This document shows positions 1-64,000 of a stretch of 64,000 nucleotides of DNA, one piece after another. Within the stretch, counting starts at the first letter, position 1; each line of letters opens with the position of its first letter. The translations under genes and the position numbers were made by a program. Origin of the DNA: Polyangium mundeleinium (GTDB lineage Bacteria > Myxococcota_A > Polyangia > Polyangiales > Polyangiaceae); the NCBI RefSeq assembly GCF_028369105.1, contig NZ_JAQNDO010000001.1:2225711-2289710 (forward strand), in the 5' to 3' direction. The notes under the pieces are model-generated. The model did no database searches and was not told where the DNA came from. It saw nothing but the letters and a program-made list of their open reading frames with translations.

Positions 1-2
1 TC

Positions 3-497
3 CTTCGTTTTCGCGCAGGTGCCTCCGACGCCCAGTTCGTCGAATCCATCGCCGTGGGCAGCGAGATGGTGTTCCCTCCGCCATGCGATGCGCCTGCCCT
101 TCCTGCCAGCGGGCTGTGTTCGCCTGGCCATCTCGAGCTGCGTTCCGTTCTAGGGAAGGGCAAGGACCTCGAGCTCGTGGGGACACACGTCCGCGGACAG
201 CAACTGGATTTGCTGTTTGCCGCCGTATTCGAAGGGAGCCCCGAGTGCGGCGCCTACGGGTACTGGCTCCTTCGGGTCGGCCCGACCGGCGCGCGCGCGA
301 CAAGCCCGATCCTTGGATGCATGGCGACCCCGGTCCCCGCGGGCCCCGACCGCGAGGTTCCCAACCCCATGATCCAATGGGGGCCGCCTGTCAGCATTCG
401 ATTCGGCGATGAAGGCGGGGGCTGGCGCCGATGGGAACTGAATTCGCGGACGTTCCAGTGGACCCAGGTTGCCAGGGGAGGAGGATATGCGCTCTAG
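3..497 (+). CDS. Hypothetical protein, 5' end outside the window
   Basis: The reading frame is open from the first bases of the window, so the true start is probably upstream; an internal GTG at 54 is only the first candidate inside. About 164 residues are visible, with no recognised domain. The visible part has several cysteines and a tryptophan-rich C-terminus (WRRWELNSRTFQW), and looks like a small beta-rich secreted or lipoprotein domain, though no signal peptide can be seen because the N-terminus is missing. Its TAG stop shares a CTAG palindrome with the stop of the convergent gene on the other strand. No function is assigned. Confidence 0.5.
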   Translation, partial: LRFRAGASDAQFVESIAVGSEMVFPPPCDAPALPASGLCSPGHLELRSVLGKGKDLELVGTHVRGQQLDLLFAAVFEGSPECGAYGYWLLRVGPTGARATSPILGCMATPVPAGPDREVPNPMIQWGPPVSIRFGDEGGGWRRWELNSRTFQWTQVARGGGYAL

Positions 498-1045
498 CCG
501 CGCCGTCCGCCGGCGGCGGCGTGCAGCCGAACGAGCATGAGGCGCCCCCGCTCGATGAGCGCTTCGTGCTCGGCGGAGAGGACGAGCATGCCTTCGTCCG
601 CCACCGCGCCGGGGATGAGAGGCGCGAACTCCTCGGCGAGCCCCTCCTCGGCGATCTCCGCGAGGTGTTCGGGCTGTTCGGTGCAGCGCAAGGCGGAGAT
701 GGCGCGGCGAATTTTCGGGAGGGAGCGCTCCTTCAATGCCTCCTCGGCTTGACGGAGCGCGGCCTCGATCACCGACGGAACGAGCGCCGGCCAGAACGAG
801 CGCAAACGCTGCTCGGGCGTCTGCTGCTTCTTTTTCGCGAGCAAGACGTACTGCGCGAGATCGCCGAGCTGCTGGGTGACCACAGTCCATCCGGCTTTCG
901 AGGATCTCCGGCGCAGCGAGCGGAGCTTCAAGCTCACCGCCTCGAAGTCGTAGCCGGCAAAGCCTGCCTCACGGGCCGCGTGGTACTCGCTCCAGAGGCG
1001 ACGGGACTCTTCTTCAAGGTCCAGGGGGACGTCGGATTCCTTCAT
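494..1045 (-). CDS. Hypothetical helical protein (183 aa)
   Basis: Starts at ATG (complement of 1043-1045). The sequence is charged and almost wholly helical, without signal peptide or membrane segment, so cytoplasmic. It is rich in Glu/Arg/Leu heptad-like stretches (LRQAEEALKERSLPKIRRAI) but shows no family I recognise. The stop overlaps the stop of the convergent gene by 4 bp through a CTAG palindrome. Upstream lies a 131-bp palindromic repeat that separates it from the next gene on the same strand, so co-transcription is doubtful. Codon use is like its neighbours, which supports a real gene. Confidence 0.55.
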   Translation of the reverse strand: MKESDVPLDLEEESRRLWSEYHAAREAGFAGYDFEAVSLKLRSLRRRSSKAGWTVVTQQLGDLAQYVLLAKKKQQTPEQRLRSFWPALVPSVIEAALRQAEEALKERSLPKIRRAISALRCTEQPEHLAEIAEEGLAEEFAPLIPGAVADEGMLVLSAEHEALIERGRLMLVRLHAAAGGRRG

Positions 1046-1201
1046 CTACGTCGGAAGATACTTCGGCTCCGCCAGCGTGCATGGCGAGATCCGCGACCCT
1101 CCCGTCCGCGTCCACGCTGTCCGCCTTCGCCGCCGCGCGCCGACCGCCCTTCTTCGGGGGGCGCGGTGGCCGGGGCGACCTTCTGCAGAGCCCAGCGCGG
1201 C

Positions 1202-1332
1202 CCTCAGAGGGTGTTCCGCAGGCGTCGCGAGCGGCTCGATGCTAGGGAGGCCGAGCGAGGCGTACACTGTACGTCGAGCGAGGCCGACCGACGCGTCGAG
1301 CCGCGCAGCAGCCTGCGGAACACCCTCTCAGG
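1202..1332. repeat. 131-bp palindromic (MITE-like) element
   Basis: The ends are 21-bp inverted repeats: 1202-1222 (CCTCAGAGGGTGTTCCGCAGG) without its last base reads as 20 bases, and 1312-1332 is its reverse complement with a single mismatch at the fourth base. Inside, further partly complementary arms (around 1224-1243 and 1291-1310) flank a small central palindrome, CGTACACTGTACG, at 1261-1273. The whole could fold into one long hairpin. The right end overlaps the stop codon of the gene at 1328-1996. It could be a non-autonomous mobile element, a REP-like repeat or a transcription terminator; only a genome-wide copy search would tell. Confidence 0.7.
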
Positions 1333-1996
1333 CCGGCATGAACGAGATGTCATACCGGGTGACCGTCCCGCCCGCGCGCTTCGCCTCGTGCGGGTCGCGG
1401 ATTCCATACCTGGGCTTCTGATGCGAGAACGCGCGCGTGATCCCCGCCACGACGCCTTCATTGACGCGGCAGGGGTACGGGGTGTCGTCCACGAGCACCA
1501 TGCGCGCCTCCGTCTCGCGCTCGACGCGCCAGCAACCCGAGAGCCAGCGAGGCGCGCGCAGGTGCGACTCGTAATACGCCGTCTCCGTGTACCGCAAGGC
1601 GTCGGCGACCGTGCGCAGATGGGGAGGCCACGACATCGTCGAATGGATCTTCTCGCCTGCGCGCTTCACGGCGCTCTCGCCGATGCGCGCCTCGACCAGA
1701 TAAAACGCCGCGACGAGCTTCCACATGGGCCACTCCGTCCCCTCGACGTACCTCAAGCGCTGGAAGAGGTCCGTGACGAGGCCGGGGAAGACGTTGAACC
1801 CGGCCCAGAAAATGTCCGCGTTATGGGCGGAAGACCGCACCCGCGCGGGCAAGCGATCGCGAAACTGACACGGGATCTGCTCGTAGACCCCAGGGCACTC
1901 GGCCTCCATCATGCGCCGCGTGACGTAGCGGATGGTGGACACAGGCTCGGGCCCGCGGCTCGACGTGGGTGAACCGCCTTTGAACTCCAATGTCAT
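1328..1996 (-). CDS. Hypothetical protein, possible V4R/HNOB-like ligand-binding fold
   Basis: The start at 1996 (MTLEFKGG) is chosen over the longer frame because a strong GGGGGGAGG ribosome site lies 6 bases upstream of it. The product has 222 residues and no signal peptide. The layout, with a helical N-terminal half and a C-terminal segment YPCRVNEGVVAGITRAF followed by a basic stretch and TRYDISF, resembles the end of the small-molecule-binding V4R/haem-NO-binding-like proteins common in myxobacteria. In those, a Pro-Cys-containing motif and a glycine-rich helix precede the last strands. That link is my inference from motif shape only. The stop codon lies within the right arm of the palindromic element. 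Confidence 0.5.
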   Translation of the reverse strand: MTLEFKGGSPTSSRGPEPVSTIRYVTRRMMEAECPGVYEQIPCQFRDRLPARVRSSAHNADIFWAGFNVFPGLVTDLFQRLRYVEGTEWPMWKLVAAFYLVEARIGESAVKRAGEKIHSTMSWPPHLRTVADALRYTETAYYESHLRAPRWLSGCWRVERETEARMVLVDDTPYPCRVNEGVVAGITRAFSHQKPRYGIRDPHEAKRAGGTVTRYDISFMPA

Positions 1997-2229
1997 GCTC
2001 GACCTCCCCCCCAGGACGCCAGCGTGATCATGGACGCGGGCTCCGCGCCTCGCCATGAGGCTTGGTCCTACAGGGAGACTCCTCCTGCGGATGCGCCGGT
2101 GGGTCAGCTTTCAGGGCGTTCGCCCCTGCTGGACCTCGGGGCGGGGATTTTGCATACTCGCCGCGGCGCGCCGAGCGCGCCCTTCCGCCCGGGCACGGGC
2201 GCAGCCCTTTGCCTTCCTTAGGAGACACC

Positions 2230-2766
2230 ATGAAGCTGTTTCGCACCGTTCGTCATCCCGTGAGCCTCCTCGCCACAGCGGGCCTGTTCTCGTTGCTCCT
2301 GGCCGACAGCGCAGAGGAGCAGTGTGCGCCGTCGTCCTTCGACCGCACCTTCGACATCACCACGACCTGCGGCGGCAACCTCAGTGGTCGCATCCGCATC
2401 CATGGCTCCATGCAGCCGGGCGTGAGCGCGGATGCGGCGAGCCTGTCGGTCACCAAGGTCTCGGGCGACGTCGCTCCGGTCTCCGGGGGCGTGGTCGGTT
2501 CGTGCAGCGATGAGGACGAGCCGTTCGTGAGCACGGGGGTCACCCTAGAGCTCCCGGCCTTTGCGACCGGGGAGACGGGCGGGGGAGGCGGAGGCGGCGG
2601 CGCTGGGGGCGGCGGGGGTGCGGGCGGCGGAGGGGCGCCCGGCGTCGTGGTCACGTGCAAGGTCCAATTGAGGACGGAGGTCGGAAAGGACGTGCATTGC
2701 CTCGTCGACGACGGCACGGGTAGCAACGCCGGCACGTGCACGGCGCGCCTGACGGCCGTGCAATGA
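2230..2766 (+). CDS. Secreted protein with glycine-rich linker
   Basis: ATG at 2230 follows a TTAGGAGA ribosome site. The 178-residue product opens with a signal peptide (MKLFRTVRHPVSLLATAGLFSLLLA), so it is exported. A beta-rich region with cysteines (residues about 30-105) is joined by a low-complexity poly-glycine linker (about 118-136) to a short C-terminal region with two or three cysteines. There is no recognised enzymatic motif. The stop overlaps the ATG of the next gene (ATGA), so the two are probably translationally coupled. Such Gly-linker secreted proteins are typical of Polyangiales and usually uncharacterised. Confidence 0.6.
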   Translation: MKLFRTVRHPVSLLATAGLFSLLLADSAEEQCAPSSFDRTFDITTTCGGNLSGRIRIHGSMQPGVSADAASLSVTKVSGDVAPVSGGVVGSCSDEDEPFVSTGVTLELPAFATGETGGGGGGGGAGGGGGAGGGGAPGVVVTCKVQLRTEVGKDVHCLVDDGTGSNAGTCTARLTAVQ

Positions 2767-4325
2767 CCGACGCGACGCGCCCGCAAGGGCTCGCCGCATG
2801 GATGGCGCTGAGCTTCCTCGGCGGCGTGGCCGTGATGAACGGGGAGATCGCCGCGGGCAGGCTGCTCGCGCCGCACCTGGGGACGAGCACCACGACGTGG
2901 GCGATGCTCATCGGCACGGTGCTCGGGAGCCTCGCGCTCGGGAACCTGCTCGGCGGTTGGCTCAGCGCGCGCGGCGCGGCCTCGCGGTGGATCGTGCGCC
3001 TCATGCTGGCGTCGTCGCTGCTCTTCGCCGCGCTGCCGCGCGTGGTGCCGTGGGTGCTCTCGTCGAGCCTCGCGCACTTCCGCACGGGGAACGCGTTTTC
3101 GCTGGGGTTGCTCGCGGCAATCACGGCCCTCGCCCTTGCGCTCCCCATGGGCTCGCTGGGGGCGCTGCCCCCGCTCGTGATGCACGCGGCCGGGAATGCG
3201 GGCGACGCCGAGGCGACGGGAAAACTCGGCCGCCTCGCGGGGAGGCTCTCGGCGCTGGGGACGCTCGGGAGCCTCGTGGGCACGTTCGGCGCGGGGCTCG
3301 TGCTCCTGCCTTGGCTGGGGACACGCGCGACGTTCGACGTGGCCGCAGTGCTGCTCGCGGTGAGCGCCGCGGTGTTCGCTTTTCGCGCCCGCGCGCGCCG
3401 GGAGGCGATCGTCGGGGCTGCGGCCTCGACGCTGACCGTGGCGCTCGCCTTCGCGCCGCTATCCACGCCTGCGCCCGCGCATGGGCGGCTGCTCTGGGCA
3501 GGCGAGTCGCGTCATAACCATATTGCGGTGGTCGAGCGTGGTGGCGAGCGGCAGATCCGGGTCAACGACGGCTTTGCCGTGCAATCGTTCGCGCGCCTCG
3601 ACGGCGAGCTGCCCGTGCGCGACGTGTGGGCCTATTACGCGATGGCGCCGAGCTACGGGACCCGGCCCGTGCCCGAGCGTGTGCTGCTCCTCGGGCTCGG
3701 CGGCGGCACGTCTGCGGAGGTGTTCCGGCGGCTCTACCCGGCGGCGGCGGTGGTGGGCGTGGAGCTCGATGCGGCGGTGGTGGAGGCGGGCCGCACGTGG
3801 CTCGGGTTCGCGTTGCCGGGGGTCGAGGTCAGGATCGACGACGCGCGCCCCTTCCTCCTGGCCGAGGCCGAGCGCGCGCCGGGGAAACAGGATGTCATCG
3901 TGCTCGATGCGTTTCAGTTCCCGTACGTGCCGTTCCAGCTCGCGACCGTGGAGTTTTTCGCGGCGGCGCGGCGCTGCCTTGCGCCGGGCGGCGTGCTCAT
4001 GGTGAATGCGGGCCGTCATGGCGAGGAGCGCGGCGTGGTGCACGCGCTCGCGCGCACGATGGCGCAGGTCTTCCCGCACGTGCAGGCGGCGGATCCGCCG
4101 GGCAAATCGAACACGATCCTGGTGGCGACCGAGCACGCGCCCGCCGAGGCAGTCGGGATGGCGGGGCTCTCGGTCTCGGCGCAGACGGGCGCCGTGCTGC
4201 GGGATCTCGCCGGGCGCCACGCCCCGATGCGGCCTGCGGCCTGGCCTGCGGGCACGCCGGTGTTGACCGACGATCACGCGCCGGTCGAATGGCTCACGGA
4301 CAGGATCATCTGGCGTGCGCTCTGA
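2763..4325 (+). CDS. Membrane protein fused to spermidine-synthase-fold methyltransferase-like domain
   Basis: ATG at 2763 overlaps the preceding stop by 4 bp, giving 520 residues. Residues 1-230 form about seven to eight hydrophobic segments; residues about 240-500 form a cytoplasmic Rossmann domain of the polyamine synthase superfamily. The AdoMet/dcAdoMet loop reads LLLGLGGGTSAEVFRRL, followed by an acidic strand-2 end (VVGVELD) and IDDARPFL. Two signatures of true SpeE are changed: GGGDG is GGGTS, and the catalytic DSSDP-type loop is VLDAFQFPYVP. It therefore belongs to the fused MFS/spermidine-synthase group but probably does not make spermidine. Substrate unknown. Confidence 0.75.
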   Translation: MTDATRPQGLAAWMALSFLGGVAVMNGEIAAGRLLAPHLGTSTTTWAMLIGTVLGSLALGNLLGGWLSARGAASRWIVRLMLASSLLFAALPRVVPWVLSSSLAHFRTGNAFSLGLLAAITALALALPMGSLGALPPLVMHAAGNAGDAEATGKLGRLAGRLSALGTLGSLVGTFGAGLVLLPWLGTRATFDVAAVLLAVSAAVFAFRARARREAIVGAAASTLTVALAFAPLSTPAPAHGRLLWAGESRHNHIAVVERGGERQIRVNDGFAVQSFARLDGELPVRDVWAYYAMAPSYGTRPVPERVLLLGLGGGTSAEVFRRLYPAAAVVGVELDAAVVEAGRTWLGFALPGVEVRIDDARPFLLAEAERAPGKQDVIVLDAFQFPYVPFQLATVEFFAAARRCLAPGGVLMVNAGRHGEERGVVHALARTMAQVFPHVQAADPPGKSNTILVATEHAPAEAVGMAGLSVSAQTGAVLRDLAGRHAPMRPAAWPAGTPVLTDDHAPVEWLTDRIIWRAL

Positions 4326-4818
4326 GCCCCGGGAGCGCGGCGACGTCCCGGGCCGGGCGCTTTTGCATCCATGGTCGTGGCTCGCGGCGGCAGCGCTCGC
4401 GTTCAATGTCTTCTGGCTGCGACGCAGGCATCCGGGGGTGGTGAGCGGCAAGCTCTCGGATCTGGCGATTTGTTTTCTCTTGCCGGTGTTCCTGGTGGCC
4501 GCGGCGGAATGGCTGCGCACGATTGCGCGGCTGTGCGGTGCTCGGGTGGGGCTGCACGTGGGTCGCCGTGGAATCTGGCTGGCCTGCGGCGTGAGCGTGG
4601 CGTATTTCGCGCTGCTGAAGACATGGCCTGCGTTCACGGGCGTGCACCGGGCGCTGCTCGGGGCGCTGGATGCGCCGTTCGGCGGGGGGAGATCGTTCCG
4701 GAACCTGGCGGATCCGACGGATCTGGTGGCGCTCGTGATGGTGCCGCTCAGCGCGTGGCATCTGGTGCGGAGGGGGGAGCGGAGTGGGGATTCGGCAAAG
4801 GGTGGATCTTCGCGATAG
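4315..4818 (+). CDS. Hypothetical integral membrane protein
   Basis: The 167-residue product overlaps the end of the upstream fusion gene by 11 bp and is likely in the same operon. About four hydrophobic segments are visible (around residues 21-36, 49-66, 85-103 and 135-150). A conserved-looking VVSGKLSDLAICFLLPVFL motif follows the first segment, a pattern I associate with uncharacterised myxobacterial membrane proteins. No catalytic motif is seen. The C-terminal tail is basic and hydrophilic. No function is assigned. Confidence 0.55.
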   Translation: MRSEPRERGDVPGRALLHPWSWLAAAALAFNVFWLRRRHPGVVSGKLSDLAICFLLPVFLVAAAEWLRTIARLCGARVGLHVGRRGIWLACGVSVAYFALLKTWPAFTGVHRALLGALDAPFGGGRSFRNLADPTDLVALVMVPLSAWHLVRRGERSGDSAKGGSSR

Positions 4819-5001
4819 GAGTGCAGCCGTGCGACGGGTTGGATGTGATGGCGGATCACCCTTCGCGTCCGCCGACGTCTGAACGGCCATTGGGCGGCTG
4901 ATGTCGGAGCGCGGCGGTTCCGCTTGCGGGGCGTTCATCGCCGACGGTACACTCTTCCTTGCCCGACGCGCCTTGCCCGAGAGCAGGCGCTCGAGAGCGA
5001 C

Positions 5002-5340
5002 ATGCCGACGGATTCGGTTCGGTGTCGAGTCGATATCTTGGTGGTGGACGGAAAGCTGGAAGAGGCGCTTGATGAGCTGCGGATGAGCCGTGGCGGCGCG
5101 CTCCGCGAGCTCCGCAAACGGCGGCGGCAGGGGCCGAAGCCAAGCGAGAAGCGACGATACAAACGCTACTTCGCGCGGCGGTTCTTGCGCTGGCGCTGGA
5201 GGTGGCGTGACCAGGCCGAGGACGAGCTTGAGCGCGCTCGACGGGATCAGGCGATGCTCACGAGGAGAGCTGCGTCGCAGCGAGCGAAGCCTGCCGTCGC
5301 TGGGCGACCGTGCTCCGTGGATATGGACGCGGAAGGCTGA
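5002..5340 (+). CDS. Ribosomal protein S21 (bS21)-like small basic protein
   Basis: ATG at 5002 (MPTDSVRCRVDILV) gives 112 residues. Residues 10-60 follow the bS21 pattern: a short beta-like start, an ALDELR helix, then LRELRKRRRQGPKPSEKRR, close to the family's lRrREfyekPsekRkrk region. bS21 is usually about 60-70 residues; here a tail of 50 residues begins with the unusual RRFLRWRWRWRD. bS21 sits at the 30S platform near the anti-Shine-Dalgarno site. Whether this copy is a ribosomal protein, a second specialised one, or another RNA-binding protein cannot be decided here. It stands alone with 180-200 bp on either side. Confidence 0.5.
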   Translation: MPTDSVRCRVDILVVDGKLEEALDELRMSRGGALRELRKRRRQGPKPSEKRRYKRYFARRFLRWRWRWRDQAEDELERARRDQAMLTRRAASQRAKPAVAGRPCSVDMDAEG

Positions 5341-5547
5341 GCGCTTCGTCCGACCGCCGCCGAACCAGGGCCTACGCCGACGGTGTGGAACCTTGGATCG
5401 TCGGCGAGCCAGCGCGTCGCCATGCGCCTTGCAAGCGGTGGGATGAGGGGCGGGGAGCTGGACGGATCTGGCCGCGGTGCCGCGTCTGTTTTTTGGGCCG
5501 AGCCGTCCGACTTGCTTAGGGTGTCTCCGGGAAGCCGGAGTGCACGT

Positions 5548-8500
5548 ATGCAATCTTTTATGATGGGTCGGTTTTTGGGTTGGCTCGCGACGACCGTGTT
5601 GCTGTTGCCGCTCGCGGCATGCAGCGATGAGCCGGAACCGGGGACGAGCGGGGGCGCCGCTTCGTCGAGCAGCGGAAGCACTGGCGGGAACGGGAGCGGG
5701 GGCGCAAGCGCGAGCGGCTCCGGCGGCGACGGCGGAAGCGGCGGAGGTGCCGGAAGCGGGAGCGGCGGCGCGGGTGGTTCCGGCGGAATGGGCGGCGCGG
5801 GCGGCGCGGGCGGCGCGGGCGGCATGGCAGGTGCGGGCGGCTCCGGCGGAGGCTCGATCCAGGAGCCCGTGGGCACGAGCCTGCTCGTGCAGGTCCTCGA
5901 TACGGAGAACCTGCCGGTTCCCTCCGCAGTCGTGACCGCCCAAAATGGCACGCCACGTCCGACCGACGGCGCGGGTTACATCCTCTTCGAGAACCTCACG
6001 CCCGGTCGATTCTCCGCCCGCGTCGAGCGCTTCGGGTATACGCCCGCGAGCGTGGTCGTCGAATTGCCCCCGGGCGCGCACGGCGGGGCGGAGGTGCACC
6101 TGTTTCCCCTTCCCCCGCGGATTCCCTTCGACGCGAGCGCTGGCGCCGCGCTCGATCAAGGACCGGTCCACGTGACCATTCCCTCAGATGCGATCGTCGA
6201 TCAAAACGGCGAGCCCGTGACGGGGCTGGTCGAGGCCACCATCGTGCCGCTGGATCCGAGTCAGGGCCTCGCGAATGCCCCCGGCCCGCTCGAAGGGATC
6301 TCCGCCGACAATGGCGCGACGGTCGGCCTCGAGAGCCTGTTCATGGCGGAGGTGACGTTGTGGCAGGGGAGCCAGAAGGTGAATCTTGCACCGGGAGCGC
6401 GGGCGACGCTGGAGCTGGTGCTGCCGGATGCGGTGGCGGCGAAGGTGCAGGAGGGGGAATGGATCCCGGCGTGGTGGTTCGATCTGGACGCGGGGATCTG
6501 GCGCGAAGAGGGCACAGGGGTGATCCAGGGCTCGGTCGCTGAACCTGGGAATATGGCGTGGGTGGCGGAGGTGGGGCATTTCTCGTGGTGGAATTGCGAC
6601 AGGCCGTGGACGGAGAAACATTGCTTCCTCGTGCCGGTGGTCTCGGCCGATGGGTCCGACACGCCATCCGGCGCGTCGGTGAGCGCGTCGGGGGTGAGCT
6701 ACCTGGGCGGGTCGTCCGCGGTGCTGACGGACGCGAACGGGCTCGCGTGCGTGGACATCATGCTGAACGGGACGGCGCAGATCCAGGTCGGTCCGACGAC
6801 CGCGCCATTCGCAACGGTGACGGTCACCGGGTCGGGGCCGGCCTCGAATTGCGGGGGCAATGGCGCGGAGTGCACGATCCTGAGCCCGATCTCGCTGCCG
6901 CTCGGCTCCGTGTGTACGCCGGGAGCGTGGCAGGATTGCGGGTACAGCGGCCCCGCGGGCACGGAAGGCGTGGGGATCTGCCTGCAAATGAAGGGGTACT
7001 GCAATGGCAGCGGGACGGGCTGGGTCGGCTGCGCCGGCGAGGTGCTGCCCCAGGCTGAGGACTGCAACTCGCCGCTGGACGACGACTGTGATGGGCTCGT
7101 GAACGAGGACGGCGATAACTGCGCGTGCCAGGCGGGGGGTACGGCTACCTGCTATACGGGGCCCATGGACACGCTGGGCGTCGGCATATGCACGGCGGGG
7201 ACGCGAGCGTGCGTGAATGGGTTCCTGGGGCCGTGCCTCATGGAGGTGAAGCCGCAGCAGGAGAGTTGCGCCACGCCGGAGGACGATGACTGCGACGGGA
7301 CGACCCAATGCACGCTGTGGAGCAAGGCGTTCGGGGGAGAAGGTTCCAAAGGGGTCGGTGGGTTCGCGCTCGACAGCGCGGGCAATGCGCTGATCGCTGG
7401 CGGATTCAATGGACAGCTCGACTTCGGCGGTGGGGTTCTCGCCAGCGCGGCCGGGAATAGCTCGGAGATCTTCGTGGCCAAGCTGGGCACGGGTGGGAAC
7501 CATCTCTGGAGCAAACGCATTGGAGGCTCCTATGAGCAATCCGCCACTGTGACTGTGACGAACAGTGCGGACAACGTCTTGCTCGCCGGGCATTTTCAAG
7601 GCGTCGTGGACTTTGGCGGCGGACCTCTCACCAGCGCGGGGTACCGGGACATCTACGTAGCGAAGCTGGACCCGAACGGGAACCATCTCTGGAGCAAATG
7701 CTTTGGAGATTCCAATTCCCAGTACGCCACTGCGACGGCCACCGACAGCGCAGGCAACATCTTCCTTGCCGGATCGTTCCGGGGCACCGTGGACTTCGGC
7801 GGTGGGCCTCTCACGGGCATGGGTCCGAATCACGATGCCTTCGTGGCCAAACTGGACGCTGACGGCAACCACCTCTGGAGCAAGCACTTCTGGAGTACAG
7901 ACATCCTGAGCTTCAACAAGATGGGGATTGACAGCGCAGGCAATGTCCTGGTCGCCGGAGACTTCTCTGGCACCGTGGACTTCGGCGGTGGGCCTCTCAC
8001 GAGCCTGGGGAGTGACAACATCGTGGTGGCCAAGCTGGACGCCGATGGAAACCACGTCTGGAGCAAGCGTTTCGGGGAAGCCAGTTCCCAGGGCGCCGCT
8101 GCAATGGCGATCGACAGCGCAGGTAACGTCCTGCTCACCGGGTATTTCGTCGGCACCGTGGACTTTGGCGGCGACCCCCTCACCAGTGCGGGGAACTCGG
8201 ACATCTACCTGGCGAAGCTGGATGGGAATGGCGATCATGTCTGGAGCAAACGCTTCGGGGATTCGAACTACCAGGCTGCCACTGCGACCGCAGTCGATGG
8301 CGCCGGCAACGTCCTCCTCGTGGGATCCTTCAACGGCACCGTGAACTTCGGCGGCATGACTTTCACCGTGGAGGGCGCAGAGAACCAGGACATCTTCGTG
8401 GCAAAGCTGGATGCGAGCGGGAACCATCTCTGGAGCCGGCGCTTTGCAGACAACCTGGAAGGAATCGCGCCCGCGATCGACGGCAACGGCAACGTCCTGC

Positions 8501-8595
8501 TCACCGGATCCTTCTTGGGACCCGTGGACCTCGGCAACGGCCCCCTCATGAGCCCCTCCAGCCACGGTATCTTCCTCGCCAAGTTCCCCCCCTGA
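5548..8595 (+). CDS. Large SBBP-repeat lipoprotein with carboxypeptidase-regulatory-like and MopE-like segments
   Basis: ATG at 5548 has a GGAG site 7 bases upstream; 1015 residues. A lipoprotein signal ends in LAAC, so the mature protein is lipid-anchored. Order of parts: a Ser/Gly-rich linker (about residues 25-105), a carboxypeptidase-regulatory-like beta sandwich (about 110-175), an undefined beta-rich region, MopE-like Asp/Cys motifs (EDCNSPLDDDCDGLVNEDGD and a second, shorter ESCATPEDDDCDG), then seven beta-propeller repeats of about 60 residues, each starting LWSK-F and containing DSAGN and FxGTVDFGGGPL. These SBBP repeats are common on myxobacterial surfaces. The likely role is surface binding or adhesion; no catalytic residues are seen. 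Confidence 0.8.
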   Translation: MQSFMMGRFLGWLATTVLLLPLAACSDEPEPGTSGGAASSSSGSTGGNGSGGASASGSGGDGGSGGGAGSGSGGAGGSGGMGGAGGAGGAGGMAGAGGSGGGSIQEPVGTSLLVQVLDTENLPVPSAVVTAQNGTPRPTDGAGYILFENLTPGRFSARVERFGYTPASVVVELPPGAHGGAEVHLFPLPPRIPFDASAGAALDQGPVHVTIPSDAIVDQNGEPVTGLVEATIVPLDPSQGLANAPGPLEGISADNGATVGLESLFMAEVTLWQGSQKVNLAPGARATLELVLPDAVAAKVQEGEWIPAWWFDLDAGIWREEGTGVIQGSVAEPGNMAWVAEVGHFSWWNCDRPWTEKHCFLVPVVSADGSDTPSGASVSASGVSYLGGSSAVLTDANGLACVDIMLNGTAQIQVGPTTAPFATVTVTGSGPASNCGGNGAECTILSPISLPLGSVCTPGAWQDCGYSGPAGTEGVGICLQMKGYCNGSGTGWVGCAGEVLPQAEDCNSPLDDDCDGLVNEDGDNCACQAGGTATCYTGPMDTLGVGICTAGTRACVNGFLGPCLMEVKPQQESCATPEDDDCDGTTQCTLWSKAFGGEGSKGVGGFALDSAGNALIAGGFNGQLDFGGGVLASAAGNSSEIFVAKLGTGGNHLWSKRIGGSYEQSATVTVTNSADNVLLAGHFQGVVDFGGGPLTSAGYRDIYVAKLDPNGNHLWSKCFGDSNSQYATATATDSAGNIFLAGSFRGTVDFGGGPLTGMGPNHDAFVAKLDADGNHLWSKHFWSTDILSFNKMGIDSAGNVLVAGDFSGTVDFGGGPLTSLGSDNIVVAKLDADGNHVWSKRFGEASSQGAAAMAIDSAGNVLLTGYFVGTVDFGGDPLTSAGNSDIYLAKLDGNGDHVWSKRFGDSNYQAATATAVDGAGNVLLVGSFNGTVNFGGMTFTVEGAENQDIFVAKLDASGNHLWSRRFADNLEGIAPAIDGNGNVLLTGSFLGPVDLGNGPLMSPSSHGIFLAKFPP
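7314..8592 (+). repeat. Seven in-frame tandem repeats of about 185 bp encoding SBBP propeller blades
   Basis: Copies begin at about 7314, 7504, 7687, 7873, 8055, 8238 and 8425, each at the codons for (L/V)WS(K/R). DNA identity between copies is high in the segments coding for DSAGN and TVDFGGGPLT. This suggests expansion by recent duplication inside the gene and makes copy number a likely source of strain variation. Confidence 0.75.
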
Positions 8596-8646
8596 TCCCG
8601 CGCGCTGGAGGCCCCTCGGGGGCGAACCCGAAGCGTGTGATGTCAA

Positions 8647-8681
8647 GCCCTGCAGGGCCGAAGGGCGCGGCTCTGCAGGGC
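8647..8681 (+). terminator. Hairpin downstream of the SBBP lipoprotein gene
   Basis: A perfect 9-bp stem, GCCCTGCAG at 8647-8655 with CTGCAGGGC at 8673-8681, encloses a 17-base GC-rich loop, 51 bp after the stop codon. There is no T-run after it, which is common for high-GC genomes, so it may be a terminator or simply an RNA-stabilising hairpin. Confidence 0.4.
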
Positions 8682-9433
8682 GCCCTCGTATTGCATCCCG
8701 GCCCCCTCCGGATCGACCACCCGCACGTCAACGAAGCCGAGGCCCAGAGGGACCAGGAAGCCTGCGAGCACCGTGTGGTATGGTGGCGTCCGGCGTCCTC
8801 GCAAGGGTCAGACGACCGCGTTTCAACCCGTCCGCTTGGTTGGCGTTCGGCGCCGGTGGATGAGCGGGGACATCCGGCAGGTCACGCTCGAGTTCACGAA
8901 TGACGCTTATCGAGCGAGCTTCATGGAGCGCAATCCAGACCTCCTGCGCGCGAATGTGGTGCGCGTGAGATGACCATCGGAGCAACGACCCAAGAGCGTG
9001 GTCCGTCGACCTGCCGGGAGCACATCGCGATTGCGGTGGGCGATCGTGTCGGAAGGTGCCTCGGCGTGATCCTTTGCATGCCTCGGGCTTTCGGGAGCCG
9101 TGTCATCAGGCTGGGAAACGGATGACACGTCGGGGGCGACCGTGGTACGAGGGTGAAGCACGGACGGTGAGATCGGGCCGATCAAGGATCTCCGCGCGCG
9201 TCCTCCGGCAAGGTTCCGGGGGGGCCGTGGAGGAAGCCCAGGGGCCCGATCTCGTTGGTCTTTGACAATTCCAAGGGAGGCGCGGAGGTGCTTGATCGTG
9301 GCGAAGCTACGTGAAGTCGAGGGTCTGGAAGGTCGGTCGTGCTGCCAGGCGAGGGCGCCACGAGGGTCGGAGCGAAGGTGCTTGAATCAGTGGCCCAATT
9401 CCCGTGGAGTTATCAGCTCGACGGGGGTGAGGC
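8682..9433. other. Gene-poor stretch before the CRISPR array
   Basis: About 750 bp without a convincing gene. A 66-codon GTG-started frame at 8773-8973 (ending SFMERNPDLLRANVVRVR) has protein-like composition but no ribosome site and no recognisable family; it may be a decayed remnant. No trace of cas1, cas2 or cas6 was recognised. The last 190 bp are treated separately as a possible CRISPR leader. Confidence 0.4.
9244..9433 (+). promoter_or_regulatory. Possible CRISPR leader
   Basis: The 190 bp to the left of the first repeat contain GGTCTTTGACAATTCC (9257-9272), the kind of TTTGACA motif that often lies at the outer edge of CRISPR leaders. The left end is assigned as leader side because the repeats there are nearly identical, while the last three units on the right are decayed. 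No good -10 box was found 16-18 bp after the TTGACA at 9262, so the exact promoter is not located. Confidence 0.4.
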
Positions 9434-11074
9434 CTGCGTTCTGCGGGGATGCCGGTAAGGCGTTGAGCACGCGCATCCCCACGCTCGAGCGCTGCAACGT
9501 TGGCATACTGCGTTCTGCGGGGATGCCGGTAAGGCGTTGAGCACCGCGGCATCACCTCATCCAGCATCCTGGTGAGTTTCTGCGTTCTGCGGGGATGCCG
9601 GTGAGGCGTTGAGCACTTGTTGAGCCAGCCACCCTTCGGGGTCAGGAGTTCTGCGTTCTGCGGGGATGCCGGTAAGGCGTTGAGCACACCGTGAGTCCGT
9701 CGAGCGCGCCGGCTGTGCCGTTGCTGCGTTCTGCGGGGATGCCGGTAAGGCGTTGAGCACTAATGAAGATGCTTGGCGCCTTCCCAGTCGGCAACTTCTG
9801 CGTTCTGCGGGGATGCCGGTAAGGCGTTGAGCACGTCTAGAGTGGGTTTGGTGTCTAGACATAGTTGAGGCTGCGTTTAGCGGGAATGCCGGTAAGGCGT
9901 TGAGCACATCGCGTAATTTGCGATGTCCTTGAGCGTGTCCTCGATGCTGCGTTCAGCGGGGATGCCGGTAAGGCGTTGAGCACCCGTATTTCCGGGATCC
10001 GTCGAACACGTAAAGGGGCTGCGTTCAGCGGGGATGCCGGTAAGGCGTTGAGCACGCAATCGCCCTCTTGATGGCTTTCATCGAAACGAACTGCGTTCAG
10101 CGGGGATGCCGGTAAGGCGTTGAGCACCCGCAGTCGGTCTGTTGGAACGGCCCGAATTTTTCTGCGTTCAGCGGGGATGCCGGTATGGCGTTGAGCACGT
10201 GCCCGCGTCCCCGGCCGTCGCCGTGCCCTCGTACCTGCGTTCAGCGGGGATGCCGGTAAGGCGTCGAGCACGGAGCGGCGAGCACGATCGTGCCGAAGTT
10301 GCCCGGGTACTGCGTTCAGCGGGGATGCCGGCAAGGCGTTGAGCACCGCGCCGCCACTTGCGCCCAGAATGCCGGCCCCACTGCGTTCAGCGGTGATGCC
10401 GGTAAGGCGTTGAGCACCCGATCCGTCCCTCTCAGGTCACGTTATTGCCTCTGTGTTCAGCGGGGATGCCGATAAGGCGTTGAGCACTCGCCTTCCGTGG
10501 GGGCGAGCCGATCGGCGTGGCCGCTGCGTTCAGCGGTGATGCCGGTAAGGCGTTGAGCACTTATTGATCACGCTGTCGCTCTCGGGCTTGTCGGAGCCAC
10601 TGCATTCCGCGGGGATGCCGGTAAGGCGTTGAGCACTCGGCCTTGACGGTGATGGCGTATTGGTTGACGCCCTCTGCGTTCAGCGGGGATGCCGGTAAGG
10701 CGTTGAGCACTCCCCCTCCCAGTCGAGGTAGGCCGTGGCCTCGTAGCTGCGTTCCGCGGTGATGCCGGTAAGGCGTTGAGCACTAGAACTTGGTGTTGTT
10801 CAGGATGTAGAACCGCCCGCTGCGTTCAGCGGGGATGCCGGTAAGGCGTTGAGCACTTCACTTCGCAGCCCCCACTGACGTTGTTGTCCTTCTGCTTTTT
10901 GCGGGGATGCCGTTAAGGCGTTGAGCACAACTCGCGGTCGTCGATCTCCTGGATGTCCTTGGCAGCTACATTCTGCACGGATGCCGATGAGGCGTTGAAC
11001 ACCACAGGACGGCCATAAGATGCAGCAAGTTCCACTGCTGCATTCTGCAAGAAATGCCGCTCAGGCATTGCCCC
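9434..11074 (+). CRISPR. CRISPR array: 23 repeat units of 37 bp, 22 spacers of 33-39 bp
   Basis: Repeats start at 9434, 9508, 9580, 9651, 9724, 9798, 9871, 9947, 10019, 10091, 10162, 10235, 10310, 10381, 10451, 10524, 10600, 10674, 10747, 10820, 10892, 10966 and 11038. Each begins CTGCGTTC and ends GGCGTTGAGCAC; a short GCC-GGTAA-GGC hairpin lies near the 3' part. The first six carry TTCTGCGGGG; from the seventh on most carry TTCAGCGGGG, with scattered one-base variants. The last three (10892, 10966, 11038) are increasingly degenerate, so the right side is the trailer. On the plus strand the repeat ends TTGAGCAC, similar to the usual ATTGAAAC-type 5' handle, which also favours left-to-right transcription. 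All spacers differ. It lies 1.3 kb from the cmr operon and is the likely guide source. Confidence 0.97.
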
Positions 11075-11146
11075 TTGCCCTCCTCCACGCCCTCTCCGAC
11101 CCCGAAACCCCGCCCCGCCCCCGTCGCCTCGTGCCGACAGCTCCGC

Positions 11147-11404
11147 GTCATCGTGACGCGAGGGGGGCACCGCGTGGCGACGGGCACACGTCACCGTCAC
11201 GCGAAGGGGTCCCCTCGTGGCGACGGGCACACGTCACCGTGACGCGAAGGGGTCGCCACGTGGCGACGGGCACGCGTCATCGTGACGCGAGGGGGTCACC
11301 TCGTGGCGACAGGCACATGTCACCGTGACGCGAGGGGGTCGCCGCGTGGCGACGGGCACAGGTCATCGTGACGCGCGGGGGTCGCCATGCGGCGACCGGC
11401 GCGG
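11147..11404. repeat. Six tandem 43-bp palindromic repeats
   Basis: Units start at 11147, 11190, 11233, 11276, 11319 and 11362, an exact 43-bp period; a seventh decayed copy may begin at 11405. Each unit contains two nested palindromes: GTCACCGTGAC (or a close variant) and GTCGCCACGTGGCGAC, the latter a perfect 16-bp palindrome in the third unit. The period is not a multiple of three and frames are cut by stops, so it is not coding. It fills most of the 386 bp between the array and the 3' end of the membrane protein gene. It could be a protein-binding array, a multi-hairpin transcription barrier or a selfish repeat. Confidence 0.9.
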
Positions 11405-11460
11405 TCGTCTCCGACGAAGCCTGCGACCCGCCCCGAGACCCGCCTCCGCGCCGCCTCCCT

Positions 11461-12180
11461 TCACGACATCGATTGCGTCAGCATCAGCAGCGTCGCTGCG
11501 TGCTGCGCTGCCGTCACCGGCGTCTGCGCGAACGTCGCCACCGATCGCTCGCTCAGCTCTTCGATGATCCCAGGCGGCAAGGCCACCCCGGGGCTATACA
11601 GGACCACGGCGGGTCTCCTGTCGTTTATCGCCTTCGTGTATTCCTTTTTGCAAACCTCTGCCCCGAGAAACACGATCACGTCGGCCACTTCGATGCGCTC
11701 CACGAACCGCGTGAACCCCAGCCGTTCCAGCGCTGCCTTCACCCGCCCCGCGTCCTGCTCCCCCACGAGCGCGATCGCCTTGTCCTTGCAGCGCACCTTC
11801 CGGAGGATCTCCGCCTTCAACCCTTCGAAGGCGCCGGTCATCCGCGACGCATCATCTTTGAGAAGCTTGTCCACGGCCGCGTCCACGAGCCCCTCGAATC
11901 CTTTTTCGTTGACCCGCTTTCTCAGCGAGACCCAAAAGAGGGCGCTGAGCACAGCGACGATCGTGCCTCCGACCGAGAGCGCGACGAGCACGTAATCACG
12001 CTGCTTCGTCAGCTCTTCGACCTTCCCTTCGAGCTTCGTGATCTTCTCCTTCGTCGCGCTGAGCTCCAGCTCCGCGCGTACCAGCCTCTCCCCCGCCGCG
12101 CTCTCCTCCGCCGCGGCCGCCGCGCCCGAAACACCCAGCCACGCGCCCACCATCACGCCCGCGATCCACCTGCGCACCAT
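11461..12180 (-). CDS. Membrane protein with coiled coil and cytosolic Rossmann-like domain; candidate type III effector
   Basis: ATG at 12180 follows an AGGAG-type site; 239 residues. Residues 1-24 look like a signal peptide, 31-61 a charged coiled coil that should lie outside the membrane, and 63-86 a transmembrane helix. Residues 133-239 alternate strand and helix: KAIALVG, AGRVKAALERLGF, ADVIVFLG, AVVLYSPG, VATFAQTP. This looks like a receiver/TIR-like or CARF-like Rossmann fold, but I see no known catalytic or CARF signature. The gene diverges from cmr1 with only 166 bp between the starts and sits between the array and the Cas operon. A role as a membrane effector or sensor of Cas10 signals is my inference; an unrelated envelope protein is possible. 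Confidence 0.65.
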   Translation of the reverse strand: MVRRWIAGVMVGAWLGVSGAAAAAEESAAGERLVRAELELSATKEKITKLEGKVEELTKQRDYVLVALSVGGTIVAVLSALFWVSLRKRVNEKGFEGLVDAAVDKLLKDDASRMTGAFEGLKAEILRKVRCKDKAIALVGEQDAGRVKAALERLGFTRFVERIEVADVIVFLGAEVCKKEYTKAINDRRPAVVLYSPGVALPPGIIEELSERSVATFAQTPVTAAQHAATLLMLTQSMS

Positions 12181-12248
12181 CCACCTCGCTCCTGACCCCC
12201 CGGCAGCCTACCTGTGCGCGCGGCCTGTGGGTAGCCTCGCGAAGAGGC

Positions 12249-12277
12249 TTGCGTTCCGGACATCGATTTGTTCTAGT
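12249..12277 (+). promoter_or_regulatory. Possible promoter of the cmr operon
   Basis: TTGCGT at 12249-12254 and TCTAGT at 12272-12277 are spaced by 17 bp, a fair sigma-70 match in the short region between the divergent genes. It would give a transcript starting near 12284, leaving about 60 nt before the GTG at 12347 and almost no leader before the ATG at 12287, which favours the GTG. Confidence 0.3.
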
Positions 12278-12346
12278 CCCTACCTCATGGGGACCTCCCT
12301 CCCTCCGGATCCGAAACCACGCGCACGTCGTTTCCTCGGAGGCCCC

Positions 12347-13647
12347 GTGCGCAAGGCTCTCCGGGTCGAGCTCTGCACCGTCACGCCCATTCTCGGCGGC
12401 GGTTCTGTGGCCCGCGAGCTCGACGACGAGGTCCCGATCCGGCCGCCGAGCCTTCGCGGCGCGCTCCGCTTCTGGTGGCGCGCGCTCTATGGCCATTCGT
12501 ATCCGGATGCCAAGGAGCTCGCGAAAGCGGAGGGGGAGCGCTTCGGCGCTGCCGCGGGGAGCGAGGGAAGACGCTCGCCCGTCGACGTGTGCGTGTTCGA
12601 TGTCCGACCGGGAAACAAGGATTCGAACGATATCAACCTCCGGCAGCCCGACGCCTACGCGCTCTGGCCCGCGCGCGCCACACGCAACGGCGAACCCCCC
12701 GCGCCCCGCTGGAAGCCTGGCCTCTCCTTCACCCTCGAAGTGCAGGTGCCCGAGGCGCACGAGCCCGAGATCCGGAACGCGCTCCGTGCCTTCCTCCTCT
12801 TCGGCGGATATGGCTCACGCACGCGCCGCGGCCTCGGCAGCTTGACCGTCGTGGGCCGGGATGCGGCGAATTGGCTCCCCGCGAGGCGACGATGGCCGAG
12901 CTCACGCGCCTCTTCGGCGAACCCCTTTTTGCCCGCATCGACGGCCTGCGCCCCGGCGATACCCCTTCGCTGCGCGGCGCCCGCCTCTTCGTCGGCGAGC
13001 CACGCGCCGATGAGGGGGCCTGGCACGAGGCGCTCGGATGGCTGCGTGAGTTCCGCCAAGGCACGCCTCGGCAGAAGAATGCACCCGCCGATGCTTCCGC
13101 TCGGGTGCCGGGGGATGGACGTCCCGGCCGCTCGAACTGGCCCGAGCCCGACAAGATGCGCCACCTCGCGCGCATGCGCCCCGGCCAGACGCAATGGCAA
13201 CACCCGCCCCGGTACAACGGCGACCCCGCCTGGGCTCGCGCGGCGTTCGGCATTCCCATCATCGGCCAATTCCAGCGGAGAGACAGGCACAAGGAGCTTT
13301 ACCCGCATCCCGAGCCCGAGGATTTCGAGCTCCGGTTCCGCCTCACGCCCGGGGGACCTCTTTACGATCGCCTCGCGTCTCCCCTCATCGTCAAGCCGCT
13401 CCCGCTCCTTGGCAATCGCCTCGCCCCCATGGCGCTCTGGCTTCATCGCGGCTACCCCGCAGGGGCGAAGGTCGTGTTGAAGTGGAAAGGGGCAAACAGC
13501 GCCGTCCCCGGATCCGAGGCCCCCTTCGACAAGCTCGTCGGGCAGGGCGAGACGCCCCGCTTTCGCCCGCTCCAGGGGAAAACCTCGCTGAAGGACGCGT
13601 TCCTCGATTGGCTCACGCGGCAGCCCCGCGTCACGGAGCTTCGCTGA
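12347..13647 (+). CDS. cmr1: Type III-B CRISPR RAMP protein Cmr1, with apparent -1 frameshift
   Basis: Cmr1 sits at the end of the Cmr complex that binds crRNA and captures target RNA. The GTG at 12347 is preferred (GGAGG 4 bases upstream; product opens with the RAMP strand ALRVELCTVTPILGGG); ATG 12287 is an alternative without a ribosome site. The N-terminal half, with RPPSLRGALRFWWRALYG and GGYGSRTRRGLGSL, ends in one frame near 12880; the C-terminal half (from AELTRLFGEPLFARIDG to the stop) continues in the -1 frame. The switch lies at TGGCTCCCCGCGAGG (12872-12886), whose CCCC run would permit slippage. Both halves look intact, so sequencing error, a fresh mutation or recoding are all possible. 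One base separates it from cmr2. Confidence 0.88.
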
Positions 13648-13648
13648 C

Positions 13649-15403
13649 ATGCCGCACCTCCTCCTCGTGCACATCGGGCCGGTGCAGGCCTTCATCGCCC
13701 AGGCGCGGCGCACGCGTGACCTCTGGTTTGGCAGCCATCTGCTCGTCGAGCTCAGCCGGGCCGCGGCGCGCGCGCTCGCGTCGATTCCCGGCACGAAGCT
13801 GATCTTCCCCGCGCTCGACGAAAAAGGCGAGCTCACGGGCGACATCGCCAACAAGATCCTCGCCGAGGTCGAGCAGGATCCCAAGACGGCTGCCGAGGCG
13901 GCGCGCACCGCGGTGAACAAAGCGCTCCGCGCGCGCTGGGAGACCCTTCGCGAGAAGCTCTCCGCCCTTCTCGACCCCGCGGCGAGGGAGGCGGCCGACG
14001 AGCAGATCGACACGCTCGTCGAGTTCTTCGCGGCCTACGTGCCCCTCTCCGAAGACGATTACCGCGGCGCGCGCGAACGGGTCGAGGAGGAGCTTGCCGC
14101 ACGAAAGACGCTCCGCGACTTCGTGCCCTTCGAGCGCCAGCGCGGCGGCGCGCACAAGTCGAGCCTCGACGGCGCGCGCGAGACCGTCCTCGTGGGCGGC
14201 GAACCCCGCAAGGAGACGCGCAAGCATCCTCTGTTCCAGCAATATCGCATTGGCCTCCGCGAGGAGCTCGACGCCATCGGCCTGCTGAAGCGCGCGGGCG
14301 GTGAGCCGGGGCAGTTCGTCCCCCTTCCCACGATCGGGCTCGCCGCGTACACCACGCGCGCGCGGCAGACACCCCAATGCCAGGAGCCGATGCGCAAGCT
14401 CCTCGAGGCATGCAGGCGCCTCGGCTTTCCGCAGGTTCGATCGAAGGGCCGCCCGTGGGTCGAGCCGTTCCCCTTCGACGCGCAGATCTTCCTCCCCGAC
14501 CGATGGGAGCCGTATTTCGACGACCTGGGCATTCCCGAATCACCGCGCGCCTTCGGCAAGCAATACATCGAGCCGCTCCACGACCTCCTCGGCGAGCCGC
14601 ACCCGTACGTCGCTTGCCTCGTCGCGGACGGCGATCGAATGGGCGCGGCGATCGATTCCCTGGAGAGCGCCGAGGCGCATCAGCGGTTTTCGCGCAAGCT
14701 CTCGCGGCTTCCGGAGATCGCGCGCGAGATCGTGGAGAGGGACCACCACGGCGTCGTCGTGTACGCGGGCGGCGACGATGTCCTCGCCTTCGTGACGATC
14801 CCGGACGCGCTCGCGTGTGCGAAGGCGCTGCGCGAGCAATTCATCGCCCTCATGGATGAATCGCTGCCCGGCGCGGCGCCCCGGCCGACGTTGTCGGTGG
14901 GGATCGGTCTCGGGCACGTGCTCGAGAGCCTCGGCGACCTCCTGGCCCTCGGCCGTGAAGCGGAGCAAGCGGCGAAGGTCGAACGAGACTCCCTCGCCCT
15001 CCTCGTCGAGATGCATACCGGCGCGCGCAAGGCGTATATCGCGCGCTTCGATGCCGACCCCCTATCGATCCTTCAAAAGGACATCGCCACGCTCGCCACG
15101 CTGCCCATGAAGAAGGTCCACCAGGTCGCCGCCATGCTGCGGCGCTTGCCGCATCGCGAGGAACGGCTCGACGACGCCGCGCATTGGGCGCGGCTCCTCC
15201 GGCTCGATACAAGCGCGACGCTCGCGAGGTCCGAGCTCGGCGCGGGGGCCGCAGCCCCGGACCCGGCCGCGCTTGGCCTCGACCTCGAAGGGGACGATTA
15301 CGCTCGGATGCATGTGGCCATCGAGGCGTGGTGCGGGCGCATGGAAGTGGCCGCCTTCCTCGCGAGAGCCGAGCCGAGCGTGAAGAAGGGAGAGGCGCGA
15401 TGA
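13649..15403 (+). CDS. cmr2: Type III-B Cas10/Cmr2, HD-less, GGDD intact
   Basis: The large subunit of the Cmr complex, 584 residues. It starts directly with the family's HIGPVQAFIAQARRTRDLW motif; the N-terminal HD nuclease domain found in many Cas10 proteins is absent, and the protein is shorter than typical Cmr2 (often 800 or more). The palm cyclase keeps both acidic sites: ADGDRMG (D327, D329) and YAGGDD (G374-D377). By family knowledge this should make cyclic oligoadenylates when target RNA is bound, while single-strand DNase activity should be missing. Immunity would thus rest on Cmr4 RNA cleavage and on signalled effectors. The gene lies 1 bp after cmr1 and overlaps cmr3 by 4 bp. Confidence 0.95.
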   Translation: MPHLLLVHIGPVQAFIAQARRTRDLWFGSHLLVELSRAAARALASIPGTKLIFPALDEKGELTGDIANKILAEVEQDPKTAAEAARTAVNKALRARWETLREKLSALLDPAAREAADEQIDTLVEFFAAYVPLSEDDYRGARERVEEELAARKTLRDFVPFERQRGGAHKSSLDGARETVLVGGEPRKETRKHPLFQQYRIGLREELDAIGLLKRAGGEPGQFVPLPTIGLAAYTTRARQTPQCQEPMRKLLEACRRLGFPQVRSKGRPWVEPFPFDAQIFLPDRWEPYFDDLGIPESPRAFGKQYIEPLHDLLGEPHPYVACLVADGDRMGAAIDSLESAEAHQRFSRKLSRLPEIAREIVERDHHGVVVYAGGDDVLAFVTIPDALACAKALREQFIALMDESLPGAAPRPTLSVGIGLGHVLESLGDLLALGREAEQAAKVERDSLALLVEMHTGARKAYIARFDADPLSILQKDIATLATLPMKKVHQVAAMLRRLPHREERLDDAAHWARLLRLDTSATLARSELGAGAAAPDPAALGLDLEGDDYARMHVAIEAWCGRMEVAAFLARAEPSVKKGEAR

Positions 15404-16572
15404 GCCTGGTCCACTTCGCCCTCCGTCCCCGCGACGGCATCTTCAGCAAGGATGGCCGCGGGTATTACACGAGTGAAATCGGTCGCGGCCATGGACACGC
15501 GTGGCCCCTGCCGCCCACGATTCGCGGCGCGCTCCGCGCAGCCCTCGGGCGAGGGATCATGGAGCACGAGGGACGGCTCCTCCCGCCCAGCGAATACGAG
15601 GAGAGGACACGCGCGCTCGCGCTGGAAAAGGTCATCACCCTCTACAGGCCGCGTGGCCATGCGTTCGCGCCGGAGCACCGCGTATGGCCCACGCCTTCGG
15701 ATGCGCTCCATACATCCTCGGGCGAGGCGTCGCTCCTCACGCGGCTCTCCCCCGAGCCCCCGCGCGGCGGCACGCTCGCGGGTCAGAAGGAGCCCGCGCT
15801 CGAAGCCCTGTGGCGCCCGTACCCGGGCAAGAAGGGCAAGGCCCAGAGGCCTCCGCCGTTCTGGTCCGACGCCGCCATGATGCAATGGCTGTGGAGCGAC
15901 GAGATTCCGAGCATCCACGCCGCACCGACGCTCGTGCCGTCCCGGCGCACGGACGTGCACGTGACCCTCGAGCCGGACACGCTCACCGCCACACCATCGA
16001 TGATGTTCTCCTCGGAAATCGTGGAGACGACCTCCTCGGAGGGGGGCGATTGGGCCCTCGGCGTCTCCGTCCAGCTCCCCGAGGGGCTGACGCTCCCGCC
16101 CGGACCGATCACGCTGGGCAACCGCCGCCGCCTCGCGCCCCAGGAGGCCGTCGAAGCCGCCCTCTTCGCACCCCCGGACGATCGGCTGGTGGCGACGCCG
16201 GGCCTGCGCCTCGTCTTGGCGACGCCTGCGCATTTCGAGCGCGGCGTCGTGCCGGATGGATTCGAGGCCACCGCGGAACACGTCTACGTCGGCCGATTGC
16301 CGCACGTCGATGGGAAGGTCGTGCTTCGGTCCGCGCTCGTCCCGGGGCCCGAGGACGTCTCGGGCTGGGACATGGCCAAGCGCGCGCCGAAGCCCACGCG
16401 CCGCCTCGTGCCCGCGGGTTCGGTGTACTTCTTCGTCAAGCAGGACGGCGCCCCTTTCGAGCGAGCCGAGCTTCGCGCGCTCTGGCTCACGCAATGGGGG
16501 CGCGGGACCGAGGACGGCCTCGGTGTCGTGCTCCCCGGTCGATGGATCCCCGAGCGCAAGGAAAACGCATGA
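15400..16572 (+). CDS. cmr3: Type III-B CRISPR protein Cmr3
   Basis: Cmr3 (Cas5 group) holds the crRNA 5' handle and bridges Cas10 to the Cmr4 filament. ATG at 15400 overlaps the cmr2 stop (ATGA); 390 residues, normal length. The N-terminus MSLVHFALRPRDGIFSKDGR and the helix PLPPTIRGALRAALG are the usual Cmr3 opening (a substrate-loop after the first strand, then the RAMP helix). The C-terminal part ends with a glycine-rich loop, LTQWGRGTEDGLGVVLPG. Its stop overlaps the start of cmr4 by 4 bp, indicating coupled translation within one operon. Confidence 0.93.
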   Translation: MSLVHFALRPRDGIFSKDGRGYYTSEIGRGHGHAWPLPPTIRGALRAALGRGIMEHEGRLLPPSEYEERTRALALEKVITLYRPRGHAFAPEHRVWPTPSDALHTSSGEASLLTRLSPEPPRGGTLAGQKEPALEALWRPYPGKKGKAQRPPPFWSDAAMMQWLWSDEIPSIHAAPTLVPSRRTDVHVTLEPDTLTATPSMMFSSEIVETTSSEGGDWALGVSVQLPEGLTLPPGPITLGNRRRLAPQEAVEAALFAPPDDRLVATPGLRLVLATPAHFERGVVPDGFEATAEHVYVGRLPHVDGKVVLRSALVPGPEDVSGWDMAKRAPKPTRRLVPAGSVYFFVKQDGAPFERAELRALWLTQWGRGTEDGLGVVLPGRWIPERKENA

Positions 16573-17468
16573 AGACCCGCCCCTATCTGCTCCACGCCCT
16601 CTCGCCTTTGCACGTCGGCACGGGCCAGGCGGTGGACGTCATCGATCTGCCCATCGCGCGCATGCGGTCGACGGGGGTCCCTCTGGTCCCGGGGTCGGCA
16701 ATCAAAGGCGTCCTGCGCGAGGAGCAGCGCCGGAGGCGAGGAGAGGCGGACGCGACCTTCCTCGCGCTCTTCGGGCCCCTGCGCAAGATCAAGGGGCCCG
16801 AGGGGGATACCGATTTCGATCACGCAGGCGCGGTCGTGGCCTCGGATGCGCGGCTGCTCGCGCTGCCCGTGCGGAGCTTTCGAGGCACGTTCGCCCTCGT
16901 GACGTCGCCGCTGCTCTTGCAATGGGCACGGCGCGATCTCGAAGGTGTGGCCGGGCTCCCCGGGCCCATCGCGCCCTTCGACGGGCCGCGTGCGCTCGTG
17001 TCGCGTGAGCCGAAGAACCAGCACACGGACGGCAAGGTCTACCTCGAGGATCTCGACCTCGAAGCGAAGAAGGACGAGCGCGTGGCGTCGTGGTCGAAGT
17101 TCTTGCTCGAACGGTTCCCCGAGGCGGAGCGCGGGGTGTTCGAGGGGCGCCTCGTCGTGGTCGACGACGAGACGATGACGTTCTTGTGGGAGACGGCGAC
17201 CCAGGTCGATACACGCATCCGTATCGATCCCGAAAGGGGAACGGTCGCGGAGGGCGCCTTGTGGACGGAGGAGAGCCTGCCCGCCGAGACGTTGCTCGTT
17301 GGCGTGCTCGCGGCCGACCGGAGCTACAAGAAGGGCGTCGAGATGCGCGCCGAAGCGGTCCTCGATGCGGCGCTCGACAAGCTCGAATACGTGCAGTTCG
17401 GCGGCAAAGCCACCATCGGGCGAGGCCAGTGCCGCATTCTGCCCTTCCCGGCCCAGGGAGATCGCTGA
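16569..17468 (+). CDS. cmr4: Type III-B CRISPR backbone RNase Cmr4
   Basis: Cmr4 (Cas7 group) is the multi-copy backbone that cuts target RNA at 6-nt steps. ATG at 16569 overlaps cmr3; 299 residues. The N-terminus reads HALSPLHVGTGQAVDVIDLPIAR, and the catalytic loop aspartate falls exactly at position 26 (D26), as in characterised Cmr4 proteins. The RAMP helix VPLVPGSAIKGVLREEQRRR follows. The C-terminus has the glycine-rich loop QFGGKATIGRGQC. All of this predicts an active target-RNA endonuclease. The stop and the cmr5 start share one base (TGATG). Confidence 0.95.
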   Translation: MKTRPYLLHALSPLHVGTGQAVDVIDLPIARMRSTGVPLVPGSAIKGVLREEQRRRRGEADATFLALFGPLRKIKGPEGDTDFDHAGAVVASDARLLALPVRSFRGTFALVTSPLLLQWARRDLEGVAGLPGPIAPFDGPRALVSREPKNQHTDGKVYLEDLDLEAKKDERVASWSKFLLERFPEAERGVFEGRLVVVDDETMTFLWETATQVDTRIRIDPERGTVAEGALWTEESLPAETLLVGVLAADRSYKKGVEMRAEAVLDAALDKLEYVQFGGKATIGRGQCRILPFPAQGDR

Positions 17469-17839
17469 TGCCCCGCACGCGCGATCAGGAGCGAGCGCTC
17501 CACGCCTACGCAAGGGTAAAGGCCGCCGTGGAGGCCGGCTTGAAGGACGAGTACAAGGTCCTCGTCCATGGCCTCGCCCCGACGGTGCAGCGCAATGGTC
17601 TCGCGGCGGCCATTTCGTTCATCGAGCGCGAGAAGCCCCGAACCAAGGCGGCCGGGCGGTTCCTCGACGATCTCGCCGCGGCGTCGCTCCCCCACCTCGA
17701 TGGAAGGAAGGGCGATACGCTGCCCGGGGACATTCGTGGTCTCCAGGTGCCCGAATACATGCTCGTGACACGAGAGGTCCTGAAGCTCGCGATCTGGTTT
17801 CGCCGGGCCGTCCAGGCGACGATCCCGGAAAGGAAATGA
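17468..17839 (+). CDS. cmr5: Type III-B CRISPR small subunit Cmr5
   Basis: The small alpha-helical subunit (Cas11 group) forms the belly filament that contacts crRNA-target duplex. It has 123 residues, the usual size, and is all helical with a basic N-terminal region (RTRDQERALHAYARVKAAVE). The conserved LPxxVxxNGLAxAxxF-like segment appears as LAPTVQRNGLAAAISFIE. Its ATG overlaps the cmr4 stop by one base and the gene ends 4 bp before cmr6. Confidence 0.93.
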   Translation: MPRTRDQERALHAYARVKAAVEAGLKDEYKVLVHGLAPTVQRNGLAAAISFIEREKPRTKAAGRFLDDLAAASLPHLDGRKGDTLPGDIRGLQVPEYMLVTREVLKLAIWFRRAVQATIPERK

Positions 17840-17843
17840 CGCC

Positions 17844-18932
17844 GTGCGGAACGTGCTCGACGAGCTCGACGTCCAGACGGACACCCACGCGGGGCTGGTG
17901 CACGACGTGTACGCGCCGGCGAAGGTATTGGGCACCGAGGACGAGCGGAAGAAGCTCGACCGGCGGCTCCAGTCCATCGTGAAGCTCTCCACGCCCAAGG
18001 GATATGACGAAGCCTTCCGGCGCTGGGAGGCCGCGCTCGGGCGCATGAAGGCCCATTCCTTCCGGATGAGGGCCCGGTCGCGGCTGCTCGTGGGGACCGG
18101 GGTTCCCTCCGCGACCGAGGTGGGCCTCACCTTCCACCGGACATGGGGCGTCCCCGTGATCCCCGGCTCGTCGTTGAAAGGGCTCGTGGCCGCGTATGTG
18201 CAGGCGACGTACGGGCCCGCGCCTGGTGAAGTCGACCCGGAGCGCGAGCCTTTCCGCGGCGTGCAATGGGACGGGCGCCGCATCGAGCGTGGTCCCGGGG
18301 ACGTCTACCGGAGGATCTTCGGCGCGCCGGCGACGGACGCCGGAGAGAGCGCGCAGCGCGGCGGCGTCATCTTTCACGACGCGCTCTGGAGCCCGGAGGG
18401 CGCGCCAAAGCCCTTCGGGCTCGACGTGCTGACCGTCCACCACGGCAGCTACTACAGCTCGCAAACACCGCCCAGCGACTACGAGAGCCCGACGCCGGTC
18501 TCCTTTCTGACGGTTCGTCCCGGGTCGGAGTTCCTGATCGCCTGGAGCGTCCCGGAGGGCGAGGAGGAGCTCGCCGAGCGCGTGGGCAAGTACATCGAAG
18601 AGGCCCTCGGGGCGTGGGGCATCGGCGCGAAGACGGCGGCCGGCTACGGTCGTTTGACGCGCGTGCCGTCGAGCGGAGGCGAGGCAAAGCCCCGCGCGGC
18701 CGACGCGGAGCCCGAGGTCGTCGCGCGGCTGGGGGCCCTGCTCGACAAGACGAAGGAGGGCAAGCCGCAGCGCGAGGTGCTCGCGGAGATCGAGCGCGAT
18801 TTGCTCGACCCGCTCCGGAGCGCGCCCGAGGTGTGGCGCGGGCGGATCGTCCGGAGGATCGAGAAGACCCTGAAGAGTCCGAGGCTCGTGGACGACGTGA
18901 AGGCCCTGTCGAAGCGGATCCTCGGGAGCTAG
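17844..18932 (+). CDS. cmr6: Type III-B CRISPR RAMP protein Cmr6
   Basis: Cmr6 caps the Cmr4 filament at the crRNA 3' side. GTG start at 17844, 4 bp after cmr5, gives 362 residues. The RAMP region reads RLLVGTGVPSATEVGLTFHR, then GVPVIPGSSLKGLVAAYVQ, and the C-terminal glycine-rich loop is WGIGAKTAAGYGRL. An extra helical tail of about 85 residues (from around 275) follows the RAMP fold and is rich in Glu/Arg. It is the last gene of the operon; 49 bp separate it from the next gene, which is unrelated in type. Confidence 0.93.
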   Translation: MRNVLDELDVQTDTHAGLVHDVYAPAKVLGTEDERKKLDRRLQSIVKLSTPKGYDEAFRRWEAALGRMKAHSFRMRARSRLLVGTGVPSATEVGLTFHRTWGVPVIPGSSLKGLVAAYVQATYGPAPGEVDPEREPFRGVQWDGRRIERGPGDVYRRIFGAPATDAGESAQRGGVIFHDALWSPEGAPKPFGLDVLTVHHGSYYSSQTPPSDYESPTPVSFLTVRPGSEFLIAWSVPEGEEELAERVGKYIEEALGAWGIGAKTAAGYGRLTRVPSSGGEAKPRAADAEPEVVARLGALLDKTKEGKPQREVLAEIERDLLDPLRSAPEVWRGRIVRRIEKTLKSPRLVDDVKALSKRILGS

Positions 18933-18981
18933 CGCGCACCGCTCTCGCCCTGTCCCGCGCCGTTAAGGTAGAGTTCGCCCG

Positions 18982-20634
18982 ATGCGTCCCTTGGGTTTCT
19001 TCCCTCGCGCCCTGCTCGCGCTCGCCGTTGGCTCCCCGCTCCTCTGCGCCTTGCCCGCGCACGCGGCGGCGCCCAAGGACGCGCAGGCCGAGAAGGCCAT
19101 CACGCAGGCGATGGATGTCGACTACCTGGAGACGAAGTTCGACCAGGCTGAAAAGCGACTCCGGGCCGCGATCGATGCGTGCGGCGCCGACAAGTGCACG
19201 CCGAGCGTGAAGGCGCGGGCCCTCGTGGCGCTGGGCGTGGTGCTCGCGGGCGGCAAGAAGCAGCTCGAAGACGCGCGTGAGGTGTTCGTCGAGGCGCTGA
19301 CCCTCGACAAGGCCGCGAAGCCCGACGAGGACATGAGCTCGGGCGAGGTGAAGTACGCCTACGAGAACGCGCGCAAGCAACTCAAGCTCGACGGCGCGCC
19401 CGGGTCCGCGCCGGGGGGACAAGCCGCGCCTTCGGGCCAGGGCATGACCCACACGCCGCCGGCCGAGCAGCGCGTCAACACGCCCCTGCCGCTCTACGTG
19501 CGGCTCGCGCCGGAGCTCTTGCAGGACGCGAAGAAGGTCACGGTCACGTTCCTCGCCCCGGGCGCGAGCGACTGGAAGACCCTCGTGATGAAGAAGGTCG
19601 GCGAGTTCGGCTTCGGCATCAACGTGCCGTGCACCGACGTCACGAAAGAAGGCAAGCTCGACTATTACATCACGATCACCGATGCAGACGGCGCCATCGT
19701 GACGGGCGCGGGCTCGCGCGCGCAGCCCTTGAGCACGGCGATCAAGGCGCGCATCGAGGGGGAGCCGCCGAGCTGGCCCGGCTTCGCCCCGCCCGAGCTC
19801 TGCGTGAAGGTCGAGTCCGGGCCGAAGCAGTGCCTCGACGACAACCAGTGCAACGCGGGGTACGCGTGCATCAGCGGCGAGTGCACGAAGAAGCCGGACG
19901 CCTTCGAAGAGCCGAAGGACACGGGCCCGCGGAAGAACTGGGTCTCGCTCACGATCTCGCCGGACATCTCGATCTTCTCGGGCAAGGACGTCTGCGCGGT
20001 CGACGTGCAGGAGCGTGATCACTTCGTGTGCGTGCGCGAGGACGGGAGCCGTTACCTCGGCGCGCCCACGCCCGGCGTCGCGAACAACGTCTCAGGGGGC
20101 CTGGCGCTCTCCACGATCCGCGTCATGGCCGGCTACGACCGGCTGTTCCTCGACAACATCCTGGCAGGCGTGCGCATCGGCTTCGCGTTCCGTACGTCGA
20201 GCGCCGAAGAGGCGAGCTTCCTGCCGGTACACGCGGAGCTGCGCGGCACTTACTTCATCGGCAAGAACCCGTTTGCCAGCCTCGGCGCGCGTCCGTTCGT
20301 CTTCGCCGCGGCTGGGCTTGCGCAGATCGATACGCCCGTCAACGTGCAGGTGCTCGAGGACGGCGTCGCCTGCGGGGCGGCGAACCCGGGCGATCAGAAC
20401 AGCCCGTGCACGAAGCCGGGCAACCCGACGTACGAGGGCAGCCGCGTCGAGCCGCGGGTGCAGTCCTTGAAGGCGTACAAGCAAGCCGGGCAGGGATTTC
20501 TCGCGCTCGGCGGCGGCTTGCAGTATGCGCCGCTCGAGCGGGTCGCGATCAGCGTCGGCCTGCGCGCGAACGTGACGCTCCCCGTGGTCACGTTCGTGCT
20601 GACGCCCGAGGTGGGCGCCACGATCGGATTCTGA
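18982..20634 (+). CDS. Exported protein with TPR-like N-terminus and possible outer-membrane barrel
   Basis: ATG at 18982; 550 residues. A signal peptide (residues 1-29, ending AHAAA) is followed by a helical TPR-like region (about 35-140), a Pro/Gly linker, a beta domain (about 160-260), a short cysteine cluster (CLDDNQCNAGYACISGEC, about 285-302) and a C-terminal half of alternating strands ending in Phe (TPEVGATIGF). The terminal aromatic residue and strand pattern suggest an outer-membrane beta barrel. Similar proteins in Polyangiales are uncharacterised. Its proximity to cmr6 looks incidental. Confidence 0.65.
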   Translation: MRPLGFFPRALLALAVGSPLLCALPAHAAAPKDAQAEKAITQAMDVDYLETKFDQAEKRLRAAIDACGADKCTPSVKARALVALGVVLAGGKKQLEDAREVFVEALTLDKAAKPDEDMSSGEVKYAYENARKQLKLDGAPGSAPGGQAAPSGQGMTHTPPAEQRVNTPLPLYVRLAPELLQDAKKVTVTFLAPGASDWKTLVMKKVGEFGFGINVPCTDVTKEGKLDYYITITDADGAIVTGAGSRAQPLSTAIKARIEGEPPSWPGFAPPELCVKVESGPKQCLDDNQCNAGYACISGECTKKPDAFEEPKDTGPRKNWVSLTISPDISIFSGKDVCAVDVQERDHFVCVREDGSRYLGAPTPGVANNVSGGLALSTIRVMAGYDRLFLDNILAGVRIGFAFRTSSAEEASFLPVHAELRGTYFIGKNPFASLGARPFVFAAAGLAQIDTPVNVQVLEDGVACGAANPGDQNSPCTKPGNPTYEGSRVEPRVQSLKAYKQAGQGFLALGGGLQYAPLERVAISVGLRANVTLPVVTFVLTPEVGATIGF

Positions 20635-20637
20635 GAA

Positions 20638-21474
20638 ATGCCCGAAGCACAACCCAGCAAGCTCGAAGCGGCCCTCGATCAGGTCCTCGCAGGGGGACCC
20701 CTGCGCGGCCTGCTCGATTTGCTCGATCGGCACTCGAACCTGCCCGGCACGCGCCCGAATCTCGACTTCGCCCGCACCGTGGGCATCGCCATCGCGTCAC
20801 GCCGAGGCAAGGCGGACGCGCTCGTCCGCGCGCTGCTCGGATGCCCCGGCGAGTATCCGGTGATCGTCGCGGCGCACGCGCTCGCCCAGCGCGCGCTCGT
20901 GGGGCTCGACCGGCGCGGGGCCATGGGCACGCTGCACGACCTCGCAGACGAGCCGCGGCACCTCGTCCGCATGGGCATTGTCTCCGCGCTACGGGAGGTG
21001 CTCCGCGAGCGGGGCGAGGAGACGTTGCCCGAGCTCGCGTCGTGGACCGACGGCTACTTCCACGCGCACGTGGTGCTCCAAGCGCTCGCGGATCGTGAGG
21101 TCCTCGATCGGCTGCGCGGGCCGGAGGAGGTGATCGCGCGGCTCGACGAGGCGTTCACGCTCGCCGACGTGTCACCCCGCGCGGCGGAGCGATCGCAGGG
21201 CCTGCGCACCCTCCGCGAGGGAATGCCGGCCGAGGTCGCGGTGCTCGCAGCGCGCTTCCCCGAGGTCGTCGCGTGGGTCGAAGCGAAGACGGCCTCGAAG
21301 CGCCCGGAGACGCGCGAGGTCGTGTCGCAGGCCATCACGGCCCTGCGCCGGGGAGGCCTGAAAAACGCGGAGGCAGCGCGGATCGATGGGCTCTTGGAGG
21401 CAAGCAAGAAGCCCCCCCGCGACGCGGCTCGAATCGTCGAAGGGACCCGAAAGCGGAGCAAAGGGCGGCGCTGA
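20638..21474 (+). CDS. Hypothetical HEAT-like helical protein
   Basis: ATG at 20638, 3 bp after the previous stop, so probably co-transcribed; 278 residues, cytoplasmic. Helical pairs such as YPVIVAAHALAQRALVGLDR and HLVRMGIVSALREVLRERGE suggest HEAT/Armadillo-like repeats. The C-terminal tail is strongly basic (TRKRSKGRR). No enzyme motif is seen and no family is assigned. Confidence 0.6.
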   Translation: MPEAQPSKLEAALDQVLAGGPLRGLLDLLDRHSNLPGTRPNLDFARTVGIAIASRRGKADALVRALLGCPGEYPVIVAAHALAQRALVGLDRRGAMGTLHDLADEPRHLVRMGIVSALREVLRERGEETLPELASWTDGYFHAHVVLQALADREVLDRLRGPEEVIARLDEAFTLADVSPRAAERSQGLRTLREGMPAEVAVLAARFPEVVAWVEAKTASKRPETREVVSQAITALRRGGLKNAEAARIDGLLEASKKPPRDAARIVEGTRKRSKGRR

Positions 21475-21540
21475 CCGCGCGTGCCCCTCGGGCGACGAAA
21501 TCCGTCGCGGAGGGTGCCAGCGTGCAGTATGGAACCCGCC

Positions 21541-22389
21541 ATGCGGCTCGAGAACAGGGTTGTCTTCATCACGGGCGCCTCGCGGGGCATTGGTCGGGCG
21601 GTCGCGCTCGCTTGTGCGCGGGAGGGCGCTGACGTCGTCATCGCGGCGAAGTCGGAGGTCGAGGCAAATCCCCGGCTGCCGGGGACGATCCACAGCGTGG
21701 CGAAGGAGGTCGCGGAGCTCGGCCGCCGGGCGCTGCCGATCAAGCTCGACGTGCGCGACGCGGACGCGTGTCAGGCGGCGGTCGCCGAGGCCGTGGCGCA
21801 TTTCGGTCGGCTCGACGTGCTCGTGAACAACGCGGGCGCGCTCTGGTGGGCGGACGTCACCGGGACGCCGATGAAGAAGTTCGACCTCGTGATGGGCATC
21901 AACGTGCGGGCGTCGTTCGCGCTCGCGCAGGCGGCCTTGCCGCACATGATCGAGCGCAAGTGGGGGCACATCGTGATGATGTCGCCGCCGGTGGACGCGA
22001 ACGGGGTCGCGCACCATGGGGCCTACGCGGTCTCCAAGTTCGGCATGACGATGATCGCGCTGGCGATCGCGGAGGAAGCGAAGGCGCACAACGTGACGGC
22101 GAACGCGCTCTGGCCGGCGACGGCGATCGAGAGCTACGCGACCATCAACTTCGGCCTCGGCGGCCCGGAGTTCTGGCGCAAGGCCGACATCCTCGCGGAC
22201 GCGACGCTCGCGCTGATCACGAAGGAGCCCTCGGCGCGGCCGGGCCAGGCCTGGATCGACGAGACGCTCCTGCGCAGCGAAGGCGTGACCGATTTCTCCA
22301 AATACCAGTGCGCGCCTGGCCATGAGCCGCCGCATTTCCCGTTCTCGGCGCTCCCGACGACGACCGAGACGACCGACAAGAAGAAGTGA
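21541..22389 (+). CDS. SDR-family oxidoreductase
   Basis: ATG at 21541 (MRLENRVVFITGASRGIG) is chosen because the dinucleotide-binding strand starts right after it; 282 residues. It has the classical short-chain dehydrogenase features: TGASRGIG for NAD(P), NNAG, a substrate-site Ser in MMSPP, and the catalytic YAVSK. The insertions after the first helix and the C-terminal region (FGLGGPEFWRKADILADA, then ITKEPSARPGQAWIDE) resemble the HSDL2/citronellol-dehydrogenase-like SDR group. Substrate unknown. A small gene follows 4 bp downstream. Confidence 0.85.
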   Translation: MRLENRVVFITGASRGIGRAVALACAREGADVVIAAKSEVEANPRLPGTIHSVAKEVAELGRRALPIKLDVRDADACQAAVAEAVAHFGRLDVLVNNAGALWWADVTGTPMKKFDLVMGINVRASFALAQAALPHMIERKWGHIVMMSPPVDANGVAHHGAYAVSKFGMTMIALAIAEEAKAHNVTANALWPATAIESYATINFGLGGPEFWRKADILADATLALITKEPSARPGQAWIDETLLRSEGVTDFSKYQCAPGHEPPHFPFSALPTTTETTDKKK

Positions 22390-22393
22390 AGCC

Positions 22394-22714
22394 ATGGCTT
22401 CGAGCGACGACGACGACGACCGAACGATCGGATCGGGCATCACCTTCGCGGTGGATCCGACCCGGGAGATCGCGAGCGTGTTCGACGATCTCGAGGATCT
22501 CCTGAAGAACGGCGACGTGATCGAGTCCCTCTCGCAGAAGGGCGTGAACGCGAGCATCGCGCTCACGGCCATCGAGGGGCTCCGGGCCTACCTGGAGGGG
22601 AAGAAGGCCGAGGCGGCCGAGGATTTCGCCATGGTGGCGGAGGAGATCCGGGGTCGCCTCGAGCTCGCCCGCGCCGCAGAAGGCCCGAAGAACGGGCACG
22701 GGGGGCACGCGTGA
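22394..22714 (+). CDS. Small acidic hypothetical protein
   Basis: ATG at 22394, 4 bp after the SDR stop; 106 residues. The N-terminus is a run of five aspartates, and the rest is helical ([20 protein letters not shown], then [20 protein letters not shown]). There is no signal peptide and no known domain. The stop overlaps the GTG of mtnA by 4 bp, so it is co-expressed with mtnA and the SDR. Function unknown. Confidence 0.65.
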
Positions 22715-23808
22715 CCACGGTGGCGCCCCCGCCCTGGTATCCAGCCCCGGCGCTCTCGGGCGCGGGGTATTCGGCGGCCGAGCTCGCGGAGAGCTGCGAC
22801 CGCGTGTTCCTCCTCGACCAACGGGATCTGCCTGCGCGCGAGGTCTACGTGACGTTGCGCTCGGCCGAGGAGGTCGCGGCGGCGATCCGCGCGATGGTCG
22901 TGCGCGGCGCGCCGGCGATCGGGATCGCGGCGGCGTACGGCATGGTGCTCGCAGCGCGCGCGCTGCGCCCGGCAGTCGCGGAGCGTTACGTCGCCGGTCT
23001 GCGCGCCGCGGCGAGCATGCTGGTGGCGGCGCGGCCGACGGCGGTAAACCTCTCCTGGGCAGTCACGCGTATGCTCACGTCGGCCGAGGCGCACGCGGGC
23101 GACTCGGCTGAGGTGCGCGTGGCGGAGCTCGCGGCGCTCGCGCGGCGCATCCACGTGGAGGACCTCGAGGCGTGCCGGCGGATGGGTCGGGTCGGCGCGG
23201 CGCGCATCCCGGACGGCGCGACGATCCTCACGCATTGCAACGCGGGCGCGCTGGCGACGGGCGGGTATGGCACGGCGCTCGGCGTGGTCCGCGCGGCGGC
23301 GGAGGCGGGCAAGCGCGTGCGCGTGCTGGCGGACGAGACGAGGCCGTACCTGCAAGGCGCGCGGCTGACGGCGTGGGAGCTCGCGCAAGACGGCATCCCG
23401 GTCGAGGTGATCACGGACTCGATGGCCGGATATTTCCTGCGGCGGCGCGAGGTCACGGCGATCGTGGTGGGCGCGGACCGCATTGCGCGGAACGGGGACA
23501 TCGCGAACAAGATCGGCACGTACGGGCTCGCCTGCCTGGCGAAGCACCACGGCATCCCATTTTACGTGGCCGCGCCGTGGAGCACGGTCGACCTCGCGAC
23601 GCTGGACGGTGATCACATCCCGCTGGAGGAGCGCAGCCGGGACGAGGTGGTCCGGGTGGGCGGCGCGGTGCTGGTGCCGGAAGGCGTGCCGGCGCGGCAC
23701 CCGGCGTTCGACGTGACGCCGGCCGAGCTGATCACGGCGATCTTCACGGAGCGGGGCGAGTTTGCCCCGGGGGAGATCGCGCGGGCGGGCGAGGCGAGCG
23801 GGGTGTAG
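22711..23808 (+). CDS. mtnA: S-methyl-5-thioribose-1-phosphate isomerase
   Basis: Converts 5-methylthioribose-1-phosphate to the ribulose form in methionine salvage. GTG start at 22711 overlaps the preceding stop; 365 residues, normal size. Visible family motifs: [16 protein letters not shown] near the N-terminus, the catalytic cysteine in [33 protein letters not shown], and the catalytic aspartate in [20 protein letters not shown]. The eIF2B-alpha-like Rossmann fold is intact. No other salvage gene lies next to it. Confidence 0.95.
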
Positions 23809-23853
23809 GCCGCTTCGGCCGGGTTGGCCCGGGGCTGCCATCTCGTAAAACTT

Positions 23854-23879
23854 GTTCGTCCGGGGGAACCCGGACAAAC
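23854..23879. repeat. Hairpin sharing arm sequence with one at 40.6 kb
   Basis: GTTCGTCCGGG (23854-23864) and CCCGGACAAAC (23869-23879) form an 11-bp stem with one mismatch and a GGAA loop, 45 bp after mtnA and just before the Rpn-family gene. The arm CCGGACAAAC also occurs in the hairpin at 40574-40611. It may terminate the mtnA transcript or belong to a dispersed repeat family. Confidence 0.55.
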
Positions 23880-23888
23880 GTCCCGGGC

Positions 23889-24995
23889 ATGCCGAAGCCG
23901 CGCCGTCCGGATCCCTTGTCCCAACCGCACGACGCGCTCTTCAAGTGGGCGTTTTCCCAGCGCGAGCACGCCGTCGGCCTGCTCCGGGCGGCCTTGCCGA
24001 GGGAGCTCGCGGACGTGATCGACTGGGGCACGTTGCGGCTCGAACAAGGCAGCTTCGTCGACCGCGCGCTCCGCCACCGCCACGGCGACCTTGTCTTTTC
24101 GGCGCGCATCCGCGGGAAAACCGTCTACTTTCACGCCCTCGTCGAGCAGCAGCGCGACGTCGACCCGCTCATGGTCTTTCGCATGGGCGTCTACATGTTT
24201 CGGTTATGGGAGCAGCTCGTCCGCGACGAACCCGCTCTGAAGGAGCTGCCGCCGATCATCCCCATCGTCGTGCATCACAGCGAGGCGGGCTGGACGGCGG
24301 CGACGGCTTTCCAGGATCTCGTGCCGATGGACGCGACGGTTCGTCCGCGGCTTTCCCCGTTCGTCCCGCAGTTCGAGCTGCGGCTGATCGACCTTGGCGG
24401 CGGGCGCGCGGGGGATCTCGTGGAGCGGGCGCTCACGGCGCTCGGTCAGGTCGTGTTGTGGTGTCTGTCCGTCGCGGGCGACGACGCACGGTTCGAGCGG
24501 GAGATCGAGCGGATCGGGCAGGCGCTCGACGAGGTGCTGCTGGCCAAGGATGGCCTTGCTGCGCTCGGAGTGCTGCTACGGTATCTTGCTGCTACCCACC
24601 AGCGCATCGGCGCGGAGAAGGTCGGCGAGATCCTGGAGAGCGCGACGGGTTCGGAGGTGCGAGACGTGATCATCACCTGGCTAGACAAGGTCGAGGAGCG
24701 GGGACGCGTCGAAGGTCGCATGGAGGGACGCGTCGAAGGTCGCATGGAGGGGCAAGCGCGGCTCTTGCGGAAGCTCCTCACGGCGCGGTTCGGCGCCTTG
24801 CCGGCTTCCGCGCGCACGAAGATCGCCGACGCGGACGAGGCCACGCTCAGCCGCTGGGGCGTCCGCCTGCTCACGGCCGAGACCCTGGACGAGGTGTTCG
24901 GCGAGGTGCGCCGCGCCGCGCCGCCTTCGCGCCCTTCCTCCTCCTCCCCGCGCGTAGCGAAGACCCGCGCGCGCGTTCGGCGCAGCCCCGCGTGA
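23889..24995 (+). CDS. Rpn-family recombination-promoting nuclease/putative transposase
   Basis: ATG at 23889; 368 residues. The N-terminal region PHDALFKWAFSQREHAVGLL is the Rpn opening; the PD-(D/E)xK site is visible as GDLVFS and HALVEQQ, and FRMGVYMFRLWEQL follows. Rpn proteins are DNA endonucleases that stimulate recombination and, in some bacteria, act in phage defence. The C-terminal part holds a charged helix with GRVEGRMEGRVEGRMEG, encoded by a perfect 24-bp tandem duplication (24703-24750). The gene stands alone between mtnA and lipA, with a palindrome just upstream, which suggests past mobility. Confidence 0.85.
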   Translation: MPKPRRPDPLSQPHDALFKWAFSQREHAVGLLRAALPRELADVIDWGTLRLEQGSFVDRALRHRHGDLVFSARIRGKTVYFHALVEQQRDVDPLMVFRMGVYMFRLWEQLVRDEPALKELPPIIPIVVHHSEAGWTAATAFQDLVPMDATVRPRLSPFVPQFELRLIDLGGGRAGDLVERALTALGQVVLWCLSVAGDDARFEREIERIGQALDEVLLAKDGLAALGVLLRYLAATHQRIGAEKVGEILESATGSEVRDVIITWLDKVEERGRVEGRMEGRVEGRMEGQARLLRKLLTARFGALPASARTKIADADEATLSRWGVRLLTAETLDEVFGEVRRAAPPSRPSSSSPRVAKTRARVRRSPA

Positions 24996-25059
24996 CCGGA
25001 CGCTCGCCGGCCACGCGAGTCCCTTGCCGCCATCTCCCCTCGGCTCCAGAACGGAATCC

Positions 25060-26187
25060 ATGACCGCCGCTTCCCGCTTCGTCCCCAAGCCTCCCTGGTT
25101 GAAAGTCCGCGCGCCTGGCGGCGATACCTACCATCACCTCAAGCAGACCTTCCGCGAGCTCGATCTCCACACCGTCTGCGAGGAAGCGCGTTGCCCCAAC
25201 GTGGGCGAGTGCTGGCGCGAGGGCACGGCGACGGTGATGCTGCTCGGCGACGTCTGCACCCGCGGCTGCCGCTTCTGCGCCGTCACCACCGGCAACCCGC
25301 GCGGCGCCGTCGACACCCGCGAGCCCGAGCACGTCGCGCGCGCGATCGCTCGGCTCGACCTCCAGTACGTCGTCATGACCATGGTCAACCGCGACGACCT
25401 CCTCGACGGCGGCGCCGAGCACGTCGGCCGCACGGTGCAGCGCTTGAAGTCGCTCCGCCCCGACATCCTCGTCGAGACCCTCGTCGGCGACTTCAGCGGA
25501 CATCTCTCCGCCGTCGACACCGTCGTCGACGCCAGGCCCGACGTCTTCGCGCACAACGTCGAGACCATCCGCCGCCTCACGCGCACCGTGCGTGACGTGC
25601 GATCGAGCTACGATCAGTCCCTCGCTGTGCTCGATCGGGCGAAGGCGCGCGCGCGGGCGCAGGGGATCGAGGGGCAACTGACGAAGAGCTCGATCATGGT
25701 CGGCGTCGGCGAGACGGACGACGAGGTCGTCGAGACGATGCGGGATCTTCGTGGCGTTGGCGTCGACGTCGTCACGATCGGCCAGTACCTCCGGCCCACG
25801 CCCAAGCATCACGAGGTCCTGCGGTTCGTCCCGCCGGAGACGTTCGCGCGCTACGAGGAAGAAGCCCTCGCGATGGGCTTCCTCTACGCCGCGTCCGGCC
25901 CGCTCGTTCGGTCGAGTTACCGCGCCGCCGAGGTGTTCCTGCGCAGCCTCTTGCGAGGCAAGGGCGGTGAGGGCGGCGACGTGCAGGCCGAGCTCGATGC
26001 GCGGCTCGACGTCGCGCGTCGGGAAGCTGCGCGGGTCGCCCTGGAGCTCGGCGCTCCTGCGAGCGTCGAGATCCCGCTGGGGTTCGGGGCGCAGGGCGCC
26101 GAAGGCGACCCGAAGCCCCGAGCGTCGATCGGCGCCAGGGCCGCGTCGGCGGGCCTCGTTCCGGCGGCGTCGCTCGTGCGGCGCTGA
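25060..26187 (+). CDS. lipA: Lipoyl synthase
   Basis: Radical-SAM enzyme that inserts two sulphurs into octanoyl groups on lipoyl domains. ATG at 25060; 375 residues. The auxiliary cluster motif CEEARCPNVGEC and the radical-SAM motif CTRGCRFC are both complete, and the RSSY serine motif that ligates the auxiliary cluster is present (VRSSYRAAE). The family is usually about 290-320 residues; here roughly 60 extra C-terminal residues (Arg/Ala/Gly-rich) follow, of unknown role. The 2-oxo acid dehydrogenase genes 0.9 kb downstream encode a lipoyl-bearing E2, a natural substrate. Confidence 0.96.
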   Translation: MTAASRFVPKPPWLKVRAPGGDTYHHLKQTFRELDLHTVCEEARCPNVGECWREGTATVMLLGDVCTRGCRFCAVTTGNPRGAVDTREPEHVARAIARLDLQYVVMTMVNRDDLLDGGAEHVGRTVQRLKSLRPDILVETLVGDFSGHLSAVDTVVDARPDVFAHNVETIRRLTRTVRDVRSSYDQSLAVLDRAKARARAQGIEGQLTKSSIMVGVGETDDEVVETMRDLRGVGVDVVTIGQYLRPTPKHHEVLRFVPPETFARYEEEALAMGFLYAASGPLVRSSYRAAEVFLRSLLRGKGGEGGDVQAELDARLDVARREAARVALELGAPASVEIPLGFGAQGAEGDPKPRASIGARAASAGLVPAASLVRR

Positions 26188-26259
26188 CGTCCTGGGCGCC
26201 GGGGCTTGGCGTTTGGGTCGGAGTGTGTGAAAAGGGGCGTCTTAGGGAAGGACCCCGGC

Positions 26260-26832
26260 ATGAGCTCCCCTGACGAGAAGTTCCTCGAGCGCGTCACGCA
26301 GTGCATCGCACGGCCTGGGCCGAACGCCCCGCGCGGCGTGCAGCACTCGATCCTGGCGCAAGCTGCGCGCCTCGCGCAGAGCCGCCCCATGGGGGACGAG
26401 GCCACGGCCCCTTCCGGCTTCGATCCTGCGGCGGCTGCGCTCTTCGAGGGCACGGTCGAGAGCGCGTACCTCGTGGCTGCCTCCGATGGTCCGCTCACCA
26501 CGACCGAGGACGCCGTGCTCCGCTCCATCGTGGGCATCGGCTGCGATGGCAAGGTCTCGGCGGAGCAGATCGAGGCGCTCTTCGGTGAGCTCGCCTCGGC
26601 GCACAAACGCGAGAGCGAAGAGGAGCGCGTCGCGCACATCGCGCAGATGATCACGCATCGTGATCACCAGCAGGAAGTGCTGCGCATCGCGGCGATCATG
26701 GCGCGCGCGTCGGGCGGCATCCGTCCTTCCGAGCGCGCCTTGCTCGAGCGGCTCGCGCAGCGTTTCACGCTCGGTTCGGCGGCGGTCGACGCGGCGATCA
26801 CCGAGGCCACCGAGGCCCTCGGCGCCGTCTGA
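26260..26832 (+). CDS. TerB-like helical protein
   Basis: ATG at 26260 (MSSPDEKFLERV) follows an AAGGA site; 190 residues, cytoplasmic. Residues about 60-185 resemble the TerB/tellurite-resistance-like all-helical fold: ESAYLVAASDGPLTTTEDAV, then IAAIMARASGGIRPSERALL, each with an acidic helix-loop, as in metal-binding TerB domains. The role is unknown; it is not part of a ter cluster. A 242-bp region without a visible gene follows before the dehydrogenase genes. Confidence 0.65.
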   Translation: MSSPDEKFLERVTQCIARPGPNAPRGVQHSILAQAARLAQSRPMGDEATAPSGFDPAAAALFEGTVESAYLVAASDGPLTTTEDAVLRSIVGIGCDGKVSAEQIEALFGELASAHKRESEEERVAHIAQMITHRDHQQEVLRIAAIMARASGGIRPSERALLERLAQRFTLGSAAVDAAITEATEALGAV

Positions 26833-27074
26833 AAGCTGGCGCTCGCGCTTGCTCCATCACGCGCATCACGCGCGCGGCGGTGTGAGCGCCCGGATGCGCA
26901 TCACGCCAACCACGTCATGCTGCGGGTGCAGCACGAAATCGCGCAATGATTGCCGGCCGTTCTGCGGGCTTTTCGCGGATGCAACGATCTCGACGCGGCG
27001 TGTTGTAAAATGGCGTGATCTGCGCTTGTCCCCTGGTCATTCCGTCGCCCTTTGACTAGGGTCCGGGCGCCATC

Positions 27075-28268
27075 ATGAGCACCGCCACCCAACCCGCATC
27101 GAGCCTCGCCTCCTCTGCCTCAGGGGGCAGCATGGAAGGCTCCGCCCACCCGGTCGCGCGGCATCCGCTCGACGCGCACGCGCCTGACGTCGTGCGTGTT
27201 CTCCGCGACGACGGCACCCTCGATCCGGCGAACGATCCTGGTCTTCGCAGCGACGAGGTGCTCACCCTCTACCGCGCGATGGTCCGCGCGCGCCTGCTCG
27301 ACGAGCGCCTCGTGCTCCTCCAGCGGCAGGGGCGCATCGGCTTCCACATCGGCTGCAAGGGCGAGGAGGCGAGCATCCTCGGCAGTGCCTTCGCCATGCG
27401 GCAGAACGACTGGATCTTCCCGTGCTACCGCGAGTTCGCCGCGGCGCTCTGGCGTGGGATGCCGCTCCAGCGGTACGTCGACAACATGTTCGGCAACACG
27501 AACGACCCCGTGAAGGGGCGCCAGATGCCGGACCACTACACGTGGAAGAGCGGGAAGTTCGGCTCGGTCAGCTCGCCCATCGGCACCCAGATCACGCAGG
27601 CCGTCGGGTTCGCCTGGGCCGCGAAGATCCGCAAGGAGGACGCGGCGGTCCTCGTGTACTTCGGCGACGGCGCCACGAGCTCGAACGAGTTCCACAACGG
27701 CATGAACTTCGCGGGCGTCTTCAAGGCGCCGACGGTCTTCTTCTGCCGCAACAACGGCTGGGCCATCAGCGTGCCCACCGAGCGCCAGACCGCGAGCGAG
27801 ACGTTCGCGCAGAAGGGCATCGCGTACGGCGTCCCGGGCGTCCGTTGCGACGGGAACGACCTCTTCGCCGTCGTCAAGGTCACCCGCGACGCGGTCGCCC
27901 GCGCCGCGCGAGGGGAAGGCCCGACGATCATCGAGGCGCTCACTTACCGGCTCGAAGGCCACTCGACGAGCGACGATCCCAAGGCGTACCGGCCTGAAGC
28001 CGGCCTCGATTCCTGGCGCCGCCTCGACCCGATCCCGCGCCTGCGCCGGTACATCGAGCGCACGACGGGTTGGACCGACGCGCAGGACAAGGAGCTCGAG
28101 GCCGAGCTCGACGCCGAGCTCAAGGCCGCGATCGCGGTCTCCGAGAAGACGGCCGCGCCCGCGCTCGAGTCGATGTTCGAGGACGTCTTCGGCGAGCTCC
28201 CCTGGCACCTGCAAGAGCAGCGGGACGAGCTTCTGCGTGGACCCCGCGCCAAGGGGCACGGCCACTGA
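27075..28268 (+). CDS. 2-oxo acid dehydrogenase E1 component, alpha subunit
   Basis: The thiamine-diphosphate E1 alpha subunit of a pyruvate or branched-chain 2-oxo acid dehydrogenase. ATG at 27075; 397 residues, with a disordered N-terminal 35 residues. The ThDP motif is clear: GDGATSSNEFHNGMNFAG, ending FCRNNGWAISVP. GRQMPDHY and SSPIGTQITQAVGFAWA, and the phosphorylation-loop-like YRLEGHSTSDDP, are more like branched-chain E1 alpha than PdhA, so the substrate remains open. It is followed by E1 beta (51 bp) and E2 (1 bp). No E3 gene is in the window. Confidence 0.9.
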   Translation: MSTATQPASSLASSASGGSMEGSAHPVARHPLDAHAPDVVRVLRDDGTLDPANDPGLRSDEVLTLYRAMVRARLLDERLVLLQRQGRIGFHIGCKGEEASILGSAFAMRQNDWIFPCYREFAAALWRGMPLQRYVDNMFGNTNDPVKGRQMPDHYTWKSGKFGSVSSPIGTQITQAVGFAWAAKIRKEDAAVLVYFGDGATSSNEFHNGMNFAGVFKAPTVFFCRNNGWAISVPTERQTASETFAQKGIAYGVPGVRCDGNDLFAVVKVTRDAVARAARGEGPTIIEALTYRLEGHSTSDDPKAYRPEAGLDSWRRLDPIPRLRRYIERTTGWTDAQDKELEAELDAELKAAIAVSEKTAAPALESMFEDVFGELPWHLQEQRDELLRGPRAKGHGH

Positions 28269-28319
28269 TCCTCGGGGAAACCCGCCCTCCTTTCGAGAAG
28301 GTCACGGAGAGATAGCACG

Positions 28320-29294
28320 ATGCCTCAGATGAACATGGTCCAGGCCATCAACGACGCGCTCCGCCACGAGATGCGGCGCGACAATCGCGTCGTCGTCCTC
28401 GGCGAGGACGTCGGGAAGGTCGGCGGCGTCTTCCGCGTCACGCAGGGGCTCTTCGACGAGTTCGGCGACGAGCGCGTGATCGACACCCCGCTGTCCGAGG
28501 GTGGCATCATCGGCACGGCGATCGGCATGGCCCTCTACGGCCTGGTCCCCGTCCCCGAGATCCAGTTCTCCGACTTCATTTTCCCCGCGTACGACCAGAT
28601 CGTCTCCGAGCTGGCGAAGTACCGGTATCGCTCGGGCGGCGAGTATCCGGCCAAGCTCGTGATCCGCACGCCGACCGGCGGCGGCATCCGCGGCGGCCAT
28701 TACCACTCGCAGTCGCCCGAGGCGCAGTTCATCCATGTCGCGGGCCTCAAGGTGGTTTGCCCGTCGAACCCGGCGGACGCGAAGGGCCTCTTGCTCGCCT
28801 CGATCCGCGACCCGGATCCGGTCCTCTTCTTCGAGCCGAAGCGCATCTATCGCGCGGCGAAGGGCGAGGTCCCCGAGGGCGATCACACGGTGCCGCTCGG
28901 GAAAGCCAGCGTCGTGCGCAAGGGCCAGCACGTCACGATCGTCGTCTGGGGCGCGATGCTCTACGAGGCGCTCGACGCGGCGAACCAGGCGGCGGCGCAG
29001 GGCATCGACTGCGAGGTCATCGACCTGCGCACGCTCTGGCCGCTCGACATCGAGACGATCATCACCTCGGTGAAGAAGACGGGTCGCGTGGTCGTGGTGC
29101 ACGAGGCGCCGAAGAGCTGCGGGCTCGGCGGCGAGATCGTCGCGCTCATCAACGAGAAGGCCTTCCTCCACCTCGAGGCGCCGCCGAAGCGCGTGACCGG
29201 CTTCGACACGCCCTTCCCGTACACGCTCGAGATGGAGTACCTGCCGCTCTCCCACCGCATCCTGCCGGCGATCATCGAGACCGCGAGGTACTGA
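28320..29294 (+). CDS. 2-oxo acid dehydrogenase E1 component, beta subunit
   Basis: Partner of the alpha subunit in an alpha2-beta2 E1. ATG at 28320, preceded by GGAGAGA; 324 residues, normal size. Typical motifs are VVVLGEDVGKVGGVFRVTQG, DTPLSEGGIIGTAIGMAL and IRTPTGGGIRGGHYHSQSPE, and the C-terminal transketolase-like domain has CEVIDLRTLWPLDIETI. It is 1 bp from the E2 gene, so all three subunits are expressed together. Confidence 0.94.
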   Translation: MPQMNMVQAINDALRHEMRRDNRVVVLGEDVGKVGGVFRVTQGLFDEFGDERVIDTPLSEGGIIGTAIGMALYGLVPVPEIQFSDFIFPAYDQIVSELAKYRYRSGGEYPAKLVIRTPTGGGIRGGHYHSQSPEAQFIHVAGLKVVCPSNPADAKGLLLASIRDPDPVLFFEPKRIYRAAKGEVPEGDHTVPLGKASVVRKGQHVTIVVWGAMLYEALDAANQAAAQGIDCEVIDLRTLWPLDIETIITSVKKTGRVVVVHEAPKSCGLGGEIVALINEKAFLHLEAPPKRVTGFDTPFPYTLEMEYLPLSHRILPAIIETARY

Positions 29295-29295
29295 G

Positions 29296-30756
29296 ATGGC
29301 AAGCTTCGAGTTCAAGCTGCCCGACATCGGCGAGGGCGTCACCGAAGGCGAGATCGTCAAGTGGCTCGTCGCGCCAGGAGACGTCGTCAAGGAAGACCAG
29401 CCGATGGTCGAGGTGATGACGGACAAGGCGACCGTCACGATCACGGCGCCGAAGGCCGGCAAGATCGTGGAGACGCGCGCCAAGGAGGGCCAGATCGTCG
29501 CCGTGCACTCGGTGCTCGTCGTGTTCGATCTCGACGGCGACAAGCCCGCGCTCGCGCCCGCCGCGGCCGCCGAGCCGACGGCGGCGAGCACGCCGAAGGT
29601 TGCGAACAGTGATGGTCCGGCCGCGACGGCGGTCGGCGACATCAAGGAGGACCTGCCCGGCATGAATCTCATGCCGATCGGGGCCTCGCACACGACGAAC
29701 GGGATCACGGCGGCGCCCGTGGCCGCGTACTACAACGAAAAACCGCTCGCCACGCCGGCGACGCGCAAGCTCGCTCGGGATCTCGGCGTGGATCTGCGCC
29801 GCGTCACGCCCACGGGCGCGAGCGGGCGGGTCACGAAGGACGACGTCCGCGGCGCGATCGCCGCGCCCACGACGGCGCCTCTCGCGATGCACACGGCTGC
29901 GGCCTCGCACGTGCCGGAGTCGCTCCCGACGACCTCCGCGCCTCTGCCGAAGCCCGTTGCAGCGCCCGAGCCGCAGCCCGCGGCGTCGGCGCCGGTCACG
30001 GCGAAGGCCCCCGCGCCCGTGCGTGTTCCGCCGCCTCCGGCCGGCGAGGAGTCGCTCGAGGAGCGGACCCCGCTGCGCGGCGTGCGCAAGCGGATCTTCG
30101 ACCAGATGGCCCGCTCGAAGCACACCGCGGCGCACTTCACGTTCGTCGAGGAGTGCGACGTGACGGCGCTGAAGGAGCTCCGCGCGCGCCTGAAGCCCGC
30201 GGCGGACAAGGCCGGCGTGAAACTCACGTTCCTGCCGTTCTTCGTGAAGGCCGTCGTCGCCGCGCTGAAGAAGCACCCCTCGCTGAACAGCGCCTTCGAC
30301 GAGACCACGCAGGAGATCGTGCAGCGGCGCTACTACGACATCGGCATCGCGTCCGCCACCGAGGCGGGTCTCATGGTGCCCGTCGTGCGTCGCGCCGATC
30401 GCAAGAGCATCCTCGACGTCGCCAAGGACATCCAGCGCCTCGGCGACGACACGAAGGCCGGCAAGGTGCGGGCCGAGGATCTCGGCGGCTCGACGTTCAC
30501 GATCACCTCGCTCGGAGCGCAGGGCGGCCTCTTCGCGACGCCGATCCTGAACTTTCCCGAGGTCGCGATCCTCGGCATCCACCAGATGAAGCAGAAGCCG
30601 GTGGTGCGCGACGGTCAGATCGTGATCGGCGACGTGATGTTGCTCAGTTTGTCCTTCGATCACCGCATCATCGACGGTCACGTCGGCGCGGCGTTCGCTT
30701 ACGAGATCATCGGGTACCTCGAGAACCCGGATCGGCTCTTCCTCGAAATGGCGTGA
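29296..30756 (+). CDS. 2-oxo acid dehydrogenase E2 (dihydrolipoamide acyltransferase)
   Basis: ATG at 29296, 1 bp after E1 beta; 486 residues. Domain order: one lipoyl domain (residues 1-78) with the modified lysine in VEVMTDKATVTI; an Ala/Pro linker; a peripheral subunit-binding domain (about 153-188: ATRKLARDLGVDLRRVTPTG); a second Pro-rich linker; and the catalytic domain (about 255-486), with TPLRGVRKRIFDQMARSKH and the active-site SFDHRIIDGH (HxxxDG). It carries the acyl group between E1 and CoA. The lipoyl domain should be modified by LipA encoded upstream. Confidence 0.94.
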   Translation: MASFEFKLPDIGEGVTEGEIVKWLVAPGDVVKEDQPMVEVMTDKATVTITAPKAGKIVETRAKEGQIVAVHSVLVVFDLDGDKPALAPAAAAEPTAASTPKVANSDGPAATAVGDIKEDLPGMNLMPIGASHTTNGITAAPVAAYYNEKPLATPATRKLARDLGVDLRRVTPTGASGRVTKDDVRGAIAAPTTAPLAMHTAAASHVPESLPTTSAPLPKPVAAPEPQPAASAPVTAKAPAPVRVPPPPAGEESLEERTPLRGVRKRIFDQMARSKHTAAHFTFVEECDVTALKELRARLKPAADKAGVKLTFLPFFVKAVVAALKKHPSLNSAFDETTQEIVQRRYYDIGIASATEAGLMVPVVRRADRKSILDVAKDIQRLGDDTKAGKVRAEDLGGSTFTITSLGAQGGLFATPILNFPEVAILGIHQMKQKPVVRDGQIVIGDVMLLSLSFDHRIIDGHVGAAFAYEIIGYLENPDRLFLEMA

Positions 30757-30763
30757 TCCTCTC

Positions 30764-30790
30764 CTCCCTCTCCACCGCGTGGAGAGGGAG
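30764..30790. terminator. Bidirectional terminator-like hairpin
   Basis: CTCCCTCTCCAC (30764-30775) pairs perfectly with GTGGAGAGGGAG (30779-30790) around a CGC loop: a 12-bp stem in the 51 bp between the convergent E2 and protease genes. No T-run is needed for the assignment of a shared 3' end; the position is the main support. Confidence 0.7.
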
Positions 30791-30807
30791 GGCTCAGGTG
30801 GGGGAGG

Positions 30808-32892
30808 TCAAACGGCCCCAGCCGGGGCCTGCTCCTCCGCCTCGTCCGTCTCCTCTTCGGCCTCGTCCTTCTTCGCCTTCGCCTTGGGTTTGCCCGCGGG
30901 GATCACGACGCCGTGGTTCATCGCCACGGCCTCGCGGATCTTCTGCGTCATCTGCTTCTCCAGCTTCGCCCGGTCGCCGAACAGCGCCCAGACCTCCAGC
31001 GTGTCGTCGGGCGAGCCTTCGATCGCGCGCTTCGGCAGCGCGTTCACCCAGGCGAAACGATCCGCGGGCGAGGGGTGGCTGTCGTAGGGCGAGGGTTCGG
31101 CGTGGATGGCCTCGTCGACCGCCTTCTCGATCTCGGCGTCCTCCGGGGTTTTTCCGCGGACGCGGTAGCGGTAGAGGTTCGCGAGCGCGCGCTTCTCCTG
31201 GATCACCTCGGAGAGCGCGACCTGCGTGTGCACGTCGAAGCGGATCGACCGCTCGATCACGTGCTTGAGGCCCTGCGTGAACGCCTCCGCCCCGTACGCG
31301 AAGGCCGCCCATCGGTCCGCGAGCACCTCCTGCAAGCGCGAGGCGCCCTGCGAGATCCGCAGGAAGATCTTGTGGAACCCGCTCACGAAGAGCCACGCCG
31401 GGTTGTACCAGCCCGCCGCGCCGCCCTGCGCGAGCGAGAGCGCCATCGTGAACACGCTTCGCCGCACGGCCAGCGCGAAGCCGCCGCCGGCCGTGTCCTC
31501 GTTGTGGAAATGCCCGTACTCGTGCGCCAGGACGGCCTTGAACGCGCCGATCGAGAACCCGTCGAGCACGCCCGCGCCGAGCACGAGGCATCGCTCCGTG
31601 CGCCCCGTGAGCTGCCGGAGAAGGCCGCCGCGCTCGAAGACGCCAACCTCCGTCGTCGGCGTCATGTACACGTTGTCCACGGACCGCGTGCCGATGCGCC
31701 CGGCCACCTCTTCCAGAACGGCGCGGAGCTTCGGGTGTTCGGCGAGGTCGAGCTTGTCGCCCGGCTCGCCCTCCTTCCGCCGGAAGAAGATGCTCTTCAG
31801 CATCGCCCACAACGACACCAGCGTGAAGATCGCGACGATCGCCACGAGCTTCACGGGGATCCGACCGATCGCGAGGAAGCCGTAGATGATGCCGCCGCCC
31901 GCGACGAGCACGAGCGACATCACGATCGGAAGGCTGATGTAGTAGTAGGCGCAGCAGGCCCAGAGCACGACGCCGTAGATGCGCCGCAGCCATTTGTCCG
32001 CGCCCGTCGCGTTCTCGTCCGCCGACTTCGGGACGGCCGTCGTCGCGCGCAGCGTGAGCTTGCTCAGCAGCCCCCCGAGCCCGAGCAGCACGACGAGTCC
32101 TGCGAGCCACCCGAGGAATCCGTAGAGCATCGTCATGCCGTATCGCTCGTGGAACGGCATCGCCTCCTCGTACTGGCCCTTGAGCGCCGTGTACGTCTGG
32201 TCGTCGAGGCCGAGCGATCTGGCGCGTTCGAGCGTCTCGATGGCCTTGTCCAGGTGGCCCTCGGACGCATCGACCATCGACGCGTAGAGGTACGTCGGGG
32301 CGAACTCCGGCGCGATGCGCTCGAGCGCGCGTGAGCAACTGCGGAGCTGATCGAAGCGGCTGTACTGGAGCGCGGATTCGCAGTGCAGGAGCTGGGCGAA
32401 CTTGTCGTCGGGTTTTCGCGCGGCGGCGGAGCTCGCGAGCTCGAACGCTTCGCGCACCTCCGACGTGCTCGGGGTCGCGCCTTGCGGCCGGAGCAGGAGC
32501 GCCTGCGCGAGGGCGGCCTTGTTCTCGGCCACGTCCTCCGTTTCGAGCGCCTTGCGGCAGAGCGCGATGCCCTCGTTGCGCGCGCCTTGGTGGAGCTTCA
32601 CCGTGCAGAGCCGTCGCGTCGCAGCCGAGAACTTCGGCACCCGCGCGCGCACCTGCTCGTAAAGCCCCGCGGCGCCGGCGAGATCGTTCCGCTCGCGCGC
32701 TGCGTTCGCCTCGGCAAACAGCTTCGCCGCGTCGGGATCGAGCTTCTCGATCTGCGCGGCGAGCTCCCTCTCGAAGGCTGCCTCGTCAGCGGCCTTTCCC
32801 TCCCCGGAGGTGAGCAAACCCGCGAGGGCGACGAGCCACGCCCCTCCGAACCGCCACGCTCGTTTCTCCCACGTCGTCCGCATCCCTCCCAC
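30808..32892 (-). CDS. TPR-containing M48-family membrane metalloprotease
   Basis: GTG at 32892 (GAGGAG site 5-6 bases upstream) is preferred to the ATG at 32883, which would sit on its own ribosome site; 694 residues. A signal peptide/anchor (about 13-35) precedes TPR-like helices (about 45-255), then hydrophobic segments (about 265-285, 315-380), and a peptidase domain. The zinc motif is HEYGH within VLAHEYGHFHNED, with a third ligand probably in EVLADRWAAF. M48 proteases such as HtpX and BepA act in envelope quality control. The C-terminus is Lys/Glu-rich. It converges on the E2 gene across a shared hairpin. Confidence 0.87.
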   Translation of the reverse strand: MGGMRTTWEKRAWRFGGAWLVALAGLLTSGEGKAADEAAFERELAAQIEKLDPDAAKLFAEANAARERNDLAGAAGLYEQVRARVPKFSAATRRLCTVKLHQGARNEGIALCRKALETEDVAENKAALAQALLLRPQGATPSTSEVREAFELASSAAARKPDDKFAQLLHCESALQYSRFDQLRSCSRALERIAPEFAPTYLYASMVDASEGHLDKAIETLERARSLGLDDQTYTALKGQYEEAMPFHERYGMTMLYGFLGWLAGLVVLLGLGGLLSKLTLRATTAVPKSADENATGADKWLRRIYGVVLWACCAYYYISLPIVMSLVLVAGGGIIYGFLAIGRIPVKLVAIVAIFTLVSLWAMLKSIFFRRKEGEPGDKLDLAEHPKLRAVLEEVAGRIGTRSVDNVYMTPTTEVGVFERGGLLRQLTGRTERCLVLGAGVLDGFSIGAFKAVLAHEYGHFHNEDTAGGGFALAVRRSVFTMALSLAQGGAAGWYNPAWLFVSGFHKIFLRISQGASRLQEVLADRWAAFAYGAEAFTQGLKHVIERSIRFDVHTQVALSEVIQEKRALANLYRYRVRGKTPEDAEIEKAVDEAIHAEPSPYDSHPSPADRFAWVNALPKRAIEGSPDDTLEVWALFGDRAKLEKQMTQKIREAVAMNHGVVIPAGKPKAKAKKDEAEEETDEAEEQAPAGAV

Positions 32893-33139
32893 GGCGTCTC
32901 CTCCCCGTTTTTCCGCATCCTACCCGACCCGACTGCGGCCGCGCGATCCCGATGGTGACGCTGCGGCGGGCGAGCCCGACCGAGGGCGCGGAGCTTCCGT
33001 TCCGTTGGGGCACCTTGGGTTCGATCCGTCGTCCATTCAGCCGATCGTTGACGCCGCGTGGTGTTGTCACCTAGAGAGAAGCGCCGAGGAGCCGCTTCCC
33101 ATGCAATTGGGCTCCGTGTTGCGAGGAGACACGTCACCG

Positions 33140-34267
33140 ATGCGCTTCGCCCTGTTCCTGCCACTGCTCTTGGTCTCTGCCGCGGCGTTCGCAGGCGCCG
33201 GCTGCGGCGAGCGTGAGGCCACGCCGCTCCCGTTCCAGCAGAAGAAGAAGGGGGCGAACGCCTCGACCGAGGCCGCGAAGCTCGCGGAGCTCGACCTCGC
33301 GGACATGAAGAACAACTTCGGCACGCTGCCCGCCAAGTACGAGGCGAAGAGCGGCGAGACCGACACGAACCCGATCACGACCGACAAGGTCGCTCTCGGC
33401 CGCATGCTCTACTACGACACGCGGCTCTCGAAGAACCAGGACCTCTCGTGCAACTCGTGCCACCTGCTCGACAAGTTCGGCGTCGACGGCACGAAGGTCT
33501 CGAAGGGCCACAAAGGCCAGCTTGGCGGCCGCAACGCGCCCACCGTGTACAACGCCGGCGGGTACGTCGCGCAGTTCTGGGACGGCCGCGCGGGCACGCT
33601 CGAAGACCAGGCCAAGGGCCCGATCCTGAACCCGGTCGAGATGGCCATGAAGGACGAGGCGAGCGTCGTCGCGGTGCTCGAGTCGATCCCGGGCTACGAG
33701 GACGCCTTCAAGAAGGCCTTCCCCGACGACAAGGAGCCGATCTCGTACAACAACCTGGCGAAGGCGATCGGCGCGTTCGAGCGGCAGCTCGTGACGCCCT
33801 CGCGCTTCGACAAGTACATGGCCGGCGACAAGACGGCGCTCACGGATCAGGAGCGCGCGGGCCTCACGAAGTTCGTGCAGAACGGCTGCACCTCGTGCCA
33901 CAGCGGCAGCGCGCTCGGCGGCTCGACCTTCCAGAAGCTCGGCCTGATCAAGGCGTACCCGAACCAGAAGGATCTCGGCCGCTACGACGTCACGAAGAAG
34001 GACGAGGACAAGATGGTCTTCCGCGTCCCGACGCTGCGCAACGTGGCGCAAACGGGACCCTGGTTCCACGACGGCGCCTTCGATCGCCTGGAGACGACGG
34101 TGCAGGCGATGGCCTACCACCAGCTCGGCAAGGAGCTGCCCGAGGCGGATGTCGCGGACATCGTGGCCTTCTTGAAATCCCTGACGGGCGAGATCCCGCA
34201 GGAGTACATCAAGAAGCCCGAGCTGCCCGCGAACGGCGAGAAGACGCCGGGCCCCGATCCCACGTGA
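33140..34267 (+). CDS. Di-haem cytochrome c peroxidase/MauG-family lipoprotein
   Basis: ATG at 33140 (MRFALFLPLLLVSAAAFAG) starts an export signal that ends in a Cys (GAGC), so probably lipid-anchored in the periplasm; an ATG at 33101 is an alternative. 375 residues. Two haem c sites are visible: CNSCH in the N-terminal domain and CTSCH in the second. RVPTLRNVAQTGPWFHDGAF and the conserved region NPVEMAMKDEA fit bacterial di-haem peroxidases, which reduce hydrogen peroxide with electrons from small cytochromes or related partners. It stands alone upstream of prfB. Confidence 0.9.
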   Translation: MRFALFLPLLLVSAAAFAGAGCGEREATPLPFQQKKKGANASTEAAKLAELDLADMKNNFGTLPAKYEAKSGETDTNPITTDKVALGRMLYYDTRLSKNQDLSCNSCHLLDKFGVDGTKVSKGHKGQLGGRNAPTVYNAGGYVAQFWDGRAGTLEDQAKGPILNPVEMAMKDEASVVAVLESIPGYEDAFKKAFPDDKEPISYNNLAKAIGAFERQLVTPSRFDKYMAGDKTALTDQERAGLTKFVQNGCTSCHSGSALGGSTFQKLGLIKAYPNQKDLGRYDVTKKDEDKMVFRVPTLRNVAQTGPWFHDGAFDRLETTVQAMAYHQLGKELPEADVADIVAFLKSLTGEIPQEYIKKPELPANGEKTPGPDPT

Positions 34268-34330
34268 TCGTGGACCACCAAGCTCCAAACCCCCTGGCGT
34301 GGGCGGCGGAAATCGAATAAACCGCCGCCC

Positions 34331-35477
34331 ATGCTGTCCGAGACCCGCGAGAAAATCGAAGACCTCAAAAGGCGCTATGCTGCGCTAAGGGGGCATCTTT
34401 GACGTCCCTAAGCTCACGCGCATGCTCGCCGAGCTGACGCAAAAGTCGCTCGAGCCTGGTTTCTGGAACGATCAAACGAAGGCGCAGGCCACGCTGCGCA
34501 AGCGCGCGGACGTCGAGCAAAAGCTCGAAGTCGCGCAGACACTCGGCCGCGCGATCGACGACACCGCCGAGTACCTGGAGCTCGCGGCCGCCGAGAACGA
34601 CGAAGCCGCGATGGCCGACTGCGAGAAGCAGGTCGTCGACCTCGACGCGCGTCTGCGCAAGACCGAGCTCGAACGGATGCTGAGCGGTCCCGCGGATCAG
34701 TCGAACGCCATCGTCAGCATTCACCCGGGCGCCGGCGGCACGGACGCCAAGGACTGGGCTTCGATGCTGCTCCGCATGTACCTGCGCTTCTGTGAGAGGC
34801 GCGGCTACAAGACGGAGATCATCGACTACCAGGACGGCGACGAGGCCGGCATCGACGCTGTCTCGTTCACCGTGTCGGGGCCGGGCGCCTACGGGTATCT
34901 GCGCTCGGAGACCGGCGTGCACCGGCTCGTGCGCATGAGCCCGTTCAACGCGGATCATACGCGACAAACCGCGTTCGCCGCGGTCGAGATCACGCCCGAC
35001 GTCGGGGACGACATCCAGATCGACATCAACGAGAAGGACATCGAGATCACGACGATGCGCGCCGGCGGCAAGGGCGGGCAGAACGTGAACAAGGTCGAGA
35101 CGGCGGTCCGGCTGCGGTACCTGCCCGATCCGACGATCAACATCGTCTGCCGCGCCGAGCGCAGCCAGCATCAGAACCGGGCGATGGCGCTCAAGATGCT
35201 GAAGGCGAAGCTCTACGAGCGCGAGCTCGCGCGGCGCGACGCCGAGAACGCCGCGTACCAGGCCTCGAAGACCGCGATCAACTTCGGCAGCCAGATCCGC
35301 AACTACGTGCTCGCGCCCTACCGCCTCGTGAAGGACGTGCGGACCGCGTCGGAGTCCGGCAACGTGGATGCAGTGCTCGACGGGGATCTCGACTCGTTCA
35401 TCGAGGCGTACCTCTTGGCCGCGGCGGGCGGCACGCTGAAAAAGGGCGGCCAGGTGGTCGCAGAGGACGACGCGTGA
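34331..35477 (+). CDS. prfB: Peptide chain release factor 2, with programmed +1 frameshift
   Basis: RF2 ends translation at UGA and UAA. Translation starts at ATG 34331 and meets an in-frame TGA at 34400-34402; the main frame continues by skipping one base (coding segments 34331-34399 and 34401-35477), giving 381 residues. The site has all the classic parts: AGGGGG (34388-34393), a 3-base spacer, CTT, TGA and a following C. The product has the codon-reading SPF motif (RMSPFNAD) and the peptidyl-hydrolysis GGQ ([10 protein letters not shown]). The frameshift is the known autoregulatory switch: low RF2 slows reading of TGA and favours the shift. The stop overlaps the start of lysS by 4 bp. Confidence 0.97.
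34388..34403 (+). promoter_or_regulatory. RF2 recoding site (+1 frameshift signal)
   Basis: An internal Shine-Dalgarno-like AGGGGG sits 3 bases before the slippery CTT TGA C, exactly the spacing of the E. coli prfB signal. The CTT-decoding tRNA slips to TTT when RF2 is scarce. Confidence 0.95.
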
Positions 35478-37138
35478 GCGAGGACAAGCAGGAAAAGAAG
35501 GGGGGCTCTTCGGCTGCGGCTGCGACGCAGCACGCCGAGGAGACCCTCATCGCCGTTCGGAAAGAGAAGGCCACGAAGATCCGCGGGCGCGGGGAAAACC
35601 CGTTCGCCAACGACGTCACGTCGGGCGAGCCGCTCGTGGATCTCGCGTCGGCCCGCGCGCAGTTCGACGGCGCGAAGAACGCCGCGGGACGATACGACGC
35701 GGAAAAGGTCGCGCCCGAGCCCTTGCGGATCGCGGGCCGGGTCCTCTTCCTGCGGCAGATGGGCGGCGTCTCGTTCGTGCGTCTCCGCGATCGCACGGGC
35801 GAGCTTCAGCTCTACTGCGACGAGGCCGTGCTCGGCGAGGCCTATGCGCGCCTGCACGAGGAGATCGACCTCGGCGACATCATCGAGGCGAGCGGCACGG
35901 CCATGGCCACGCAGAAGGGGGAGCTCAGCGTCAAGGCGACGAGCTTCCGCCTGCTCACGAAGGCCTATCGCCCGCTGCCCACGAAGACGAGCTTCAAGGA
36001 CGTCGAGGCGCGCTACCGCATGCGCTACGTCGACCTCGTGGCGAACCGCGAGGTCGCCACGGTCTTCCGGGCGCGTACGTTCCTCATCTCGGCGCTGCGC
36101 CGTTTCTTCGACGGCAAAGGGTTTCTGGAGGTCGAGACGCCCACGATGCACACGATCATCGGCGGCGCCGCGGCCCGGCCCTTCAAGACGCACCACAACA
36201 CGCTCGACATGGGGCTCTTCATGCGCATCGCGCCGGAGCTCTACCTGAAGCGCCTCGTCGTGGGCGGCTTCGAGCGCGTCTACGAGGTCGCGCGTTGTTA
36301 CCGGAACGAGGGGCTCTCCACGCGGCACAACCCCGAGTTCACGATGCTCGAGTACTACCAGGCCTACGCCACGTACGAGACGCTCATGGACCAGACCGAG
36401 GCCATGCTCCGCGCCGTCGACGAGGCGCTCGCCGCGGCGTTGCCCGAGGAGCACGCGGGCTGGGCGAAGGCGCGCACCTGGTCCTTCGAGCGGTTCGTCC
36501 GGGTCCCGATGGCGAAGGCCATCGAGAACGCCCTCGCCCGCTCGGGTTTGCCCCCGGAGGTCGCCACGAAGGTCGCCGACGACGACGCGCCGATCAAGGC
36601 CTGGGCGAAGGCCGCCAAGGAGAAGAAGCGCGAGATCGACTGGGCGAACTTCCGCTCGGGCATGAAGAAGTGCGACTCGGACGGCGAGCGTGTCTTCTGC
36701 GCCTACGAGTACCTCGCCGAGCCCTTCCTCACCGCGGATTACCGCACGGACGACGGCTCGAAGAGCCTGCCCGTGTTCATCATCGACTACCCGTTCGAGG
36801 TTTCGCCGCTGGCGCGGAAGAAGGACGGGAATGAAGCGCTCGTCGATAGGTTCGAGCTCTTCGTCGACGGCCGCGAGCTCTGCAACGCCTTCAGCGAGCT
36901 GAACGATCCCGAGGATCAGGACGCGCGCTTCCGGGCGCAGGTCGAGAAGAAGGCCAAGGGCGCGGAGGAGACGATGGACTACGACGCCGATTACGTGCGC
37001 GCGCTCGAGTACGGCATGCCGCCGACCGCCGGCTTCGGCATGGGCGTCGATAGGCTCACGATGCTGCTCACGGGCGCCGCGTCGATCCGCGACGTCATCC
37101 TGTTCCCCCTCCTTCGGCCCGAGGCGAGCGGCAGTTGA
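35474..37138 (+). CDS. lysS: Lysyl-tRNA synthetase (class II)
   Basis: Charges tRNA-Lys. GTG at 35474 overlaps the prfB stop; 554 residues, slightly longer than usual (about 500) because of a charged N-terminus and an insertion around residues 340-400. The N-terminal OB fold ([21 protein letters not shown]) binds the anticodon. The class II motifs are complete: motif 2 in [20 protein letters not shown] and motif 3 in [19 protein letters not shown]. The prfB-lysS pairing is known in many bacteria. Its stop overlaps the next start by 4 bp. Confidence 0.95.
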
Positions 37139-38829
37139 TCGCAGAGCTTCCCTTCCTCGTCCTGCGTGTCCTCTCCGTCCTCGCGTCGGTGTGGATCGGC
37201 GTGCGCGGCTTCCGACGCCTGCAAGCGGGCTCCCCGCGGGGCATCGCCTGGATCCTCGGGTCGATCTTGGGGTTCGCCTTCGTCGGGCTCTCGACCCTCG
37301 CGGCGAAGACCACGCGCGAGCGGTTCGCGCCGTTCCGGCTGCGGGACGAGATCGTCGGGTTTTCCGCGCTCGGCACGGGCGTGATCTTCCTGCTCGTCGT
37401 GCTCGCCGCGTTCCTGCCGGTGATTCTCGACATCCTCGAGCGTCGTGGCTTCAGCTCGTACGTGGGCGCGCGGCACGTGCGCGCCACGAAGAGCGGGTTT
37501 CTCACGGTGATCAGCGTGCTCAGCATGGCCGGCGTCGCCGTGAGCTCGTGCGCGCTCTGCTCCGTGACGAGCATCATGGGCGGCTTCGGCGCCGATCTGA
37601 AGCGCAAGATCCTGGGCAACAACGCGCACATCGTCGTCGACGTGACGCAGCCCGGCGGCTACGGCGACTGGGAAGAGAAGCTCGACGGCATCCGGCTCGC
37701 GGTCGCGCCGAAGGGCGGGGCGGCGACGCCGGTCGTGGCGGGCGACGCGATGGGCTCGTCGGCGTCGAACACCGCGGGCGCGCTCGTGCGTGGCATCGAC
37801 ACGAACACGATCGCGCAGGTGATCGACCTCAAGCAGAACATCGAGGTCGGTAACTTCGACTGGCTCGATGATCCAGACAAACTCGCGGATCTGCCGGCGG
37901 ACACGATCATCGGCCGGGGCCCCGGGGGCGAGCCGTACTTCAAGGGGCCGGACCTGCGCGCCTCGGCGGACCTCGACCCGGCGGTGAAGGCGGCGCTGCG
38001 CAAGGATGTGAAGGTCCTGCCGGGCGTGATCATCGGCAAGGAGCTCGCGAAGAGTCTGCACGTGCTCGTGGGCGACGAGATCACGTTGCTCTCGCCGATG
38101 GGCGAGCTCGGTCCGATGGGCGTGATGCCGCGGACGCGCAGGTTCCGCGTGGCGGCGATCTTCTACAGCGGGATGTACGAGTACGACGCGACGCACGCGT
38201 ACATCAAGCTGGACGTGGCCCAGAGCTTCTTCAGCATGGGCGACAACATCAGCCAGATCGACGTGCGCGTGCCGGATCCCGAGCGGGTCGCGGAGGTGAC
38301 GCCGATCGTGGAAGCCGCGGCTGCGAAGTTCGACATGGGGGCGGGCAAGGAGCCGCTCCGGGTCCGCGACTGGGTGGAGATGAACAAGAACCTCTTCAGC
38401 GCTCTGAAGCTGGAGAAGATCGCGACGTTCATCATCCTCTCGATTGCGATCGCGGTCGCGAGCTTCTGCATCGTCTGCACGCTGCTGCTCATGGTGACCG
38501 AGAAGGGCAAGGAGATCGCGATCCTGAAGGCGCTCGGCGCTTCCGACGGCGCGATCATGCGCATCTTCATGCTCGAAGGCGTCATCATTGGAGGCATCGG
38601 CACCGTCTTCGGCGTGGGCACTGCGTTCGCCGCCTGCTCGGGCCTCGCGCGCTTCGGCGTCCGATTGGATCCCGATGTGTATTACATCGATCGATTGCCG
38701 GTGAACGTGAACGGGAGCGACTACGCGATGGTCGCAGTCGCCGCGCTCATCATCTGCACGATCGCCACCCTTTATCCGGCCCGCGCGGCGTCGAGGCTTT
38801 CGCCCGTCGACGGGCTCCGTTACGAGTGA
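37135..38829 (+). CDS. LolC/LolE-type ABC transporter permease
   Basis: TTG at 37135 overlaps the lysS stop; 564 residues. An extra pair of N-terminal membrane helices precedes the usual LolC/E layout: a helix at about 123-150 (preceded by [19 protein letters not shown], typical of the family), a large periplasmic domain (about 155-415) and three C-terminal helices (about 430-455, 480-510, 530-555). LolC/E extracts lipoproteins from the inner membrane for LolA. The companion ATPase follows 4 bp downstream. The many lipoproteins in this window fit a need for this system. Confidence 0.87.
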
Positions 38830-38833
38830 GCCC

Positions 38834-39589
38834 ATGAGCGAGCCGCTCATCGTCATCGAGAATCTGCAAAAGTCGTTCGTCCACATGGGGCGCCGGCTCG
38901 ACGTGCTCCGAGGGATCGACCTCGTCATCGATCAAGGTGAGGTCGTGGCGATCGTCGGCCCCTCGGGCGCGGGCAAGAGCACGTTGCTCCATTGCATCGG
39001 CACGCTCGATCTGCCGACGAGCGGGAGGATCAAGCTCGCGGGCGAGCACCTCGTGGGTCTGCCGAGCGCGCGCCTCGCGGCGATCCGGAACCGCACGATT
39101 GGCTTCGTGTTCCAGTTCCACCACCTCCTGCCCGAGTTCAATGCGCTGGAGAACGTGATGATGCCCGGCCTGATCCAGGGCAGATCGCGGAAAGAAATGG
39201 AGGCGCCCGCGACGGCGCTGCTCAACGAGGTGGGCCTCTCGCACCGCGTAACGCATCGGCCCGGCGAGCTCTCGGGCGGCGAGCAGCAACGCGTGGCGCT
39301 GGCGCGCGCGCTCGTGCTCTCGCCGAAGCTCCTGCTCGCTGATGAGCCAACGGGCAACCTCGATTCGAGCACCTCGAAGGCGATGCACGAGCTCTTCTTC
39401 GAGATCAACCGCAAGCACGGCACGACGATCGTGGTCGTCACGCACAACCCGAGCTTCGCCGAGTCGATGCCGCGGATGGTGACGGTGACCGACGGGCGGA
39501 TCGAGAGTGACGTTCGTCGCGGCCATTCCCCGTACGAGGCCGAAAAAGCGGGCGCGGCGCCGGAGGCGAGGGCCGAGGCCCAAGCCTAG
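38834..39589 (+). CDS. lolD: LolD-type ABC transporter ATPase
   Basis: ATG at 38834; 251 residues. Walker A is GPSGAGKS, the signature [15 protein letters not shown], Walker [10 protein letters not shown], and the switch histidine lies in VVVTHNPSF. The best fit is LolD, which powers lipoprotein release by LolCDE; related MacB-like exporters share the motifs, and the neighbouring LolC/E-type permease decides the assignment. The C-terminal 15 residues are Ala/Glu-rich. Confidence 0.9.
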
Positions 39590-39597
39590 GGTTTGGC

Positions 39598-39618
39598 CGG
39601 GGAGCGTTCGTCTCCCCG
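39598..39618. terminator. Hairpin between convergent genes
   Basis: CGGGGAG (39598-39604) pairs with CTCCCCG (39612-39618), leaving a 7-base loop, between the stop of lolD and the stop of the convergent gene. Its position between two 3' ends supports a shared terminator. Confidence 0.5.
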
Positions 39619-39627
39619 TACCATTCT

Positions 39628-40533
39628 TCAGGGGAGGACGAGCTTCTCCGCGATCTTCGCGCTCGATTGCGCCGCGCGCACCGGATTCGCGTAGGGGAAC
39701 GTGATGGAGACGCCGTCGGTCGTGACCGTGCGCGCGCCGTCGTCGCGCACGAGGTCGAGGATCGTCGCGTCGGCGAGCGGGGCCGTCGCGGCCTGGATCG
39801 TGGCGAGGTCCTTCGCGGCGGGCACGTGTTTCGGGGTCCGGACGTCGCCGGGCCGGCCCATCACGTAGACCAGGGCCGCGGCGGCCTTTTTCGTGTCCTT
39901 GCCGTGGAACCAGGCGCCGACGTCGCGCGTGTCGAGGTGGCTGCATCCGGCATACAGCGCGGCCCCGTCGGCGCCCGTCTCGCGGGCGATTCGCTCGCCC
40001 AGCCCGATGAACCGATTGCGGCCTTCGAGCTCGAAAAAGGCCCGCGCGTACCCCTCCGAAAACGCGATTTCCACCTCGCCCTTCGGCTCGTACCGCACGA
40101 CGGAGACGGCCCCGTCGTTCACCTTCGCGAGGATCGCGTCGGCGTCCTCGCCGAGCTTGCTCTTCTGGCTCGCGGCCTCGATCACCGGATGCGTGACCAC
40201 CTTCCCGTTGCTCGGGCCGAGCCAGAGCCGCACCGTGAATCCTTCGAGTGGCATCGCGCCCCAGGCGCCGCCGGTCCAGAGCATCGCGCGCGCGGCCTCG
40301 CAGGCGCGGGCGAGCCTGTCGCTTCGCTGCTGGGGGGATTCAAGCGCGGGGTCGGCCGAGGGGGCGGTCGTCGGCGCGGGCCGCCTTCGCAGCGCCGTCA
40401 CGGTGATCATCACCATCATGCCGATGCCGAGGCCGATCGCGAGGGGAGCAAATCGTTGCGCGGGGGGAAGCTCGACGCCGGTCGGCTTCTTCTTCGGGCC
40501 AGGGCCGCGCTTTGGGGGAGGGGTCTTCGGCAT
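39628..40533 (-). CDS. Membrane-anchored hypothetical protein
   Basis: ATG at 40533; 301 residues. A basic Pro/Lys-rich N-terminus (about 1-25) precedes a single membrane helix (about 30-48, LAIGLGIGMMVMITVTAL), so most of the protein lies outside the cytoplasm. The rest is an alpha/beta domain with one or two cysteines and no known motif. It follows a cysteine-rich repeat protein on the same strand, separated by a hairpin, so the two may not be co-transcribed. Function unknown. Confidence 0.6.
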   Translation of the reverse strand: MPKTPPPKRGPGPKKKPTGVELPPAQRFAPLAIGLGIGMMVMITVTALRRRPAPTTAPSADPALESPQQRSDRLARACEAARAMLWTGGAWGAMPLEGFTVRLWLGPSNGKVVTHPVIEAASQKSKLGEDADAILAKVNDGAVSVVRYEPKGEVEIAFSEGYARAFFELEGRNRFIGLGERIARETGADGAALYAGCSHLDTRDVGAWFHGKDTKKAAAALVYVMGRPGDVRTPKHVPAAKDLATIQAATAPLADATILDLVRDDGARTVTTDGVSITFPYANPVRAAQSSAKIAEKLVLP

Positions 40534-40573
40534 GGGCGGAGCTTACTCCACCCGAGGTGTGCCCGGGTACCAC

Positions 40574-40611
40574 GATTGTCCGGGTCCCGGCTTTCCGGGA
40601 TCCGGACAAAC
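40574..40611. terminator. 17-bp-stem hairpin after the cysteine-rich repeat gene
   Basis: Arms 40574-40590 and 40595-40611 (ending CCGGACAAAC) pair over 17 positions with two mismatches around a CTTT loop. It lies 10 bp past the stop of the 40622-42934 gene on its downstream side. The arm shares CCGGACAAAC with the hairpin at 23854-23879, so it may be both a terminator and a member of a dispersed repeat. Confidence 0.6.
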
Positions 40612-40621
40612 GCTCAGGGCT

Positions 40622-42934
40622 TCACGGGCTGAGGCAGTCGTTCGGGCATTCTTGGTAGAAGCCGCAGAGAACGATGGCGTTGTAGTCGGCGATGCCGAAC
40701 ACGTGCGCCTGCTCGCAGGCGATCTGGCACTGCTGATCGCCGGGCGGGCACGCCACCAAGCAGTTATCGAGCGCGATGCATTCGGGGTTGTCGAGGCAGA
40801 TCTGCAGGTCGTCCTCGCAGTTGCCGCCCATCCCAGCGGCGCAGGCGTAGCAGCCGTTGCAGCCATTGGGGTTGTTGTCGCAGCTCGCCGGGCAGCCAGC
40901 CGCCACCGGGTCCACGCCGCAGCTCGTTCCGCACTCCTGGCAGAAGAGGCACTCGAGGATGTTGTTGTACTCGTCGACGGCGGCCTGCGTCGTTTGCTGC
41001 AGGCACATGTTCTCGCAGTTTGCGTCGCAGACGCCGCTCGCGGGGTTCAGGCAGTTGAAGAGCGTGACGCAATCCTGGCTGTTCGCGCAGGTCGAGAGCT
41101 CGTCCGAGCAGACGCCGTCGAACGCGCATTGATTGCAGGTGCCGCAACTCCCGAGCGTGTCGCAGCCACCGGGCGGCTGGCAGACGCCGGCATAACAGGC
41201 GACGCTGGCCAGGCAGGCCGTGCCGCACATGCCGCAGTTCGCCTCGTCCGTCTGCGTATCGACGCATTCGTTGCCGCACTTCGTCGTCCCAGCCGCGCAC
41301 GTCGTGCCGCAGGTGCCGTTCGAGCAGACCTGGCCGGCGGCGCAGGCATTGCCGCACGTGCCGCAGTTGCTCGGATCGAGCTTCGTGTCGACGCAGACGT
41401 TGCCGCACTTCGTGGTGCCGGGGCCGCATTGCGCGGCGCACTGGCCGTTCGTGCAGACGTTACCGGCGGCGCAGACGTTGCCGCAGGCGCCGCAGTTGCC
41501 CGGGTCGTTCTTCGTGTTGACGCAGGTATTCGCGCACTTCGTCGTGCCGCCGACGCAGTTCAGGTTGCATTGACCGGCCGCGCAGACCTCGCCGGCCGCG
41601 CAGACCTTGCCGCACACGCCGCAGTTCGCGCCGTCGGTGGCGGTGTCGACGCAGGTGTTCCCGCACTTCGTCGTGCCGCCGACGCACGTGAGCTGGCAGG
41701 CGCCGTTCGAGCAGACCTGACCGGCGGCGCACGCCTTGCCGCACATGCCGCAGTTTGCCGTGTCCGTCTTGATGTCGACGCAGAGCGAGCCGCACTTCGT
41801 CGTTTGACCGACGCAGTTGAGCTGGCACTTGCCGGCCGTGCAGACCTCGCCGAAGGGACACGCCGCGCCGCAGGCGCCGCAGTTCAGCGGGTCGAGCGAC
41901 AAGTCGATGCACTTGCCATTGCAGTTCGCCGTGCCGCCGACGCAGGCGAGCTGGCACATCCCGTTCGAGCAGACCTGGCCGTTCGGGCACGACGTGCCGC
42001 ACATGCCGCAGTTCAGCGGGTCGACCGTCGTGTCGACGCACTTTCCATTGCAATTCGTCGTGCCGCCGACGCAGGCGAGACCGCATTGGCCGTTCGCGCA
42101 GACCTGGCCGGCCGCGCAGGCCGTGCCGCACATGCCGCAGTTCGTCGGGTCGATGGTCGTGTCGACGCACTTGCCCATGCAGTTCGTCGTGCCACCGACG
42201 CATTGCGTGGCGCACTGCCCATTCGAGCAAGCCTGACCAGCGGGGCACGCCGTGCCGCACATGCCGCAGTTCAGCGCGTCGATCGTGATGTCGACACACT
42301 TGCCATTGCAGTTCGTCGTGCCGCCGACGCAGGCGAGGCCGCATTGGCCGTTCGCGCAGACCTCGCCGGCCGCGCAGGCCGTGCCGCACATGCCGCAGTT
42401 CGCCGGGTCGAGGGTCGTGTCGACGCACTCGTCGCCGCACTTCGTCGTGCCGCCGACGCATTGCGTGCCGCACTGGCTGCCCGAGCAGACCTCACCGGCC
42501 GCGCAGGCCGTGCCGCACGTGCCGCAGTTCGCCGGGTCGATGGTCGTGTCGACGCACTTGCCATCGCAGTTCGTCGTGCCGCCGGCGCACGTCAGGCCGC
42601 ACATCCCCGCCGCGCAAACCTCGCCGGCCGCGCAGGCCGTGCCGCACGCGCCGCAGTTGTTCGGATCGATATCGGTGAGCGTGCACGTGCCGTCGCAGTC
42701 GGTTTGTCCGGCCGGACACGGGTCGCCGCCGCCCATGCCGGTGCCGCCGGTGCCGCTGACCATGCCGCCCATGCCGCCCATGCCGCCGGTCGCGCCGGCG
42801 CCGCCGTCGCCGCCGCCGGTCGTGTTCGACCCGCCGTCGCTACACCCCGTCCAAGAGGCCACGGCGAGGCTCATGAAAGCCGCCGTCAGCGCCCATCGCC
42901 ACCCCCCTCGGGGGGCCTGCGCCTTGTTGCTCAT
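40622..42934 (-). CDS. Cysteine-rich lipoprotein with twelve 43-aa repeats
   Basis: ATG at 42934 (MSNKAQAPRGGWRWALTAAF) gives 770 residues. The signal ends in WTGC, so lipid-anchored. A Gly/Met-rich linker precedes twelve near-identical repeats of 43 residues, each with eight cysteines in the pattern C-x6-C-x3-C-x9-C-x2-C-x3-C-x5-C-x4-C (for example CVGGTTNCNGKCVD, NCGMCGTACAAGEVC). The C-terminal 150 residues are a different cysteine-rich region. Proteins of this type are common in Polyangiales and are often misnamed in automatic annotation; I see no enzyme domain. Likely a disulphide-stapled surface protein. Confidence 0.8.
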   Translation of the reverse strand: MSNKAQAPRGGWRWALTAAFMSLAVASWTGCSDGGSNTTGGGDGGAGATGGMGGMGGMVSGTGGTGMGGGDPCPAGQTDCDGTCTLTDIDPNNCGACGTACAAGEVCAAGMCGLTCAGGTTNCDGKCVDTTIDPANCGTCGTACAAGEVCSGSQCGTQCVGGTTKCGDECVDTTLDPANCGMCGTACAAGEVCANGQCGLACVGGTTNCNGKCVDITIDALNCGMCGTACPAGQACSNGQCATQCVGGTTNCMGKCVDTTIDPTNCGMCGTACAAGQVCANGQCGLACVGGTTNCNGKCVDTTVDPLNCGMCGTSCPNGQVCSNGMCQLACVGGTANCNGKCIDLSLDPLNCGACGAACPFGEVCTAGKCQLNCVGQTTKCGSLCVDIKTDTANCGMCGKACAAGQVCSNGACQLTCVGGTTKCGNTCVDTATDGANCGVCGKVCAAGEVCAAGQCNLNCVGGTTKCANTCVNTKNDPGNCGACGNVCAAGNVCTNGQCAAQCGPGTTKCGNVCVDTKLDPSNCGTCGNACAAGQVCSNGTCGTTCAAGTTKCGNECVDTQTDEANCGMCGTACLASVACYAGVCQPPGGCDTLGSCGTCNQCAFDGVCSDELSTCANSQDCVTLFNCLNPASGVCDANCENMCLQQTTQAAVDEYNNILECLFCQECGTSCGVDPVAAGCPASCDNNPNGCNGCYACAAGMGGNCEDDLQICLDNPECIALDNCLVACPPGDQQCQIACEQAHVFGIADYNAIVLCGFYQECPNDCLSP

Positions 42935-43282
42935 CGTTTTTGAAACCTTCCTGTAAGCAGGCACATCCGCGATTCGCGTGCTTCCTGTCCGTCCCCCGCC
43001 TCACGGTCTTCCGCGTTCGTCGGCAATCCGGCCGCCCGCGCGGTATTTTTTTCAGGCGACCATGCCGCAGTTTTGGGAAGGAAGTAATCCGCTGGAATCG
43101 CCCCGGGGACCGTCCCTCGGGCGACCGACCTTACCACCGCTCGGACGGACGTGGAAGCGTTGGGACAGCGCTCGAACGGACAAGAAATGTCCGAAAGGGA
43201 GGAGAATTGTCTGCTAAAGCGGCAATACGTCTAGCAATTCGACGCATCCCCTATGGCGGCGTCTGTTAAAGCGGCAATTCGT
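42935..43282. other. 348-bp intergenic region
   Basis: No convincing gene. It carries the upstream region of the cysteine-rich lipoprotein gene and, at its far end, a 26-bp repeat pair. Base composition is lower in GC in the last 80 bp (AATTGTCTGCTAAAGC region) than elsewhere in the window. Short plus-strand frames here have no ribosome site. Confidence 0.5.
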
Positions 43283-43287
43283 CTAGC
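43210..43287. repeat. 26-bp direct repeat, 52-bp period, at the 3' end of the GMC gene
   Basis: Copies at 43210-43235 and 43262-43287 (TCTGYTAAAGCGGCAATWCG, then TCTAGC) differ at two positions. The second copy includes the stop codon of the GMC oxidoreductase gene. It looks like a small local duplication of the gene end or an attachment-like repeat. Confidence 0.7.
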
Positions 43288-45307
43288 CGAGCCGCTGATG
43301 GAGGATTTCGGCGGCGCGCAGGGCCATGGCCATGATGGTCATCTGAGGGTTCACCCCGAGCGAGGACGGGATGGCGCTGCCGTCGCATACGTAGAGGCCC
43401 GCGACGTCGTGGGCTTCGTGGTCGGGGCCGAGGCAGGAGCGGGCGGGATGGGTTCCGATGCGGCACGTGCCGAGCGGGTGGTACGCCGTGACCTCGATGT
43501 CTCCGGCGTGGATGCGGCTCAATCGGAGGCGGGCGAGCGCGTCCTTCGTGTTCACCTCGTCGTGGCCGGCGACGAACGGCAAAACGCGGCGCGCGCCGGC
43601 CGCTTGAAAGACCTCGCAGAGGATCTCGACGCCGCGCTGGAGGAGCCGTGTATCCCGCTCGTTCATGCGGTAGAGCAGGAGCGGACGGCCGCCGGGGCCC
43701 GTGCGGACCTCGCCGCGGCTATGGTCCTGGACCATGAAGCCGAACGACGCGAGGTAAGGGTATTTTTCCATCAGCTCGATGTACCTCGGGCCGGACCAGG
43801 GCACGCCGAGCGCGGTGACGTCGAAGGGGAGCGAGCTGCCTTCGAAGAGCAGGCCTTCCTCGGCGAAATGGTCGATCGAATACCCTTGTGGGATCCCGTT
43901 CCATGGATCGACGCGGTCGTCGAAGAGCGCCATCACTTTCGAGGCGGGGTGGATCGAGAGGTTTTTCCCGAGCATCCCCGAGGAGAGGCAGGCGCCGCTG
44001 CGGCGCAGGAGCAGCGGTGTCATGAGCGTGCCGCCGGCGACGATCACGGCATCCGCGCGGACGCGGAGGCGCGGGGGCCGGCCCTTCGTCCGTTCGGCGT
44101 CGAGTGTCGCGGTGACGCCGCGGGCGCGGCCGGCCACGATGTCCACGAAATCGACGCGCGCGGCCGTCACGAGCTCGGCGCCGCGGGCGAGCGCGGCGGG
44201 CACGTAACTCACGTCGGTGGATCGTTTCGCGCCCGTGGGGCAGCCAAAGCAGCAGATGCCCTGGCCGTCGCAATCGGGGGCGTTGCGGGTGAGCGCATGG
44301 TGGCGGAGGCCGAGGTGCTCGGCGCCACGCGCGATGATGCCGGCGATCTTGCCGAGGTGGAGCGGGTTCGCGGGCGCGACGCCGAGCATGGCCTCTACGC
44401 GCTCGTAATAGGGGCTGAGGCCTTCGGGCGAGAAGTCGCGGGGCAGGCCGTGGTGATCACGCCAGTACGCGAAGGTGCGGGCCGGGGCGCGGTAGCAGGT
44501 GCCCGAGTTGATGACCGTGCTGCCGCCGACGGCGCGGCCGGCCCAGACGGGGATGTTCACGTTGCCGAGGGCGACGGTCATTCCCTTGTCGCGGTACAGG
44601 TCGCGATACGCGCGGGAGGGCCTGCCGTTGAAGCTCGATCGCCGGTGGTAATGGCCCTCCTCCAGCATGAGCACGGCCCGCCCGCGCGAGGCGAGTTCGT
44701 AGGCTGCGGCCGCGCCGCCCGCGCCTGTGCCGACCACGACAACCTCGCATTCGAGGTCGAGATCTTCCTCGATTTCGCGTCCATCGGTCACGCGGGCGAG
44801 CCAGCGGGGTTTTTCGTCGCGCACCGTTTCGAGTTCGTAGCGACAACCGACATGGCGGAACATGTCGGGCCGGTCGAAATGCATGGCCTTGAGCGGCGTG
44901 AGCAGGACCCGCAGGACCTCGCGGATCGGCAGCACGCGCGATTGCTCGAAGCCCTCGATGGCCGTGAGGCGCGCCTCGCGCGAAAGCTCGGAGAATGGGC
45001 GGCGTTTCGTCGGCAGCGTGGAGAGCTCGACGGCCCAGAGGGCGGCCTGAAAGACGCGGATCCCCTCCCGCGGGATGTCGGACAGGTAGCGGTGCGTGGC
45101 CTCGGCGGTCTCTCGGCCCGCCCCTTCGAGGAAACGCCCCGGCGGCAGGGCGGCCTCGGCGACCGCCGTCAGGATGTCGAGCTCGCGCGCGGAGAGCCAC
45201 CGGTCTCGGTCGGCCCGCGCGTGTGTCAGCGCCTTGTTCCCCTGCACACGCGAGGGGGGATCAGGTTCGGTGGGGACGGAGTGCAGAGGGTCCAGGTGCG
45301 CAACCAT
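43283..45307 (-). CDS. GMC-family FAD-dependent oxidoreductase
   Basis: ATG at 45307 with an AGGGAGG site; 674 residues. The N-terminal 165 residues form a helical domain like the small subunit of gluconate-type dehydrogenases (SARELDILTAVAEAALPP). The FAD domain follows (VVVGTGAGGAAAAYELA from about residue 188), with AVGGSTVINSGTCYRAP and the C-terminal active-site region HPLGTCRIG plus DGSAIPSSLGVNPQMTI. It also has CCFGCPTGAK, a cysteine cluster seen in cholesterol-oxidase-like and long-chain alcohol oxidase members. Substrate likely an alcohol or sterol, not determined. No signal peptide was seen. Confidence 0.88.
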   Translation of the reverse strand: MVAHLDPLHSVPTEPDPPSRVQGNKALTHARADRDRWLSARELDILTAVAEAALPPGRFLEGAGRETAEATHRYLSDIPREGIRVFQAALWAVELSTLPTKRRPFSELSREARLTAIEGFEQSRVLPIREVLRVLLTPLKAMHFDRPDMFRHVGCRYELETVRDEKPRWLARVTDGREIEEDLDLECEVVVVGTGAGGAAAAYELASRGRAVLMLEEGHYHRRSSFNGRPSRAYRDLYRDKGMTVALGNVNIPVWAGRAVGGSTVINSGTCYRAPARTFAYWRDHHGLPRDFSPEGLSPYYERVEAMLGVAPANPLHLGKIAGIIARGAEHLGLRHHALTRNAPDCDGQGICCFGCPTGAKRSTDVSYVPAALARGAELVTAARVDFVDIVAGRARGVTATLDAERTKGRPPRLRVRADAVIVAGGTLMTPLLLRRSGACLSSGMLGKNLSIHPASKVMALFDDRVDPWNGIPQGYSIDHFAEEGLLFEGSSLPFDVTALGVPWSGPRYIELMEKYPYLASFGFMVQDHSRGEVRTGPGGRPLLLYRMNERDTRLLQRGVEILCEVFQAAGARRVLPFVAGHDEVNTKDALARLRLSRIHAGDIEVTAYHPLGTCRIGTHPARSCLGPDHEAHDVAGLYVCDGSAIPSSLGVNPQMTIMAMALRAAEILHQRLG

Positions 45308-45396
45308 GCGTGCCTCCCTTGTGTACTAAAAATTCTGTAGCGAAAGAATGCACAGAACACAAGGGGGCGAGCACGACGGCTCGGCGTGCCGTGGCG

Positions 45397-46428
45397 TCAC
45401 TCGATCGGGAGCACGATGAGCGGGCTCGAGTGGTGCAGGCTGAGCGACTCCCAGGCTTCGTCGTCGACAGCGACGCCGCGGGGGCCTTCGCGCAGGTTGC
45501 CGAGGACGGCGCGGAAGAAGGGAGGCTCGGGCATCTCGACGGCGAGGATGCCTTTGCGGTCGCCGGGGGTCGGGGAGAAGGGGCGATCGGCGCGGGTGCG
45601 CTTCGTGTCGGCGATCAGGCTGATTTCGTCCATCCGCGCCGTGTAGTGCGGGCCGCCGTCGAAGGGGTCGACGCGGTGGGCGTAGCGGAAGCCGATGCGG
45701 CGCAGGAGTTTTTCGACGCCGCGGGTCTGCAGGCCGGTCTTGCCGATGACCTTCTGCGCGTCCTCGGGCATCAGGGTCGCGTGGATCGCGCCCTCGGGGA
45801 ACAGGCCCTTGATGAACTCTTTGTTCTTCTTCGAGAGCCGATCGGCCTCGCCGTACGAGAGGCCGGTGAAGCGGCGGCCGAGGGCCTCCCACAGATGGCT
45901 CGTGCCGTCGGGTTCGAGCGGGGGCATGAGCTCGGCGAGGACCTCCTGCTGGAAGAGGTCGCGGTGGGCGGCGAGGTAGAGGAACCGGACGTACGAGATG
46001 AACGTGCCGAGCCGGTCGCTGGCGCGGCGGTACTCGGGCATGATCACGAGGCCGCCGATCTCGGTGGGGCCGTCGTACGAGTAGCCGATGCGCAGGAGCG
46101 TGTGGTGGAAGTGCCGGTCGATCGTGGCCGAGTAGCGCTCCTCGTCGAGCACGTCGAAGTAGATGTACGGCGCGCCCCGTCGGCCGAGCTGCGCGATGAT
46201 CATCGAGGTGCCGACGATGTGCTCCTTCGCGCGGTCGACGAGCACGAAGACGTACTGCCGGAGGCGCGGGTCCTTGATCTCGCCGGTGAAGCTCTTGTGG
46301 GAGAGGCTCACGATCTCGTGAATCTCGTCCCGATCGTGCGGCAGGTTGACCGAGTTGAGGTGTCGCGCGACGCGGAGCATTTGCTCCTCATCACCGAGGG
46401 TGGCGGCGCGAATCTCGTAGGGCAGCAT
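45397..46428 (-). CDS. astA: Arginine N-succinyltransferase family protein
   Basis: ATG at 46428; 343 residues, the usual size of AstA. The AstA family transfers succinyl from succinyl-CoA to arginine (or ornithine) in the arginine succinyltransferase catabolic route; its fold is GNAT-like. Typical segments are YEIRAATLGDEEQMLRVARH at the start, EIGGLVIMPEYRR, GRRFTGLSYGEADRLS, FIKGLFPEGAIHATLMPE and RVDPFDGGPHYTA. The other ast genes are not in the window, so the route may be incomplete or scattered. It lies 89 bp upstream of the GMC gene on the same strand. Confidence 0.87.
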   Translation of the reverse strand: MLPYEIRAATLGDEEQMLRVARHLNSVNLPHDRDEIHEIVSLSHKSFTGEIKDPRLRQYVFVLVDRAKEHIVGTSMIIAQLGRRGAPYIYFDVLDEERYSATIDRHFHHTLLRIGYSYDGPTEIGGLVIMPEYRRASDRLGTFISYVRFLYLAAHRDLFQQEVLAELMPPLEPDGTSHLWEALGRRFTGLSYGEADRLSKKNKEFIKGLFPEGAIHATLMPEDAQKVIGKTGLQTRGVEKLLRRIGFRYAHRVDPFDGGPHYTARMDEISLIADTKRTRADRPFSPTPGDRKGILAVEMPEPPFFRAVLGNLREGPRGVAVDDEAWESLSLHHSSPLIVLPIE

Positions 46429-46584
46429 GGGAAAACAGAGGCCTTGGGGCGCGGTGGCTCGGCTCGTCCGAACGCAGCGGGTCCCCCAGAGGCGGACAGC
46501 CTAGATGGGCGAGCGGCCTTGGGCCACCTGCGACGGCTAGCGAGCGCTTGTGGCTCCGTGAAAACCGCGCCACCCAGGTAGGCG

Positions 46585-47856
46585 TTAGCCCGAACAGCAG
46601 GCGCTCGTCCAGTTCTCTCCCATATCCCGTTTCGTGCAGCCGTCGCCCGCGATGACCGGGTTCCGGCTGTAAAACGTGCCTCCCTCGTACCGGTAGGCGG
46701 CAGGGCGTCCAGTGTAGTGCGCCTTGCAATCGTCGTCGAATCGCGGCGTTCGGCTGCGGCGCACGGGGGTGGGCTCGGCGGCGGAGGGCTCGGCGGTGGC
46801 GGTGGCGGCGGAGGCGGTGGCGGCGGAGACGGCTGGGGTCGGGGCGCCCTCGGCGAGAACGGGCAGGGCGACGCCGCCGAGGGAGCAGGCACGTCCATTC
46901 CACGCGAAACCGGGCTCGCAAAGGGGATCGCCCTTCACGCGGACGCAGGCATCGCCGCGGGCCTCGGTCTCGGGAGGGCAGGTGAGGGGGGTTTGCGACT
47001 TCGCGCAACGCACGCCGAGCGAAGCGCTCCACTTGTGCGGCTCGTAACGATTGCGCAGGGCCGTGCGGAGCCATTTGGGGAACCGGCGGCTCCAGCTCCC
47101 GCCGCGGTAGACGCGGTGCGTGCCGGTGGTGGCCTCGTCCGGGTAGGGGCCGTAGACGGTGGACGTCCACTCCCACACATTGCCCGATATGTCGTACAGG
47201 CCGAAGGCACCGGCAGGGAAGGAGCGGACGGGGCAGGTGCCGGGGTGGTCGTAGCAGGCGTGTTTTTCGTCGGGCGGGTCGTCGCCCCAGGAGAACTTGC
47301 GGTGCTCGTTGCCGGCGCGGGCGGCGTACTCCCACTCGCGCTCGGTGGGCAGGCGCTTCTTGGCGAAGGCGCAGTAGGCCTCGGCCTGGTGGAAGTCGAT
47401 GCAGCTGATGGGGTGATCGGCGGTGCCCTCGGCGTCTCGGGGGCAAAAGGGCTCGCCGGTGTGCGAAGGGGTGCAAGCGCCGGCGGCGACACAGGCGCGG
47501 TAGGCGGCGACGGTGACCTCGGTGCGATCGAGGTAGAAGCCGGCGAGGACGACCTCGTGCATCGGCCGCTCCTCGGGCAACCCCTCGGTCGCGCGTGAGC
47601 CCATGAGGTAGACGGCCGGCGGGAGGGCGATCATGCCCTCGGGCGGAGGCTCGGGTGCGGGAGCGGCTGCGGAAGCGGCTGCGGAAGCGGCTGCGGAAGC
47701 GGGAGCGGCGGCGGAAGCGGGAGCGGACGCGGGCGCGGCTGCGGCAACGTTCGTCGCGGTGGGCGCGGGTGCGGGGGAAGCCTCGTCGCTGCATCCGAGG
47801 GCCACGACGGCGAGCAGCGGCATCAACTGGGCCCGGCGATCCACGGCGCGGAGCAT
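46585..47856 (-). CDS. Formylglycine-generating-enzyme/SUMF1-fold lipoprotein
   Basis: ATG at 47856 (MLRAVDRRAQLMPLLAVVALGC) gives 423 residues with a lipobox, so lipid-anchored. An Ala/Pro low-complexity linker, encoded by a 12-bp-like GCGGAAGCGGCT repeat (about 47660-47740), precedes the FGE-sulfatase domain (about residues 70-280): FYLDRTEVTVAAYRACVAAG, RLPTEREWEYAARAG, SGNVWEWTSTVYGP and VYRGGSWSRR. True FGE active-site cysteines cannot be confirmed. A Cys-containing C-terminal domain follows. Possible roles are ligand-binding or modification; many myxobacterial relatives are uncharacterised. Confidence 0.83.
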   Translation of the reverse strand: MLRAVDRRAQLMPLLAVVALGCSDEASPAPAPTATNVAAAAPASAPASAAAPASAAASAAASAAAPAPEPPPEGMIALPPAVYLMGSRATEGLPEERPMHEVVLAGFYLDRTEVTVAAYRACVAAGACTPSHTGEPFCPRDAEGTADHPISCIDFHQAEAYCAFAKKRLPTEREWEYAARAGNEHRKFSWGDDPPDEKHACYDHPGTCPVRSFPAGAFGLYDISGNVWEWTSTVYGPYPDEATTGTHRVYRGGSWSRRFPKWLRTALRNRYEPHKWSASLGVRCAKSQTPLTCPPETEARGDACVRVKGDPLCEPGFAWNGRACSLGGVALPVLAEGAPTPAVSAATASAATATAEPSAAEPTPVRRSRTPRFDDDCKAHYTGRPAAYRYEGGTFYSRNPVIAGDGCTKRDMGENWTSACCSG

Positions 47857-47906
47857 GCCGGCAGACGATGACGCTCTGCAAACAAAACGGGAGGGGCAGG
47901 CCGCGC

Positions 47907-48740
47907 TCACCCGAGGTTGGCGATCTGCTCCCGCAGCGCGGCATCCATGGCGTCGAGCGGGGCTCGCTCGCCCGTGTAGAGCTCGAATTGCCGCGCCGCC
48001 TGGTGCAGCAGCATGCGCCCGCCGTGGATCACGCGCGCGCCTCGTCGCGTCGCCGCGCGGACGAGCGCCGTCTCGATCGGCTTGTACACGATGTCCATCA
48101 CGAGCAGCCCCGCGGGGATGGCCTCTTCCGGCACGGGGCTCTCCGCCGCGATCTCTCCCATGCCCACGGACGTCGCATTCACGACGACGTCGTAGCGCCC
48201 CGCGTTTCGTGCCTCCTCCACGCCGGCCGCGCGTCCCCCGATCTCGGCCGCGAGCGCCTCGGCCTTGTCGAGGCTCCGGTTCGTCACGACAACCTCCGCG
48301 CCTGCATCCGCGAGCCCGTGCGCCACGGCGCGCCCGGCCCCGCCGGCCCCGAGCACGAGCGCGCGTGCGCCTTTCACCGGCGCGATCTCCTCGATCGCGC
48401 GCACCGCGCCCACGCAGTCGGTGTTGTGCCCGAGGAGCCGCCCGTCCTCCTGCACGACCGTGTTCACCGCGCCGATCTTCGCGGCGAGTGGATCGATCGT
48501 GTCGAGCAACGGAAGGATCTGCTGCTTGTACGGCATCGACACGCCGAGTCCGCGGATCCCGAGCGCGCGCATGCCCGTGATCGCGCCGCCGAGATCGGTC
48601 ACGCGGAACGGTACGTACGTGAACGGCAAGCCGAGCGCGCGGTAGCCCGCGAGGTGCATCGCTGCACCGAGCGAAACCGGATAAAGCGAAATCGATCCAC
48701 ACAACGTGAGCTTCGCTGCGGAGGCGTGGGCGTTCGTCAT
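47907..48740 (-). CDS. aroE: Shikimate dehydrogenase family protein (AroE-like)
   Basis: ATG at 48740; 277 residues, normal AroE length. The catalytic lysine (VSMPYKQQ), asparagine (GAVNTV) and aspartate (GHNTDCVGA) are present, and the NADP loop is VLGAGGAGRAVAHGLA with NRS after strand 2. The usual shikimate-binding SxSP motif near the N-terminus is replaced by GSISLYPVSLGAAMH, so the substrate could be shikimate, quinate or a related acid. It is divergent from lepB, with 49 bp between the starts. Confidence 0.82.
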   Translation of the reverse strand: MTNAHASAAKLTLCGSISLYPVSLGAAMHLAGYRALGLPFTYVPFRVTDLGGAITGMRALGIRGLGVSMPYKQQILPLLDTIDPLAAKIGAVNTVVQEDGRLLGHNTDCVGAVRAIEEIAPVKGARALVLGAGGAGRAVAHGLADAGAEVVVTNRSLDKAEALAAEIGGRAAGVEEARNAGRYDVVVNATSVGMGEIAAESPVPEEAIPAGLLVMDIVYKPIETALVRAATRRGARVIHGGRMLLHQAARQFELYTGERAPLDAMDAALREQIANLG

Positions 48741-48789
48741 GTGCGCAGGCTGGATCGGCCTCGACCGTGATGCTACCGAGCATCACGCG

Positions 48790-49470
48790 ATGGCTTCGTT
48801 CGAGCCTTCCCTCACGCTCTCCGAAGAGGCAACGCCGCCCGTCGCGTCGCGACGCAAGCGCCTCCTCGCGGCCCTCTTCAAGCGGACCCTCAAGTTCGTC
48901 GCGCTCGTCTTCGTGCTGACGGCGGCGCGCGCCTCGCTCGCCGACCAGTACCACGTGCCCACGGGCTCGATGTGGCCGACGATCGAGCCCGGCGATCGCA
49001 TCTTCGTGGCGAAAGCCGCCTACGGCCTGCGCGTGCCCTTCACCGACGCGTGGCTCTTCCATCACAGGAGCCCGCGTCCCGGCGAGGTCGTGGTCTTCGC
49101 GGATCCGCGCGGCGGCGCGATCCCGCTGGTCAAGCGTGTGGTCGCGACGGAGGGACAAACCGTCGCGGTGAAGCGGGGGATCCTCTACATCGACGGTCGT
49201 CCGCAGCGCATCGAGAGGCTACCGGACGGGCGGTTCTTGGAGCACCTCGGCGGCCTCGCGCACGAGTCGGGAGGTCGCGACTTCGAGGACTTCGGCCCCG
49301 CGGTGGTGCCGCGGGATCACCTTTTCGTGATGGGGGACAACCGGCCCGCGTCGCTCGATAGCCGCGTGATGGGTACGGTGCCGAGCACGCTCGTGCGAGG
49401 GCAGGTGCTCGGGGTGATGTTCCGGGGAGAAGGGCTCGATTTCGAGCGGGTGTTCCGCGCGATTCGGTGA
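48790..49470 (+). CDS. lepB: Signal peptidase I
   Basis: Cleaves signal peptides at the outer face of the inner membrane. ATG at 48790; 226 residues. One membrane helix (about residues 35-52) precedes the catalytic serine in VPTGSMWPTIEPGD and the general-base lysine in LVKRVVATEGQ; the conserved box MGDNRPASLDSR is complete. Shorter than E. coli LepB but like many single-anchor homologues. It reads away from aroE and 43 bp separate it from the next gene. Confidence 0.94.
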   Translation: MASFEPSLTLSEEATPPVASRRKRLLAALFKRTLKFVALVFVLTAARASLADQYHVPTGSMWPTIEPGDRIFVAKAAYGLRVPFTDAWLFHHRSPRPGEVVVFADPRGGAIPLVKRVVATEGQTVAVKRGILYIDGRPQRIERLPDGRFLEHLGGLAHESGGRDFEDFGPAVVPRDHLFVMGDNRPASLDSRVMGTVPSTLVRGQVLGVMFRGEGLDFERVFRAIR

Positions 49471-49513
49471 GGGGGCGGGGCGGGGTGCGTGGGGATCGAG
49501 TATCCTCCGACGC

Positions 49514-50134
49514 ATGAACGTGCCGGCTCGCAAGGCTCCTCCTGCTGTGCCTCTCGCGACCCTGGAGGACCTGTACGCCATCCCCGAGGAGAAGCGGCGG
49601 CACGAGCTCATCGAGGGCGTGATTTACGAGAAGGGGGCAGCGACGGGGGAGCACGGTCACGGGCAGTTCAAGTTGTCCACTTGGATGGCTCCGTTCGATC
49701 GTCGCCCTGGTGGCCGCTTCCCTGGCGGCTGGTGGTTCGGCACCGAGATCGACGTCTGTTTCGACGGGAAGAACACCTTCGTCCCCGACGTCGCTGGCTG
49801 GCGGCGCGAGCGCCTCCCCGAGGGGCTTCGTGGCGCTCCGATCCGCATTCGCCCCGACTGGGTTTGCGAGATCCTCTCGACGAACCGCCGCAACGATCTC
49901 GTCAAGAAGAAGCGCGTTTACCACCGGCACGAAGTTCCTCACTACTGGATCGTCGATCCTGTCGAAGAGAGCTTGTCCGTGTATCGCTGGGATCCGGCTG
50001 GTTACACCGAGATTCTGATCGCGGAACGCGGCGAGCGGGTTCGCGCCGAGCCGTTCGACGCGATCCCGCTCCAGGTAGGCATTCTGTTCGGTGACGACGA
50101 AGAGGACGAAGAGCCCGCGACCGGCGCGCCCTGA
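49514..50134 (+). CDS. Uma2-family (DUF820) restriction-endonuclease-fold protein
   Basis: ATG at 49514; 206 residues. The order LEDLYAIPEEKRRHELIEG, then TEIDVCFDGKNTFVPDVAGW, then DWVCEILSTNRRNDLVKKK and YHRHEVPHYWIVDP is the standard Uma2 layout, with the PD-(D/E)xK residues in PDVAGW and CEIL. The family is abundant in cyanobacteria and myxobacteria; biological roles are mostly unknown, with links to mobile DNA proposed. The C-terminus is acidic. It converges on ftsH with 9 bp between stops. Confidence 0.88.
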   Translation: MNVPARKAPPAVPLATLEDLYAIPEEKRRHELIEGVIYEKGAATGEHGHGQFKLSTWMAPFDRRPGGRFPGGWWFGTEIDVCFDGKNTFVPDVAGWRRERLPEGLRGAPIRIRPDWVCEILSTNRRNDLVKKKRVYHRHEVPHYWIVDPVEESLSVYRWDPAGYTEILIAERGERVRAEPFDAIPLQVGILFGDDEEDEEPATGAP

Positions 50135-50143
50135 TCGACGCTT

Positions 50144-52030
50144 CTACCGACAAGCCGCCCGCGGCCTCGCCTCGCTCGTCGGCACGTCCTCGATCGCCAC
50201 GTCGACGTTCTCCGCTTCCGCGCCCTTCGGCTTCTCCGCCGACGGCGCGTGGAGCAGCGCGCGAACCTCCTCGCCCGACAACGTCTCCACCTCCAAGAGC
50301 CGTCGCGCGATCCGCTCGAGCGCCTCGAAGTGCTCGTTGATGAGCGCCTTCGTCCGCGCCTCCGCGTCCGCGAGCAGCCGCCCCACCTCTGCGTCCACGA
50401 CGCGCGCCGTCTCCTCGCTGTAGTCGTAGCCGCCTCGCTCGAACGTCACGCTTCGCCGCGGATCGAACGACGCGAGCCCCAGCGCCGAGCCGCCCATCCC
50501 GAGCTCGCGCACCATGCGCCGCGCGATGTCCGTCGCGTTCACGAGATCGTCCTGCGCGCCCGTCGACGCGTCGCCGAACGTCCGCTGCTCCGCCACGCGC
50601 CCGCCGAGCAGCACCACGAGCCGATCGAGGATCTCCTGCCGGCTCATCAAGTACCGATCCTCGCGCGGCTTCTGCAGCGTGTAGCCGAGCGCGCCGATCC
50701 CACGCGGCACGATCGACACCTTCCGCACCGGATCCTGCGTCGGCAAGAGCTCCGCCGTGATCGCGTGCCCCGCCTCGTGGTACGCCACGACCACCCGCTC
50801 GTGCGCCCCGAGCCTTCGGCTCTTGCGCTCCAGCCCCGCGATCACGCGCTCGATCGCCTCGTCGAGATCCAGCTTGCTCACCGCGGTCGCGTGCCTGCGC
50901 GCCGCGAGCAGCGCCGACTCGTTCAGCAGGTTCGCGAGATCCGCGCCCACGAGCCCCGTCGTCTGCGCGGCCATGTCGTCGAGGTTCACGTCCGGCCCGA
51001 GCAGCACCCTTCGCGCGTGCACCTCCAGGATCTCGCGCCGCTCCCGCAGGTCCGGCCGATCGACGTACACGCGCCGATCGAAGCGCCCCGCGCGCGTGAG
51101 CGCTGGGTCGAGGATCTCGGGGCGGTTCGTCGCGGCGATCACCACGAGCCCCGTCGCGCCGTCGAAGCCGTCCATCTCCGTGAGGAGCTGGTTCAGCGTC
51201 TGCTCGCGCTCGTCATTGCCGCCGATCGGCCCGGCCGCGCCGCGCGCCTTCCCGACGGCGTCGAGCTCGTCGACGAACAGGATTGCGGCAGGCTTCTCGC
51301 GCGCCTGGGTGAACAGATCGCGCACGCGCGCCGCGCCCACGCCGACGAACATCTCCACGAACTCCGAGCCGCAGATGCTGAAGAACGGCACGTTCGCCTC
51401 GCCGGCCACGGCCCGCGCGAGCAGCGTCTTGCCCGTTCCGGGCGGCCCCACGAGCAAGCACCCCTTCGGGATCCGCCCGCCGAGCCTGCGGTATCGCTCC
51501 GGCGCCTTCAGGAACTCGACGATCTCGGCGAGCTCCGCTTTTGCCTCGTGGCTGCCGGCCACGTCGCGGAACGTGATCGGCGCCCCCTTGTCCACGTAGA
51601 GCCGCGCCTTGTGTTTGCCGAAGTTCAGCGCGGGGTTCGTGATGTTCGGCGTCGGCGCCTTGCGCGACATCGAGCCCACGAGCAGGAGCACACCCACGAG
51701 CGGGAGCGCCCAGAGCAGCATCATCGACAGCGACGGCCCGCCGTCGGAGACCCGGGTGTACGGGACGTCCTTCGCGTCGAGCGTCGCGAGCAGAGCCGTC
51801 TCGGCTCCTTCGATGCGCCCGGTCCGGAACGTCTGCGACGTGCCGACGGGCGCGTTCGGCGCCGTGCGCCCGATGTACGTATCCCCTTTGATCTGCACCT
51901 CGGTGAGCACGCCTTGCTCGGCCATGTCCCGGAACCGAGCGTAAGGAATTCGCTCTTCGCTCCCCTCGAGCGAGCCGAGCAGGAGCACCGCACCGACGAC
52001 GAGCAGGATGTAAACCCAGAACGATCGCAT
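50144..52030 (-). CDS. ftsH: ATP-dependent zinc metalloprotease FtsH
   Basis: Membrane AAA+ protease that removes misfolded or regulated membrane and cytosolic proteins. ATG at 52030 ([10 protein letters not shown]) is chosen for its GGAG site 5-6 bases upstream; a TTG at 52072 would add 14 residues. 628 residues: two membrane helices (about 4-21 and 100-120) around a small periplasmic domain, the AAA+ module with GPPGTGKT and [10 protein letters not shown], an SRH region ([20 protein letters not shown]), and the protease domain with zinc motif HEAGH and a downstream acidic ligand. The Walker B is FVDELD, close to the usual FIDEID. Probably a paralogue, as myxobacteria carry several. Confidence 0.94.
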
Positions 52031-52164
52031 TGGTCTCCGCCCCGTGCGACCTGCCTGCACGCGCTTTGCCAACGGCGATCACCCTGGAACCGACCTCGGG
52101 CCGTGCACCGACGTACCGGCGAGGATGGACAGCCCAAAAGGAGCGGGCGTACGCTTCTCCGTCC

Positions 52165-52710
52165 ATGAACGGCCGTTCCCTGCTGTCCACGCTCGCCGCG
52201 ACCGTCCACGCCACGACGTTCGTCACGCTCCTCTCGCTCGGGGCCCTCGGCTGCGGCGCCTCCACGCCGCCGCCCGAAGACGCCACGAAACAGAACGACT
52301 CTGCCCCGGACGACGGGCCGAGCGAGCCGCACGACACCGGCGCGGACACGGCGGCGCCCGAGCCGAAGCCGCTCCCGCACGGCGCGAAGAAGACGACCGA
52401 CGACGGCGCGGTCGACGACTACACGTTGACAGAGAAGGACTGCATCGAGCTCGGCAAGCAGTACGTCGCGGTGCAACGAGCCGACCAGATCGCCGGGCTC
52501 GACAAGAGGCTCACGGACAAACAGCGCGAGCAGGCCGTGAAGAGCATCGACGCGGTCGTCGGGAAGATGGGCGAGCCGTGGGCGAACGGCTGCATCGAGA
52601 GCCTCGTCGGCAAGGTGGCCGAGCGCACGCGGCTCGAATGCGCGATGGCCGCGAAGAGCGTGAAGGCGTTCGACGAGTGTCTCAACGGGGAGAACCCGCC
52701 GACGAAGTGA
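52165..52710 (+). CDS. Hypothetical lipoprotein
   Basis: ATG at 52165; 181 residues. The signal peptide ends in LSLGALGC, a good lipobox. A Pro/Asp-rich linker (about 30-72) leads to a helical domain with four cysteines (DCIEL, NGCIES, LECAM, DECLNG), probably paired. The family is unknown to me; small lipoproteins with a helical Cys-paired domain are common in Polyangiales. Divergent from ftsH. Confidence 0.65.
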   Translation: MNGRSLLSTLAATVHATTFVTLLSLGALGCGASTPPPEDATKQNDSAPDDGPSEPHDTGADTAAPEPKPLPHGAKKTTDDGAVDDYTLTEKDCIELGKQYVAVQRADQIAGLDKRLTDKQREQAVKSIDAVVGKMGEPWANGCIESLVGKVAERTRLECAMAAKSVKAFDECLNGENPPTK

Positions 52711-52842
52711 GCCCTGGGCGCTCGGTTCGCCCGAGCCCCTCGGAAAAACCCCGCGGAAAAACCAGGTTCGTCCCATCGAACCTCGGGCCCCTCCTTTCCC
52801 CTTGTTTCGCCGCTCCTCCGGGTGCTAGGTTTTTCCTTACCG

Positions 52843-53133
52843 ATGCACCCCCTCCTCGCCGACCCCTGGGTCGCGTCGCGCATCGACGCAGCCGTCGCCC
52901 CGTACCGCGACCTCCTCGCCCGCGAGGACCTCGAATTCCTGCGGAATGAGCTCGCCGAGCGTCTCGCGACCGACGAGCACGCCGCGCGCCTTCTTCGTCG
53001 TGCCGCGCCGAGGCACGTCGAGCAGAGCGGCGAGGCGTTCGTCGGGGCCGCCTTCGAGCCCGACGAGGCGCCCGAGGTTCGTCGGGCCAGCGGCGTTCGT
53101 TCGCGGCGCGCTGGGTCCGGGGCCGACGAGTGA
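52843..53133 (+). CDS. Small hypothetical protein upstream of a sigma factor
   Basis: ATG at 52843 (MHPLLADPWVASRI), although the frame is open to a GTG at 52822; 96 residues. The helical sequence contains REDLEFLRNELAERLATDEH and ends in a basic tail. The stop overlaps the GTG of the sigma factor gene by 4 bp, so the two are translationally coupled. The protein may be a partner or regulator of that factor; this is inference from position only. Confidence 0.55.
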   Translation: MHPLLADPWVASRIDAAVAPYRDLLAREDLEFLRNELAERLATDEHAARLLRRAAPRHVEQSGEAFVGAAFEPDEAPEVRRASGVRSRRAGSGADE

Positions 53134-53795
53134 CCCTTCGTGTCGCTTCGCTCGGCGAAGACCCCGCGATCGAGCGTTATTACAACGAGGGGAAGCCCGT
53201 GATGGAGCACGTCCTCAGCTGGATGGTGCGCAGGCTCGGGCACATGATCCCGATCGAGGACATGCGCGCGAGTGCCCAGGAGGGCTTGCTCGAAGCCGCG
53301 CGCACCTTTGATCCGGCCCGCGCGTCCCTCCCCACGTACGTCGCTCGCAAGGTCCGCTGGGCCATCCTCGACGGCATCAAGCGGGAGCGCCGCTCGCGCC
53401 GGGCCCTCGCCCGCGCCACGGCCCTCCTCTGCGCCGAGCGCGTCTCCATCGAGTTCGCCTCCGCGCCGGACGACGCGGGTTTCTCCGAGGACGACCACGT
53501 CTCCGCGCTCGATCGCCTCCTCGAAGCGCACGCGGTGGCCCTCGCGCTTGGCCTCGTCTCCGGCGCGAGCACGCCCGAGGAGCACATCTCGCGCGCCGAG
53601 ATGGCGCACGCCCTTCGCCGCGCCATCGACGCGCTCCCCGAGCGCGAGCGCAAGCTCGTCGAGCGGCACTACTTCCAGGGAGAGGACTTCGACGAGATCG
53701 CCGCGGATCTCGGCATCAGCAAGAGCTGGGCGAGCCGCCTGCACGCGCAGGCGATCCAGTCGCTCGCGACCGCGATCGCCGCGCGTACGCGTTAG
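53130..53795 (+). CDS. RNA polymerase sigma factor, sigma-70 family (FliA/SigB-like)
   Basis: GTG at 53130; 221 residues. Region 2 is visible as MIPIEDMRASAQEGLLEAA, then FDPARASLPTYVARKVRWAI (the core-binding and -10 parts), and region 4 as LPERERKLVERHYFQGEDFD followed by the helix-turn-helix EIAADLGISKSWASRLHAQA. Region 3 between them is poorly defined. The layout resembles sigma-28/SigB-type factors rather than ECF ones. The small upstream gene is coupled to it. Target promoters are unknown. Confidence 0.87.
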   Translation: MTLRVASLGEDPAIERYYNEGKPVMEHVLSWMVRRLGHMIPIEDMRASAQEGLLEAARTFDPARASLPTYVARKVRWAILDGIKRERRSRRALARATALLCAERVSIEFASAPDDAGFSEDDHVSALDRLLEAHAVALALGLVSGASTPEEHISRAEMAHALRRAIDALPERERKLVERHYFQGEDFDEIAADLGISKSWASRLHAQAIQSLATAIAARTR

Positions 53796-54202
53796 TGTTT
53801 CGCCTTCAGGTACGGCGCCTTCTCTTCGTCCGTCACGGGCTCGACGAACAGCACGCGGTGGTCGCGTTTGCCGAAGCTCACGAGCCGCACGAAGATGTGG
53901 TCGATCGCGACCGTCACCTCGCTCCGCTTGTGCTTCCACAGGTTCGCCGCGTCCTGGAACGTCGGCACCTTCGGGTTGTACGCGATCATGTGGTACTCGG
54001 GGCCTGCGGGCTCCGGGTAGTCGTCGACGTGGACGATCTTGTAGAGCCGGATCCCTCCGCTCGACTCGGCGGCCGCGACGACGGCGCCCTCCACCAGGTC
54101 CTTGCCGTCGGGATCGGACGCGGCGGGGACGGGCACGTCGCGGTTGCATGCGGCCACGGAGCCTACGGCCATGCACAAAACGAGCAGCGCGCGGCGAAGC
54201 AT
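53792..54202 (-). CDS. Hypothetical lipoprotein
   Basis: ATG at 54202 (MLRRALLVLCMAVGSVAAC) gives 136 residues with a lipobox VAAC. The mature part is a compact alpha/beta domain (LYKIVHVDDYP, YHMIAYNP, VTVAIDHIFVRLVSFGKRDH, VLFVEPVT) with no known motif. Its stop overlaps that of the convergent sigma factor gene by 4 bp. Function unknown. Confidence 0.6.
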   Translation of the reverse strand: MLRRALLVLCMAVGSVAACNRDVPVPAASDPDGKDLVEGAVVAAAESSGGIRLYKIVHVDDYPEPAGPEYHMIAYNPKVPTFQDAANLWKHKRSEVTVAIDHIFVRLVSFGKRDHRVLFVEPVTDEEKAPYLKAKH

Positions 54203-54318
54203 GGCTCGGGAAATATCACCGGGGCCACCCGGCGCAAGCGTGGCCTTCCCGATCTCCATCCGCCCGTGTATCACCCCGCATCCGAGGGCTCGCGCGCCCT
54301 CGCTTCCTGGAGGAGACC

Positions 54319-55083
54319 ATGCGACTCGAAGACACCAAGTTCATCGTCACCGGCGCCGCCTCGGGCCTCGGCCGTCATTACGCCTATCGCCTCGCGGAGG
54401 CGGGCGGACAGGTGGTCGCGGGCGACGTGAACGAGGCGGCGCTCGCCTCGCTCGCGGAAGAGGCCAAGGATCTCCGCGGCAAGATCCACCCGAAGCGCAT
54501 CGACGTCGGCAGCGAGGCCGAGGTCTCCGCGTTTGTCGACTTTGCGCACGAGGCCATGGGCGGCCTGAACGGCCTCGTCAACAACGCCGGCATCCTGCGC
54601 GACGGCCTGCTCGTGAAGAAAGACCGCACGACCGGCGCGATCACGAAGCTCTCTGCCCAGCAATGGCAGGCGGTCATCGACGTGAACCTCACGGGCGCGA
54701 CCTACATGGTCCGCGACGTCGTCGCCAAGATGGCGGCGAGCGGCGAGAAGGGCGTCATCGTCAACATCAGCTCGATCGCGCGCCATGGAAACCGCGGACA
54801 GTCGAACTACAGCGCCGCGAAGTCCGCGCTCGCCACCAACACCAAGACGTGGGCCCTTGAGTTCGCGCCCTTCGGCATTCGCGTCGGCTGTGTCGCGCCG
54901 GGCATGGTCGAGACGCCCATGACCCAGGGCATGAACCAGAAGGCGAAAGACGCGCTCGTTGCCGCGATCCCCGTCGGCCGCATCGGCTTGCCCGAGGACC
55001 TCTGGCTCGCCGTTCGTTTCGTCATCGAGTGCGAGTATTTCAACGGCCGCACCATCGACGTCGACGGCGGCCTCGCCATGTGA
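54319..55083 (+). CDS. SDR-family oxidoreductase (3-hydroxyacyl-CoA dehydrogenase-like)
   Basis: ATG at 54319 follows GGAGGA; 254 residues. Classical SDR motifs are TGAASGLG for the cofactor, NNAG (LVNNAGILRDG), the catalytic Ser in NISSIARHGN and YSAAK in SNYSAAKSALA. The acidic residue ending strand 2 (VAGDVNEAAL) suggests NAD preference. The sequence pattern, including CVAPGMVETPM and the C-terminal IDVDGGLAM, resembles type-II 3-hydroxyacyl-CoA dehydrogenases and beta-ketoacyl reductases. It is monocistronic or the last gene before the iron-storage pair. Confidence 0.88.
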   Translation: MRLEDTKFIVTGAASGLGRHYAYRLAEAGGQVVAGDVNEAALASLAEEAKDLRGKIHPKRIDVGSEAEVSAFVDFAHEAMGGLNGLVNNAGILRDGLLVKKDRTTGAITKLSAQQWQAVIDVNLTGATYMVRDVVAKMAASGEKGVIVNISSIARHGNRGQSNYSAAKSALATNTKTWALEFAPFGIRVGCVAPGMVETPMTQGMNQKAKDALVAAIPVGRIGLPEDLWLAVRFVIECEYFNGRTIDVDGGLAM

Positions 55084-55124
55084 CCGCTCCGCCTCGAACA
55101 GACGATCGATCCTGGCCAACGGTA

Positions 55125-55160
55125 TTGACCTCGTTGATGTTGAAAGCTATTCTCAACATC
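55125..55160 (+). promoter_or_regulatory. Sigma-70 promoter with overlapping Fur-box-like palindrome upstream of bfd
   Basis: TTGACC (55125-55130), a 17-bp spacer and TATTCT (55148-55153) make a good sigma-70 promoter. Over the -10 lies TGAAAGCTATTCTCA (55141-55155), a 7-1-7 match to the Fur consensus (TGATAAT-n-ATTATCA) at most conserved positions. An inverted repeat, GATGTTGA (55136-55143) and TCAACATC (55153-55160), surrounds it. Repression of Bfd under iron plenty would fit its known role in releasing iron from bacterioferritin. Confidence 0.72.
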
Positions 55161-55189
55161 AACAGGACGCCGGACGGTCGGAAGCACCT

Positions 55190-55435
55190 ATGTACGTCTG
55201 CATCTGTGAGGCGGTTTCGGAGAAGGACATCTTGGACCTCGTGGGCGCTGGTGCCTCGACGGCCCATGAAGTCATGGAAAAGACGCGGGCCGGCACTCGT
55301 TGCGGCTCGTGTCGGGCGACCGTGAAGTCCCTCGTCGAGGGGGATGGACCGGTCTCCACGGAAGGTGTCGATTCCGCCCCGAGTTGCGGGGTTCGTCGGC
55401 TCCGCATGCTTCGATCCGCCTCTTCGGCTGCCTGA
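55190..55435 (+). CDS. bfd: Bacterioferritin-associated ferredoxin (Bfd)
   Basis: Small [2Fe-2S] protein that donates electrons to bacterioferritin so that stored iron can leave. ATG at 55190; 81 residues. The four cluster ligands are C4 and C6 (MYVCICEAV) and C38 and C41 (TRCGSCRATV), the normal Bfd spacing. The family is usually about 60-75 residues; the extra tail here is basic with one more cysteine. It is followed after 202 bp by bfr on the same strand, and preceded by the Fur-type promoter. Confidence 0.92.
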   Translation: MYVCICEAVSEKDILDLVGAGASTAHEVMEKTRAGTRCGSCRATVKSLVEGDGPVSTEGVDSAPSCGVRRLRMLRSASSAA

Positions 55436-55637
55436 GGGTTCGGCTCGGCTCGTTCGGTTCTCGATAACGGTTTTCGACATCTCCAACGTTCCGTGCGCGC
55501 GGCAGCGTTTGTCGCGTGACGGTGTTGTTTTGTTTCGAGAGCCCTCTCTCGCCTGCCCATTTTTCCGATAGCGTGCTAGGCGGACATCGCGGCTACCGTA
55601 TCGCCGGAGCCGTAACCCTTGCAGGCTAGAGGTTTCC

Positions 55638-56117
55638 ATGAAGGGCGACAGAGACGTCATCCACGCGCTGAACGAGGTGCTCGCTGCCGAGCTCGTGGCG
55701 ATCAACCAGTATTTCATGCACGCCAAGATGTGCGAAAACTGGGGCTATCTGGCGCTGGCCGAGCGCAGCCGCGATGAGTCGATCGACGAGATGCGCCACG
55801 CCGAGGCGATCATGAAGCGGATCCTCTTCCTTGAAGGCCTGCCGAACCTGCAGCGCCTCGACAAGCTGAACGTCGGCCAGACCGTGCCCGAGCAGTTCAA
55901 GAGCGATCTCGACCTCGAATATGCGGCCGTGACGCGCCTGAACAGCTCGATCGCTCTCTGTCGTGAGAAGGGTGACCACCAGAGCGAGGCGCTCCTCCGG
56001 AGCATCCTGGAGGGCGAGGAGGAGCACATCGACTGGCTCGAGACCCAGATCGATCTCGTTCAAAAGCTGGGCGAGCCGCTCTACCTTTCGCGCCAGCTCT
56101 CGCACTGCAAGAGCTGA
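55638..56117 (+). CDS. bfr: Bacterioferritin
   Basis: Iron-storage protein forming a 24-subunit shell with haem at dimer interfaces. ATG at 55638; 159 residues, the normal length. Ferroxidase residues fall at the canonical positions: E18, E51, H54, E94, E127 and H130; the haem-ligand methionine is M52 (DEMRHAE). It should therefore both oxidise iron and bind haem. It lies 202 bp after bfd, which would return its iron, so either a separate promoter or a common transcript is possible. Confidence 0.96.
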   Translation: MKGDRDVIHALNEVLAAELVAINQYFMHAKMCENWGYLALAERSRDESIDEMRHAEAIMKRILFLEGLPNLQRLDKLNVGQTVPEQFKSDLDLEYAAVTRLNSSIALCREKGDHQSEALLRSILEGEEEHIDWLETQIDLVQKLGEPLYLSRQLSHCKS

Positions 56118-56225
56118 CGCGCGAGGCAATCGTGGCGATGATAGGGTCGCGCGGCACCAGGTCCCTGGGGGGCCGCGCGATCGACTGCACGTGCAAAGGC
56201 CCCCAGACGGAGGCCGGGGGAACCC

Positions 56226-57584
56226 ATGGCGAAGATTCTCGTCGTCGATGATCAGCGCAACATGCGCACGACGCTCGCGATGATGCTGCGGAGCGCGGGC
56301 TACGAAGTCGACGAGGCGAGCGACGGAAGAGAAGGCGCGGACCGCGGCTCGAAGGGCGCTTACGACCTCGTGCTGACCGACCTGCGCATGGGCGGCAACG
56401 ACGGCATCGGCGTCCTGCGCGCGGTCAAAGAGACGCACGCGATGACCGAGGTCATCGTGATGACCGCGTACGGCACGATCGAGAGCGCAGTCGAGGCCAT
56501 GCGCCTCGGCGCCTTCGACTACATCCAGAAGCCCTTCACGGAGCAGGAGCTGCTCGTGAAGGTCGAGCGCGCGATCGCGAACCGCAGGCTCACGGGCCAG
56601 GTCTCGCTCTTCGCGACCGAGTTCCGCGAGCGCTACAAGTTCGAGAACATCATCGGCCGCTCGCAAGCGATCCGCGAGGTGCTCGCGCGCATCGTGCGCG
56701 TCGCGCCGACGGACGCGACGGTGCTCATCACGGGCGAGAGCGGCACGGGCAAGGAGCTCGTGGCGAAGGCGATCCACGCGAACTCGAAGCGCGCCGATCG
56801 CCCGTTCGTCCCCGTCAACTGCGCCGCGATCAGCGAGACGCTCCTCGAGAGCGAGCTCTTTGGCCATGCGCGTGGCTCGTTCACGGGCGCGGTCTCGGCG
56901 CGCAAGGGCCTCTTCGAGGAGGCCGACGGCGGCACGTTCTTCTTCGACGAGATCGCCGAGACGCCGCTGACCTTCCAGGCGAAGCTGCTCCGCGCGATCC
57001 AGGAGAACGAGATCCGCCGCGTCGGCGAGAACAAGCCGATCCGCGTCGACGTGCGCATCATCGCCGCGACGAACCAGGACCTCATGACCTCCGTCGCCGA
57101 GCGTCGCTTCCGGCAGGACCTCTACTACCGCCTCAACGTGGCGCGCTTCATCCTGCCGCCGCTGCGCGAGCGTCGTGAGGACATCCCGGTCCTCTTCGAG
57201 TTCTTCCTCGACAAGTACAACCGCAAGATGAGCACGAAGGCGCGCGTCGGCGACGGCGTGCTCGAAGCGGTGTCGAACTACGAGTTCCCGGGCAACATCC
57301 GCGAGCTCGAGAACCTCGTCGAGCAGGCCGTCGCGCTCTCGGGCGGCGGCATGATCACGATCGACGACCTCGGCCTGGCCCCCGGCCCCTCGCAGAAGAC
57401 AGCACCGACGAGCGGCGGCCGCGCCCTCTCCGACGTGGTCGACTCCGCCGAACGTCAAGCCATCGAGGCCGCGCTGCGCGAGTGCGACGGTAGCCGCGAG
57501 CGCGCCGCCGAGGTGCTCGGCATCAGCGCCACCACGCTCTGGCGCAAGATGACACGGCTCGCGATCACGTATCCGCCCGTCTGA
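56226..57584 (+). CDS. Sigma-54-dependent response regulator (NtrC family)
   Basis: ATG at 56226; 452 residues in three domains. Receiver (1-120): phospho-acceptor aspartate in LVLTDLRMGG, conserved T in VIVMTAYG and K in YIQKPF. AAA+ (about 140-370): Walker A GESGTGKE, the sigma-54-contact loop as GSFTGA rather than GAFTGA, Walker B FFFDEIAE. C-terminal Fis-type helix-turn-helix: SRERAAEVLGISATTLWRKM. It activates sigma-54 promoters when phosphorylated. No sensor kinase lies nearby, so it is an orphan, as is common in myxobacteria. A smaller receiver-only gene follows. Confidence 0.94.
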   Translation: MAKILVVDDQRNMRTTLAMMLRSAGYEVDEASDGREGADRGSKGAYDLVLTDLRMGGNDGIGVLRAVKETHAMTEVIVMTAYGTIESAVEAMRLGAFDYIQKPFTEQELLVKVERAIANRRLTGQVSLFATEFRERYKFENIIGRSQAIREVLARIVRVAPTDATVLITGESGTGKELVAKAIHANSKRADRPFVPVNCAAISETLLESELFGHARGSFTGAVSARKGLFEEADGGTFFFDEIAETPLTFQAKLLRAIQENEIRRVGENKPIRVDVRIIAATNQDLMTSVAERRFRQDLYYRLNVARFILPPLRERREDIPVLFEFFLDKYNRKMSTKARVGDGVLEAVSNYEFPGNIRELENLVEQAVALSGGGMITIDDLGLAPGPSQKTAPTSGGRALSDVVDSAERQAIEAALRECDGSRERAAEVLGISATTLWRKMTRLAITYPPV

Positions 57585-57614
57585 ACCCGCCCGCCCCCTC
57601 CGGAGCCCGCCCCC

Positions 57615-57640
57615 GGGACATTGCAGATTTGCAATGTCCC
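57615..57640. promoter_or_regulatory. Perfect 11-bp inverted repeat between the two response regulator genes
   Basis: GGGACATTGCA (57615-57625) and TGCAATGTCCC (57630-57640) are perfectly complementary around a GATT loop, 30 bp after the stop of the sigma-54 activator gene. About 15 bp further on, GACATGCAATGTTCG (57658-57672) repeats the core CATTGCA/TGCAATG, so it may be an operator for a dimeric regulator as well as, or instead of, a terminator. Confidence 0.6.
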
Positions 57641-57827
57641 GAGCGAAGCACCTTTCCGACATGCAATGTTCGAGGCGAACATCGTCTGCCCCGGATGATG
57701 CGTTGCGGCGTCGATCACCGGAGGTTTGCCCCGGGATCCATCGATGGAACGTGTGTTGCTTCGAAAAACGGCAAAGACGAACCCGAGCGCTTTCGTGTCG
57801 GCGTCGTCTCTGAAGGGGTCCTTACCC

Positions 57828-58205
57828 ATGCCGCGCGTGTTGATCGTCGATGACGAGGAGAATCAACGCAAGACGCTCTCGATCGGGCTTCGGCTGGAGG
57901 GGTTCGAGGTCGTCGGCGCCGCGTCCGGGGAAGAGGCGCTACGCTTGCTCGGCGAGAAGGCCGTCGACGTCGCGATGGTCGACCTGATGCTTCCAGGCAT
58001 GAGTGGTCTAGACCTCGTGCGTCAGATCCGCCGCATGTTCCCGAACGTGCGCGTCTACCTCGCGAGCGCCTACCACCTCTCGTCGCGCCAGATGGAGCGC
58101 GCCGACTGCGGCGCCGCCGGCTTCATCCCCAAGCCCTACGCCCTCTCCGAGCTCAGCCGCCTGCTGCAAGCCAAGACCCCGGCGCCTGCGCAAGTCGCGT
58201 GCTAA
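57828..58205 (+). CDS. Receiver-only response regulator
   Basis: ATG at 57828 (MPRVLIVDDEENQRK); 125 residues, a single receiver domain. The acidic pocket is VDDEE, the phospho-acceptor aspartate in VAMVDLMLPG, and the conserved lysine in FIPKPY; the usual Thr/Ser position is in YLASAYHL. With no output domain it must act by protein contact, in a phosphorelay or on a motility or chemotaxis target. It lies 9 bp before queA. Confidence 0.88.
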   Translation: MPRVLIVDDEENQRKTLSIGLRLEGFEVVGAASGEEALRLLGEKAVDVAMVDLMLPGMSGLDLVRQIRRMFPNVRVYLASAYHLSSRQMERADCGAAGFIPKPYALSELSRLLQAKTPAPAQVAC

Positions 58206-58214
58206 CAGCCGCGC

Positions 58215-59357
58215 GTGCGCCGCGACCTCCTCGCCTACGATCTACCGCCCGAGCTCATCGCCGCGCATCCGTCCCCGGATCGTGAAAGCGCGCGCCTGCT
58301 CGTCGTCGACGACGCGCCCGGCCGCCTCGAACACGCCTTCATCCGCGACTTGCCCGATCGCTTGCCCGAAGGCGCGCTCGTCGTCGTCAACGACACGCGT
58401 GTCCTGCCTGCGCGCCTCCTCGGCCGCAAAGCGTCGAGCGGCGGCAAGGTCGAGATCTTCCTCGTCCGGAAAGTCGCCGACGCGCACGTCGAGCGCAACG
58501 GCGAGCGCCTCCCCGCCGAGCGATGGCGCGCCCTCGGCCGCTCGTCGAAACCCCTCCGCGAAGGCGCCGAGATCACCATCGACGGCCCCGCCTCGCTCGT
58601 CGCGCGGATCGAAGGCCGGGACGGGGGGTTTGGGGGCGCAGCTCCGCTTGCCGGAGCGAAGCCCCCAAGCGCAGAACGAGGCCTCTTCGACGTCGTCCTC
58701 TTCTCGCCCGAGGGCCGCTCCGTCCCCGACGCGGTCGAGGCGGCGGGCCACATCCCGCTCCCGCCGTACATCCGTCGCGACGACGACGCGACCGACCGCG
58801 CGCGCTACCAGACCGTCTACGCCCGCGAGCCCGGCGCCGTCGCCGCGCCGACCGCGGGTCTGCACCTGACCGAGCCGCTGATCGAGCGTTTCTCCGCGCG
58901 CGGGATGGAGCTTGCGCGGGTCACGTTGCACGTCGGGCTTGGCACGTTTCAGCCGGTGACAGTCTCCGATCTCGATGATCACCCGATGCACGCCGAGGTC
59001 TACCGCGTGCCGCCCGAGACAGCCGAGGCCGTGGCGCGCGCGAGGCAGAAAGGCCGGGAGATCGTGGCCATCGGGACGACCAGCGTGCGCGCTCTGGAGA
59101 GCGCCGCGGACCCCGAGCACGAGGGGCACGTCGTCGCGCGGGAGGGGGAGACACGCCTCTTGATCCAGCCGGGCTATCGCTTTCGCGTGGTCGATCGGCT
59201 GCTGACGAATTTTCACCTGCCGGAGTCCACGCTCCTCGCGCTCGTGGGCGCCTTCGCGGGGCTCCCGCGCGTCCTCGAGAGTTACCGCGTCGCGATCGAG
59301 GAGAGGTACCGGTTTTACTCGTACGGCGACGCGATGCTTCTGAGGAGACAACGATGA
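58215..59357 (+). CDS. queA: tRNA preQ1 ribosyltransferase-isomerase (QueA)
   Basis: Transfers the ribosyl part of AdoMet to preQ1-modified tRNA to make epoxyqueuosine. GTG at 58215; 380 residues. Typical motifs are FIRDLPDRLPEGALVVVNDTRVLPAR, GHIPLPPYIRRDD, YQTVYAREPGAVAAPTAGLHL, THVGLGTFQPV-like VTLHVGLGTFQPV and TNFHLPESTLLALVGAF. It is longer than usual because of an in-frame insertion around residues 137-155, encoded by a palindromic DNA element (58630-58668) that adds GGAAPLAGAKPP. The stop overlaps the tgt start by 4 bp. Confidence 0.94.
   Translation: MRRDLLAYDLPPELIAAHPSPDRESARLLVVDDAPGRLEHAFIRDLPDRLPEGALVVVNDTRVLPARLLGRKASSGGKVEIFLVRKVADAHVERNGERLPAERWRALGRSSKPLREGAEITIDGPASLVARIEGRDGGFGGAAPLAGAKPPSAERGLFDVVLFSPEGRSVPDAVEAAGHIPLPPYIRRDDDATDRARYQTVYAREPGAVAAPTAGLHLTEPLIERFSARGMELARVTLHVGLGTFQPVTVSDLDDHPMHAEVYRVPPETAEAVARARQKGREIVAIGTTSVRALESAADPEHEGHVVAREGETRLLIQPGYRFRVVDRLLTNFHLPESTLLALVGAFAGLPRVLESYRVAIEERYRFYSYGDAMLLRRQR
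58630..58668 (+). repeat. 39-bp palindromic element in frame inside queA
   Basis: The arms TTGGGGGC (58630-58637) with GCCCCCAA (58661-58668), and GCTCCG (58641-58646) with CGGAGC (58652-58657), form an interrupted hairpin. The 39-bp length is 13 codons, so it leaves the frame intact. It encodes a low-complexity stretch at a place where QueA proteins normally have a short loop. Comparable protein-inserted palindromes are known from Rickettsia. Confidence 0.78.
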
Positions 59358-60146
59358 GCGGGCCGAGCACGCCCGGATATGCCTTCCGCACCCTCGCCAC
59401 GAGCGGCGCGGCGCGCGCAGGCGTCCTGACCACGCCGCATGGCGACGTCCCCACCCCGACGTTCATGCCCGTCGGCACGCAGGGCAGCGTGAAGACGATG
59501 AGCCCGGACGAGGTCGCGGCCACGGGCGCGCGCATCGTCCTCGGCAACACCTACCACCTCTGGCTCCGGCCCGGCCCCGAGGTCGTCGCCGAGCTCGGGG
59601 GCCTGCACGGCTTCACGAAGTGGCCCCACGCGATGCTCACGGACTCGGGCGGCTTTCAGGCCTTCTCGCTCGCCGAGCGGCGGCAGACGAGCGAGGACGG
59701 GTTCGTCTTCCGCTCGCACCTCGACGGCGCGAAGAAGGTCCTCACGCCCGAGGTGGCGATGCAGGTGCAGGGGAAGATCGGCGCCGACATCGCGATGCAG
59801 CTCGACATCTGCCCGCCCGGCGACGCCTCGCGCGCCGACTTCGAGGCCGCGTGCGCGCGCACCACGCGCTGGGCGCGGCGTTGCCTCGCGGCCAAGCGGC
59901 CGGATCAGGCGGTCTTCGGCATCGTGCAGGGCGGCACCGACCCCGCGCTCCGGCGCGCGCATGCCGAGGAGCTCGCGGCGATGCCCTTCGCGGCTGATCA
60001 CCGTGCACAACCTGCACCTCTACGGCACGCTCGTGCGCGAGGCGCGGGAGGCGATCCTCGCGGGCCGCTACGACGCGTTCGCGAAGGAGTGGCTCGCGGG
60101 GCTCGAAGCGGGCGCGGCGGAGGCCGAGCCCGCCCGCGCTACTTGA
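59354..60146 (+). pseudogene. tgt: tRNA-guanine transglycosylase, disrupted by internal deletion and frameshift
   Basis: The first 212 residues are normal Tgt: TPTFMPVGTQGSVKTMSPDE, TDSGGFQAFSLAE with the first active-site aspartate, FGIVQGGTDPALRRAHAEE. At about 59990 (CCCTTCGCGGCTGATC) the sequence jumps in another frame to the family's C-terminal end, LITVHNLHLYGTLVREAREA to 60146. Roughly 110-120 residues are missing, including the segment with the second active-site aspartate and the zinc-binding cysteines. The same-frame translation runs on to 60226 but is nonsense. The enzyme should be dead, unless the gap is an assembly error. It overlaps queA by 4 bp and gspC on the other strand. Confidence 0.85.
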
Positions 60147-61134
60147 TGTTGAGCTCCAGCGTCGTCGGCTGCCCGTTGCGGACCACGTCCACGCGGATCT
60201 GGTTCGCCGACATCAGCCGCGCGTAGGCCTCCAGCGCGCTCTGCGGGTTCGTCATCTCGAACCCGTTGATGCGCTGGAGCTGATCGCCGTGCTTCAGCCC
60301 GATCGCGTCGAGCGCCGTCCCCTTGCGCACGCCCATGAGCCGCATGCCCGTCGTCTGATCGCCCTGCTTCGCCGGCAGCACGCGCACCTTCTGCAGGTAC
60401 TCCGCCTGGTTCGTCAGGATCTCGTCCACCACCGTGCGGTCGATGTCGTACTGGTTCGGCCCCGTCTGCCGGATCCGCTCGGCGATGTGCGGCGGGAGCT
60501 GTCCTTTGGGCCTCTTCCCCTGCGTCGCCGGCGGCGCCGCTTGGGGCCCCCCGTTCATCGGTGGCTGGTTCATCGGCGGCTGGTGCATCGGCGGCGGCAT
60601 GCCCTGCATCGCCCTGCGCCGCTCCGCGTCGTGCACCTCGATCTGACAAAACCGCCCTTCGCGGGAGAGCCAGATCCGATCCGGCCCGATATGCGCCACC
60701 TGGAAGCCGCCGAGCTGGTCGCCCTGGCGATGCAGATGCACGCCCTCCGGCCCTGCGATCGCCGCGAACGACCATGCGGGCTCCTCCTCCGACCACACGA
60801 TCAGCGTCACCATGCCGACCTCGCACGGCGGATCGTCGAGCGGATGCGTCGGCGGCGGCCCTTGCGGCTGCTCGGGCATGATCAGCGGTCCCGTCATCGA
60901 GTCGAACGGATTGCGCTCGAGGATCACGTCTCCGCGCGGCCGGCCCGGCTCTTCTTCATGGTGGGCGGCGATCTTCGGCCCCGGCCGCTTCGTCACCGGG
61001 GCGCCGTTGGTCATCGTCGCGCCGACGAGGTCGCCGAGCCCCTTGGCCTGAAAATACGCCGATGCCAGGAGCAGCAGACCCACGACAACCGGAAAATACC
61101 GCTTGAGCAGCGCATCGAGTCGCACCCCACGCAC
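60139..61134 (-). CDS. gspC: Type II secretion system protein C
   Basis: GspC links the inner-membrane platform to the outer-membrane secretin. GTG at 61134 (a GTG at 61125 is also possible); 331 residues. A short cytosolic N-terminus is followed by one membrane helix (about 14-32), a periplasmic HR region (about 70-165, ILERNPFDSMTG onwards), a Met/Pro-rich linker, and a C-terminal PDZ domain (about 260-331: GMRLMGVRKGTALDAIGLKHG, IRVDVVRNGQP). The other gsp genes are not next to it. Its 3' end runs over the broken tgt. Confidence 0.88.
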   Translation of the reverse strand: MRGVRLDALLKRYFPVVVGLLLLASAYFQAKGLGDLVGATMTNGAPVTKRPGPKIAAHHEEEPGRPRGDVILERNPFDSMTGPLIMPEQPQGPPPTHPLDDPPCEVGMVTLIVWSEEEPAWSFAAIAGPEGVHLHRQGDQLGGFQVAHIGPDRIWLSREGRFCQIEVHDAERRRAMQGMPPPMHQPPMNQPPMNGGPQAAPPATQGKRPKGQLPPHIAERIRQTGPNQYDIDRTVVDEILTNQAEYLQKVRVLPAKQGDQTTGMRLMGVRKGTALDAIGLKHGDQLQRINGFEMTNPQSALEAYARLMSANQIRVDVVRNGQPTTLELNIK

Positions 61135-61169
61135 CCGAGCGAGCGCCGTACCAGCGCTTGTCGGCTGTC

Positions 61170-62849
61170 ATGGCCTGGAAACCCGGAAAACGTGGGGCTC
61201 GGCGCGGCACCCTCCTGCTCGGCCCCGGCGCGCCCGTGCGCATCTTGCCCGGAATTTCCCCCTCGGATACGGTGGAGGCCGAGGCGCGGGACGGCGTGGA
61301 AATTCCTACGAAAAAGCCGATCGGCAAGATCTTGGTCCAGCAACGCGCGCTCTCCGAAGAGCAGCTCGAACGGGCGCTCGCCGCGGGCAAGGGCTCGCCC
61401 GTCCCCCTCGCGTCGCGTTTGACCGAGGCCGGCACGATCAGCGAGCTCGCCGCCTTGAAGGCGCTCAGCGAGCAGAACGGCGTGCCGGGCGTCGACCTCA
61501 AGCAGGTCTGCTTGAAGCTCACGGACCTCGCGATCGTGCCGCGTGGGGTCGCGATCCAGCACAAGCTGCTCCCCGTCCTCGTGCGGGACGACAAGGTCCA
61601 CCTCGCGATGGCGGCGCCGACGAACCGCAAGATCATCGACGAGATCGAGTTCACCACCGGCAAGCGCGTCTTCCCGTACGTCGCGCTCGAAGGCCAGCTC
61701 CTCAAGGTCATTCCGGCCGCGTATGAAATGCGCGAGCGCGGCGAATCGCACTACGTCGGCCCGAACTGCCCGCCCGAGGTCCGCCGCAAGGCCGGCATCC
61801 CGCTGCCCACGCGAACGCAGGGTGGGGCGACGACCGAGACGCCGCCGCTCGAAGGCAGCATCCTTGGCCCCATGCCCACGGCGGCCGAGGGCTCGCAGGC
61901 CGCGATCCCGCCGCCGAAGCGCGTCACGACCCGCAACCAGATCGGCGCCATCGTCGACGACGCCATGCAACGCGCGGCCGCCGACGCCGACGTCTCCGAC
62001 GCCGACTTTGGCAAAGCGCCGCGGGATCTCTCGGTCATCGCGGGCCCGGGCGCGCTCCGGCCGCCGCGCCAGCCGGGCGAGCGCACCGTGCTCGTCGTCG
62101 ACGACGAGGTCGAGATCCGCAACATCCTCCGCCTCGTCCTCGAACAACGCGGCTACCGTGTCCTCGAAGCCGACCGCGGCGAGGCGGCGCTGCGCATCCT
62201 CAAGGAGGACGTGCCGGACGCGATCGTCCTCGACGCGATGCTCCCGGGCGAGCTGCACGGGTTCGACATCGCGCGTCAGCTCAAGGGATCGGAGCGGTAC
62301 GGGCACATCCCGATCGTGATCGTCTCGGCGGTCTACCGGGGCTGGCGGTTCGCGGAGGACCTCAAGGCGAGTTACAAGGTCGACGCGTACGTCGAAAAAC
62401 CGTTCCGGGTGACGGACGTGATCGAGGCGCTCGAGCGCGCGATCGAGCAGGCGCAGGGCAAGGCGGCGCCGGTCGATCCGGAGCGGATCTCGGCGGAGGC
62501 CGAGAAAAAACTCGCGGCGGGGATCGCGTCCTACCAGGCCGGCAAGTTCGACGAGGCGATCGGGTTTCTCCGCGAGGGGACGAAGATCGATCCGCTCGCG
62601 TATCGCCTGCACTTCCACCTCGGGCTCTTGCTCGGCAAGCGGGGCCAGATTTACGACGCGATCAGCGAGCTCGAAACGGCGCTGCGCATCAACGACCGGC
62701 ACTTCCCGGCCTTGAAGAACCTCGCGGTCCTCTACCAGAAGGCCGGCTTCCGCAACAAAGCCGTCGAGGTATGGGAGCGCGCGCTCCGGGCCGCGCCGGA
62801 CGAACCGACGCGCCAATCCATCAAGGAGATCCTGGTCGGCCTGCTCTAG
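61170..62849 (+). CDS. MshEN-receiver-TPR protein
   Basis: ATG at 61170 (a TTG at 61158 is upstream); 559 residues. Domain order: a basic N-terminus, a MshEN/GspE-N-like domain (about 48-180: IGKILVQQRALSEEQLERAL, then LAMAAPTNRKIIDEIEFTTG), a variable linker, a receiver domain (about 305-425) with VLVVDDEVEIRN, the phospho-acceptor in AIVLDAMLPGE and K in YVEKPF, and TPR repeats (about 445-559). In secretion ATPases MshEN can bind cyclic di-GMP; the residues here are only a partial match. The divergent gspC suggests a link between secretion and signalling. Confidence 0.85.
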   Translation: MAWKPGKRGARRGTLLLGPGAPVRILPGISPSDTVEAEARDGVEIPTKKPIGKILVQQRALSEEQLERALAAGKGSPVPLASRLTEAGTISELAALKALSEQNGVPGVDLKQVCLKLTDLAIVPRGVAIQHKLLPVLVRDDKVHLAMAAPTNRKIIDEIEFTTGKRVFPYVALEGQLLKVIPAAYEMRERGESHYVGPNCPPEVRRKAGIPLPTRTQGGATTETPPLEGSILGPMPTAAEGSQAAIPPPKRVTTRNQIGAIVDDAMQRAAADADVSDADFGKAPRDLSVIAGPGALRPPRQPGERTVLVVDDEVEIRNILRLVLEQRGYRVLEADRGEAALRILKEDVPDAIVLDAMLPGELHGFDIARQLKGSERYGHIPIVIVSAVYRGWRFAEDLKASYKVDAYVEKPFRVTDVIEALERAIEQAQGKAAPVDPERISAEAEKKLAAGIASYQAGKFDEAIGFLREGTKIDPLAYRLHFHLGLLLGKRGQIYDAISELETALRINDRHFPALKNLAVLYQKAGFRNKAVEVWERALRAAPDEPTRQSIKEILVGLL

Positions 62850-63265
62850 TCTTTGCGGCGCAGCTCGTCGATCCAGGCGCGGGCCGAGGCTTCGTCGGGG
62901 AACGACTCGATCGGGATGCGGCCGATCTCCAGCCCGAGCAGCCGGGTGGCGCGCAGGATCATGTCGAAGACCGCGCGCTGGTAGAGGTTCGCGCCGAACA
63001 TCGCGGACGCACGCAGGGTGCCCGCCTGGAAGCTCTTGAAGCCTTGCACCGCCATCGAGGGCGCGTAGTTCGTCAGCTTCGTGAGGTCCGCGATGTAGTA
63101 GACGCCGTGCCCGACCTGCTTCGACGCCTTCTCCAGATAGGCGAGCCCCGCGCGCACGTCGTCCGCGGTGACGACGCCGGTGGGGCGGCAAAGGACGAGG
63201 TCCGGGGGCTCGAACCGGATGGGGTGGGGGCCCAGGGAGTCCCAACCGTCGCTCGGCGTTTGCAT
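62846..63265 (-). CDS. Hypothetical protein, possible STAS/SpoIIAA-like fold (paralogue A)
   Basis: ATG at 63265; 139 residues, no signal peptide. The order of strands and helices (IRFEPPDLVLCRPTGVVTAD, GVYYIADLTKLTNYAPSMA, then a final helix ESFPDEASARAWIDELRR) resembles small SpoIIAA/STAS-like domains, in which a DxT/S segment precedes a helix. It is a clear paralogue of the next gene upstream (same N- and C-terminal motifs), 12 bp away. The stop overlaps that of the convergent MshEN-receiver gene by 4 bp. Function unknown. Confidence 0.65.
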   Translation of the reverse strand: MQTPSDGWDSLGPHPIRFEPPDLVLCRPTGVVTADDVRAGLAYLEKASKQVGHGVYYIADLTKLTNYAPSMAVQGFKSFQAGTLRASAMFGANLYQRAVFDMILRATRLLGLEIGRIPIESFPDEASARAWIDELRRKD

Positions 63266-63277
63266 GGGTGTGCTTTT

Positions 63278-63718
63278 CTAGCTTTGGCGGCGCAATTCGT
63301 CGATCCAGGCGCGGGCCGAGGCTTCGTCGGGGAACGTCTCGATCGGCAGGCGCATCATCGGGAGCCCGAGCCGACGCGCGGCCCGCAGGACCGCGCTGTT
63401 TTGCATGCGCTGCTGGAAGTTCGCCCCGAAGATCGCCGTGCCGCGCATGTACTGTGTCGGCCGCGAATTGAAGATCTGGAGCGACGTGGAGATCGCGTAC
63501 CCCGTGATCCTCGACGAATCCCCGAGATAAAAGATGCTGCGTCCGAGCTGGGCCGCGCGCTTCTCGCTGAAGTCCAGCACACCGCGTACGTCAGCGCCGG
63601 AAAGATATCCGTTGGGCCGGCAGAGGACGATGTCCGGGGGCTCGAACCGGATGGGGTGCGCCCCGATGTAGCTCCAATCGTCGCTCGGCGTGTCCAACGG
63701 AGGCTCCTCCAGCTTCAC
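63278..63718 (-). CDS. Hypothetical protein, possible STAS/SpoIIAA-like fold (paralogue B)
   Basis: GTG at 63718; 146 residues. It shares with its neighbour the start (HPIRFEPPDIVLCRPNGYLS), the central IFYLGDSSRITGYAISTSL and the end ETFPDEASARAWIDELRR, so the two arose by tandem duplication and then diverged in the middle helices. The pair is probably one transcript. No catalytic motif; a sensing or partner-binding role is a guess only. Confidence 0.65.
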   Translation of the reverse strand: MKLEEPPLDTPSDDWSYIGAHPIRFEPPDIVLCRPNGYLSGADVRGVLDFSEKRAAQLGRSIFYLGDSSRITGYAISTSLQIFNSRPTQYMRGTAIFGANFQQRMQNSAVLRAARRLGLPMMRLPIETFPDEASARAWIDELRRQS

Positions 63719-63833
63719 AGATGAACGGACCCCCGCCTCGGTTCAATGTGGCCGCGCGCGGGTCGCAATGCTCCCGGAAGTTTCGTCACGCGGCCGAGTC
63801 GAGTAGAATCCCAGGCTTGCCGCGGCGGCGTTG

Positions 63834-64000
63834 ATGACTTCCACCTGCCTGAAGTGCAAATCTCCTCTCGGCTCCGGCGCGACCGGCCGGGTGACGTGTC
63901 CTTCCTGTGGGCACGTGAACGACGTCCGCCCAGCCCCGGGCCTGCCGCCGCGGCCCACCGGGATCGGCGCCGCGGCCGTCGGTCCTTCGGCGCCGAAGCC
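63834..64000 (+). CDS. Zinc-ribbon protein, cut by the window end
   Basis: ATG at 63834; 55 codons visible and open to the last base. The N-terminus has two Cys pairs, CLKC and CPSCGHVNDV, a zinc ribbon like those at the start of many myxobacterial regulatory or GYF/zinc-ribbon-type membrane proteins. A Pro-rich linker follows. The rest lies outside the window, so the function cannot be given. Confidence 0.6.
   Translation, partial: MTSTCLKCKSPLGSGATGRVTCPSCGHVNDVRPAPGLPPRPTGIGAAAVGPSAPK

Follow-up and report, generated by a model that had tools for sequence, protein, structure and literature searches.

Cmr1, the protein encoded at the head of a type III-B CRISPR locus in Polyangium mundeleinium, is written in the deposited genome as two halves in different reading frames, and the question is whether this break is an error of the sequence, a recent mutation that inactivated the gene or a site of programmed recoding, the three options listed in the original prediction. 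The window, that is, the whole stretch of 64,000 nucleotides that was analyzed, carries TGGCTCCCCGCGAGG at 12872-12886, where the prediction had placed the break. The record does contain the frame break; a one-base assembly error is its most likely cause and a recent real deletion the next, whereas recoding by program and a protein in two pieces are conceivable but unsupported.

The N-terminal part matched the Pfam RAMPs family (PF03787, 9.1e-21), the PADLOC Cmr1 model (1.5e-22) and TIGR01894 Cmr1 (1.2e-13, 51.6 bits, above the cut-off of 28.65). The C-terminal part had no match in Pfam, NCBIfam or PADLOC; alignments with 37 distinct Cmr1 homologs placed it in their second half, the best at about 50% identity. 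Pfam likewise covered only the first half of L014 and L015, the two intact homologs scanned with it, and in L014 one PADLOC Cmr1 model extended into the second half. The break falls ten to twelve residues past the first RAMP domain. For the intact homolog L014, the top sequence match in the PDB was a solved chain named Cmr1-MntA (9z7q, 9z7v and 9z7x).

The position of the break was fixed by homology and, separately, by composition. The gene reads ...NWLP to 12880 and continues as REAT... in the -1 frame. BLASTP paired residue 178 of the N-terminal part with residue 230 of one homolog (L026) and residue 1 of the C-terminal part with residue 231, and in another homolog (L024) the two parts abut at residues 222 and 223. 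No residue was gained or lost at the junction relative to the homologs, and the alignment with the 37 distinct homologs put the junction between P178 and R179. A homology-free Viterbi model of codon usage switched frame at 12881. The G+C content by codon position was.72/.54/.84 in the N-terminal frame and.74/.53/.82 in the C-terminal frame, and either pattern vanished if its frame was followed past the break. The alignment, the codon model and the G+C pattern thus agree on the site and on two well-kept halves in different frames, and the predicted -1 direction of the shift at CCCC is borne out by the abutting halves and the switch of the codon model. Because the halves abut exactly and the informative homologs are all read in a single frame, the deposited cmr1 is short of one base (or has two extra) at or beside the C run at 12877-12880, and it is at this run that the single uninterrupted frame of a Cmr1 gene gives way to two. 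The GTG start at 12347 had a ribosome-binding pairing value of -8.8. A run of four C or four G was found in 11.5% of the 16-nt intervals of the window, cmr1 itself has 26 runs of at least four identical bases, and the presence of such a run at the break is not striking in itself.

Features of the cmr locus, with positions in the window and the evidence for each
Feature	Position	Strand	Evidence
CRISPR array, 22 repeats of 37 nt	9434..11002	.	repeat families D1, D2
cmr1 N-terminal part, first RAMP/RRM domain, 178 aa, ends NWLP	12347..12880	+	GTG start after GGAGG site
CCCC run at frame break	12877..12880	+	sequence, homolog alignment, codon model
cmr1 C-terminal part, -1 frame, 255 aa + stop (13645-13647)	12880..13647	+	homolog alignment
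Candidate ATG for separate start of C-terminal part	12892..12894	+	C-terminal frame, GAGG 5 nt upstream
cmr2/cas10, intact	13649..15403	+	TIGR02577 4.2e-66; Pfam Cas10-Cmr2_palm2 2.5e-29
cmr3, intact	15400..16572	+	PADLOC Cmr3 2.8e-54; TIGR01888 1.1e-12, under its cut-off
cmr4, intact	16569..17468	+	TIGR02580 3.7e-66
cmr5, intact	17468..17839	+	Pfam Cas_Cmr5 5.4e-19; PADLOC Cmr5 1.4e-22
cmr6, intact	17844..18932	+	TIGR01898 4.5e-41

The prediction had described the other cmr genes as intact, and family matches confirmed this for all five, cmr2 through cmr6. The start of cmr3 is our choice, an ATG that overlaps the cmr2 stop; that of cmr5, which scored just under the cut-off of TIGR01881, was taken from the translation. 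The RAMP-family matches in the genome numbered three, namely cmr4, cmr1 and cmr6; all belong to this locus, so that a second RAMP-family cmr1 elsewhere in the genome was sought and not found. The sole cas1 match in the genome lies about 2 Mb from the cmr locus, at G000:C1:279969-280829. The variants of the CRISPR repeat are clustered, the CTGCGTTCTG type making up the first six copies and the CTGCGTTCAG type predominating among those that follow; the final copy (10966) is degenerate. A 43-nt repeat (family D3) is arranged head-to-tail at 11080-11423, in the stretch that separates the array from cmr1. A divergent open reading frame of 239 aa on the minus strand (11461-12180) adjoins cmr1; by eye it has a signal or membrane segment, it had no match over cut-off in Pfam, NCBIfam or PADLOC, and it is possibly an accessory gene of the type III locus.

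Among the 63 homologous loci examined (L014-L042 and L063-L096), the C-terminal part was matched in 58, the other five having no match at threshold. Of these 58, 48 carry the N-terminal part in the same open frame and none carries it in a different one; in the remaining ten it was not found at threshold, six of these (L016, L018, L028, L030, L034 and L040) having a weaker match in the same frame. The alignment took 37 of the 58 loci, the excluded ones being 14 that were distant (L016, L018, L019, L027-L035, L040 and L041) and seven that were identical to included rows (L067, L070, L068, L079, L039, L083 and L089). Thirty-four of these 37 distinct homologs showed both halves and are informative, and all 34 have them in one unbroken frame. 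The junction reads WLP in 33 of the 37 homologs, and in three (L071, L026 and L023) there is a run of four at the junction, each read in the normal frame.

Close relatives of the gene proved scarce. In a DNA search, 23 of 59 related genomes (a count that includes its own) had matches, almost all of them short stretches, and the best outside its own genome (in G039) had 68% identity over 221 query bases. With the C-terminal part as a protein query, a match was present in five of the 59 genomes (own included), in none of five genus-mates and in 22 of the 377 genomes of a phylum sample, again counting its own. A contig scan with the C-terminal part alone found no relative; one with an alignment (A1) found 34 loci, the best at about 50% identity. 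Across the DNA, protein, phylum-sample and contig searches, no relative was closer than about 50-55% identity.

The state of preservation of the two halves was measured by a leave-one-out count over 30 rows, the window and 29 homologs, after eight of the 37 homologs (L087, L084, L093, L091, L092, L096, L025 and L095) had been dropped as truncated or divergent. The window departed at one of 40 nearly invariant columns in the N-terminal part and at three of 54 in the C-terminal part. In total departures it ranked sixth of the 30 rows, five of the 29 homologs departing more; L082 departed at 17 of 42 nearly invariant columns in its N-terminal part alone. The original argument against old decay is sustained by these counts, by the five intact cmr genes and by the adjoining array of 22 repeats. 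Since conserved residues are kept in both halves, the break is either recent or not real.

The frequency of similar breaks was determined in 60 stretches of 20 kb (1.2 Mb) along contig 1 of the same genome and, with the same codon model, in control genomes, comprising the genus-mates G001 (50 stretches) and G004 (two) and the same-family genomes G024 and G023 (ten each). A candidate break was a switch of frame on one strand with both frames open for more than 75 nt past the switch, and it was called strong if both parts were at least 300 nt. The P. mundeleinium sample had 19 candidates, nine of them strong, the break in cmr1 being additional to the 19. Two candidates, neither strong, were found in 1.0 Mb of G001, none in 0.04 Mb of G004, one, not strong, in 0.2 Mb of G024, and two, one of them strong, in 0.2 Mb of G023; the controls together had five candidates, one of them strong, in 1.44 Mb. 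The rate was about eight times that of G001 (one-sided p = 0.0005 for candidates and 0.004 for strong breaks) and 4.6 times that of all controls (p = 0.0008 and 0.005). Under a looser rule (more than 40 nt open), 29 candidates compared with ten in G001 (p = 0.009) and 15 in all controls (p = 0.005). Against the two low-contig genomes, G023 and G024, alone (0.4 Mb), the difference was not significant, with 15.8 versus 7.5 candidates (p = 0.16) and 7.5 versus 2.5 strong breaks per Mb (p = 0.24).

The candidates are of mixed quality. Twelve of the 19 correspond to a net loss of one base, as do nine of the 13 that have no gap between the two parts. In the other six there is a gap, and some of these (for example L046 and L188, near 13.4 kb) look like neighboring genes. 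Two of the 19 were confirmed by homology, the halves of one (L145) matching residues 1-148 and 152-303 of the Phage_GPD profile and those of the other (L170) residues 6-49 and 54-113 of TipAS; several of those scanned had no Pfam match on one or both sides, and for some the scan covered one side only. In L145 a VgrG-like gene (Phage_GPD; 10265-12417) is spread over three frames. Assembly errors and real pseudogenes are both possible sources of the excess of breaks. That the 13.25 Mb fall into two contigs suggests that the genome was sequenced with long reads, and long-read-only bacterial assemblies usually keep homopolymer-length errors that cause frameshifts (PMC8812927). A literature search returned no report on Polyangium, nanopore and frameshift together.

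Of the three options, sequencing error ranks first, a recent inactivating mutation second, and programmed recoding is without support. On the preferred reading, cmr1 would be an ordinary type III-B gene, and a residual single-base assembly error at a short C run would explain why the deposited sequence is one base short at or beside 12877-12880. The living gene would then encode a normal Cmr1 in one piece, about 433 aa long, which helps to hold the 3' end of the crRNA in the Cmr complex, the role ascribed to Cmr1 in PMC5965380. That the missing base is an assembly error and not a mutation is given a probability of about 0.6, and it is favored because the same assembly contains many similar breaks. 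Against it, four or five C make a short run for an error of the homopolymer kind, and the excess of breaks is not significant over the two low-contig genomes taken alone. That last comparison also leaves room for a genuine slippage deletion of one base in the C run, recent and truncating Cmr1 in this strain, which is tentatively the second choice and rather unlikely. Its product would consist of the first RAMP domain with about 200 foreign residues after it; since the break comes so soon after that domain, the subunit at the 3' end of the crRNA would be without its second lobe in the Cmr complex. The good preservation of both halves is equally expected of a young mutation and of an error. No second RAMP-family cmr1 was found in the genome, and the locus may be dispensable, given that its Cmr1 half was found in none of five genus-mates and the system is sporadic. 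The odds that any one break is real are nevertheless lowered by the high rate of breaks in this genome relative to G001 and to all controls, and the intact state of the five other cmr genes also speaks against a deletion. Phase variation by a long repeat is improbable with a run of no more than four C.

Two further readings would take the deposited sequence as it stands. It is highly unlikely that Cmr1 in this lineage arises through slippage (-1) at a low level on CCCC or is made in two separate lobes. If it were, the amount of full-length Cmr1, and hence the holding of the crRNA 3' end, would be set by recoding. Programmed -1 frameshifting, in which the two overlapping frames would yield the full-length protein, is extremely improbable. 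On CCCC, a P-site tRNA paired with CCC can move back by one base and pair again, and the shifted product aligns with the homologs without a gap at the junction, but none of the 34 informative distinct homologs is shifted. The zero frame, CTC CCC GCG, does not form a tandem X XXY YYZ heptamer and would allow a single P-site slip only. The 77 nt downstream of the break fold at -23.8 kcal/mol compared with a shuffle mean of -27.2 (z +1.08), and a fold of equal or greater stability was reached by 176 of 200 shuffles, which gives no sign of a stimulatory fold among structures other than pseudoknots. Moreover, the unshifted frame meets no stop for about 600 nt, to 13480, so that the alternative product would be a long nonsense fusion. 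The GeneTack survey of prokaryotic frame transitions attributes lone frameshifted genes to indels or sequencing errors and recognizes programmed sites by conserved motifs in clusters (PMC3711429); the break in cmr1, in contrast to such clusters, is a lone case. The word CRISPR is absent from the main text of that survey, and literature searches found neither a programmed frameshift in CRISPR-associated (cas) genes nor ribosomal frameshifting in connection with Cas10 or type III CRISPR. It is likewise very improbable that the C-terminal lobe is started separately at the ATG at 12892 and that the two lobes assemble as two chains. The position of the break just past the first RAMP domain and the GAGG ahead of this ATG would suit such an arrangement, but its ribosome-binding site does not stand out in strength within the window, the pairing energy of -5.2 lying between the 10th (-6.0) and 25th (-4.8) percentiles of 400 random window sites. 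In addition, the N-terminal part has no stop near this ATG, and a split is absent from all 34 informative homologs.

The case serves chiefly as a caution. With a simple detector, this genome yields about 16 candidate frame breaks per Mb compared with 2 per Mb in the genus-mate G001, and because of this high rate a single broken frame in the assembly should not, without reads, be taken as recoding or as loss of defense. Set beside genes with a programmed -1 frameshift, such as dnaX and those of transposases (PMC3711429), cmr1 shares overlapping -1 frames that meet at a homopolymer but has no shift conserved among homologs, slippery heptamer or stimulatory fold. It resembles the indels of long-read assemblies in the loss of a single base at a short C run that breaks the frame and in its place in an assembly with many such breaks, a match made weaker by the lack of a significant excess over two other low-contig genomes. 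From the Cmr1 of other type III-B systems it differs in occupying two frames in this record; it is like them in having a first RAMP domain over the family cut-off, in heading a cmr1-cmr2-cmr3-cmr4-cmr5-cmr6 row beside a CRISPR array and in the alignment of both its halves with intact homologs.
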